A DNA stretch of 45,400 bases from Candidatus Pseudoscillospira falkowii (GTDB taxonomy: Bacteria > Bacillota > Clostridia > Oscillospirales > Oscillospiraceae), in contig CAJFFX010000019.1 in the NCBI GenBank assembly GCA_904374485.1, forward strand, positions 1 to 45,400, in the 5' to 3' direction. This document shows positions 1 to 45,400 of this stretch, one piece after another (the stretch's first letter is position 1; each line of letters starts with the position of its first letter). The position numbers and the translations under genes were made by a program. Under the pieces are notes generated by a model, which worked only from the letters and a program-made list of their open reading frames with translations, made no database searches and was not told where the DNA came from.

Positions 1-1377
1 GACGTGGCCGGCAGCCTGCCCCAGGCGCTGGCAGCCGGTGGCGACGAGGTGGCGGTGATCCTGCCGCTTTACCAGACCGTGGCGGAAAAATACATCGAGG
101 ACCTGGAATTCGTCAAATACATCTATGTGACGCTGGCCTGGCGCAGCGTATACTGCGGCCTGTTCCGCTGCTATCGGGACGGCGTGACCTACTATTTCAT
201 CGACAACGAGCACTATTTTGCCCGCCCCGATCTTTACGGGTATTACGATGACGGCGAGCGTTTCGCCTATTTCTCCCGGGCGGTGGTATCCCTGCTGACC
301 CACCTGGACTTCATGCCCGAGGTCATCCACTGCAACGACTGGCAGACGGCCCTGGTGCCGATCTATTTGTCGGACGACGCGGTGCGCTGGGATGTGCTGC
401 GCAGTATCCGCACGGTGTTCACGGTGCATAATATCGAGTATCAGGGCCGCTACGGCCGCGAGACCCTGGAGGATCTCTTCGGCCTGCCCAGCGGGTGGTA
501 CGACGGCGGGACCCTCGCTTTCTCGGGCGATGTGAACCTGCTCAAGGGCGCCCTGCTGACCTCCGACGCGGTGACTACCGTGAGCCCCACTTACGCCCAG
601 GAGCTGAAATACTCCTACTATGCCCACGGCATGGAGGGCGTGATGAACATGTGCGACTGGAAGCTCCACGGCGTGCTCAACGGCATCGATATGCAGCGCT
701 ACGACCCGCGCTATGACCGCAATCTCGCATGCAATTACTCGGTGGAGGACCTGAGCGGCAAGGCGGAATGCAAGGCCGCCCTCCAGCGGGAAATGGGCCT
801 GCGGGAAGAGCCGAACATCCCCATCGTGGCCGTCATCAGCCGCCTGGTTTCCCACAAGGGCTTCGATTTGATCTGTGAAGCGCTGGACGGCATGATGGAC
901 ATCGGCATCCAGATGGTGGTGCTGGGTAAGGGCGACTGGCAGTATGAAGAATTTTTCAGCAACGCCCAGTACCGCTTCCCCGGCATGCTGGCGGCCCGCA
1001 TCGAATACAACGAAGCTACGTCCATGCGCATCTATTCCGGCGCGGACCTGTTTTTGATGCCGTCCAGGAGCGAGCCCTGCGGCCTGAGCCAGATGATCGC
1101 CATGCGCTACGGCACGCTGCCCATCGTCCGGGAGACCGGCGGGCTGAAGGACACCGTCCATCCCTACGAGGAGTGGTGCTGCGGCGGCAACGGCTTCACC
1201 TTTGCCAACTACAACGCCGGCGACATGTGGTATGTGGTGCGCGAGGCGGCCAACCTGTTCTGGAACGACAAGGAGGCATTCCGCACGCTTCAGGAGCGCG
1301 CTATGACCGACGATTTCAGCTGGACGCACAGCGCCCAGGAATACCACCGGATCTACGAACAGATCCGCAACGGCTGA
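1..1377 (+). CDS. glgA: Glycogen synthase (ADP-glucose), 5' end cut off by window start
   Basis: Protein (D)VAGSLPQALAAGGDEVAVILPLY... matches the GlgA N-terminal region just after KTGGLA; GT5 C-terminal motif SRSEPCGLSQMIAMRYGTLPIVRETGGLKDTV; followed by glgP. Confidence 0.95.
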   Translation, partial: DVAGSLPQALAAGGDEVAVILPLYQTVAEKYIEDLEFVKYIYVTLAWRSVYCGLFRCYRDGVTYYFIDNEHYFARPDLYGYYDDGERFAYFSRAVVSLLTHLDFMPEVIHCNDWQTALVPIYLSDDAVRWDVLRSIRTVFTVHNIEYQGRYGRETLEDLFGLPSGWYDGGTLAFSGDVNLLKGALLTSDAVTTVSPTYAQELKYSYYAHGMEGVMNMCDWKLHGVLNGIDMQRYDPRYDRNLACNYSVEDLSGKAECKAALQREMGLREEPNIPIVAVISRLVSHKGFDLICEALDGMMDIGIQMVVLGKGDWQYEEFFSNAQYRFPGMLAARIEYNEATSMRIYSGADLFLMPSRSEPCGLSQMIAMRYGTLPIVRETGGLKDTVHPYEEWCCGGNGFTFANYNAGDMWYVVREAANLFWNDKEAFRTLQERAMTDDFSWTHSAQEYHRIYEQIRNG

Positions 1378-1390
1378 TCTGACCGAATGT

Positions 1391-1427
1391 CCAGGGGGTC
1401 CCCTCCGGGCCCCCCTGGTTTATTTTT
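1391..1427 (+). terminator. Rho-independent terminator after glgA
   Basis: CCAGGGGG...CCCCCCTGG stem followed by TTTATTTTT. Confidence 0.6.
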
Positions 1428-1522
1428 GCCCGGTTCGTCCGCAAGAAAATCTCTGCGGACGGACCTTCGCAGGAAGGAACGCGAAATGCGGCCGGGCGCG
1501 ATTTTTTGAAAGAGGGTGCCCT

Positions 1523-3949
1523 ATGCAGCAGATTTATACGATCCAGGATATGGAAGAGGCAATTCGCGGAAAACTGCGATTGCACTACGGCATTTCGGAA
1601 AAAGAGGTCAACGAGGAATATATCTTCAAGGCCTGCGCGCTGGTGCTGCGCGACATGATGGCCCTGCGCGGCGCGGAGACGGCGGAAGCGGTCCAGCGCG
1701 GCCACGAGCGGCAGGTCCACTACCTGTCCCTGGAATTCCTCATGGGCCGCAGTTTGATGAAGAACGCCTACAATCTGGGCGTTTTGGACGCCATGAACGG
1801 TGCGATCGAAAAAATGGGCTTCAAGCCGGCGGACATCTTTGAGATGGAACCCGACGCCGGCCTGGGCAACGGCGGCCTGGGCCGTCTGGCCGCCTGCTAC
1901 CTCGACTCCATGACGACGCTGGATATCCCTGCCACGGGCTACTCCCTGTGCTATGACCTGGGTATTTTCAAGCAGCGCATCGTAGACGGCCAGCAGGTGG
2001 AACTGCCCGACGACTGGAAGGCCATGGGCGGCGCCTGGCTGATCCGCAAGCCCGAGGAGCGCGAAGAGGTCCACTTCGGCGGCAAGCTGCGGGAGGTGTG
2101 GCACAACGGCCACCTGCATGTGGTCCACGAGGATTACAACACGGTCATCGCCATCCCCTGCGACATGGAGATCGCCGGCTACGGCACGGACCACGTCAAC
2201 ACCCTGCGCCTGTGGGAGGCCCGCTCTCCCCGCACGCTGGACATGGCCCTGTTCGCCTCCGGCCAGTATGTCCGCGCCACCGAGGAGCAGACCATGGCCC
2301 AGACCATCACCAAGATCCTCTACCCCAACGACGAGCATATCGAAGGCAAGTCCCTGCGCCTGAAGCAGCAGTACTTCTTCGTTTCCGCCACGGTGCAGTC
2401 TCTGGTGCGCAAGCATCTGGAGAACTACGGCACCCTCAAGAACTTCCACGAGAAAAACATCATCCAGATCAACGACACCCATCCGGCCATGGTCATCCCG
2501 GAACTGATGCGCATCCTGATGGACGAGGCCGGCTATTCCTGGGATGAATCCTGGGAGATCACCCGCAATTCCGTGGCCTACACGAACCACACGGTGCTGG
2601 CCGAGGCTCTGGAGCGCTGGCCCCAGTCCCTGATGGAGCGCCTGCTGCCCCGCATTTGGCAGATCATCGACGAGATCGGCCGCCGCTATCAGAAAAAGGT
2701 GGAGGAATTCTTCCATCACAACCATGCCATCACAGAAAAGATGGCTGTGGTCTGGGGCGGCGAGGTGCGTATGGCCAACCTGTGCGTCGCCGGCGGCAGC
2801 GCCGTCAACGGCGTGTCCGGCCTGCACACGGAGATCCTGCGCAACGACGTTTTCCGCGAGGCCTGCCAGATGGAACCGGCCAAATTCAAAAACGTGACCA
2901 ACGGCATCGACCACCGCCGCTGGCTGTCCCAGAGCAACCCGGCGCTGGACCGCCTGATCTGCGAACTCACCGGCGGCGACGGCTATCTCCTGCACCCCAC
3001 CCAGCTGCAGAAGCTGGACGATTATGCTGATGACGCCCAGGTCCTGGAGCGCCTGGGCCGGATCAAGCGCCAGAACAAGGAGGACTTCACCCGCTATCTC
3101 AAGCGCATCAGCGGCGTGACGCTGAATACCGACGGCATTTTCGACGTGCAGGTCAAGCGCCTCCACGAGTATAAGCGCCAGCTGCTGAACGTGATGCAGA
3201 TCATCGCCAGCTATCAGCAGCTGCACGACAGCCCCAATATGGATTTCACGCCCCATGTGTACCTCTTCGGCGCCAAGGCCGCCCCGGGCTACAAGGTGGC
3301 CAAGGACATCATCCGTCTGATCAATGGCCTGGCCAAGCAGATCGCCGGCGACCCCCTCTGCAAAGACAAACTGCAGGTGGTGTTCCTGGAGAACTACTGC
3401 GTGTCCCTGGCGGAAAAGCTGATGCCGGCCTCCGAGGTGTCCCAGCAGATCTCCACTGCGGGCAAAGAGGCCTCCGGCACGGGCAACATGAAGTTTATGA
3501 TGAACGGCGCGCTGACCATCGGCACCCTGGACGGCGCCAATGTGGAAATGCACGACGTGCTGGGCGACGACAATATGTTCCTCTTCGGCCTCCATGCCGA
3601 CGAGGTGGAGGAGATGAAGCGCGGCGGCTACGATCCCCAGGGCTTCTACCAGCGCGACGGGATCCTGCGCGCGGTGGTGGACCAGATCCGCGACGGCTTT
3701 GACGGCGTGCGCAACGACGAGCTCTATGAGCGCCTGCTCTTCAACCACTACGGCGTGGCCGACGACTATATGCTGCTGGCCGATTTCGCCGCCTACTGCG
3801 ACGCCGAGCGCCGCATGGTGGAAACGTATCACGACAGCGTCCGCTGGAACCGGATGTCCCTGCACAACATCGCCCGCAGCGGCATTTTCGCCGCCGACCG
3901 CAGCGTGGCGGAGTACGCCGACAATATCTGGCATGTGAACCACAAATAA
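1523..3949 (+). CDS. glgP: Glycogen/starch/alpha-glucan phosphorylase
   Basis: 808 aa; GT35 hallmarks MEPDAGLGNGGLGRLAACYLDSM and PLP-lysine region EASGTGNMKFMMNGALTIGTLDGANVEM. Confidence 0.97.
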   Translation: MQQIYTIQDMEEAIRGKLRLHYGISEKEVNEEYIFKACALVLRDMMALRGAETAEAVQRGHERQVHYLSLEFLMGRSLMKNAYNLGVLDAMNGAIEKMGFKPADIFEMEPDAGLGNGGLGRLAACYLDSMTTLDIPATGYSLCYDLGIFKQRIVDGQQVELPDDWKAMGGAWLIRKPEEREEVHFGGKLREVWHNGHLHVVHEDYNTVIAIPCDMEIAGYGTDHVNTLRLWEARSPRTLDMALFASGQYVRATEEQTMAQTITKILYPNDEHIEGKSLRLKQQYFFVSATVQSLVRKHLENYGTLKNFHEKNIIQINDTHPAMVIPELMRILMDEAGYSWDESWEITRNSVAYTNHTVLAEALERWPQSLMERLLPRIWQIIDEIGRRYQKKVEEFFHHNHAITEKMAVVWGGEVRMANLCVAGGSAVNGVSGLHTEILRNDVFREACQMEPAKFKNVTNGIDHRRWLSQSNPALDRLICELTGGDGYLLHPTQLQKLDDYADDAQVLERLGRIKRQNKEDFTRYLKRISGVTLNTDGIFDVQVKRLHEYKRQLLNVMQIIASYQQLHDSPNMDFTPHVYLFGAKAAPGYKVAKDIIRLINGLAKQIAGDPLCKDKLQVVFLENYCVSLAEKLMPASEVSQQISTAGKEASGTGNMKFMMNGALTIGTLDGANVEMHDVLGDDNMFLFGLHADEVEEMKRGGYDPQGFYQRDGILRAVVDQIRDGFDGVRNDELYERLLFNHYGVADDYMLLADFAAYCDAERRMVETYHDSVRWNRMSLHNIARSGIFAADRSVAEYADNIWHVNHK

Positions 3950-3982
3950 AAACGCCTGCCGGCAACGGCAGCGCATCTTTCG

Positions 3983-4021
3983 GCAAAATACTCCCTGCCG
4001 CCTATGGCGGCAGGGAGCATT
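3983..4021. repeat. Hairpin repeat copy R1 (GCAAAATaCTCCCTGCCGCC-TAT-GGCGGCAGGGAGCATT)
   Basis: Matches R2 at 4948-4986 over 39 bp with one mismatch; lies directly downstream of glgP. The T-tract is degraded relative to R2. Confidence 0.85.
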
Positions 4022-4087
4022 ACAATATAAAGCGCAGCGCAGAGCGCGCGCCCGCAGGCCGGGCTGGGATCTTTTCGTAAAAAGGCT

Positions 4088-4116
4088 TTGTATTCTTCCG
4101 GCGATAGAAATATAAT
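4088..4116 (+). promoter_or_regulatory. Candidate sigma-A promoter for the SRPBCC/DUF3795 cassette
   Basis: TTGTAT - 17 nt - TATAAT upstream of the 4156 CDS. Confidence 0.5.
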
Positions 4117-4155
4117 AAAATCGAAAAATGCGACGGATTTAAGGAGGAAACCAAA

Positions 4156-4557
4156 ATGGCGATTTCAAATATGAAAGCGCTGATCCCCGGCGAGCTTCAT
4201 CTAGTGTGGGATTTTATTTTAGATGTTGAGAATTACACTGCGTGGAGAAGCGATCTGAGTAAGACAGAAGTTATCAGCGACAAGCAGTTTATCGAATATA
4301 CCAAAGACGGCTGCCCTACGACTTTTACCGTAACGTTTGTCGATCCATACAGACGATGGGAATTTGATATGGAAAACAGTTATATGAAGGGGCATTGGAT
4401 CGGTGTTTTTACGGATAAAGGAAATGAAACCGAAATAGATTTTACGGAGCGGGTGGAAGCAAAGAAATGGCTACTGAAGCCCTTTGTAAAGGCCTACTTG
4501 AGAAAGCAGCAGGCACAGTTTGCCACGGATATAAGAGGGGCATTGAAAGGAATGTAA
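4156..4557 (+). CDS. SRPBCC (START/Bet v1-like) family protein
   Basis: 133 aa; polyketide-cyclase/SRPBCC-like pattern (WDFILDVENYTAWRSDLSKTEV...TEIDFTERVEAKKW...LRKQQAQFATDIRGALKGM); RBS AAGGAGG upstream. Confidence 0.7.
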   Translation: MAISNMKALIPGELHLVWDFILDVENYTAWRSDLSKTEVISDKQFIEYTKDGCPTTFTVTFVDPYRRWEFDMENSYMKGHWIGVFTDKGNETEIDFTERVEAKKWLLKPFVKAYLRKQQAQFATDIRGALKGM

Positions 4558-4560
4558 ACG

Positions 4561-4893
4561 ATGAAAGATATGATAGGATACTGCGGGCTGGACTGCGAAA
4601 AATGTGACGCGTACATAGCGACCGCCAATGACGATCCGGCTTTGCGGGAGAAAACGGCGAAGCTGTGGGCGGAGTTGAATCACGCTCCCATTTTGCCGGA
4701 ACATATTAACTGTGAGGGTTGTCGTATGAACGGAGCGAAAACGGTGTTTTGCGACAGCCTGTGCGGGATTCGTAAGTGCGCATTAAATAAAGGCGTTTCC
4801 ACCTGCGGAGACTGTCCGGAATTAGAGAGTTGCCCTGCTGTTGGAGAAATCCTCGAAAATAACCCGGCTGCTTTGGCGAATTTGAAAGGATAG
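4561..4893 (+). CDS. DUF3795-type cysteine-rich protein
   Basis: 110 aa; starts MIGYCGLDCEKCDAYIAT with conserved Cys pairs (CEGCR, CGIRKCA, CGDC). Confidence 0.75.
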   Translation: MKDMIGYCGLDCEKCDAYIATANDDPALREKTAKLWAELNHAPILPEHINCEGCRMNGAKTVFCDSLCGIRKCALNKGVSTCGDCPELESCPAVGEILENNPAALANLKG

Positions 4894-4947
4894 AATAGTG
4901 ATCACGGAACGATTGTTATGAAATAGCGCGAGCCTTTTTTGATAAGC

Positions 4948-4986
4948 GCAAAATGCTCCCTGCCGCCTATGGCGGCAGGGAGCATT
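4948..4986. repeat. Hairpin repeat copy R2, bidirectional terminator-like
   Basis: AAAATGCTCCCTGCCGCC-TAT-GGCGGCAGGGAGCATTTT perfect stem with A/T flanks, between convergent genes; near-identical to R1. Confidence 0.85.
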
Positions 4987-5000
4987 TTTTGTGCACGGCG

Positions 5001-5714
5001 TCATGCGGCGCCGTTTCGGGCGAGATAGGCGGCGGGATCCACGGCGACGCCGCTCTGCAGCACGGTGAAATGGAGATGGGGGCCGACGGCCTCCTCCAGC
5101 AGGGCCGTGCTGCCCACGGCGCCGATCACGTCGCCGGGGCTGACGGTGTCGCCGGCGGACACGGCCGCCGGGCTCTGCAGCGAGGCGTAGCGCAGCTCGC
5201 AGCCGTCGCCGCAGTCCACGGTCACGGTGGTGCCCATCCAGTAGTCGTCCACCACGGACGTGACTTCGCCGGCGGCGGCCGCCGTTACCTGGGCGCCCTC
5301 CGCGGCGGCGATGTCGATGCCGTCATGGGTGCGCCAGTCGCCCATGGTCTCGCTGAACAGCAGCTCCTCCATGCTGAAGGGGGTGACGGTCTCGCCGGAA
5401 AGCGGGGCGAGGACCCGGGTGTCCCGGGCTTCTTCCTCCGCCTCCACCGGGGCGGTGGCGGAAACGCTGACGCTCGGGGCGGCCGGCGTTTCCGTATCCT
5501 CCTGACTCGGCGGCTCCGTCTCTGCGGCCGGGTCGTGCTCCGGCTGCTGGGCCAGGGGGACCTCCTGGCCGGCGGGGGTTTCCGCCGGCCGGTTGTTCAT
5601 GATGGCGGCGTAAATGAAATAGCCCGATACTCCGATGATGGCGATCGCCAGGAGCAGGACTATGTAGAAGCCTGCTCCGTTGAGAAACGCGCTGAACCTG
5701 TCGTTGAATTTCAT
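5001..5714 (-). CDS. M23 (LytM) peptidase-domain membrane protein, SpoIIQ-like
   Basis: N-terminal TM (FYIVLLLAIAIIGVSGYFIYAAI), LytM motifs THDGIDIAA and GPHLHF, W-THDGID context typical of SpoIIQ-like proteins. Confidence 0.8.
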   Translation of the reverse strand: MKFNDRFSAFLNGAGFYIVLLLAIAIIGVSGYFIYAAIMNNRPAETPAGQEVPLAQQPEHDPAAETEPPSQEDTETPAAPSVSVSATAPVEAEEEARDTRVLAPLSGETVTPFSMEELLFSETMGDWRTHDGIDIAAAEGAQVTAAAAGEVTSVVDDYWMGTTVTVDCGDGCELRYASLQSPAAVSAGDTVSPGDVIGAVGSTALLEEAVGPHLHFTVLQSGVAVDPAAYLARNGAA

Positions 5715-5884
5715 GGTCTACCTCCGTCGCCGCACCGAAAAAAGGTGCGGCGGCCGCGCTTTCGGCCGCGGCGCGCCGACGGTGGGGGCCGCTTCCAGGG
5801 GGGATGGGAAGGGCCTCTGGATACAGCATGGCCGCCGGCGCGGGATTTTATACCGGAAGTTGAAAATTTTGCGAAAAACGCGGC

Positions 5885-5917
5885 AAAAAGCGCCGGCGGG
5901 AGCAGTTCCCGCCGGCG
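5885..5917 (-). terminator. Terminator downstream of the 5924-6319 minus gene
   Basis: GCGCCGGCGGGA-gcag-TCCCGCCGGCGC stem followed on the minus strand by TTTTTG. Confidence 0.55.
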
Positions 5918-5923
5918 CGGCCG

Positions 5924-6319
5924 TCAGCGCTTATGCATGGAAAAATCGTAGGCGGCTTGGAGCCAGGAAAGCAGTTCCTCGTCCACATCGGCGCTGCGTT
6001 CCAGCAGCACATGGTGGGTCCAGCGGCCCGGATAGGGCTCCGTGGCCACGGCGATGCGGGGCGAGGGACATTTTGTCCCCCAGCCGAAGGTCACCATCAG
6101 GCAGCGCGCCGGCCAGCCCTTTTTTCGCCGGAGGGGCAGGGAAGCGGCGGCGAAGAGATGGCGGTTATAAAAACTGATCTGGCTTTTCTGCACCCGGACC
6201 GACGCATCCGGGAAGCGCTCGGCCATGCGGGCCTCCAGCGTTTCATAAACGGCCTGCTCTTCCGGGTGGTTTTCAAAAAAGCGCATGAGGTCGGCTTCGT
6301 AGAATTGCGGATATTCCAT
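5924..6319 (-). CDS. DUF5655-like / YjbR-like small protein
   Basis: ATG at 6319 (MEYPQFYEADLMRFFENHPEEQAVYETLEARMAERFPDASVRVQKSQISFYNRHLFAAASLP...HHVLLERSADVDEELLSWLQAAYDFS). Confidence 0.6.
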   Translation of the reverse strand: MEYPQFYEADLMRFFENHPEEQAVYETLEARMAERFPDASVRVQKSQISFYNRHLFAAASLPLRRKKGWPARCLMVTFGWGTKCPSPRIAVATEPYPGRWTHHVLLERSADVDEELLSWLQAAYDFSMHKR

Positions 6320-6474
6320 GGCGGTTCCTCCTGGGGACGGCAGACATGCCGCCCCGCGCAAAAGAGCCGGGCAGAACAGCCCGGCTCCCAACGCGCTTCC
6401 CGTCCAAAAAAGCGGCGCTCTTCCGGGCGGGGCGCGATGGGTTTAGTATGGGCGGTTTTGCGGAAAATAAACGG

Positions 6475-6512
6475 AAACGCGGGAAAAAGCCAGGCTTTTT
6501 CCCGCGTTTTTT
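6475..6512. terminator. Bidirectional terminator downstream of gpmI
   Basis: AACGCGGGAAAAAGCC / GGCTTTTTCCCGCGTT perfect arms with flanking A/T tracts. Confidence 0.65.
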
Positions 6513-6517
6513 GTGGG

Positions 6518-8029
6518 TCATTCGATGATCAGCGTCTGGCCGTCCATCTCGTCGGGGCATTCCAGGCCCATCAGGTCCAGCATGGTGGGCGCGATGTCCG
6601 CCAGCCGTCCGCCGCTGCGCAGCTTTGTGGCCGCGCCGACGACGATGAAGGGCACGGGGTTCGTGGTGTGGGCGGTGTGGGGCGCGCCGGTCTCGTCCAG
6701 CATTTTTTCCACGTTGCCGTGGTCGGCGGTGATCATGGAGATGCCGCCCATTTCGGCCGTGGCCCGGACCACTTCGCCCACGCAGGTGTCCACGGTCTCC
6801 ACGGCTTTCACCGCGGCCTTGAACACGCCGGTGTGGCCCACCATGTCGCAGTTGGCGAAGTTGAGGATGATGACGTCGTATTCGCCGCTGCGGATGCGGT
6901 CCACCACCTGCTCGGTGACTTCCGCGGCGCTCATCTCCGGCTGAAGGTCATAGGTGGCCACCTTGGGAGAGGGGACCAGCACCCGGTCCTCGCCGGGGAA
7001 GACGGTCTCGCAGCCGCCGTTGAAGAAGAAGGTCACATGGGCGTATTTTTCCGTTTCAGCGATGCGCAGCTGGGTCAGGTCCAGCTTGCTCAGGTATTCG
7101 CCCAGGCAGTTTTTCAGGGTCTGGTGGGGGAAGGCGACGGTGACGTTGGGCATGGAGGCGTCGTATTCTGTGGTGCAGATATACTGCAGGGGGAACCACT
7201 GGCGCACAAAGCCGTCGAAATTCTCGTCCACCAGGGCGCGGGTGATCTCCCGGGCCCGGTCGGGGCGGTAGTTGAAGAAGATGACGCTGTCGTGGTCGGA
7301 GATGGTGCCCTCGCTGTCGCAGACCACGGGCACGACGAATTCATCGGTCACGCCGGCGGCGTAGGAGTCCTCCACGGCCTTGACCGGGTCCTCGCAGGCG
7401 TTGCCGCTGCCGTAGACCATGGCGTCGTAGGCGGCTTCCACGCGGTCCCAGCGCTTGTCGCGGTCCATGGCGTAGTAGCGGCCCTGGACCGTGGCGATCT
7501 TGCCCACGCCCAGGCGGGCGCACTCGTCCACGAGCATCTGCACATAGTGCTTGCCGGAGGAGGGCGGCACGTCGCGGCCGTCCAGGAAGGCGTGGATATA
7601 GACCTTCTTCAGGCCCTTGCGCCGGGCCAGCTCCAGCAGGGCGAACAGGTGGGTGATGTGGGAATGCACGCCGCCGTCGCTCAAAAGGCCCAGCAGGTGC
7701 AGGGCGCTGCCCTGGGCCAGGCAGGCGTCCATGGCGGCGTTGTAGGCCTTGTTTTCGTAAAAGGAGCCGTCCTCAATGGCCTTGGAAATGCGGGGCAGAT
7801 CCTGGAAGACCACGCGGCCGCCGCCGATGTTGGTGTGGCCCACCTCGCTGTTGCCCATCTGGCCGTCGGGCAGCCCCACGTCCAGGCCGGAAGCGGACAG
7901 GGAGGTGTGGGCGTTTTCTGCGAACAACTTATCCAAAATAGGGGTTTTGGCCGCTTTGATGGCGTTGCCGTCCACGGCGTCGCTCAGGCCGAAACCGTCC
8001 ATAATAATCAAAGTAGTCGGGGTTTTCAT
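6518..8029 (-). CDS. gpmI: 2,3-bisphosphoglycerate-independent phosphoglycerate mutase
   Basis: 503 aa; [45 protein letters not shown]. Confidence 0.97.
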
Positions 8030-8078
8030 AGATGATATGCTTCTCCTATCAGTCCCGGAGCGCGTGCTCCATAAGTAA

Positions 8079-8852
8079 TTATTCCTGATTTGCGGCGTTG
8101 ATGATGTCCACGAACTGGTCGCTCTTCAGCGCGGCGCCGCCGATGAGGCCGCCGTCGATATCGGGCTGGGCCAGGAGTTCCGCGGCGTTGCCGGGGTTCA
8201 TGCTGCCGCCGTACTGGATGGTGATGGACCGGGCGATGCGCGCGCCGTACATGTGGCGGATGGTGGCGCGGATGAAGGTGCAGACCTCGCCGGCCTGTTC
8301 GGGGGTGGCGGTCTTGCCGGTGCCGATGGCCCAGACGGGCTCATAGGCGATGACGCACTTGCGCAGCTTGTCGGAGCTGACGCCGGCCAGGGCGGACTTC
8401 ACCTGCAGGGAGATCAGGTCCATGGTGACGCCCAGTTCCCGCTGCTCCAGGCTTTCGCCCACGCAGATGATGGGATGCAGCCCGGCCTCCAGGGCGGCGT
8501 GGACCTTTTTGTTGACGGTGATGTCGGTCTCGCCGAAGTACTGGCGGCGTTCGCTGTGGCCGATGATGACGTATTTCACGCCCAGGTCCTTGAGCATATC
8601 GGCGGAGACTTCGCCGGTATAGGCGCCGCTCTTTTCATAGAACACGTTTTCTGCGCCCACGGACACGCGCATGTCCTTGAAGGCGCGCATGGCGGTGGGG
8701 ATGTTGACGGAGGGGACGCAGACCAGCACGTCGCACCACTTGGCCTTGGGCATGATGGCTTTCAATTCCTCGGCGAACTGTTTGGTTTCGGATGCGGTCT
8801 TGTTCATCTTCCAGTTGCCGGCGATGATGGTTTTTCGGTATCTGCGGTTCAT
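8079..8852 (-). CDS. tpiA: Triosephosphate isomerase
   Basis: 257 aa; [54 protein letters not shown]. Confidence 0.98.
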
Positions 8853-9008
8853 ACGATATTATCTCCTTGACATTTGATCTTCTTTTCAAAAAATGCGGGG
8901 GAAGACGGGGGGACTGTTTGGCCGGGCCCTGCGCCGCGGCCGTTCGCCGCGGCGCAGGGCGCCGGAATAGACACATGGAATGGAGCGGCGCGCCTGCGCC
9001 CGGAATGC

Positions 9009-10202
9009 TTACTTATCCAGCAGGCAGGCCACGCCGGGCAGCTCTTTGCCCTCCAGGAATTCGAGGGAAGCGCCGCCGCCGGTGGAGATGTGGGTGATCT
9101 TGTCGGCAAAGCCCAGCTGCTCCACGGCCGCCGCGCTGTCGCCGCCGCCCACGATGGTCACGGCGCCGGACTCGGCCAGGGCCTTGGCCATGGCCTTGGT
9201 GCCCTCGGCAAAGGCGGGGAATTCAAACACGCCCATGGGGCCGTTCCACACGATGGTGCCCGCGCCGCTGACGGCGGCGGCAAAGGCCTTGCGGGTCTCG
9301 GGGCCGATGTCCATGCCCATCATGTCGGCCGGAATGGCCATGGAGGGCACGCACACGGGCTCGGCGTCCTTGGAGAATTCCTTGGCGGCCAGGGTGTCGG
9401 TGGGCAGCAGGAGCTTGACGCCCTTGCTCTCGGCCTTGGCGATCATCTCCCGGGCATAGTCCAGCTTATCCTCTTCCAGCAGGGAGGTGCCGATGCTGCC
9501 GCCCTGGGCCTTGAGGAAGGTGTAGGCCATGCCGCCGCCGATAATGATGGTGTCGGCCTTTTCCAGCAGGTTGTTGATGACGTTGATCTTGTCGGAGACC
9601 TTGGCGCCGCCCAGCACGGCGACAAAGGGGCGCTTGGGATTTTCCAGCGCGCCGCCCATGATCTCCAGCTCCTTCTGGATCAGCATGCCGGACACGGCGG
9701 GCAGATAGGCTGCCACGCCGGCGGTGGAGGCGTGGGCGCGGTGGACGGTGCCGAAGGCGTCGGACACATAGATCTCGGCCATGTCGGCCAGGGCTTTGGC
9801 GAAGGTGGGATCGTTCTTTTCCTCCCGGGGATCGAAGCGCAGGTTCTCCAGCAGCAGGATCTGGCCGCCCTGCAGGGCGGCGGCCTTGGCCTGGGCGTCC
9901 TCGCCGACGATGTCCTTGGCGAAGATCACGTCCTGGCCCAGAAGCTCGCTCAGGCGCTTTGCCACGGGGGCGAGGGTCAGCTTTTCCTTCCATTCGCCCT
10001 TGGGCTTGCCCAGGTGGGAGCAGGCGATAACGGCGGCATTGTGTTCCAGCAGATACCGGATGGTGGGCAGCGCCGCGCGGATGCGCTTATCGTCGGTGAT
10101 GGCGCCGGTCTCCTTGTCCTGGGGGACGTTGAAGTCGCAGCGCAGCAGGACCTTTTTCCCGTTCACGTCGATGTCGGTCACGGTTTTCTTGTTGTAGTTC
10201 AT
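9009..10202 (-). CDS. pgk: Phosphoglycerate kinase
   Basis: 397 aa; [44 protein letters not shown]. Confidence 0.98.
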
Positions 10203-10300
10203 AGCAATGGCCTCCTACATAAATAAATAATATGCTGAGAAACTTGGGATAAAAAGCAAATATGAACCGCGGGAAGGGGTGCTTCCCGGGCCGAACAGGA

Positions 10301-10792
10301 TCAGGGCGCGCCCATGGCGCCGGCGGTCTGAAAGCCGGGAAAGCCGATCTGCCGCAGGGCCTCGTAGGCGAAGATCGCCACGGCGTTGGAAAGGTTCAGA
10401 CAGCGGGCGCCCGGCAGCATGGGCAGGCGCAGGCAGCGCTCGGCGTGGGCGGCGAGGAAATCTTCGGAAAGACCCCGGGTCTCCTTGCCGAAAAAGAGCC
10501 AGCACCCGTCGCGGAAGGACGCTTCGTAATAGGGGCGCGGCGCCTTGGAGGACGCCAGCCAGATGTCGGTGGCGTCGCTGCGGCGGCGGAAGAGATCGTC
10601 CAAACTGTCGTAGACCGACAGGTCCAGGCGGTCCCAGTAGTCGAGGCCGGCACGCTTGACGGCCTTGTCGGAAATGTCGAAGCCCAGGGGGCGGACGAGG
10701 TGCAGCGCGCAGCCGGTGACGGAGCAGGTGCGGGAGATGTTGCCGGTGTTGGCGGGGATCTCCGGCTCCACCAAAACAATATTGATCATCAT
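10301..10792 (-). CDS. trmL: tRNA (cytidine(34)-2'-O)-methyltransferase (SPOUT family)
   Basis: 163 aa; INIVLVEPEIPANTGNISRTCSVTGCALHLVRPLGF, LFFGKETRGLSEDFL, LNLSNAVAIFAYEALRQ. Confidence 0.93.
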   Translation of the reverse strand: MMINIVLVEPEIPANTGNISRTCSVTGCALHLVRPLGFDISDKAVKRAGLDYWDRLDLSVYDSLDDLFRRRSDATDIWLASSKAPRPYYEASFRDGCWLFFGKETRGLSEDFLAAHAERCLRLPMLPGARCLNLSNAVAIFAYEALRQIGFPGFQTAGAMGAP

Positions 10793-11220
10793 TATGTCCT
10801 TTTTGATGGGATTTCTTGCGCGCCGGGGGAAGGGCGGTGCCCGCCTCCGGTCAGCCTACTTATTGTAATGCAAAGCAGGTATGATTTCAACACCGTTTTC
10901 CGCTTTTTTTCAAAGAATTGATAAAAAATTGTTCAGATTTTAGAAAAACAGAGAGAAAGTTCGTCAAAAAATGACAAACACGTTGCATATGCGACAGGGG
11001 GCGCTTTCCCACCGGGCTGCGGCGCGGAAAGATGGGGGCAGGATTTGTGCGAATTGCCGGTAAAACCGACGGGAAAGACAGGAGGAAATGAAAAAAAGAT
11101 GAAAACATGAAAAAAACATGTAAAAGGCGTGGATTTTTGCGCGGGCCTTTGCTATAATGAAACTGTATTTCATGATGGGAAAGTTTTGGCTGCAAAGCAG
11201 CGATCCTCTCCCCTCAGGAG

Positions 11221-12360
11221 TTGGTGAGAACAAACATGATCGACAGTAAGCGCGCCGTCATTTTCCTGGATGAAGAGGGCGCGGAAGAAACGAAAACAGA
11301 GCGGCCGCTGCTGTTCCGGCCGGTCCTGTTCTGCCCGATGCTGACGTGGCTGAGCGATGCGCTGCGCCGCGAAGGCGTGGAGCGCTTTTTTGTGCTTTGC
11401 GCACCGGAGGAACAGGAGGAGGCCCTTTCCTGTTTTTATAATAAGGAGAACGTCACCGTGTCCGACCGCTGGGAGGAACTGCTGGCGTTCCTGCGGGGGC
11501 CAGAGCCGGTGCTGATGGTGCCCTGCGCTGCCGTGCCGGTGGAAAGCTCCGGCGAAAACTGCGTCTACACCGCCGCCGGCGACGCCGTCTGCCGCGGCCT
11601 GGAAACGGGCAGCGGCGAAGTGGAGGGCGCGGCGGCCGTCAAGGGATTCACGGCCATCCGCTCCGTCAATGGGCTCAACAGCATGCAGTACATCGCCCGG
11701 GCCCGCATCCTGCGGGATCTGCTCCGGGACGGCGTGGACATCATGGACCCGAACAACACCTATATCGACCCCCGCGTCCGGGTGGGCGGCGGAACGATGA
11801 TCCTGCCCGGCACCATCCTGCGCGGTCGGAGCGTCATCGGCAGAAACTGCGAGATCGGCCCCAACGCCGTGGTGAACGACTGCATCGTGGGCGACGGCAC
11901 CGTGGTCAACGCCTCCCAGATCAATGAGAGCACGGTGGGCAGCAACACCCACATCGGCCCCTTCGCCTATGTGCGCCCCGGCTGCACCATCGGCGACGAT
12001 ATCAAGGTGGGCGACTTTGTGGAGGTCAAGAACTCCACCCTCGGCAACGGCACCAAGATCTCCCACCTCACCTATGTGGGCGACAGCGACGTGGGTGAGC
12101 AAGTCAATTTCGGCTGCGGCACCGTCACCGTCAATTTCGACGGCAAAGACAAGTACCGCTGCACCATCGGAAGCCATGTGTTCCTGGGCTGCAACACCAA
12201 CCTGGTGGCTCCGGTCCGCGTGGGCGACGGGGCTTACACTGCCGCCGGTTCCACCATCACGGAGGACGTGCCGGACGGCGATCTGGGCATCGCCCGGACG
12301 CGGCAAACGAACCTTTCCGGCTGGGCGGAAAAGCGCCGGGCGGAAGGCCGCCTGAAATAA
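11221..12360 (+). CDS. GlmU homolog: left-handed beta-helix acetyltransferase domain with degenerate N-terminal nucleotidyltransferase domain
   Basis: C-terminal half is GlmU-like (IDPRVRVGGGTMILPGTILRG...NSTLGNGTKISHLTYVGDSDVGEQVNFGCGTVTVNFDGKDKYRCTIGSHVFLGCNTNLVAPVRVGDGAYTAAGSTIT). The N-terminal segment RAVIFLDEEGAEETKTERPLLFRPVLFCPML aligns by eye to AVILAAGxGTRMxSxxPKVLxxVxGxPML but the catalytic GxGTRM..PK motif is gone. Confidence 0.85.
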   Translation: MVRTNMIDSKRAVIFLDEEGAEETKTERPLLFRPVLFCPMLTWLSDALRREGVERFFVLCAPEEQEEALSCFYNKENVTVSDRWEELLAFLRGPEPVLMVPCAAVPVESSGENCVYTAAGDAVCRGLETGSGEVEGAAAVKGFTAIRSVNGLNSMQYIARARILRDLLRDGVDIMDPNNTYIDPRVRVGGGTMILPGTILRGRSVIGRNCEIGPNAVVNDCIVGDGTVVNASQINESTVGSNTHIGPFAYVRPGCTIGDDIKVGDFVEVKNSTLGNGTKISHLTYVGDSDVGEQVNFGCGTVTVNFDGKDKYRCTIGSHVFLGCNTNLVAPVRVGDGAYTAAGSTITEDVPDGDLGIARTRQTNLSGWAEKRRAEGRLK

Positions 12361-12508
12361 GGTTTTCCCGCCGGCGCGCCGGCGTGAAACGATAGAAGAA
12401 ATAACGAACAGAAGAACTGCACGATGCGGGAGCGATCCATTTCAAGCAAAATGAGGATCCGTCAACTGAGAACCGAAATCGAAAAATGAAAAAGAGAGGT
12501 ACTTTGGA

Positions 12509-13468
<960 letters not shown>

Positions 13469-13552
13469 AAGTACCATCTGCAGGATGATATATGAGCGTC
13501 TGGCGGGGATCGCGGATCCCCGCCTTTCGCTGTGCGGCAAAAGGAGAAGAGC

Positions 13553-14146
13553 ATGTTCTTTCGTGAAAAAAGCGGCGCGGTGTCCTGGCTGCTGGTATGT
13601 CTGGGCAACCCGGGCATAAAATATAAAAACACCCGGCACAATGTGGGCTTCCACGCGGCGGACGCCCTGGAAAAGCGCTGCGGCGCGAAGTTCGACCGGC
13701 TCAAGTGCCGCGCCCTGACGGGCAGTGTGACGCTGGGCGGGGAAAAGGTGCTGGTGATGAAGCCCCAGACCATGATGAACCTCTCCGGCCAGGCGGTGCA
13801 GGAGGCAGCACGGTTCTACAAGGTGCCGCCCGAGCGCGTCCTCGTGATTTGTGACGACGTGTCCCTGTCGGTGGGGCACATGCGGCTGCGGACCGGCGGC
13901 AGCGCCGGTGGCCACAATGGCCTCAAGGATATCATCCAGCGCCTGGGCAGCAGCGATTTCCCCCGCATCAAGATCGGCGTGGGCGAAAAGCCCCGCCCGG
14001 AGTACGACCTGGCCGATTGGGTCCTGGGCCGCCCCACCCAGAAGGAGTGGGAGACCATCGAGGCTGTGATCCAGCGCGCTCTGGACGCCGCGGAATGCCT
14101 CATCGAAGAGGGCGCGGACAAGGCCATGAGCCGCTACAACAACTGA
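13553..14146 (+). CDS. pth: Peptidyl-tRNA hydrolase
   Basis: ATG at 13553; LLVCLGNPGIKYKNTRHNVGFHAADALEK, LVICDDVSLSVGHMRLRTGGSAGGHNGLKDIIQRLGSSDFPRIKIGVG. Confidence 0.97.
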   Translation: MFFREKSGAVSWLLVCLGNPGIKYKNTRHNVGFHAADALEKRCGAKFDRLKCRALTGSVTLGGEKVLVMKPQTMMNLSGQAVQEAARFYKVPPERVLVICDDVSLSVGHMRLRTGGSAGGHNGLKDIIQRLGSSDFPRIKIGVGEKPRPEYDLADWVLGRPTQKEWETIEAVIQRALDAAECLIEEGADKAMSRYNN

Positions 14147-14252
14147 CCGCCGCCGGCGCGGCGGCATCCATAGGAAAAACCAGCAGCAGTGCGCGCCCTT
14201 CCCCCGGAGGGCGCGGACTGCCATTGCCCGCTTGCGAGAAAAGGAGGAGCCC

Positions 14253-17200
14253 ATGGAACGGCTGATCGAAGCGATACAGGAGATCCCGGAGGTAGCGGAA
14301 CTGCTGCGAAGCGCGGAAAGCGGCGGCTGCCCCGCCGCCATGACCGGCCTGGGGCCGGTCCACCGGGCCCACATGGGCGCGGCCCTGCTGCGCGGCGGCG
14401 CATCGGCGCTGCTGGCCCTCTGTGCCGACGAGGGGGAGGCCCGCCGCATGGCGGCGGACCTGCAGGCCTTCACGGGCGAGGAAGCGGTGGTGCTGCCGGG
14501 GCGTGAGTTCCGCTTCCACCCTGCGGCAGTCACCTCCCGGGGCTGGGAGGAACAGCGCTTGGCGGCGCTCTACCGCATCGCCGCCGGCGAAGCGCGGATC
14601 ATCGCGGCTACGCCTGACGCCCTGGCCCAGCGCACCATGCCCAAAGAGCAGCTGCTGTCGGCCGTCCGCACCCTGCGGCCGGGCGATGCCGCCGAACCGG
14701 CGGAGCTGGCGGAGCATCTGCTCCGCTGCGGCTACAGCCGCTGCGAGCAGGTGGAGGGCCCAGGCCAGTTTGCCCTGCGCGGCGGCATTCTCGACGTGTT
14801 CGGCCCCGGCATGGCGTCGCCGGTGCGCGTGGAGTTTTTCGGCGACGAAGTGGACGCCATGGGTGCCTTTGACACGGCGAGCCAGCGGCGCACGGAAAAT
14901 GTGAAAAGTGTGCTGCTGCTGCCGGCGGACGAGGTGCTCCCGGAGATGGCTGAGGGCGGCGCGGCGGGGCTGGCCGGACAGCTGGACACCCTGCGCGCCA
15001 AATTGGAAAAGAAAAAGAGCACCCGGCAGGAGCTGCTGCAGGCCCTGGAGCGGGACGCGGAGCTTCTGCGGGAGCACGCGCTCCACAGCGGCCTGGACCG
15101 CTACGCCGCGGCCGTCTGGCGGGAAACCGTCACGCCGGCGGCCTATCTGCCGGCGGACTGCGCTGTCTGCGTCTGCGACAGTGCCCGGGTGACGGAGCGG
15201 CTGAAAAACGATCTGTGGCGGGCCCGGGAGGACGTGAAAAGCGCCCTGGAAACGGGGACCCTGGCGGGCGAATGGGCCCAGCTCACCGTCGGGGCGGAAG
15301 AACTGTGGAAAGATCTGGGGGAGCGGCCGCTGTATTTTTTGAACTCCCTGCCCACCTCCCGCTATCCCCTGCCGCCGAAGAGCCTGCTGCAGCTGAACGC
15401 CAAGCAGCTCTCCTCCTACGGCGGCAGCCTGGAGACCGCGGCGGCGGATATGGAGCAGTATCTGAAGGAGGGCTTCCGGGTGCTGGTGCTGTGCAGCAGC
15501 CAGCGGCGCGCGCAGAATCTTCAGAGCATCCTGCAGGCGCGCGGCGTCCCCGCGTCTCTGGATTTTGACATGGAAGCGCTGCCCGCCCCCGGCGCGGCGC
15601 AGATCTCCCTGGGGGCGCTGTCGGCGGGCATCGAATACGCGCAGATCTCCCTGGCGGTGCTGACGGAGGGGCAGCTTCTGGCGCCGAAGCAGAAAAAGTC
15701 CCGGACGCGCAGCGCAAAAACGAACCGCCAGAAGCTTCAGTCCTATACCGATCTGACCCCCGGCGATCTGGTGGTCCACGTCCACCACGGCGTGGGCCGC
15801 TTCGTGGGCATCTTCAAAATGACGGTGGACGGCGCGGACCGGGACTATATCAAGATCGCCTATGCCGGCAGCGACTGCCTCTATGTGCCGGCCACCCAGC
15901 TGGACCTGGTGAGCAAATACATCGGCGGCGGGGAGCACCAGGAAACGATGCGCCTGAACAAGCTGGGCGGCACGGACTGGGCCCGCAGCACCCGCCGGGC
16001 CAAGGCGGCGGCCAAGGATCTGGCCAAGGGCCTGATCCAGCTGTACGCCGAACGGCAGAAAAAGCGGGGCTTTGCCTTTTCTCCGGATTCCCCCTGGCAG
16101 CTGGAATTCGAGGAGGCCTTTCCCTATGAGGAGACCGAGGACCAGCTGCGCTGCATTCGGGAGGTCAAGAGCGATATGGAGCGCCCGGTGCCCATGGACC
16201 GCCTGCTGTGCGGCGACGTGGGCTACGGCAAGACCGAAGTGGCCCTGCGGGCGGTGATGAAGTGCATCCTCGACGGGAAGCAGGCGGCTATCCTGGTGCC
16301 CACCACGGTCCTGGCCCAGCAGCATTACGCCACGGCGGTGAGCCGCTTCCGCTCCTTCCCGGTGAATATCGCGGTGCTCAGCCGCTTCCAGACACCCAAG
16401 GCGAGCAGAAAGATCCTCCAGGACCTGAAAACGGGGGCCGTGGATCTTTTGATCGGCACCCACCGCCTGCTGCAGAAGGGCGTGGAATTCAAGGATCTGG
16501 GGCTGCTGGTCATCGACGAGGAGCAGCGCTTCGGCGTGACACACAAGGAAAAGCTCAAGGAGATGGCCCGGCAGGTGGACGTGCTGACGCTGTCGGCCAC
16601 CCCCATCCCGCGGACGCTGAACATGGCCCTTTCCGGCGTGCGGGATATGAGCACCCTGGAGGCCCCGCCCCAGGACCGCCAGCCGGTGCAGACCTATGTG
16701 ATAGAGCACGACTGGGGCATGCTTGCCGACGCCATGCGCCGGGAGATCCAGCGCCACGGCCAGGTCTATTACCTGCATAACCGGGTGGAAAATATCGACC
16801 GCACCGCCGCCCACATCCAGCAGCTCCTGGGGGAGGAGGTCCGCGTGGTCACGGCCCACGGAAAGCTCTCCGAGCAGCAGCTCTCGGCAGTGATGCAGGA
16901 GGTCATCGACGGACAGGCACAGGTGCTGGTGTGTACCACCATCATTGAAACAGGCATCGATATTCCGAACGTGAATACGCTGATCGTGGAGGACGCCGAC
17001 CATCTGGGCCTGGCCCAGCTGCACCAGATCCGCGGCCGGATCGGCCGCAGTGCCCGGCGGGCGTATGCGTACATGACCTACCGCCGGGGCAAGGTGCTTT
17101 CGGAAACGGCGGATAAGCGCCTGACGGCCATCCGGGAATATGTGGAATTCGGCTCCGGCTTCAAGATCGCCATGCGCGATTTAGAGATCCGCGGCGCGGG

Positions 17201-17771
17201 CAACCTGCTGGGGCCGGAGCAGTCCGGCTTTATGATGAGCGTAGGCTATGACCTGTATCTGAAGCTGTTGGAAGAGGCGGTGCTGGAGGAGCGGGGCGAG
17301 GAGCGGAAGAAGGAGCCGGAGTGCACGGCGGACTTGAATATTTCCGCCAATATCCCCGAGCGGTATGTGGCCGCGCCGGAACAGCGCATGGACCTCTACC
17401 GCCGCATCGCGGCCATCCGCACCCGGGAGGACGCCGACGACCTGACGGACGAACTGCTGGATCGCTACGGCGACTTGCCCCGGAGCGTCCGGGCGCTGCT
17501 GGATGTGGCGCTGCTGCGCGCTGCGGCGGCCAAGCTGGGCGTGTCCGAGATCGCCCAGAAGGACCAGAGCGTGCGCTTCTCCCTGACGGACGTGGATCTG
17601 CAGCGCATCGCGGCGGTGTGCGGCATGAAGAAATACCGCGCCCGTCTGCGGCTGGAGGCGGGCGGCGCGCCCGCCGTGGTGCTGCGCCTGCAGCCGAAGG
17701 AAGACATACTGGAGCAGTGCATGGAACTCGTCGACGCCCTGCACGGCGCCGCGCCGGCGGAAAAGAGCTGA
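14253..17771 (+). CDS. mfd: Transcription-repair coupling factor
   Basis: ATG 14253 after AAGGAGG; UvrB-like module, CarD-like domain (LTPGDLVVHVHHGVGRFVGI), DEAD motor (DRLLCGDVGYGKTEVALRA, DEEQRFGVTHKEKLKE), TRCF domain. Confidence 0.98.
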   Translation: MERLIEAIQEIPEVAELLRSAESGGCPAAMTGLGPVHRAHMGAALLRGGASALLALCADEGEARRMAADLQAFTGEEAVVLPGREFRFHPAAVTSRGWEEQRLAALYRIAAGEARIIAATPDALAQRTMPKEQLLSAVRTLRPGDAAEPAELAEHLLRCGYSRCEQVEGPGQFALRGGILDVFGPGMASPVRVEFFGDEVDAMGAFDTASQRRTENVKSVLLLPADEVLPEMAEGGAAGLAGQLDTLRAKLEKKKSTRQELLQALERDAELLREHALHSGLDRYAAAVWRETVTPAAYLPADCAVCVCDSARVTERLKNDLWRAREDVKSALETGTLAGEWAQLTVGAEELWKDLGERPLYFLNSLPTSRYPLPPKSLLQLNAKQLSSYGGSLETAAADMEQYLKEGFRVLVLCSSQRRAQNLQSILQARGVPASLDFDMEALPAPGAAQISLGALSAGIEYAQISLAVLTEGQLLAPKQKKSRTRSAKTNRQKLQSYTDLTPGDLVVHVHHGVGRFVGIFKMTVDGADRDYIKIAYAGSDCLYVPATQLDLVSKYIGGGEHQETMRLNKLGGTDWARSTRRAKAAAKDLAKGLIQLYAERQKKRGFAFSPDSPWQLEFEEAFPYEETEDQLRCIREVKSDMERPVPMDRLLCGDVGYGKTEVALRAVMKCILDGKQAAILVPTTVLAQQHYATAVSRFRSFPVNIAVLSRFQTPKASRKILQDLKTGAVDLLIGTHRLLQKGVEFKDLGLLVIDEEQRFGVTHKEKLKEMARQVDVLTLSATPIPRTLNMALSGVRDMSTLEAPPQDRQPVQTYVIEHDWGMLADAMRREIQRHGQVYYLHNRVENIDRTAAHIQQLLGEEVRVVTAHGKLSEQQLSAVMQEVIDGQAQVLVCTTIIETGIDIPNVNTLIVEDADHLGLAQLHQIRGRIGRSARRAYAYMTYRRGKVLSETADKRLTAIREYVEFGSGFKIAMRDLEIRGAGNLLGPEQSGFMMSVGYDLYLKLLEEAVLEERGEERKKEPECTADLNISANIPERYVAAPEQRMDLYRRIAAIRTREDADDLTDELLDRYGDLPRSVRALLDVALLRAAAAKLGVSEIAQKDQSVRFSLTDVDLQRIAAVCGMKKYRARLRLEAGGAPAVVLRLQPKEDILEQCMELVDALHGAAPAEKS

Positions 17772-17901
17772 GCGCGGGAAGGGAAAAAGCCCTTGTGCAG
17801 GGACGGGGGATGTGATACAATGAATTGGATTTTATGGCGGGCCGGCGCGCTGCGCGGAAAGCGGCGCGCAGCGGCTGCGGCGCAAGGAGAAAGGGTGTTT
17901 T

Positions 17902-18726
17902 ATGATCATGGAGGGTCTGAAAAGCAGAGCGGTGGCGCTGGTCGTGTGTGCGGCGCTGATCCTGGTGGGCTGGTTCGGCGGCAGCGCCATCCAGAATGCA
18001 CAGGACGATCTGATCACGCTGCGGGCCGCCGGCCTTAAGGCGGACACGGTGGTCATGACCATCGGCGAGCAGGAGATCACGGCGGCGGAATACCTGTATT
18101 GGCTGACCAACGCCTGCGACACCGTCTATCAGTATTACGGCATCACCGACTGGAGCATGGCCCTCAGTGAGGACCTGACCGTAGGCGACTATGCCAAGGA
18201 GCAGGCGGATTACTATGTGTCCCAGTATGCGGCCATCCGCCAGATGGCGGAGGAAAAGGACGTCACGCTGACCGAGGAGCAGCAGACAGAGCTGGACGGC
18301 ATGCGGGACTACTATGTCGGCTACTACGGCTCCGAGGAGATGTACGACTATCTCCTGGCCTACGCGGGCTTGACCGAGGAGATGCTGACGGAGAGCAATG
18401 TGGTGCCCTATCTCTATGAGACGATCTGCGCCCAGCTGTTGAGCGAGGGCGGCGAGCTGGAGCCCACAGAAGCGCGCCTTCAGGAATTTGCCGAGACCCA
18501 CGGCTACACCGGGGCCAGCGACGAGATGCTGCTGCTCTATTACACCGACACTGGCTACGGCGCGGTGTACGACTATGTCAACGACTATATCGAGGGCATG
18601 GAAGTCGTGAAGACCGAGGCCTATGACGCCATCGACGTGGCGGAATTCTATCCGGCCCTGCTGGCTGAGCGCCAGGCGCTGCCGGTGCCGTCGCTGGATA
18701 CGGACAGCGGCTCTTCCGCAGAATAA
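17902..18726 (+). CDS. SurA/PrsA N-terminal-like membrane-anchored protein without an obvious PPIase domain
   Basis: Signal/TM (LKSRAVALVVCAALILVGWFGGSAI) then VVMTIGEQEITAAEYLYWLT, an acidic helical SurA-N-like region; directly downstream of mfd. Confidence 0.55.
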   Translation: MIMEGLKSRAVALVVCAALILVGWFGGSAIQNAQDDLITLRAAGLKADTVVMTIGEQEITAAEYLYWLTNACDTVYQYYGITDWSMALSEDLTVGDYAKEQADYYVSQYAAIRQMAEEKDVTLTEEQQTELDGMRDYYVGYYGSEEMYDYLLAYAGLTEEMLTESNVVPYLYETICAQLLSEGGELEPTEARLQEFAETHGYTGASDEMLLLYYTDTGYGAVYDYVNDYIEGMEVVKTEAYDAIDVAEFYPALLAERQALPVPSLDTDSGSSAE

Positions 18727-18746
18727 AAAAACGCACCGGAGAGGGA

Positions 18747-18779
18747 CCCGGGGCCGCAAAACAGCGGCCCCGGGTTTTT
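18747..18779 (+). terminator. Rho-independent terminator
   Basis: CCCGGGGCCGC-AAAACA-GCGGCCCCGGG-TTTTT. Confidence 0.8.
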
Positions 18780-18851
18780 GCACAAAACGGAGGAAATGGT
18801 ACAAATAAATCCTTCTATAATGCGCAAATATAAGACAATTATGACTTGAAA

Positions 18852-18869
18852 TTGTTAATATTTTAACAA
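18852..18869. promoter_or_regulatory. Rex (redox-sensing repressor) operator upstream of thl
   Basis: TTGTTAA-TATT-TTAACAA, exact match to the Rex consensus TTGTTAAnnnnTTAACAA; embedded in the 24-bp palindrome AAATTGTTAATATTTTAACAATTT. Confidence 0.85.
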
Positions 18870-18906
18870 TTTGTAGGAAATATACAGGTTTTTTACCTGT
18901 GGCATG

Positions 18907-18935
18907 TTGACATTTGGAGTATTTGCGAGTAAACT
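18907..18935 (+). promoter_or_regulatory. Candidate sigma-A promoter for thl
   Basis: TTGACA - 17 nt - TAAACT. Confidence 0.5.
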
Positions 18936-18966
18936 GAAGCCATCAAAAACTATAGGAGGTATTCCC

Positions 18967-20226
18967 GTGTCTGAGATTTATATCGTGAATTGCTGCAGAA
19001 CCGCAATTGGTTCCTTCGGCGGCTCCCTGAAGGATGTGCCCGCCACTGAGATGGGCGCCATTGTCGCCAAAGAAGCGCTGAAGCGCGCTGGCGTCAAGCC
19101 CGAGCAGGTGAGTGAAGTGATGTTCGGCTGCATCCTGACCGCAGGTCAGGGCCAGAACGTCGCCCGTCAGGTCGCCGTCAAGGCCGGCATCCCCTATTCC
19201 GTTCCCGCTTACACCGTGGGCATGGTCTGCGGCTCCGGCATGAAGTCCGTCATCGAAGGCGCCCGCGCCATCAAGGCCGGCGACGCTGAGATCGTCCTCT
19301 GCGGCGGCACCGAGAACATGTCCGCCGCCCCCTATGCAGTTCCCACCGGCCGCTACGGCGCCCGCATGGGCAACACCCAGATGGTCGACACCATGATCAA
19401 GGACGGCCTGTGGGAAGCTTACAACAACTATCACATGGGTACCACCGCTGAAAATATCAACGACGTGTGGGGCATCACCCGCGAAGAGCAGGATGCTTTC
19501 GCCGCCGCCTCCCAGCAGAAGACCGAAGCTGCCCAGAAGGCCGGCAAGTTCGAGGCTGAGATCGTTCCCGTGCCCGTAAAGAAGAAGAAGGAGATCGTCG
19601 AGTTCAAGGTCGACGAGTATCCCAAGGCCGGCGTCACCGCCGAGAGCATCGCCAAGCTGCGCGGCGCGTTCCCCGTGGGGCCCGAGGGCGTTGAGGACGA
19701 GATCGTCCACACCTTCGAGCTGACCGGCGTCCATGAGGCCGACACCAAGAAGCATGTCCAGCGCGTCACCGCCGCCAACGCTTCCGGCATCAACGACGGC
19801 GCTGCTGCCATCGTCCTGGCTTCCGCCGAAGCCGTCGAGAAGTACGGCCTGAAGCCCATGGCAAAGCTGATCGGCTATGGCCAGGGCGGCGTGGATCCCA
19901 AGATCATGGGTGTCGGCCCTGTGCCCGCTTCCCGCAACGCCATGGCGGCTGCCGGTGTGACCATCGACGACATCGACCTGGTGGAAGCCAACGAAGCCTT
20001 CGCCGCCCAGTCCATCGCTGTGGCCCGCGAGCTCGGCTTTGATATGTCCAAGGTCAACGTCAACGGCGGCGCTATCTCCCTGGGCCATCCCGTGGGTGCT
20101 TCCGGCGCGCGCATCATCGTCACTCTGCTGCACGAGATGCAGAGAAGAGACGACGCCAAGAAGGGCCTGGCCACGCTGTGCATCGGCGGCGGCATGGGCA
20201 CCGCAGTCGTGGTCGAGAAGTGCTGA
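18967..20226 (+). CDS. thl: Acetyl-CoA acetyltransferase (thiolase)
   Basis: GTG start at 18967 with [97 protein letters not shown]. Confidence 0.97.
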
Positions 20227-20267
20227 AAAGCGCTCCGGCAGCGATCGGATAAGCGTACATAAAATCG

Positions 20268-20310
20268 TGCTCCGGGCGGGGACAGGCTCCCCGCCTGGAG
20301 CATCTTTTTT
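20268..20310 (+). terminator. Terminator after thl
   Basis: TGCTCCGGGCGGGGA / TCCCCGCCTGGAGCA stem followed by a T-tract. Confidence 0.8.
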
Positions 20311-20567
20311 GCTTTGCGCGCCGGGACGGAGCATGCCGCGCAGGGAAAGGAACTTGTGTGCAGAATGCACAAAAATGGGCCGAAAAAATTGGAATAAAAA
20401 ACGCCGTGGTTTTTATTTACATAAAATTACAATTTGACGCGATAAAAACAAATATCGGGCGAAAATATGGGATAAAACGAACAAGAACGTGTAAATTTCG
20501 TCTTTATATCAAAAAAATGTTAATAATATTTTTTCGCCGCCCGCACAAAAAACTGAGCGGCAAATAG

Positions 20568-20595
20568 TTGAAAATTACCAAAACTGTGCTATAAT
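20568..20595 (+). promoter_or_regulatory. Candidate sigma-A promoter for atoDA
   Basis: TTGAAA - 16 nt - TATAAT, with TG one base upstream of the -10. Confidence 0.6.
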
Positions 20596-20666
20596 ACAAG
20601 CATAGATTGCATGGAAGGAAAATGTGGAGTAGTTCCATGTGAATAAAAATGGGAGGTAAAAAATTC

Positions 20667-21347
20667 ATGGCTAAAGTTGTATCTATGAACGAGGCTCTGG
20701 CTCAGGTCAAAGACGGCATGACCATCATGGTCGGCGGTTTCCTGAGCGCCGGCGCCCCCAACGAAATTCTGCATGCGATCGCAGAGAGCGGTGTGAAGGA
20801 CCTGACGGTGATCTGCAACGATGGCGGCATGCCCCAGCGCGAGCACAGCCTGGCTGAAATGATCCACAACGGTCAGGTGGCACACCTGTGGGCGACCCAT
20901 ATCGGCATGAACCCCGAGGTCGGCCAGAAGATGAACGACGGCTCCATGAAGGTCACTCTGGTTCCCCAGGGTTCCATGGCTGAAAAGATCCGTGCAGGCG
21001 GCTACGGCCTGGGCGGTATCCTGACCCCCACCGGTCTCGCCACCCCTGTGGGCGAAGGCGCTGAGGACGTCGGCGGCACCAAGAAGGAAGTCATCACTAT
21101 CGACGGCAAGGAGTTCCTGCTGGAGCGTCCTCTGCGCGCTGATCTGGCGCTCATCTACGGTTCCACCGCTGATAAGTACGGCAACGTGAAGATCCACGGC
21201 GATGCCCGGAACTTCAACACCGTGATGGCTGCTGCTGCGGACACCGTGATCTGCCAGGCCGACGAGATCATCGACATGATGGATCCCGATGAGGTCCTGA
21301 TCCCCGGTGTTCTGGTTGACTACATTGTGGATGGAGGTAACAAGTAA
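20667..21347 (+). CDS. atoD: 3-oxoacid / acetoacetate-type CoA-transferase subunit A
   Basis: MAKVVSMNEALAQVKDGMTIMVGGFLSAGAPNEILHAI...; CoA-transferase family I alpha subunit; RBS GGGAGG; stop overlaps the next ATG. Confidence 0.92.
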   Translation: MAKVVSMNEALAQVKDGMTIMVGGFLSAGAPNEILHAIAESGVKDLTVICNDGGMPQREHSLAEMIHNGQVAHLWATHIGMNPEVGQKMNDGSMKVTLVPQGSMAEKIRAGGYGLGGILTPTGLATPVGEGAEDVGGTKKEVITIDGKEFLLERPLRADLALIYGSTADKYGNVKIHGDARNFNTVMAAAADTVICQADEIIDMMDPDEVLIPGVLVDYIVDGGNK

Positions 21348-22000
21348 TGGAAAAGGCTATGATCAAAGGCTATATTGCCAAGAGAGTTGCAAAAGAATTT
21401 AAGGATGGCGATTTCGTCAACCTGGGCATCGGCCTGCCCACCATGGTGCCTGCCTATCTGCCCCCCGATGTTCACGTGATCCTGGAAGCCGAGGTCGGCA
21501 TGGCCGGCCAGGGCGGCAAGCCCGAAGTCGCTGACCCCAACGTGGTCGACGCCGGCGGCCAGCCCGCCTCCATCGCTCCTGGCGGTGCGTTCATCGATTC
21601 CGCCACTTCCTTCGGCCTGATCCGCGGCGGCCACGTGAATGCCACCGTTCTGGGTGCTCTGCAGGTCGATGAAAAGGGCAACCTGGCCAACTGGATCATC
21701 CCCGGCAAGATGGTTCCCGGCATGGGCGGCGCTATGGACCTGTGCGCCGGCGCCAAGAACGTCATCGTCGCCATGGAGCACACCCAGAAGGGCAGCCCCA
21801 AGATCCTGAAGGAGTGCACTCTGCCCCTGACCACCAAGACCTGCGTCACCAAGATCATCACCGAGATGGGCGTGATCAACGTGACCGACAAGGGCCTGGA
21901 GCTGGTTGAGATCAACCCCGAGTTCACCGTCGAGCAGGTTCAGGCCGCCACCGAGGCGACCCTGATCGTCTCCCCCGATCTGAAGCCCATCGAGGACTGA
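21347..22000 (+). CDS. atoA: 3-oxoacid / acetoacetate-type CoA-transferase subunit B
   Basis: YIAKRVAKEFKDGDFVNLGIGLPTMVPAYLPPDVHVILEAEVGMAGQG; family I beta subunit; 1-nt overlap with atoD. Confidence 0.92.
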   Translation: MEKAMIKGYIAKRVAKEFKDGDFVNLGIGLPTMVPAYLPPDVHVILEAEVGMAGQGGKPEVADPNVVDAGGQPASIAPGGAFIDSATSFGLIRGGHVNATVLGALQVDEKGNLANWIIPGKMVPGMGGAMDLCAGAKNVIVAMEHTQKGSPKILKECTLPLTTKTCVTKIITEMGVINVTDKGLELVEINPEFTVEQVQAATEATLIVSPDLKPIED

Positions 22001-22034
22001 TTTTCGGCTGCTTAACGATACACAATAGCGCTTC

Positions 22035-22068
22035 AAATGCGAACCGGCACTGCCGGTTCGCATTTTTT
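22035..22068 (+). terminator. Terminator after atoA
   Basis: AAATGCGAACCGGCA / TGCCGGTTCGCATTT stem then TTT. Confidence 0.8.
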
Positions 22069-22131
22069 ATGCTGAAAATTGCCTTTCCGGGCATGATCGT
22101 CGCCTTCGGCCCATACAATGGGGCTGTCAGC

Positions 22132-23043
22132 ATGGGCGAAAGGGAGAGAGCGGTTATGAAAAGGTGGAAAAGGAAAAATGCGGCGCCGTCGCTGTTTGGC
22201 GCGCTGAAATGGGTGCTGCTGTGGATCGGGATCGCCCTGCTGTGCGGCGCGGCGATTACCTGTTTTTGGGACAGCGCCCGGGGTATGGAATTCTATGCGG
22301 GGTATCTGATCGAACTGAGCCTGAGCATGGATAACCTGTTCGTGTTCCTGTCGATTTTCACCGCCTTCGGCATCCCGGAGCACGCCCGGCACCGGGTACT
22401 GCACTGGGGCATTCTGGGGGCGGTGGTGCTGCGGCTGGCGTTCATCCTGGCCGGGGTGGCGGTGGTGGAGCGCTTTTCCTGGGCCCTTTATTTTTTCGGG
22501 GCGCTGCTGATCGTCAACGGCCTGCGCATGCTGGGCGGGAAGGAGACGGAGGGCGCCGCGGCCGACGGGGTGCTGATGCGCCTGATCCGCCGTGCCGTGC
22601 CGATGACGGACCGCTTTGCCGGGGACCGTTTTTTTGTCCGGGAGCGGCGGGGGAAACGGATGGCGCGGCGTGCTACGCCCCTTCTGGGCGTGCTGCTGCT
22701 GATCGAATGCTCCGATATCATTTTCGCCATCGATTCCGTCCCGGCGGTGTTCTCGGTGTCCACCCATCCGCTGATCGTCTACAGCTCCAATATCCTGGCG
22801 GTGCTGGGCTTGCGGCAGCTGTATTTCGTGCTGGAATACATGGCGGGGCAATTCCGCTATGTGCGCTGCGGCGCGGCGCTGATCCTGCTGTTCACCGGTG
22901 GGAAGATGCTGGCAGTCCTCTTCGGCGTCCACCTGTCCACAGCCCTTTCCATCGCCGTCATTGCCGTGGTGCTGCTGATGAGCGTCCTGCTCTCCCTGCT
23001 TTCCGCCCGTTTTTTCCGGCAGCCGGGGCGGCAGGGCGGCTGA
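22132..23043 (+). CDS. TerC/Alx family integral membrane protein
   Basis: YLIELSLSMDNLFVFLSIFTAFGIPEHARHRVLHWGILGAVVLR ... LLLIECSDIIFAIDSVPAVFSVSTHPLIVYSSNILAVLGLRQLYFVL; start could also be 22156. Confidence 0.9.
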   Translation: MGERERAVMKRWKRKNAAPSLFGALKWVLLWIGIALLCGAAITCFWDSARGMEFYAGYLIELSLSMDNLFVFLSIFTAFGIPEHARHRVLHWGILGAVVLRLAFILAGVAVVERFSWALYFFGALLIVNGLRMLGGKETEGAAADGVLMRLIRRAVPMTDRFAGDRFFVRERRGKRMARRATPLLGVLLLIECSDIIFAIDSVPAVFSVSTHPLIVYSSNILAVLGLRQLYFVLEYMAGQFRYVRCGAALILLFTGGKMLAVLFGVHLSTALSIAVIAVVLLMSVLLSLLSARFFRQPGRQGG

Positions 23044-23080
23044 TGGGGCGAAAGCACCGCGGGCGAAGCCCGCGTCCTCT

Positions 23081-23121
23081 TTATGCAGAAGCCGCTCGCT
23101 ATGCGAGCGGCTTCTGCATAA
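23081..23121. terminator. Perfect 19-bp-stem hairpin with TAT loop between convergent terC and MATE genes
   Basis: TTATGCAGAAGCCGCTCGC-TAT-GCGAGCGGCTTCTGCATAA. Confidence 0.7.
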
Positions 23122-23122
23122 T

Positions 23123-23156
23123 AAAAAGCGGCCCGGCAGGGGAGACCCTGCCGGGC
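23123..23156 (-). terminator. Terminator of the MATE gene
   Basis: GCCCGGCAGGG-GAGA-CCCTGCCGGGC with a T-tract on the minus strand. Confidence 0.6.
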
Positions 23157-23184
23157 GGATATCGTTTTCCGCGGGTGCGGAGGT

Positions 23185-24522
23185 TCAGCCGTAGGTGGTC
23201 CAGTGACCGCGGCGGTAGTAGAAGAAAAAGACCACGGAACTGAGGGACCAGGTCAGGGGATAGACCCAGTAAACCATTTGGATACTGTGGGTCAGGGGAA
23301 CGGTGACGGTGAGGAAGACCACGCGCACGGCGCACCAGAACACCATCATGACGATCATGGGCGCCATCGCCTTGCCCGCGCCGCGCAGCACGGCGGCGAC
23401 GGCGTGGGAATAAGCTAGAAGACAGTAGAACAGCGCTGCCGTCCGGGCTTTGCCGATGCCGAAGACCACCACCGCGGGCGTGGCGTCAAAGGCGGCGATG
23501 AACTGCGGCGCAAAGAGAAAGACCACCACGCCGATGGCCTCCGCCAGCAGCGCTGTTGCAAAGATGCCGAAGCGGGCGCCCTGGCGCGTCCGGTCTGTCC
23601 GGGCGGCGCCCAGATTCTGTCCCACAAAGGTGGTCAGGGCCAGCGTGAAGCTGTTGATGGGCAGGAAAGCGAAGCCCTCCACCTTGCTGTAGGCCCCGTA
23701 GCCCGCCATGGCCATTTCGCCGAAGGCGTTGACGTTGGACTGGACCACCACGTTGGAAAAAGCGATGATGGAATTCTGGGCCCCGGAGGGCAGGCCGATG
23801 CGGAGGATCTGGCGCAGGATGGCGGGATCGAAGCGGAGCTGGCGCAGATCCAAACGGTAGGCCTCCTTGGTGCGCATCAGCTGGACCATGCACAGCGCGG
23901 CGCTGAGGATCTGGGAGATCACCGTGGCCAGCGCCGCCCCGCCCACGCCGGTGCGCAGCCCCTCGATGAACCAGAGATCCAGCACCAGATTGACCGCTGA
24001 GGAGAGCATCAGGTAGTAGAGGGGGTGGCGGCCGTCGCCCACGGCCTGGAGGATGCCGACGAAAATATTGTACATCACGACGCCCACGGAACCGGCAAAA
24101 TAGATGCGCAGATACGCCACTGCCTCCGGGAGCACGCTTTCCGGCGTGTTCATCCACAACAGGATGTGGGGGGAGAGGAGCACGCCCACGGCGGTCATGA
24201 CCGCGCTGGCAGCCAGGCCGAAGGCCACGGTGGTGTGGACGGCGCGGCGGAGATCCTTTGTGTGGCCCGCGCCGAAAAAGCGAGCCGTGATCACGCCGGC
24301 GCCCGAGGACATGCCGCTGAGAAAGCCGATGAGCATGAAGATCAGGCTGCCCGAGGAGCTGACCGCCGCCAGGGCGGTGCTCCCCAGAAAATTGCCGACG
24401 ATCAGGGAGTCGATGGTGTTGTAAAGCTGCTGAAACAGGTTGCCCAGCAGCAGCGGCAGGGCAAAGAGGGTGATCCGTTTCCAGATCGCGCCCTCGGTCA
24501 TAGGCTGTATGGTTTTCGTCAT
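23185..24522 (-). CDS. MATE family efflux transporter
   Basis: 445 aa; PLLLGNLFQQLYNTIDSLIVGNFLGSTALAAVSSSGSLIFM, IGLPSGAQNSIIAFSNVVVQSNVNAFG, TFVGQNLGA. Confidence 0.92.
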   Translation of the reverse strand: MTKTIQPMTEGAIWKRITLFALPLLLGNLFQQLYNTIDSLIVGNFLGSTALAAVSSSGSLIFMLIGFLSGMSSGAGVITARFFGAGHTKDLRRAVHTTVAFGLAASAVMTAVGVLLSPHILLWMNTPESVLPEAVAYLRIYFAGSVGVVMYNIFVGILQAVGDGRHPLYYLMLSSAVNLVLDLWFIEGLRTGVGGAALATVISQILSAALCMVQLMRTKEAYRLDLRQLRFDPAILRQILRIGLPSGAQNSIIAFSNVVVQSNVNAFGEMAMAGYGAYSKVEGFAFLPINSFTLALTTFVGQNLGAARTDRTRQGARFGIFATALLAEAIGVVVFLFAPQFIAAFDATPAVVVFGIGKARTAALFYCLLAYSHAVAAVLRGAGKAMAPMIVMMVFWCAVRVVFLTVTVPLTHSIQMVYWVYPLTWSLSSVVFFFYYRRGHWTTYG

Positions 24523-24610
24523 CTGCGGTCACCTCGGGAAAGCTGCGCAGCGGAGCGCCGTGCTCCCGTGGGGCGCGGTGGACGCTGTGGAGAAAAGTGC
24601 CTTTGCGGGC

Positions 24611-24642
24611 AAAAAGAGCACGGCCGGAGCCGTGCCACTTTT
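24611..24642. terminator. Hairpin terminator between MATE and the hypothetical gene
   Basis: GCACGGC-CGGA-GCCGTGC flanked by A and T tracts. Confidence 0.55.
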
Positions 24643-24671
24643 TATGGGATCTGCGGTGCGCGGGGTGGGAC

Positions 24672-25058
24672 TCAGAGGTCCACCTGGACGCCTGCGCCCG
24701 GACTGTCTGCCTGCGCCAGCAGGGCCTGCCAGAGGTCGTCGCCCAGTTCTGTGCGGAAGAAATCCTGGGGGTATGTGCCCATGCGGCGGGGGTAGAGGGT
24801 GACGGTCTCGCCGATTTCGGCGATGAGGGAGCTCTCCGCTTCCTCGCGGCGGGCTGCCTCCTCAGCGGACACTGTTTCGGAGATGTCGTCGTCATAGTTC
24901 ATGGCGTCCGGGAAACCGGCCCGGGCTTCCTCGATAAAGCTGTCGCCGTCCAGAGCGGCCAGCTCCGGAGAGGTGATGTAGTTGCGGCAGGAACCATCCT
25001 CAAAGACAACTGCCACCATATCTTCCTGTTCGTTCTGATAGAGCTTGACTGTGCGCAT
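24672..25058 (-). CDS. Hypothetical acidic protein
   Basis: ATG at 25058 (MRTVKLYQNEQEDMVAVVFEDGSCRNYITSPELAALDGDSFIEEARAGFPDAMNYDDD...) with upstream RBS-like AGGAGG (plus strand CCTCCT); no family recognised. Confidence 0.65.
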   Translation of the reverse strand: MRTVKLYQNEQEDMVAVVFEDGSCRNYITSPELAALDGDSFIEEARAGFPDAMNYDDDISETVSAEEAARREEAESSLIAEIGETVTLYPRRMGTYPQDFFRTELGDDLWQALLAQADSPGAGVQVDL

Positions 25059-25228
25059 GCTTGTCTGCCTCCTGTGTTCCGACTGCCGTGGCCGGCGTTT
25101 GAAGTTTTTATAAGGAAAAGCGGGGGGATCTTCTGTGGAGTATTGTAGCACAAGCAGGAAGGGATAGCAATAAGAAAGCGGGACGGCGCGTCTGCGTCGT
25201 ATGAGGTTTGGGGGGCAATTCACTTACT

Positions 25229-25290
25229 CCGAGCATCTGAATCATCGGAGGGTGGAGCCGCCTCCTGGTCGGCGGAACCCAAAAAGAAAG
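25229..25290. repeat. Repeat element copy A (direct repeat of copy B)
   Basis: CCGAGC...GGAGCCGCC...GGCGG.AACCCAAAAAGAAAG aligns by eye to 26825-26887 with one 1-nt gap and the terminal 15 bp (AACCCAAAAAGAAAG) identical. Confidence 0.7.
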
Positions 25291-25323
25291 GACTTCCGAT
25301 CGGAAGTCCTTTCTTTTTGGGTT
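25276..25323. repeat. Perfect 48-bp palindrome
   Basis: AACCCAAAAAGAAAGGACTTCCGA|TCGGAAGTCCTTTCTTTTTGGGTT, 24-bp arms and no spacer. Confidence 0.95.
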
Positions 25324-25435
25324 GGGGCGTCAGCAATGGATATCGCTGGTTTCGCTGTTACACTATATCATACTTTGACGCGGTTAGACTAACTTATTGA
25401 GACTGACACGGGTAATCGGCGCTGCACCAGTTTTC

Positions 25436-25975
25436 TTAATTATGGGCAGCCTTTCTTTTCCTTGGTGCAAAAAGGGGTTCCATATCCACCTGTTCCAACT
25501 GCAATAGCTTTATTTTCTTCTCAATCCCACCGGCATAACCTGTCAGACTGCCATTTGCTCCCACGACACGGTGGCAAGGCACAATGATGGAGATTTCATT
25601 GTGGCCTACCGCGCCGCCTACGGCCTGTGCTGACATACGCGGCAATCCTTTCTTAGCCGCGATCTGCTTTGCAATTTCACTGTATGTCATCGTCTGACCA
25701 TATGGAATGGTACAAAGGATTTCCCATACCTCATTTTGAAAGTCTGTGCCTGTGAAATGAAGCGGTACAGTAAAGTCCGGTTCTTTCCCCGAAAAGTAAA
25801 TCGTAAGCCACTGTTTTACTTTTTCGAAAATGGGAATTTCTTTTTCCTCATGTTCCTTGTCCAGATAGAGAGCAAAATACTTTTGCCCCTCAAACCATAA
25901 GCCTGTTAAGCCAATCTCATCTGCGGCTAAAAGAATGTTGCCGATAGGGGAACGATAATGGCTGGTATACTGCAT
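25436..25975 (-). CDS. ogt: Methylated-DNA--[protein]-cysteine S-methyltransferase
   Basis: 179 aa; TDFQNEVWEILCTIPYGQTMTYSEIA, active site IIVPCHRVVGANGSLTGYAGG. Confidence 0.95.
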   Translation of the reverse strand: MQYTSHYRSPIGNILLAADEIGLTGLWFEGQKYFALYLDKEHEEKEIPIFEKVKQWLTIYFSGKEPDFTVPLHFTGTDFQNEVWEILCTIPYGQTMTYSEIAKQIAAKKGLPRMSAQAVGGAVGHNEISIIVPCHRVVGANGSLTGYAGGIEKKIKLLQLEQVDMEPLFAPRKRKAAHN

Positions 25976-25977
25976 TC

Positions 25978-26631
25978 TTACTTCCTCCTGTTCTTTTTCG
26001 GCGCATAGTCTTTCATTTCAGGGATTGTCCCGCCTGCCACAGCCCAGAGATACAAGCTTGCTGCGCTGCAATAAGGGCTGAACCGCCGCCTGTATTTTTC
26101 AAATAGCTTTCGGTCTATTTTCCTGTGGTGGTAAACCATACGAAGCCCGCGCTGGATTGCCAGATCGTCAAAGCTGAATATGTTAGGCCGCTGCAAGCAG
26201 AACAGCAAAATCATTTCCGCTGTCCATACGCCGATCCCTTTCAAAGAAGCCAGTGCCTGTATTGCTTCGTCGTCCGGCAACCGGGAAATTTCCTGCAAAG
26301 CAAATTCCCCGGTTTTCACTTTTTCAGCGAAATCTTTGATGTATTCAGCTTTTCGGAATGTTATTCCCGAAGACTGCAGCGTGTCTATATCGGCTGCCGA
26401 AAGGCTCTCTGCAGTCACTTCTCCAAACTGTGCTTTCATTCTTGCCCAAATCGTTGCCTGTGCCTTTGTTGATATTTGCTGGCCGATGATGTGATGCACC
26501 ACGGAAGAAAACAGGTCGGGATCTACCTCGCGGTCAACGTGGCCAACCTTATCGATAACAGCAGCTAAGATCTTGTCCCTGCCTTTCAAATATTCCACTT
26601 CAGTTTTTCCATAAGGGAAGTACAATCGCAC
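25978..26631 (-). CDS. DNA-3-methyladenine glycosylase II family (AlkA-like, HhH-GPD)
   Basis: 217 aa; HHIIGQQISTKAQATIWARM, HhH motif LASLKGIGVWTAEMILLF, catalytic region FSFDDLAIQRGLRMVYH. Confidence 0.92.
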   Translation of the reverse strand: MRLYFPYGKTEVEYLKGRDKILAAVIDKVGHVDREVDPDLFSSVVHHIIGQQISTKAQATIWARMKAQFGEVTAESLSAADIDTLQSSGITFRKAEYIKDFAEKVKTGEFALQEISRLPDDEAIQALASLKGIGVWTAEMILLFCLQRPNIFSFDDLAIQRGLRMVYHHRKIDRKLFEKYRRRFSPYCSAASLYLWAVAGGTIPEMKDYAPKKNRRK

Positions 26632-26824
26632 CCCTCCGCTCTGTCACGCCTGTTGCGTTTATACGCTATGATGTCTTCTTGTTTTCCAACATTTTTCTCT
26701 GTACAGTTTATGATAGTTTATTGTACTGTACTGGCTCCTTGTGTGTCAAGCCGCGCCGCTTTTGCGGCGTACAAGCGTTTTGGCCGTAGGCCAAAACCTT
26801 GGCGCAGGGGCGGCTTTGCCGACC

Positions 26825-26887
26825 CCGAGCGTTCGGATACCGAAGGGGGGGAGCCGCCCTTTTGGGCGGCGAAACCCAAAAAGAAAG
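26825..26887. repeat. Repeat element copy B (same orientation as copy A)
   Basis: CCGAGCGTTCGGATACCGAAGGGGGGGAGCCGCCCTTTTGGGCGGCGAAACCCAAAAAGAAAG; contains hairpins TTCGG-TAT-CCGAA and GCCGCCC-TTTT-GGGCGGC. Confidence 0.7.
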
Positions 26888-26966
26888 ACAGGTGGGACTT
26901 GAACCCACACGTTGTTGCCAACAACGGATTTTGAGTCCGTCGCGTCTGCCATTCCACCACACCGGC
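26885..26966 (-). tRNA. tRNA-Leu(CAA)-like gene with non-pairing 3' acceptor strand (probable tRNA pseudogene)
   Basis: Minus strand GCCGGTG TG GTGGAATGGCAGACGC G ACGGACTCAAAATCCGT TGTTGGCAACAAC GT GTGGGTTCAAGTCCCAC CTGTCTT: intact D, anticodon, variable and T arms, but 5' GCCGGTG cannot pair with 3' CTGTCTT. Confidence 0.8.
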
Positions 26967-27168
26967 GTGCAGAAAAAGCGTACTTATTATAGCCCGAAGT
27001 CCTGCAAAAAGCAAGCCTTTTCTTCAAAAAGACAAAAATGGGCGGAAGGTCCGCTCTGCTGCGAAAAACGACTACACAAAGGAAAGAAAATGTGGTACAA
27101 TGCTAAATTAGAATCGTATGCTATAATGTTTTGCGGCGGGAACGGCGCATCTGCGAGGAGGTCAAACG

Positions 27169-28563
27169 GTGAAGCTGCGGTGCTTTCTGAAAAAGTGGTA
27201 TGTGCTCGGCGCGGCGCTCAGCCTGGCGCTGGCTCTGTCCGGCTGCATGTTTGCGGTGTCGCCGGACGATCTGTTCGCCCTGCCGAAGCTGCCGGAGGAG
27301 TACGTGGATCTGGAAACGGAGATCGACGGGCTGCTCAAGAGCGGCTATGAGTACGCCGCGCCCACCGAGGGCGAAAATATCCAGATGGTGCAGATGGTGG
27401 ACCTGGACGGTGACGGTACCGACGAGGCGCTGGCTTTCCTGCGCAGGACGGGGGACATCAAGCCCCTGCGCATCGTGATCTTCCAGCAGAGCGAGGAGGG
27501 CTACCACATCGCGGCGGAGATCCAGGAGAGCGGCACATCCATCGAGCGGGTGGAATACCAGGACCTGAACGGCGACGGCAGCCAGGAACTGATCGTCAGC
27601 TGGAGCATCGTCTCCGCCGACGGCGGGAAAAACGGCGCGATAGACGAAACTGCCGGCGAGCGCGCCCTGAGCAGCGTGGTGACGGTGTACAGCCTGGACC
27701 GCTATAACGAGCGGAAGATCCTGGATACCTCTGCCAATTACTATACCATCACCGACCTTGACAAGGACGGCGCGCCGGAACTGATCCTGATCAGCGGCGG
27801 CCCTTCGGGCACCTGCAACGCCATGGCCTACCAGTGGAACGCCGGCGCTATGGAACTGGTCAGCGCCGTCAAGCTGTCCGTGCTGCCGGCCGCGCTGGAC
27901 GAGGTGCGCGTGGGCGGCCTGAGCGATGGACAGCAAGCCCTGTTCGTCACCGGCCGGGTCAACGATCAGAACTTGATGACCGACATCCTGGTGTGGCGGG
28001 ACCGGGTGCTGGTCAACTGCACCATGGACGAGCAGACCGGCATGAGCCGCCTGGTTTACCGCGACGCTTCCGTCCGGGCCCGGGATATCAACAAGGACGG
28101 CGCGCTGGAGCTGCCCATCGCCTATGAGCTGCCAAAGCTCTCGTCGGAGGACCCGTCCTACTGGGGCATCAACTGGACCTCCTTCGCCGACGACGGCGAG
28201 GGACAAGTCGTGGAAACGACGTATCACAATCTCTCGGACGGCTGGTATCTCGTGCTGCCGGAAAGCTGGAAAGACACCATTATGATCACGGACGTGGCCC
28301 TTTCCGTGGGCGAGCGGGCCGTCACCTTCGGCGTTTACCAGGGGGACGCGGCGCCCCTGGAGATCCTGACGATCTATACGGAGACCGGCGACAGCCGCGA
28401 ATACAAGGCCACCAAGGGCGAGCGCTTTGTTCTGGCCCGGCAAGCCACCACCGTATACGCCGCGGAATTCCTCCCCGGCAGTGCCGACTGGGAGGGGGCT
28501 ATGAGCGAAGACGCCCTGCGGGAAGCCTTCCATATGGTCCAGGCCGAGTGGTATTTGAAATGA
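27169..28563 (+). CDS. Lipoprotein with Asp-rich FG-GAP/VCBS-like repeats
   Basis: GTG start with RBS GAGGAGG; lipobox LALSGCMF; four D-x-D/N-x-D-G motifs (DLDGDGTDE, DLNGDGSQE, DLDKDGAPE, DINKDGALE). Confidence 0.75.
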   Translation: MKLRCFLKKWYVLGAALSLALALSGCMFAVSPDDLFALPKLPEEYVDLETEIDGLLKSGYEYAAPTEGENIQMVQMVDLDGDGTDEALAFLRRTGDIKPLRIVIFQQSEEGYHIAAEIQESGTSIERVEYQDLNGDGSQELIVSWSIVSADGGKNGAIDETAGERALSSVVTVYSLDRYNERKILDTSANYYTITDLDKDGAPELILISGGPSGTCNAMAYQWNAGAMELVSAVKLSVLPAALDEVRVGGLSDGQQALFVTGRVNDQNLMTDILVWRDRVLVNCTMDEQTGMSRLVYRDASVRARDINKDGALELPIAYELPKLSSEDPSYWGINWTSFADDGEGQVVETTYHNLSDGWYLVLPESWKDTIMITDVALSVGERAVTFGVYQGDAAPLEILTIYTETGDSREYKATKGERFVLARQATTVYAAEFLPGSADWEGAMSEDALREAFHMVQAEWYLK

Positions 28564-28597
28564 CCTATGACAACGATAAGGAAGGATGGATCCAGAG

Positions 28598-29287
28598 ATG
28601 AAAAAGGTACTGGTGCTCGAGGATGAAGCCAGCATCCGCAGCTTTGTGGTGATCAATCTCAAGCGCGGGGGCTACGACGTGATCGAAGCCGAGAGCGGCG
28701 AAGAGGCTCTGCAGCTGCTGGGCGAAAATCCGGACGTCAAAGTGGCCCTGCTGGACGTGATGCTGCCCGGCATTGACGGGTTCGAGGTCTGCCGCCGGAT
28801 CCGCGCCACCAACACGAAGATCGGTATCATCATGCTCACGGCCCGCGCCCAGGAGATGGACAAGGTGACCGGTCTGATGACCGGCGCCGACGACTATGTG
28901 ACCAAGCCCTTTTCCCCCGCGGAACTGACGGCCCGGGTGGACGCCCTGTTCCGCCGCGCCGGCGGCGACGTGACGGAGGTGCAGGAGGGCGAGATCCGGC
29001 AGGACCCCTTCCTGCTGAACACCCGCAACCGCACCCTGGAGAAAAACGGCCAGCGCATCAAGCTGACCCAGGTGGAATACACCATTATGAAAATGTTTAT
29101 GGAAAACCCGGGCAAGGCCCTGTCGCGGGAAGAGATCCTGGATATGGTCTGGGGCCACGATTATTTCGGCGAAGTGAAGATCGTGGATGTGAATATCCGC
29201 CGGCTGCGCCTGAAGATCGAGGACAATCCCCAGAACCCTGCGTACATCACCACCGTTTGGGGCTACGGGTACAAGTGGGGCTTTTGA
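28598..29287 (+). CDS. OmpR/PhoB-family response regulator
   Basis: MKKVLVLEDEASIRSFVVINLKRGGYDV, LLDVMLPGIDGFEVCRRIR, winged helix ending VWGYGYKWGF. Confidence 0.95.
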   Translation: MKKVLVLEDEASIRSFVVINLKRGGYDVIEAESGEEALQLLGENPDVKVALLDVMLPGIDGFEVCRRIRATNTKIGIIMLTARAQEMDKVTGLMTGADDYVTKPFSPAELTARVDALFRRAGGDVTEVQEGEIRQDPFLLNTRNRTLEKNGQRIKLTQVEYTIMKMFMENPGKALSREEILDMVWGHDYFGEVKIVDVNIRRLRLKIEDNPQNPAYITTVWGYGYKWGF

Positions 29288-29323
29288 TGCCCCGGCGGAG
29301 CAAGGGAAAGGAGGCGCACAGTC

Positions 29324-30756
29324 GTGCAGGTTTCCGTTAAACATAAGCCGCGCGGCCTGCGCCAGCGCTGGATGACCAACAGCATGAGCATCGTCACGGT
29401 CAGTTTTCGGCCAGCATCAGCACCTATTATTACAGCAACGCCAAAACGGGCATGGAGTCCCAGGCCCGGGCGGCCATCGGTTTCATGAACCGCACCGCCA
29501 TCTCCACCTACGAAGAATACTACACCATCGCATATAACTACACCCAGAGCTTTTCTGACAAGGACAGGCTGGAGCTGCAGTTTATCGACGAGAGCGGCAA
29601 GATCGAAACGTCGTCCTACAATTTCACAGCGGGCCTGTCCCCCCGCACCTCCGACATCACCGCGGCGCTGCGGACGGGGGAGCCGGCCTCTTTCGTGGGC
29701 CGGGACAGCCACACCGACGAGAAGATCATCGCGGTGTCCTACCCGCTGTCCTACGACGGGTCCGTCATCGGCGTTATGCGCTATGTCACCTCCGCCCGGC
29801 TGATCGACCAGCAGATCCTCATCAACTGCGCGCTGGTGTTCGGCATCGGCTTTGCCGTGATGGCGGTGGTATTTATCTCCAATATCATTTTCATCCGCAA
29901 TATTCTCGAGCCTGTGGCCGAGGTGACGGAGGCGGTGCAGCACATTTCCTCGGGAAGCTACGGCCTGCAGATCGAAAATACCTACCGCGATGAGATCGGC
30001 ACGCTGGTGGACAGCATCAACGACATGTCCACCAAGATCAGCCAGAATGAAAAAATGCAGCGGGAGTTCATTTCTTCGGTGTCCCACGAGCTGCGCACGC
30101 CCCTGACGGCCATCAACGGCTGGGGCGAAACGCTGCTGGGCGACACCATGGGCGACCCGGTGCAGCTGCGCCGCGGCGTGGGCATTATCCTCAAGGAATC
30201 CCGCCGGCTGACGAACATGGTGGAGGAGCTGCTGCAGTTTTCCCGTATGCAGGACGGCCGTTTCACGCTGGAGATCGAGCCGGTGGACATCCAGGCGGAA
30301 TTCGAGGACGCCGTGTTCACCTACAAGGAGCTGTTCAAGCGCGACGGCATCGACGTGGAGTACGACGACGGCGGCCTGACGGAGTTCCCCATCATCGAGG
30401 GAGACCCGGAGCGGCTCAAGCAGGTGTTCTGCAATCTGCTGGACAACGCTGCCAAGCACGGCGGCGGCGCTGAGATCGACACCGCCATCCGTGTCCAGCC
30501 TGACTGGGTCGTACTGACCATCCGGGACCACGGCCCCGGCGTGCCTGAGACGGAGCTGCCCTTCCTTAAGCAGAAATTTTACAAAGGTACCTCCAAGGCC
30601 CGGGGCAGCGGCATCGGCCTTGCGGTGGTGGAGGAGATCGTCAGCCGCCACGGCGGTCGTTTCGAGATCGGCAACGCCGAGGGCGGCGGCTTTATCGCCA
30701 CGATCTACCTGCCGATGCGCCAGAGCGTCCAGCCGGCGGCGCCCCAACAGAATTAG
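29324..30756 (+). pseudogene. Sensor histidine kinase with apparent out-of-frame deletion in the first transmembrane segment
   Basis: GTG 29324 starts MQVSVKHKPRGLRQRWMTNSMSIVTV in one frame; the continuation FSASISTYYYSNAKTGMESQARAAIGFMN... is in another frame from ~29401. The long ORF (29452-30756) keeps H-box SHELRTPLTAINGWGETLLG, N-box DNAAKHG and G-box GSGIGLAVVEEI. Confidence 0.75.
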
Positions 30757-30834
30757 AACAAAAGTTTGAAATTGTATTGCAATTTCGCTGCGCGTATCGT
30801 ATACTGAGCATAAACACAAAGGAGAACTTTTTGC

Positions 30835-31812
30835 ATGGCAGAAAACAAGCAGGAGTGCTGCGGCACTCCGTATAAAACCACCTGCGGCGGTCAGGCGCTG
30901 ATCGAGGGCATCCTGATGCAGGGGCCCGACAAGCGCTGCATCGTTGTGCGCAAACCCGACGGCGCGCTGGAAGTGAAGACGGAAGACACCCCCGAGCGGC
31001 CGGCCTTCTGGAAGATTCCGTTTTTCCGCGGCGTCTACACCTTCGTCATGTCTCTTTACAACGGCATGAAGGCGCTGATGTATTCGGCGGAGGTCTCCGG
31101 CATGGAGGACGAGGAGGACGCGGAGCCCGGAAAATTCGAGCAGTGGCTCAGCCGCCATGTGTCCAGCGACGGCATGATGCGCATTATGCTGACGGTGTCC
31201 GTCCTTCTGGGCGTGGGGCTGGCGCTGGTGCTGTTCATCTTTTTGCCCAGCTTCATCGTGGGCGTTGTAAACGCCGTGGTGCCCGGCGGCATCGGCCTGT
31301 GGGCCATGGGCATTCTGGAGGGCGTGCTGAAGGCGGCCATTTTTGTGGGCTATCTGTTTCTCTGCTCCCGGATGAAGGAGATCCACCGGGTGTTCTGCTA
31401 CCACGGGGCGGAGCACAAAACGATTTTCTGCTATGAAAACGGCCTTCCGCTGACGGTGGAAAACGTGCGCCGGCAGCCCCGGCACCATCCCCGCTGCGGG
31501 ACGAGCTTCCTTTTCGTCGTCATCATCATCTCCATCGTCCTGTCCGTGGCGCTGTTCACGCCGCTGGAGATCAGCAACGTGTGGCTGCGCATGGCGCTGC
31601 ATTTGCTGCTGCTGCCGGTGGTGATGGGCGTGACCTATGAGTTCAACCGCTTTGTGGGCCGCCATGAAAACATCCTCTGCCGCGTGCTGCGCGCGCCGGG
31701 CCTGTGGATGCAGAACTTCACCACCTTCGAGCCAGACGATTCCATGATCGAGGTGGGCATCCGCGCCCTGGAGGAAGTGCTGCCGGAGGAAAAGGGCAAA
31801 GACCGCTGGTGA
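30835..31812 (+). CDS. DUF1385 family membrane protein
   Basis: TTCGGQALIEGILMQGPDK, HRVFCYHGAEHKTIFCYE, RQPRHHPRCGTSFLFVVIIISI. Confidence 0.9.
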   Translation: MAENKQECCGTPYKTTCGGQALIEGILMQGPDKRCIVVRKPDGALEVKTEDTPERPAFWKIPFFRGVYTFVMSLYNGMKALMYSAEVSGMEDEEDAEPGKFEQWLSRHVSSDGMMRIMLTVSVLLGVGLALVLFIFLPSFIVGVVNAVVPGGIGLWAMGILEGVLKAAIFVGYLFLCSRMKEIHRVFCYHGAEHKTIFCYENGLPLTVENVRRQPRHHPRCGTSFLFVVIIISIVLSVALFTPLEISNVWLRMALHLLLLPVVMGVTYEFNRFVGRHENILCRVLRAPGLWMQNFTTFEPDDSMIEVGIRALEEVLPEEKGKDRW

Positions 31813-31846
31813 AGCGGACAGTTTGATTTCGGAAAGAGGGCGGGCT

Positions 31847-32716
31847 ATGCCGTCGACCTATAACGACTTGTATCTGGATACGCGCCGGGCGCTGAAGCGC
31901 ATCGGCGTGGAGAGCGCGGCGCTGGAAGCCCGGGAGATCGTGTGCTGCGCCGCCAACAAAAGCAAGGAGGAATTCCTGCGGGACTGCCGGCTGTACGCTT
32001 CGCCGGAGATCGAGGAGCGCGCGGCGGCGCTGCTGGAGCGCCGGCTGCAGGGAGAGCCGGTGGCGTACCTTGTGGGCGAGTGGGAGTTTTACGGGCTGCC
32101 CCTCACCATCACCCGGGACGTGCTCATCCCCCGGGACGACACCTGCGTTCTGGCGGACCAGGCCATCGCATACCTGAAGGGCCTGGAGGGGCCGGCGCGG
32201 GTGCTGGATTTGTGTACGGGCAGCGGCTGCGTGGGGCTGGCCATCGCCAGCCAGGCGCCCGACTGCCGGGTGGTGCTGGCGGACGTGTCCGAGGCGGCGC
32301 TGCGCGTCGCGCGCACCAACGCGCGCCTCAACCACCTCCAAAGCCGCGTGGCCATTTTGAGCGCCGACGCGCGGGAAACGCCGCCGGCCAATTTCGACAA
32401 TTTCCACTGCATCGTGTCCAATCCGCCCTATATCCCCCGGGGGGACATCCCGGGGCTGGACGGTTCGGTGCGGGATTATGAGCCGCTCCTCGCCCTGGAC
32501 GGCGGGGAGGACGGCCTCGACTTTTACCGCTCCATCACGCGCAAATGGAAGCAGACCCTGCTGGGCGGCGGCCGGCTGCTGTTCGAGCTGGGCATCGGCC
32601 AGGCCGACGCGGTGCTGCGCCTGATGCGCAGCGAGGGCTTCGGCGACCTGGAGCTGTACGAAGACACCCAGGGCATCCCCCGGGTCATCGGCGGGACGCT
32701 CTATACGGAGATCTGA
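31847..32716 (+). CDS. prmC: Peptide chain release factor N(5)-glutamine methyltransferase
   Basis: ATG at 31847; VLDLCTGSGCVGLAIASQAPD, FHCIVSNPPYIPRGDI. Confidence 0.96.
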   Translation: MPSTYNDLYLDTRRALKRIGVESAALEAREIVCCAANKSKEEFLRDCRLYASPEIEERAAALLERRLQGEPVAYLVGEWEFYGLPLTITRDVLIPRDDTCVLADQAIAYLKGLEGPARVLDLCTGSGCVGLAIASQAPDCRVVLADVSEAALRVARTNARLNHLQSRVAILSADARETPPANFDNFHCIVSNPPYIPRGDIPGLDGSVRDYEPLLALDGGEDGLDFYRSITRKWKQTLLGGGRLLFELGIGQADAVLRLMRSEGFGDLELYEDTQGIPRVIGGTLYTEI

Positions 32717-32792
32717 GAGAATACAAAAAAGAAAAACGCCGCCGCAGGCGCCCCTTCGGCGCGGCGGACGGGAAGAGAAAGGATGAAGCGCA

Positions 32793-33917
32793 ATGGCGTC
32801 AAAAGCAAAGGCAGCTGCTCCGGTGGAGCAGGCGGGTCCGGCTTCCGACAAGAAGCGGGCTCTGGAAACGGCGATGCAGCAGATCGAGAAAATGTACGGA
32901 AAAGGGTCCATCATGCGTCTGGGCGAAAATCTCCACGCCAATGTGGAGGCCATCCCCACGGGGTCTTTGACGCTGGACCTGGCCCTCGGCATCGGCGGCG
33001 TTCCCAAGGGACGCATCATCGAGATCTACGGTCCGGAATCCTCCGGTAAGACGACGCTGGCCCTGCACATTGTGGCGGAGACCCAGAAGCGCGGCGGCGA
33101 AGCCGCCTTTGTGGACGCCGAGCACGCCCTGGATCCCACCTATGCCCGGGCCCTGGGCGTGAATATCGACGACATGCTCATCTCCCAGCCCGACACCGGC
33201 GAACAGGCCCTGGAGATCACCGAGGCCCTGGTGCGCTCCGGCGCCATCGACGTGGTGGTGGTGGACTCCGTGGCCGCCCTGGTGCCCCGGGCCGAGATCG
33301 AGGGCGAAATGGGCGACAGCTATGTGGGCCTCCAGGCCCGCCTGATGAGCCAGGCCCTGCGCAAGCTCACCGGCGCCATCAGCAAGACGAACTGCATCGT
33401 GATCTTCATCAACCAGCTGCGCGAAAAGGTGGGCGTGATGTACGGCAACCCCGAGGTCACCACCGGCGGCCGGGCGCTGAAGTTCTATTCCTCCGTGCGC
33501 ATCGAGGTGCGCCGCATCGAGGCCCTCAAGTCCGGCAGCGAGATTATCGGCAACCGCACCCGGGCCAAGGTGGTCAAAAACAAGGTGGCGCCCCCCTTCC
33601 GCGAGGCGGAATTCGACATTATGTACGGCGAGGGCATCTCCCGCTGGGGCGAGATGATCGACCTGGGCGTCAAGCTGGACCTGGTGCAGAAATCCGGCTC
33701 CTGGTTCTCCATGGGCGAGGTGCGCATCGGCCAGGGCCGCGACGCCGCCAAGCAGTATCTGCGCGACCATCCCGAAGCGGCGGAAAAACTGGACAGCGAC
33801 ATCCGTCGGGATTTCTACAAGCTCATGAGCAATCAGTCCAAGATCGCCGCCCGGGCGGCGGGCCGCCCGGTGGACGTTTCTGCCGACGATTTCGACGACG
33901 AGGATGACGATCAGTAA
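32793..33917 (+). CDS. recA: Recombinase RecA
   Basis: [90 protein letters not shown]. Confidence 0.99.
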
Positions 33918-34530
33918 GATCGAACCCTCCCGCCATGTGAAGGGGCGCATCCTGCTCTTTTTTGAAAGCGGGGAGTGCTGGAAAGCCACGGAGCAGGAGG
34001 TGCTGGCATTTTCCCTCTATCCGGGAAAGACGCTGTCCGACGAGGAAAGCCGGGCCCTGGAGCGCGCCTGCGGCCGCTCGGGGGCCAAGGCGCGGGCCGC
34101 GGAGATGATCGGCCGCCAGGCCCTTTCCAAAAAAGAACTGCAAAAGCGCCTGGTGCGCAAAGGCTCCAGCGAAGAGGACGCCGCGGCCGCGGCGGACTGG
34201 CTGGAGGACATCGGCGCGCTGGACGACGAGAATTACGCCCGCATCGTGGCCCGGCACTATGCCGCCGCCGGCTACGGGCCGGCAAAGGTGCGCGACGAGC
34301 TTTACCGCCGGGGCGTGCCCCGGGAATTGTGGGACGCGGCCATTGAAGAAGAATGCGGCGACCCCGCCGCGGCCATCGAGCGCTATGCCGCAGCGAAGCT
34401 GCGGGGAAAAATCGCGGACGAGGCGGCTTTGGGCCGCGTCGCCGCCGGCCTGCGCCGCCGGGGCTTTCGCTGGGAAGACATCAAGCCGGTGCTGGACCGC
34501 CTGCGTGGGGAAGCCCTTTGGGAGGAGTGA
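33904..34530 (+). CDS. recX: Regulatory protein RecX
   Basis: [68 protein letters not shown]; start overlaps the recA 3' end by 14 nt. Confidence 0.93.
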
Positions 34531-34534
34531 CGGG

Positions 34535-35110
34535 ATGGAGACATTGAACGTATTGCTGGAGCGGCGCAGTATCCGCAAATACCGCGCCGTGCCCGTGCCG
34601 GACGAGATCCTGGAGGAGATCGTCCGCGCCGGGCTGTACGCCCCTTCGGGTCTCAATCTGCAGCCCTGGTATTTCGCGGTGGCGCGCACGGCGGAGAGCA
34701 TGCAGCTCGTGCGCGCGAGCATGGCCGTGGTGGCCCTGCGCTTCAGCCCCGTGCTGCAGCAGCGCTTCCGGGAGCACCCCGAAGTGATCGAAGAGACGCA
34801 GAATTTTCTGGTGACCCTGGGAGGCGCGCCGGCCTGCATCCTGGTTTTTGCCCATAAGAAGGACCAGGGCGCGCGGGACAATGTGCTCGAAAGCACCGCC
34901 GCCGCCATCCAGAACATGCAGCTGGCCGCCTGGAATCGGGGCGTGGGCGCCTGCTGGATCGCCGCGCCCAAATATGTGGACTGCAGCGGCCTTTTTGAGG
35001 CGGCCTTCGGCGCCAGCCACGGCGAGTTTATCGCTGCCGTGACCCTGGGCTATCCCGCCGAGGACCCGAAGCCCCACAAGCGCAGGGAAGGGCGCTGGAC
35101 ATTTCTGTAA
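34535..35110 (+). CDS. Nitroreductase family protein
   Basis: ATG 34535; METLNVLLERRSIRKYRAVPVPDEILEEIVRAGLYAPSGLNLQPWYFAVART, VAAVTLGYPAEDPKPHKRR. Confidence 0.93.
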   Translation: METLNVLLERRSIRKYRAVPVPDEILEEIVRAGLYAPSGLNLQPWYFAVARTAESMQLVRASMAVVALRFSPVLQQRFREHPEVIEETQNFLVTLGGAPACILVFAHKKDQGARDNVLESTAAAIQNMQLAAWNRGVGACWIAAPKYVDCSGLFEAAFGASHGEFIAAVTLGYPAEDPKPHKRREGRWTFL

Positions 35111-35134
35111 CGGGATTTTAAGGAGAGAACCGGA

Positions 35135-36460
35135 TTGAAAGTATCGTTTATTTCATTGGGCTGCGCAAAAAACCTGGTCAACTGTGAGCAGATGATGGCC
35201 CTGGTGCGCGACAGCGGCCACACCCTGTGCAGGGAGGACGCGCCGGCGGACGTGATGGTCATCAACACCTGCGGCTTTATCGACAGCGCCAAGTCCGAGG
35301 CCATCGATCATATCCTCCGCGCCGCGCAGCTGAAGGCGGAGGGCCGGATCAAAAAGATTTTGGTGACCGGCTGCCTTTCCCAGCGCTACGGCGAGCAGAT
35401 CCTCACGGAACTGCCCGAGGTGGACGGCGTTTTGGGCTGCGGCAGCTATGTGGACATCGTGGATGCCCTGGAGGAGGTCGCGGCGGGCGGCACGCCCCGC
35501 TTTTTCGGCAGCATCGACGCGCCGGTGGACGAGGGCGACCGCATCCTGCTCACGCCGGAATACACGGCGTATCTGCGCATCGCCGAGGGCTGCGACAACC
35601 ACTGCGCCTACTGCGTCATCCCCTCCCTGCGGGGCAAATACCGCAGCCGCCCCATGGAAAATATCCTGGCGGAGGCGGAGGTGCTGGCCCGCGGCGGCGT
35701 GAAGGAACTGATCGTCATCGCCCAGGACATCACCCGCTACGGTATCGACCTGTACGGCGGCCACAAGCTGGCGGAACTGCTGGGTAAACTCTGCGCCATC
35801 GGCGGCATCCACTGGATCCGCCTGCACTACCTCTATCCTGACGAGATCACCGAGGAATTGATCGACACGGTGGCCCGGGAGGAAAAGATCCTGCCCTATC
35901 TCGACATTCCCATCCAGCATTGCAGCGACAAGGTGCTGGGAAAAATGAACCGCCGGGGCGACAAGGCGTACCTCACGGAACTGTTCGCCAAGCTCCGGGC
36001 GCGTATTCCCGGTCTGGTGCTGCGCACCAGCATCATCGCGGGTCTGCCCTATGAGGACGAAGCTGCCTTTGAAGAGCTGTGCGCCTTCCTGCGCGCCGAA
36101 AAGATCGAGCGGGCCGGCGTGTTCCCCTATTCTCCCGAGGAGGGAACGCCCGCTGCGGAGATGGGGAACCGCGTGAGCGAAGAGGAAGCCCTGCGCCGCA
36201 CGGAGCTGCTGGTGGATATCCAGTCCCGCATCATGGACGAATTCAATGAGCGCTGGCTGGGTGACACCGTGGAGGTCCTCTGCGAGGGCTTCGACGGCCA
36301 GGCCCAGATGTATGTGGGCCGCAGCTGGGCCGATTCCCCGGATGTGGACGGCCATGTCTACTTCACTGCCGACGCCGACATCGAGCCGGGCGCTTTCGTC
36401 CCCGTGCGCATCACCGGCAGCATGGACGGCGACATGACCGGCGAAGCTGTGGAAAGTTGA
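35135..36460 (+). CDS. rimO: Ribosomal protein S12 methylthiotransferase
   Basis: TTG start; VSFISLGCAKNLVNCEQMM, radical-SAM CxxxCxxC (EGCDNHCAYCVIPSLRGKYRSR), TRAM region. Confidence 0.96.
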   Translation: MKVSFISLGCAKNLVNCEQMMALVRDSGHTLCREDAPADVMVINTCGFIDSAKSEAIDHILRAAQLKAEGRIKKILVTGCLSQRYGEQILTELPEVDGVLGCGSYVDIVDALEEVAAGGTPRFFGSIDAPVDEGDRILLTPEYTAYLRIAEGCDNHCAYCVIPSLRGKYRSRPMENILAEAEVLARGGVKELIVIAQDITRYGIDLYGGHKLAELLGKLCAIGGIHWIRLHYLYPDEITEELIDTVAREEKILPYLDIPIQHCSDKVLGKMNRRGDKAYLTELFAKLRARIPGLVLRTSIIAGLPYEDEAAFEELCAFLRAEKIERAGVFPYSPEEGTPAAEMGNRVSEEEALRRTELLVDIQSRIMDEFNERWLGDTVEVLCEGFDGQAQMYVGRSWADSPDVDGHVYFTADADIEPGAFVPVRITGSMDGDMTGEAVES

Positions 36461-36473
36461 GGAGAACGAAACG

Positions 36474-37001
36474 ATGAATCTTGCCAATAAACTGACCATG
36501 TTCCGGGTCATCCTGATCCCGGTGTTCCTGATCGTGCTGTACGCGGATTTCGATTACTGCCGCTATGTGGCCCTGGCGATCTTCGCCGTGGCCAGCTTTA
36601 CGGACTATCTGGATGGACACATCGCCCGCAGCCGCGGCCTGGTGACGGATTTCGGAAAATTCATGGATCCCCTGGCCGACAAGGTGCTGGTGATGACAGC
36701 CATGCTGATGTTCGTTTCCTGGGGGCAGATGCCGGCCTGGGTGCTGGCGGTGGTGCTGGCCCGGGAGCTGGCGGTCAGCGGACTGCGCATGCTCGCCGCG
36801 GCGGACGGCAAGGTTATCGCCGCCGCATGGTCCGGCAAGGTCAAAACGGCCTCCACCATGGCCTGCATCATCCTGATGCTGCTGCCGATACCGGAAACGC
36901 TGAACCTCGTCTGCTGGGTCGTCATCCTGGCCACCACGGTCTATTCCGGCATCGAGTATTTTATCAAAAACAAGCACGTCATCGACTGGTCGAATCTGTA
37001 A
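36474..37001 (+). CDS. pgsA: CDP-diacylglycerol--glycerol-3-phosphate 3-phosphatidyltransferase
   Basis: MNLANKLTMFRVILIPVF, CDP-alcohol transferase motif SFTDYLDGHIARSRGLVTDFGKFMDPLADK. Confidence 0.95.
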   Translation: MNLANKLTMFRVILIPVFLIVLYADFDYCRYVALAIFAVASFTDYLDGHIARSRGLVTDFGKFMDPLADKVLVMTAMLMFVSWGQMPAWVLAVVLARELAVSGLRMLAAADGKVIAAAWSGKVKTASTMACIILMLLPIPETLNLVCWVVILATTVYSGIEYFIKNKHVIDWSNL

Positions 37002-37016
37002 AAAAAGGGAAGAGAG

Positions 37017-37046
37017 GCGGGCCGCGCTCTGCGCGGCCCGCTTTTT
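37017..37046 (+). terminator. Terminator after pgsA
   Basis: GCGGGCCGCGC-TCT-GCGCGGCCCGC-TTTTT. Confidence 0.85.
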
Positions 37047-37072
37047 GTGCAGTCCGGAAAAAAACGCGCGTT

Positions 37073-37101
37073 TTTTTGTCAATTTTCTAAATTGACAAAA
37101 A
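37073..37101. promoter_or_regulatory. Perfect inverted repeat upstream of the copper-amine-oxidase-N-domain gene
   Basis: TTTTTGTCAATTT-TCT-AAATTGACAAAAA, 13-bp arms; right arm contains a TTGACA -35-like hexamer. Confidence 0.5.
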
Positions 37102-37168
37102 GAACGCTGTCCCTTAAGCTAAAATCAGAGAGAAGAACGCATTTGCGCAAAGAAAGGAGATCTATTCT

Positions 37169-38614
37169 ATGAAGAAACTGAAAAAACTGCTGGCGCTGGT
37201 CTGCGCGCTGGCGATGACGGGCAGCGTCCTGACGGCTGCCGCCTGGGCCGCCCCGGCGGCGGTCAGCCTGCAGGTCAACGGCGAAGAAGTCGTTTTGACG
37301 GACGCGGCGCCGGAGATCCGCAGCGGCCGCACCTTTATCCCCGCCCGGGCGGTGTTCGAAGCCCTGGGCGCCGCCGTCACCTGGGATGAGGACAGCCGCA
37401 GCGCCGTGGCGGTGAAGGAGGGCACCACGGTGGTCATGACCATCGGCAGCGAGACCGCGCAGGTGACGGAAAACGGCGCAACGCGCGAGATCGCCATGGA
37501 CGTGGCCCCCTATATCAAGGGCGGCCGCACCTATGTGCCGGCCCGCTTTGCGGCCCAGGCCCTGGACTGCGCCGTGGGCTGGGACGAAGATGCGCGCACG
37601 GTGATCGTCGTGGATGTGCCGGCCCTCTTCGGCGGCGCGGACTTTACGCTGATGGACGGCTGGATGGCCGCCAGTCTGGAGGAGACGGCACCCGACCCCG
37701 CCCGCACCTCCGGCACGGCCAGCCTGGAACTGACGGTGTCCGATGGAACGGAAACGGCGGCCTATCCCCTGGACATGACCTTTGACATCCTGACCTCCGG
37801 CGAGCAGATGCAGCTGCAGGTGAGCATGGATCTGTCCGATTTTCTGACCCTTCTGACCGGCGGCGCGCTGAACGGCGAAGAGCAGCGGGAGCTGCTGGCC
37901 CTGTGCGATGCGGCGGCAGAGGTGCGCATGGACGCCGCGGCGGGCAAGGTGTATTTTACCGTGGATTCCCCGCTTTTGATGTATCTCACCGGCAACAGCA
38001 TGGGCAATGGTGATCTCTGGTACCTGCTGGACCTGGGCGAGCTGTTTGCCCTTTCCGGCATGGATTACAGCGCCCTCCTGCAGGAAGTCATGGCCGCGGG
38101 AGCGGAGAGTTTCGATTTCAAGGACATAATGATCGCTTCCCTGGCCGGCACGGAGCTGACGGACGCGGAGCTGGACTACGACATGCTTTCCATGACGGCG
38201 GAGGGCTTCTGTGCCCTGTTTTCCGACCAGGCCTTGGTGAAGAACGGCAATACCTACGCCGCGTCCTGGGAAGTGAAAGACGATGCTTCCGGCGAAGCTG
38301 CGCAGATCGACGTTGTCTATGAGACCCGGGGCGGCCGGCTCGTGGGCATGGAGATGGACGTCTCCGCCGCGGCGGAGGGCCAGACGATCGATGTCCTCAC
38401 CATGGACGTTTATGACGACGGCACGAACACGTCCATGACCTTTGACTTTGACCTCGGCACGATGGCATTGGCCTTTGACCTGACGGCCCGGACCGCGGCC
38501 ACGTCGGACCTGCCGGCCATCGAGCCGCCGGCGGGCAGCGAAACGGTGGACCTGACGGAAATGCTGACCGAGACGGAGACCGCCCAGCCCGCTGACCCGG
38601 GCGCGGCGGCATAA
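37169..38614 (+). CDS. Secreted protein with copper amine oxidase N-terminal (stalk) domain repeats
   Basis: Signal peptide; VNGEEVVLTDAAPEIRSGRTFIPARAVFEALGAAVTWDEDSRSAVAVKEGTTVVMTIGS and GGRTYVPARFAAQALDCAVGWDEDARTVIV. Confidence 0.88.
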   Translation: MKKLKKLLALVCALAMTGSVLTAAAWAAPAAVSLQVNGEEVVLTDAAPEIRSGRTFIPARAVFEALGAAVTWDEDSRSAVAVKEGTTVVMTIGSETAQVTENGATREIAMDVAPYIKGGRTYVPARFAAQALDCAVGWDEDARTVIVVDVPALFGGADFTLMDGWMAASLEETAPDPARTSGTASLELTVSDGTETAAYPLDMTFDILTSGEQMQLQVSMDLSDFLTLLTGGALNGEEQRELLALCDAAAEVRMDAAAGKVYFTVDSPLLMYLTGNSMGNGDLWYLLDLGELFALSGMDYSALLQEVMAAGAESFDFKDIMIASLAGTELTDAELDYDMLSMTAEGFCALFSDQALVKNGNTYAASWEVKDDASGEAAQIDVVYETRGGRLVGMEMDVSAAAEGQTIDVLTMDVYDDGTNTSMTFDFDLGTMALAFDLTARTAATSDLPAIEPPAGSETVDLTEMLTETETAQPADPGAAA

Positions 38615-38636
38615 AACCGCATTTTTGCCGGCAGAA

Positions 38637-38670
38637 GCGGGCGCATCCCGAACAGGATGCGCCCGCTTTT
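38637..38670 (+). terminator. Terminator
   Basis: GCGGGCGCATCC-CGAACA-GGATGCGCCCGC-TTTT. Confidence 0.8.
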
Positions 38671-38726
38671 CAGTCCCCGGCCTCGACCGCTTTGCGCGGA
38701 GCGGAACGGCGCGGGACGGACAAAAA

Positions 38727-38743
38727 TTGGATATTCCATCCAA
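38727..38743. promoter_or_regulatory. Candidate operator abutting the ilvE promoter
   Basis: TTGGAT-ATTCC-ATCCAA inverted repeat ending 6 nt before the -35. Confidence 0.4.
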
Positions 38744-38749
38744 CTTTTC

Positions 38750-38777
38750 TTGACAATTTTGTTCATAGTGCTACAAT
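38750..38777 (+). promoter_or_regulatory. Sigma-A promoter of ilvE
   Basis: TTGACA - 16 nt - TACAAT. Confidence 0.65.
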
Positions 38778-38870
38778 AGATTCCAATCAGCAGGAAACCG
38801 CGGCGGCTTCGCGCCCGGCGCCTTTCCTACCTGGGTCAATATCCTATTTATCAGGAGAGGAAGGATCACT

Positions 38871-39896
38871 ATGGAAAAGAAAAACCTGGATTGGAGCAAT
38901 CTCGGCTTCGCCTATGTCAAAACCGATAAGCGCTTTGTGTCCAACTATAAGGACGGCGCATGGGACGAGGGCGTCCTGACGGACGACGACCAGGTGACCA
39001 TCAGCGAGTGCGCCGGCGTGCTGCAGTATGCCCAGGCGGTGTTCGAGGGCATGAAGGCCTACACCACCGAGCAGGGCAAGATCGTTATTTTCCGCCCGGA
39101 CCTGAACGCTTCCCGCATGGCCGATTCCGCCCGCCGGCTGGAAATGCCCGTCTATCCCGAGGAGAAATTCGTCCAGGCGGTGGAGGACACCGTCCGCGCC
39201 AACGCGGCTTGGGTGCCGCCCTACGGCAGCGGCGCCACCCTCTACATCCGCCCCTACATGTTCGGCTCCGACGCCGTCATCGGCGTCAAACCCGCCGACG
39301 AATATCAGTTCCGCGTGTTCGTCACCCCCGTTGGCCCCTATTTCAAGGGCGGCATCAAGCCCCTGACCATCCGCGTCTCCGATTTTGACCGGGCGGCCCC
39401 CCACGGCACCGGCCACATCAAGGCCGGCCTGAACTATGCCATGAGCCTCCACGCCATCGTCACCGCCCACGCCGAGGGCTACGACGAGAACATGTATCTC
39501 GACGCGGCTACCCGCACCAAGGTGGAGGAGACCGGCGGCGCCAATTTCCTGTTCGTTACCAAGGACGGCACCCTGGTCACCCCAAAGTCCGAGAGCATCC
39601 TGCCCTCCATCACCCGCCGCAGCCTGATGTATGTGGCCGAGCACTACCTGGGCATGAAGACCGAGGAGCGCGAGGTCTATTTCGACGAGGTGCAGGACTT
39701 CGCCGAGTGCGGCCTGTGCGGTACCGCCGCCGTCATTTCCCCCGTGGGCAAGGTCGTGGACCACGGCCGGGAGATCTGCTTCCCCTCCGGCATGACGGAG
39801 ATGGGCCCTGTTACGAAAAAGCTCTACGACACCCTCACCGGCATCCAGATGGGCCACATCGAGGCCCCCGAAGGCTGGATCCACGTGGTGGAGTGA
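38871..39896 (+). CDS. ilvE: Branched-chain amino acid aminotransferase
   Basis: VFEGMKAYTTEQGKIVIFRPDLNASRMADSARRLEMP, GSGATLYIRPYMFG, IKAGLNYAMS, ANFLFVTKDGTLVTP. Confidence 0.96.
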   Translation: MEKKNLDWSNLGFAYVKTDKRFVSNYKDGAWDEGVLTDDDQVTISECAGVLQYAQAVFEGMKAYTTEQGKIVIFRPDLNASRMADSARRLEMPVYPEEKFVQAVEDTVRANAAWVPPYGSGATLYIRPYMFGSDAVIGVKPADEYQFRVFVTPVGPYFKGGIKPLTIRVSDFDRAAPHGTGHIKAGLNYAMSLHAIVTAHAEGYDENMYLDAATRTKVEETGGANFLFVTKDGTLVTPKSESILPSITRRSLMYVAEHYLGMKTEEREVYFDEVQDFAECGLCGTAAVISPVGKVVDHGREICFPSGMTEMGPVTKKLYDTLTGIQMGHIEAPEGWIHVVE

Positions 39897-39915
39897 TCCT
39901 GAAACCGCATCCCAT

Positions 39916-39953
39916 CGCCCCCGGTAGAGCGCGCTCTGCCGGGGGCGTTTTTT
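39916..39953 (+). terminator. Terminator after ilvE
   Basis: CGCCCCCGG...CCGGGGGCG-TTTTTT. Confidence 0.8.
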
Positions 39954-40107
39954 ACGGCGGCGTGCCCGGCAGGAACGGGGCGCGCCCGGGCGCACGAATG
40001 TGCAAAAAGCGGTAGCATATCTGCCATTTTTCCCCGTTTGCGGAGGGTATAATAAAAAACTGAAAAGCGCCGCCGCGGAAAAAGACGGCGGGATGTGGGG
40101 AGGGCGT

Positions 40108-40455
40108 ATGCACGAAACGTCTTTGATACAGTTTACGCTGGATGCGGTGGAGCGCAGGGCGCTGGCGCTGCGGATGCGCAGGGTGACGGATATTTACCTG
40201 GTGGTGGGCGAGATGCGCGGCGCGCTGCCGGAGCTGATGCAGGAGGCCTTTCGGATTTTAACTTATGCCAGGCCGGCGTTTCACGGGGCGGAGCTCCATA
40301 TTGAAGCGCGGCCCGTGGTGCTGCGATGCCAAAAATGCGGAAAGCGATACCGCGCGGCAGATTTCCACCGGGTTGCCTGCCCGGACTGCGGCGCGCCGGA
40401 GTACGATGTGGCGGAGGGCAACGAACTTTATATCGATTCGTTTGAAGGAGAATAA
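40108..40455 (+). CDS. hypA: Hydrogenase maturation nickel metallochaperone HypA
   Basis: ATG 40108; MHETSLIQFTLDAVERRA, zinc site CQKCGKRYR...CPDCGAPEYDVAEGNELYIDSFEGE. Confidence 0.92.
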   Translation: MHETSLIQFTLDAVERRALALRMRRVTDIYLVVGEMRGALPELMQEAFRILTYARPAFHGAELHIEARPVVLRCQKCGKRYRAADFHRVACPDCGAPEYDVAEGNELYIDSFEGE

Positions 40456-40460
40456 AGCGG

Positions 40461-41111
40461 ATGAAAGTATATATGGAGCAGGGGATCCTGCAGGAAAACG
40501 CCCGCCAGGCGGAGGAAAACCGCGCGCTGTTCGGAAAAACGCTGGTGGTGAATTTGATCGGCTCCCCCGGCTGCGGGAAAACGACGCTGCTGGAGAAGAC
40601 CCTGGCGGCCCTGGGAAAGGAATTCCGCATGGCCGTGATCGAGGGGGATATATACACTACAAAGGACGCCCAGCGCATCGAGGCCTGCGGCGTGCCCGTG
40701 GTGCAGGTGAACACCGCCGGCGGCTGCCACCTCAGCGCGGAGATCACCGCCCGGGCCGCGGCGGATCTGGATCTTGCAGATCTTGACATTCTGTTCATCG
40801 AAAACGTGGGCAATCTAGTCTGCCCGGCGGAGTTCGACCTGGGGGAGGACTGCAAGGCTGCCGTGCTCAGCGTGGTGGAAGGCGACGATAAGCCGGCCAA
40901 ATACCCCCTGCTGTTCCGGGAGGCCGGCGTGGTGGTGCTGAACAAGTGCGATTTGCTGCCCTATACGAATTTCAATATGGACAGCGCCCTGGCGGACCTC
41001 CAGGGCCTGAACGAAAAAGCGCCCGTCCTGCAGCTGTCCGCCGCCAGGGAAGAGGGGCTCGAGCCCTGGTATGCCTGGCTCCGCCGCGCCGCGGCGGAAA
41101 AGAAAGCCTGA
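40461..41111 (+). CDS. hypB: Hydrogenase nickel incorporation GTPase HypB
   Basis: VVNLIGSPGCGKTTLLEKTL, EGDIYTTKDAQRI, NTAGGCHLSAEIT, FIENVGNLVCPAEFDLGE, VLNKCDLLPY. Confidence 0.95.
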   Translation: MKVYMEQGILQENARQAEENRALFGKTLVVNLIGSPGCGKTTLLEKTLAALGKEFRMAVIEGDIYTTKDAQRIEACGVPVVQVNTAGGCHLSAEITARAAADLDLADLDILFIENVGNLVCPAEFDLGEDCKAAVLSVVEGDDKPAKYPLLFREAGVVVLNKCDLLPYTNFNMDSALADLQGLNEKAPVLQLSAAREEGLEPWYAWLRRAAAEKKA

Positions 41112-41143
41112 AAAAAAGCGCCGCCGCGGGCGGCGCTTTTTTG
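41112..41143 (+). terminator. Terminator after hypB
   Basis: AAAAAAAGCGCCGCC-gcgg-GCGGCGCTTTTTT. Confidence 0.8.
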
Positions 41144-41314
41144 CGCTTTCGCGGCGGCTGCGCCGGCCTTCCCGGCCCGGCGCTGTCCCGATATTTTACA
41201 AATCTTTTACAGAAACATGGTCGCGTCCGGTGGCGCTTTTTTCTATGATGGAGGTGGAAGGAAAGATCTGCGGACGCCGCCTGCGGCGGCGCTTTCGGAA
41301 AGGAGCATGCGGAT

Positions 41315-41590
41315 ATGCGCAGAGATACGCCGACGTCCACCGTTTCCCGCCTGTGGGGGCTGGCCGTCTTCACCGTCTATGTCGCGGCGCTGTGGTTCGT
41401 GGGGTGGTATGACCTCAGGATCTGCGGCGGCAGCTATAACACTATCGTGACGGACGCGCTGCTGAGCGCGGCGTTTTTCGCTGCGTTTTTCCTGCCATTG
41501 CTCCCCGGCTGCCCCAGAAAAGCCGCGGCCGTCACTGCCCTTTCTCTGCTGGCCCTTGCCGCCGCGTTCTTCTTTGCCCTGCAGCCCTGA
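41315..41590 (+). CDS. Small hypothetical membrane protein
   Basis: 91 aa with three hydrophobic segments; RBS AAAGGAG upstream. Confidence 0.6.
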   Translation: MRRDTPTSTVSRLWGLAVFTVYVAALWFVGWYDLRICGGSYNTIVTDALLSAAFFAAFFLPLLPGCPRKAAAVTALSLLALAAAFFFALQP

Positions 41591-41631
41591 GCATATTTGT
41601 TGATTTAACGAATCCCTCGCACCTGAAAGCG

Positions 41632-41669
41632 GGAAGGCCGCGGCAGAAGCCGCGGCCTTCCTGTTTTTT
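41632..41669 (+). terminator. Terminator after the small membrane protein
   Basis: GGAAGGCCGCGGC-AGAA-GCCGCGGCCTTCC-TGTTTTTT. Confidence 0.8.
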
Positions 41670-41708
41670 CAGCCTGACGGTTGTTCCCGGTTTTCAGCCG
41701 CCGGCCGC

Positions 41709-42926
41709 TTAAAGCCGAACGGTCATGGAAATCACGTGCTCCCCCTCGTAGGCGGCCTTGATGGCACCGCCATTGACGTGGGCGATGGTCTGCGCCATGG
41801 CCAGGCCGATGCCGTAACCCCCGGTTTTCTGGGTGCGGGCGCCGTCGGCCCGGTAAAACCGGTCAAAGAGATTCTCCGGCGGACAATTCGGCAGCGCATC
41901 GCAGGTGTTTTTCACCTGCAGCACCGCGCTGCGGCCCTCCCGCCGCACAAAAAGGCGGATCGCCCCGTTTTCGCTGACGTATTTCACGGCGTTGTCCAGC
42001 AGGATCGTCACCACCTGTTCGATCTGCTCCCGAACGGCGCAGACCGTCACGCCCGGCTCTGCGCTGATCTCCAGCGCCGCGCCCCGGAGCTCCGCCCCCG
42101 GGCGGAAAGCTTCGGCCTGCTCCTGTGTCAGGGCGCTCAGGTCGAATTCCTGGCGGACGAGCTGGGCGCGCTGTTCGTCCATTTTGGCCAGCATCAGCAG
42201 ATTTTCCATCAGCCCACTCAGCCGGGCCGTCTGGGCACGGATATTGCGGCTCCACTTTGTTTCCCCGCAGCGCAGTTCCATGGCCTCGGTGTTGGCCAGG
42301 ATGATGGCCAGGGGCGTTTTGATCTCGTGGCCGGCGTCGGTGACAAACTGTTTTTGCCGCTCGATGTTTTCGGCAATGGGACGAATGGCCCGGCGGGACA
42401 GGGCCCGCACCAGGATGAACATTGCGATCCAGCAGACGATCCCGCCCAGCAAAGACGCCCAAAAGACCGTGCCCACGGAGCGGCGCTGGGCGGACATATC
42501 GAGAAAGACGGCGACGGCCCCGTCGTCCCGGGTGGGCACGATGCGGAAGCGGAACTGCTCCAAATCGCCCGCCAGAACGTTGGACTGCAGGGCTTCCCGC
42601 CCGTAATCTATGGCCTCCTGGGGGGTTACGGCGAAGGTGTGCTCTGTATCGGTGTAGAGCAGGTCGCCGTTGTCGTTCCAGCGCAGCAGGAAGTAACGCG
42701 CCTCCAGCACCTCCCGCCGGCTGGCCATGGGCAGCTCGCCGCCGGCGGCGCGCCAGCTGCGGTCCGGCGCGCCCTCTGTTTCGATCAGCACCTCCATCAG
42801 CCGGTCGCCGTAGCGCTCCGTCATCGCATAGTTGGTCAGGTTCACTGCTCCCAGCACCACCACCAGCAGGATCGTGACGGCGATCATGGCGGAGACCACG
42901 AAGCGCCGCTGCAGCGCCGCGATCAC
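41709..42926 (-). CDS. Sensor histidine kinase
   Basis: Two TM helices, H-box FVTDAGHEIKTPLAIILANTEAMEL, N-box LLDNAVKYVSENG, GGYGIGLAMAQTIAHVNGG. Confidence 0.93.
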   Translation of the reverse strand: MIAALQRRFVVSAMIAVTILLVVVLGAVNLTNYAMTERYGDRLMEVLIETEGAPDRSWRAAGGELPMASRREVLEARYFLLRWNDNGDLLYTDTEHTFAVTPQEAIDYGREALQSNVLAGDLEQFRFRIVPTRDDGAVAVFLDMSAQRRSVGTVFWASLLGGIVCWIAMFILVRALSRRAIRPIAENIERQKQFVTDAGHEIKTPLAIILANTEAMELRCGETKWSRNIRAQTARLSGLMENLLMLAKMDEQRAQLVRQEFDLSALTQEQAEAFRPGAELRGAALEISAEPGVTVCAVREQIEQVVTILLDNAVKYVSENGAIRLFVRREGRSAVLQVKNTCDALPNCPPENLFDRFYRADGARTQKTGGYGIGLAMAQTIAHVNGGAIKAAYEGEHVISMTVRL

Positions 42927-43597
42927 GGCGCAGCCTCCAGGGAATACCCCACGCCGCGCTTCACTTTCAGCTCCGCGTGGGCGCCCAGGGCGGCGATGCG
43001 CTTGCGCAGGTACGATATGTATACCCAGACGGTACTGATGTCCACCTCGGTTTCATAGCCCCAGATCTTTTCAAACAGGGTCTCCGTGGAAAAATACATG
43101 CCCTGGTTGCGCATGAACAGCTCCATCAGCAGGTATTCCCGCCGGGGCAGGTCGACGTATGCTTCGCCGCAGCGCAGCTGGGAGCTGCGCTGGTCCAGTT
43201 CCAGGTCCCCGCAGCGCAGCACGTCGGGCACATAAGTCTCCTGCCGCCGCAGGATCGCCCGGATGCGGGCCAGCAGTTCTCCCATGGCGAATGGCTTGGG
43301 CAGATAGTCGTCGGCCCCCAGGTCCAGCCCCAGGATCCGGTCTTCCACGTCGGTTTTGGCCGTCAGCAGCAGTATGGGCGTGGTGCAGCCCTCGGCGCGC
43401 AGGGTGCGCAGCACGTCGAGGCCGCTGCACCCGGGCAGCATGATGTCCAGCAGGATCACGTCGTACTGCTCTACCCGGGCGTATTCCAGCGCTTCCAGGC
43501 CGTCTCCCACCGTATCCACCAGATAGTTGTGATAGCTCAGCACGTCCTCCACGGCTTCTGCCAGGGCCGCCTCATCTTCTGCGTACAGGATCTTCAC
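42923..43597 (-). CDS. OmpR-family response regulator
   Basis: MKILYAEDEAALAEAVEDVLSYHNY, VILLDIMLPGCSGLDVLRTLR, ISTVWVYISYLRKRI; 4-nt overlap with the kinase gene. Confidence 0.95.
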   Translation of the reverse strand: MKILYAEDEAALAEAVEDVLSYHNYLVDTVGDGLEALEYARVEQYDVILLDIMLPGCSGLDVLRTLRAEGCTTPILLLTAKTDVEDRILGLDLGADDYLPKPFAMGELLARIRAILRRQETYVPDVLRCGDLELDQRSSQLRCGEAYVDLPRREYLLMELFMRNQGMYFSTETLFEKIWGYETEVDISTVWVYISYLRKRIAALGAHAELKVKRGVGYSLEAAP

Positions 43598-43672
43598 GGG
43601 CTTTCACCTCCATGTTCTGTCTCTCTTTTATCTAACCACAAAAAGCTGAATCCTTCCTAAAAAAACGCCGGT

Positions 43673-44869
43673 TCAGCCGTAATTTTTTGCAAGGCCGCCC
43701 TCGGCGGTCTCCCGGTATCGCCGGGAGAGATCCCGGCCCGTTTCATACATGGTTTTGACCACCAGATCGAAGGAGATCTTCCGGGTGCTGGTGAGGAAAT
43801 TGGCCAGGGACAGGGCGTTGATGGCCCGCATGGCCGCCACGGCGTTGCGCTCGATGCAGGGGATCTGCACCAGGCCCCCGATGGGGTCGCAGGTCAGCCC
43901 CAAATGGTGCTCCATGGCTACCTCGGCGGCGTACTCGATCTGGTCCACGCCCATTTCAAAAAGCTCGCCCAGGGCCGCCGCCGTCATGGAGCAGGCCGAG
44001 CCGATCTCCGCCTGGCAGCCGCACTGAGCCCCGGAAATGGAGGCGTTGGTCTTGATGAGGTTGCCCACGACGCCTCCTGCCGCCAGGGCGCGGAGCACCT
44101 GCTCGTCGGAAAAGCCCTTCTGCTCCTGCATATAGCGCAGCGCCGATGGGAGCACGCCGCAGGCGCCGCAGGTGGGAGCGGTGACGATCTCTCCGCCGGC
44201 GGCGTTCTCCTCCGCCACGGCGAAGGCGTAGGCGCACACCAGGCGGTTTTCCTTTGTGGCGGCGCTTTCGTCGATGTGGCGCTGTTCGTGGAGAAACTGG
44301 GCCTTGCGCTCCACATGCAGGCCGCCGGGCAGCTCCCCGGACACGGACAGGCCCCGCACGATGCTCCGCTTCATGGCCTCCCACACGCGGTAAAGGTCGT
44401 CCCAGATCGCCGGGCCCTCATAGTGCTCCACATAATCCGGGATGCGGGCGTTGTGACTTTTGCACCAGGCTGCGATCTCGGCATAGGAGCCCTCGGGATA
44501 GACCTCCGGCGTCGCAGTTTCCGGCCGGCCCACCAGAGTGATCGCCCCGCCGCCGGTGGACAGCACCCGCAAAAAGCCCGTCTGTTCGCCGCCTTTATAA
44601 GAGAACAGGTCCATGGTGTTGGGGTGGGGGAGGTCCGTGGTTTCTGTGTCGAAGACGATATCCGCCGCCGTGGGGGCCAGGGCATCTTCCACGGCCCGGT
44701 CTGTCAGATGGCCTTTCCCCGTCAGTGCCAGGGACCCGTAGAGCACGGCGCGGAACTGGTCCGCCTCCGGATGTTCGGTGCGGAACAGCCCCGCCGCCCG
44801 GGCGGGCCCCATGGTGTGGGAACTGGACGGCCCCCGGCCGATGGTATACAATTCACGGATGGATTTCAT
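43673..44869 (-). CDS. sdaA: L-serine ammonia-lyase (single chain, Fe-S)
   Basis: MKSIRELYTIGRGPSSSHTMGPARAA, VTAPTCGACGVLPSALRYMQE, SISGAQCGCQAEIGSACSMTAAALGEL, HHLGLTCDPIGGLVQIPCIERNA. Confidence 0.95.
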   Translation of the reverse strand: MKSIRELYTIGRGPSSSHTMGPARAAGLFRTEHPEADQFRAVLYGSLALTGKGHLTDRAVEDALAPTAADIVFDTETTDLPHPNTMDLFSYKGGEQTGFLRVLSTGGGAITLVGRPETATPEVYPEGSYAEIAAWCKSHNARIPDYVEHYEGPAIWDDLYRVWEAMKRSIVRGLSVSGELPGGLHVERKAQFLHEQRHIDESAATKENRLVCAYAFAVAEENAAGGEIVTAPTCGACGVLPSALRYMQEQKGFSDEQVLRALAAGGVVGNLIKTNASISGAQCGCQAEIGSACSMTAAALGELFEMGVDQIEYAAEVAMEHHLGLTCDPIGGLVQIPCIERNAVAAMRAINALSLANFLTSTRKISFDLVVKTMYETGRDLSRRYRETAEGGLAKNYG

Positions 44870-45400
44870 AGGCGAAGCTCCTTTTTTGCCGCGCCGATGG
44901 CGCGGCGGTAGGTTTTATTTTAATTTTTGCTTTTTTACGCTGTGATATTCTTTTGCTTGCAGGGGTTGGAGTTGTGCTCCTGCCGGGCTGCCGGGCAGCC
45001 CGGCACTTCTTCACTATTCATTATTCACTATTCACTCGCAACCAGGGCGCAAGTTTGCCGCCTTGTCCCATTTGCGCCCCCCATTTCTTTTCCTCCCTGC
45101 AGGAGAAAAAGAAACGCGCCGCGCCCGGTGCAAAGGAAAAAGAGGGGCTTAGGGTACAGACGAAGATGGACCCGTGCTTCGACAAGATGACCGTGCACTA
45201 TGTGGCGACGTGTGCAAGTTTGGTACCAACCTGAATGGCTTGTCCTTCTCTTTCCGCTGCTGCTCCCCTGGCGCGCGCGGGAACCCTGCAAGACTCTGTA
45301 AGCGCTGGGCCAGCGGCAGCGGCCGGGGATGCTGAAGCAAGTCAGACCTGCACCAAACGGCTGAGCAGCTGCCACCTTGCAGGGGAGCATTTATAGAAGC

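Follow-up and report, generated by a model that had tools for sequence, protein, structure and literature searches.

The window analyzed here comprises 45,400 nucleotides of contig C19 from the Candidatus Pseudoscillospira falkowii genome (1.89 Mb, 86% complete, 99 contigs). It harbors two adjacent minus-strand genes for the repair of alkylation damage, namely ogt (25436..25975), encoding a methylated-DNA-protein cysteine methyltransferase of 179 amino acids (Pfam PF01035, 7.5e-33, and PF02870), and an alkA-type gene (25978..26631), encoding an HhH-GPD DNA glycosylase of 217 amino acids (PF00730, 1.2e-15). Together with their promoter and 3' flank, these genes form a horizontally acquired minus-strand unit at 25318..26752, delimited approximately by GC content and by the DNA held in common with a Ca. 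Avispirillum locus (L109). The enclosed interval has a GC content of 46.6% vs 60–61% in the flanks. It is bordered by two related repeats, termed copy A and copy B, and B is followed by a minus-strand tRNA-Leu(CAA) gene (26891..26968; ARAGORN and comparison with the congener G002), which as assembled ends after the T-stem. ogt and alkA are the sole genes between B and A. The description of the interval in the initial annotation as an AT-richer minus-strand gene pair lacking an integrase was borne out.

The same annotation had interpreted A and B as direct copies of a structured element of about 62 bp sharing a 15-bp end. The 15-mer AACCCAAAAAGAAAG indeed occurs in both copies in direct orientation, with exact plus-strand matches at 25276–25290 and 26873–26887, and the reported GGAGCCGCC..GGCGG hairpin and CCGAGC start were both found in the sequence. 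A and B are related beyond chance (expect value 1.9e-6 in a whole-genome search, supported by end-to-end alignment). The idea of a shared end had to be revised, since a third, inverted copy of the 15-mer lies at 25309–25323; this reflects a perfect palindrome of 48 nt in A (25276..25323, assigned to neither strand), of which the 15-mer forms one arm and which, on the minus strand, resembles an intrinsic terminator of ogt. The 62 bp likewise proved to be merely part of a larger element of approximately 140–190 bp, designated E, covering the end of its first hairpin (H0) and the first link. Copy A (25173..25323, minus strand, left end approximate), delimited by a core match, the alignment to B and an ortholog in G002, represents a degraded full-length element with an internal deletion. 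It comprises the first hairpin (the palindrome), the GCCGCC link hairpin and remnants of the hairpins H1 and H3. Copy B (26754..26890, minus strand) is close to the consensus and is devoid of the 5' arm of the first hairpin and of most of the last G+C hairpin.

E is a dispersed, covarying hairpin element. Side-by-side comparison of copies revealed, read from the tRNA into the element, the order H0, a short link, TGCTC, H1, TGCGCC, H2, TAC and H3, often followed by an extra G+C hairpin. H0 is a perfect hairpin of the form CC[A/C]N..N[T/G]GG, the 3' arm of which is T-rich where it follows a tRNA, and the link reads GAGCCC, ATACC or GGGTTCCGCCGCC..GGCGGCTCCACCC. The remaining hairpins are GGGGCAAATGAATTGCCCC (H1), CAAGGTTTT..AAAACGCTTG (H2) and GGCGCAAAAGCGCC (H3). 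The H1–H3 core was aligned for 22 copies, from which the covariance model R1 was built. In this alignment, 95.8% of the pair cells are standard and 55 cells are double-changed vs 16 in shuffles; both signals vanish when the partners are slid against each other. As judged from the sequence, the 15 bp common to A and B correspond to the T-rich arm of H0, a predicted terminator. The notion that the 15-mer is a mere terminator tail with unrelated neighbors was rejected, since the covarying core also matches in A. R1 assigned both copies to one repeat family, as had been proposed, with scores of 85.8 bits for B (26754–26841) and 19.3 bits for A (core 25184–25245).

In the source genome (G000), R1 identified 26 core copies. 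The distribution across the order is patchy, with matches in 11 of 117 genomes: four other genomes of the source family (f1, apparently Oscillospiraceae) contain 26 (G024), 12, 9 and 1 copies, four f7/g41 genomes at least 38 each, and two other genomes 2 each. E directly follows a tRNA predicted by ARAGORN in at least 13 of 77 copies, and further copies follow tRNAs cut by contig ends. A search of the source genome with B returned a 90%-identical copy at C62 besides partial copies, and full copies were obtained from relatives, among them G002 and G025. In the plasmid collection, relatives were found only in Pusillibacter faecalis and Vescimonas fastidiosa, while phage collections yielded two short matches in human-gut phage records. 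Furthermore, the IMG/VR phage contig L209 carries two copies (4932–5012 and 8631–8713) beside phage structural genes. Within the window, only the tRNA exceeded the Rfam gathering threshold, and 13 loci yielded no credible non-tRNA Rfam match at E<=1. A regular 118-bp tandem array of four cores was observed at L242:1236–1674 (G042:C12), and in G000, G002 and G025, E is often directly adjoined by another dispersed repeat, which ends in ATATCGATTTTGACCGTCCCTTCCA (L060, L065, L066, L067, L069).

Outside tRNA sites, many copies of E lie inside protein genes, within ~100 bp of their start or end. Direct target duplications ending at the element were detected in 20 of 39 testable copies in protein genes, compared to 21 of 840 control points. 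A duplication was counted if it was 29–150 bp long, reached a local alignment score of at least 20, ended no more than 4 bp from H0 and recurred past E; a few of the 20 positives stem from tandem copies. For the control, artificial insertion points were placed in the same loci, and some of these may lie within genuine duplications. Moreover, insertion was confirmed by empty sites. G001, G002 and G024 lack E at the truB position of G000:C21, and on their uninterrupted sequence the two flanks overlap by 64, 63 and 63 bp, respectively. For the rplL insertion of G066, the empty site is provided by G128 and G042, with a flank overlap of 110 bp. The assumption that the repeat family behaves as a mobile element is thus supported by target duplications as well as empty sites. 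Since the targeted gene stays intact through the duplication, even important genes such as truB, lepA and rplL can accommodate E within the tens of bases at their start or end. At truB, E occupies the identical position in Vescimonas fastidiosa (NZ_AP023416, L211) and in the source genome (G000:C21:19000–21500, L252), each with its own duplication of ~62–78 bp (~62 bp in Vescimonas) and with empty congeners; hence, certain genes are targeted more than once or insertions are retained over time.

In addition, an inverted copy of the target junction, 8–17 nt long, lies behind E in 9 of these 20 copies. Examples are those in lepA (GCCAGCGTCGACTTGCC), rplL (GGAAGACGCCGAGGC) and L099 (CCTGATGATGGGCGC), all three of which span the insertion point. 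Chance was rejected as an explanation, with shuffle p<0.05 in 9 of the 20, mostly at the test floor of 0.005 (1/201); in several of the remainder, the second target copy follows E directly and the inverted-junction test is inapplicable. Such a footprint would result if the target were cut with a stagger of tens of bases and synthesis then proceeded by fold-back or template switching. It is tentatively proposed that E constitutes an undescribed class of non-autonomous mobile element, whose 40–110 bp target duplications and inverted 8–17 nt target sequence at the 3' end would point to fold-back or template-switching (possibly target-primed) insertion, and which would spread to tRNA 3' ends, gene starts and ends, and phage genomes in Oscillospirales. 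A tandem pair of E in the lepA start at L248:813–1018 (G000:C94) displays a duplication of ~80 bp, and its inverted junction copy measures 17 nt.

Copies A and B differ in age. The nearest relatives of B lie at other loci, i.e., G000:C62 (90% identity) and G002:C34:106–243 (85% over 26750–26890), and do not include A. An ortholog of A is present in G002 at C61:6–114, where it lies immediately behind the 3' end of a tRNA-Leu(CAG) and is not accompanied by ogt-alkA. The spacing of this ortholog to the left-hand gene block is also conserved (window 20567–22922, corresponding to G002 C61:1947–4282). Since the G002 ortholog follows tRNA-Leu(CAG) and not ogt, A was already at the site before alkA-ogt. 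A is probably an old copy, inherited at the site behind tRNA-Leu(CAG), and B a younger, independent family member. Neither A nor B is bordered by a target duplication of the kind that E makes in protein genes. The two repeats are thus not the mutual close relatives, arrived together with their cargo, that delimit a composite transposon or repeat-bounded cassette.

On the other side, G001 and G002 share synteny with the right-hand block, which includes tRNA-Leu(CAA) and an FG-GAP protein gene at 27169. Beyond this tRNA, all three genomes differ. The window contains B and alkA-ogt; G002 carries 3.7 kb with a gene read as a phage-type amidase, followed by tRNA-Leu(CAG) at the contig end; and G001 has a small gene read as a serine recombinase. 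Between tRNA-Leu(CAA) and A, the sequence therefore varies among all three members of the genus that are available, and ogt-alkA, which the initial annotation had suspected to be a foreign insert, is missing from this site in both congeners. For G002, we infer that contigs C35 and C61 are joined through tRNA-Leu(CAG), because the alternative contig starting with this tRNA, C34, is syntenic with G000:C74.

The tRNA-Leu(CAA) does adjoin B, as previously noted and as predicted by ARAGORN, with the correction that the gene is incomplete. It stops after the T-stem (CCCACC|TGTC, ..GGGTTCAAGTCCCACC|TGTCTTTCTTTTTGGG), where G002 has ..CCCACCACCGGCACCA, so that the tRNA lacks the 3' strand of its acceptor stem and B lacks the 5' arm of H0. 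No second copy of tRNA-Leu(CAA) was found in the assembly. Either a microhomology deletion or the loss of a perfect hairpin during assembly would fit this structure. A similar loss of half a hairpin was observed in G025:C1. An insertion flanked by direct repeats of the tRNA end was also considered and rejected, no such repeat being present within 700 bp beyond B.

The alkA-ogt operon itself has a history of horizontal transfer. The deduced AlkA protein is most closely related to that of Ca. Avispirillum faecium (L109; 94% amino acid identity), followed at 87–89% by those of Mordavella, Mediterraneibacter, Acutalibacter, Lachnospiraceae, Erysipelotrichaceae and an Avitreponema (spirochaete) MAG. 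In the same-family genomes G017 and G033, DNA identity is only 68%. Common DNA with L109 spans 25314–26759, from the promoter to the 3' flank. Most close relatives possess an extra gene of ~110 codons between alkA and ogt (counterpart L109:4657–5014), whose product reads like an ABM-type monooxygenase. This gene is missing in the window at 25975–25978, having been lost at a repeated GGAGGAA ribosome-binding site. When R1 was applied to 57 further sequences, almost exclusively ogt/alkA neighborhoods, no core of E was found. There is good evidence that the operon spread horizontally, apparently by a route independent of E. The ends of the foreign unit coincide exactly with the truncated end of B and the first bases of A's palindrome, which is suggestive of an involvement of the repeats. 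L109 retains GCGGCGC beside the unit, resembling B's end in 9 of 11 bases, and this likeness may represent a trace of E in the donor.

Based on these results, the locus probably represents the coincidence of three separate things, namely scattered copies of E (A and B), a variable interval and a horizontally acquired alkA-ogt operon. E would be a structured, mobile-like element that occurs in gut Oscillospiraceae and related bacteria and becomes established behind tRNAs and in gene ends, and its H0 presumably acts as an intrinsic terminator after tRNAs. Copy A would have been inherited behind tRNA-Leu(CAG), with B arriving later and independently. In this lineage, the interval would then have gained B and the alkA-ogt operon, which lost its small middle gene. 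The operon runs directly into the hairpin of A, which is predicted to serve now as its terminator.

According to the initial annotation, ogt-alkA would instead have moved as part of a unit with A and B at its ends, mobilized in trans by the machinery of E. This reading draws on the membership of both copies in one family, their direct orientation, the coincidence of the foreign-unit boundaries with both repeats and the mobility of E elsewhere. It is nevertheless very improbable and largely refuted by the A ortholog in G002, which occupies the site without cargo. A and B also differ in age and decay, E was not detected near the other ogt-alkA loci tested, and the loci read contained no further two-E cassette. 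If correct, the cassette reading would imply repair genes mobilized in trans, which the evidence does not show. A passive role of the repeats is less remote, but still unlikely. In this scenario, the operon came joined to B, or repeat and hairpin sequences served as the site of crossover or end-joining, without the two copies having transposed; the same joining may also have restored the AACCC arm of A's H0 from the complementary GGGTT. The position of the unit boundaries exactly at both repeats is in line with this scenario, as is the perfect complementarity of A's H0 over 24 bp, which exceeds the share provided by the ancestral tRNA CCA end in G002. However, no donor with B attached was found, and the B side has only 7–9 bp of possible homology to L109.

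The coincidence of separate events is also to be weighed against an assembly artefact at the junction between the tRNA and B, which is possible, if rather doubtful. In that case, B and ogt-alkA would lie beside another tRNA-Leu, or the tRNA would be intact and a perfect hairpin lost. The tRNA-Leu ends at a microhomology with one hairpin arm lost, it has no other copy in the assembly, and contigs of the congeners break at these tRNA-Leu and E sequences, all of which speaks for such an artefact. Both outer flanks, however, agree with the arrangement in G002, so that the overall neighborhood is probably right.

Short mobile repeats usually generate target duplications of a few bp. E resembles small interspersed and MITE-like repeats (pneumococcal BOX, RUP and SPRITE, as well as Correia and ERIC) in being short, non-coding, base-paired, patchily distributed and present in many copies; as for MITEs, numerous dispersed non-coding copies and empty sites with a target duplication were found, the length of the latter being unusual. 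It differs from them in its GC-richness, the 40–110 bp duplications and the inverted junction copy, and no terminal inverted repeats of its own were noticed. Like REP/BIME units, which are linked to RAYT transposases, E is palindromic and composite with tandem copies, but no GTAG-type REP motif was noticed, and it inserts in gene starts and ends with long duplications. Its H0 resembles intrinsic terminators, being a perfect hairpin with a U-rich run directly after tRNAs, and the SPRITE repeat of pneumococcus likewise resembles terminators (PMC3049150). Unlike a plain terminator, H0 leads into a core of three covarying hairpins that recurs throughout the genome. In comparison to integron cassettes with attC sites, the locus also presents genes between structured direct repeats; however, there is no cassette array and no integrase between A and B, copy A was inherited independently, and an attC-like core was not noticed on reading the copies of E. 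The position of foreign genes at the 3' flank of tRNA-Leu, variable in three congeners, is reminiscent of tRNA-targeting integrative elements, but the tRNA is not restored, a direct repeat of the tRNA 3' end and an integrase are absent, and the locus was therefore not assigned to this class.

E thus looks like a non-autonomous small interspersed repeat, set apart by its long duplication and inverted junction copy. It is this footprint which makes E, rather than the cassette, deserving of a study of its own. Filled and empty sites of E exist in public genomes, and the enzyme and reaction behind its footprint represent a testable question. We know of no element with such a footprint. A description of E was not found in the searchable literature, which largely excludes subscription journals and hence provides weak evidence of novelty.

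A second repeat-bounded cassette had been suggested at 4–5 kb of the window. Two repeats do flank two genes there, and they resemble duplicated terminators more than copies of E. These are the terminator-like hairpins TGCTCCCTGCCGCCTATGGCGGCAGGGAGCA at 3989–4019 and 4954–4984, which are near-identical, with one mismatch; no such pair would be expected by chance. The genes enclosed by them (4156–4893) are of the SRPBCC type and DUF3795.
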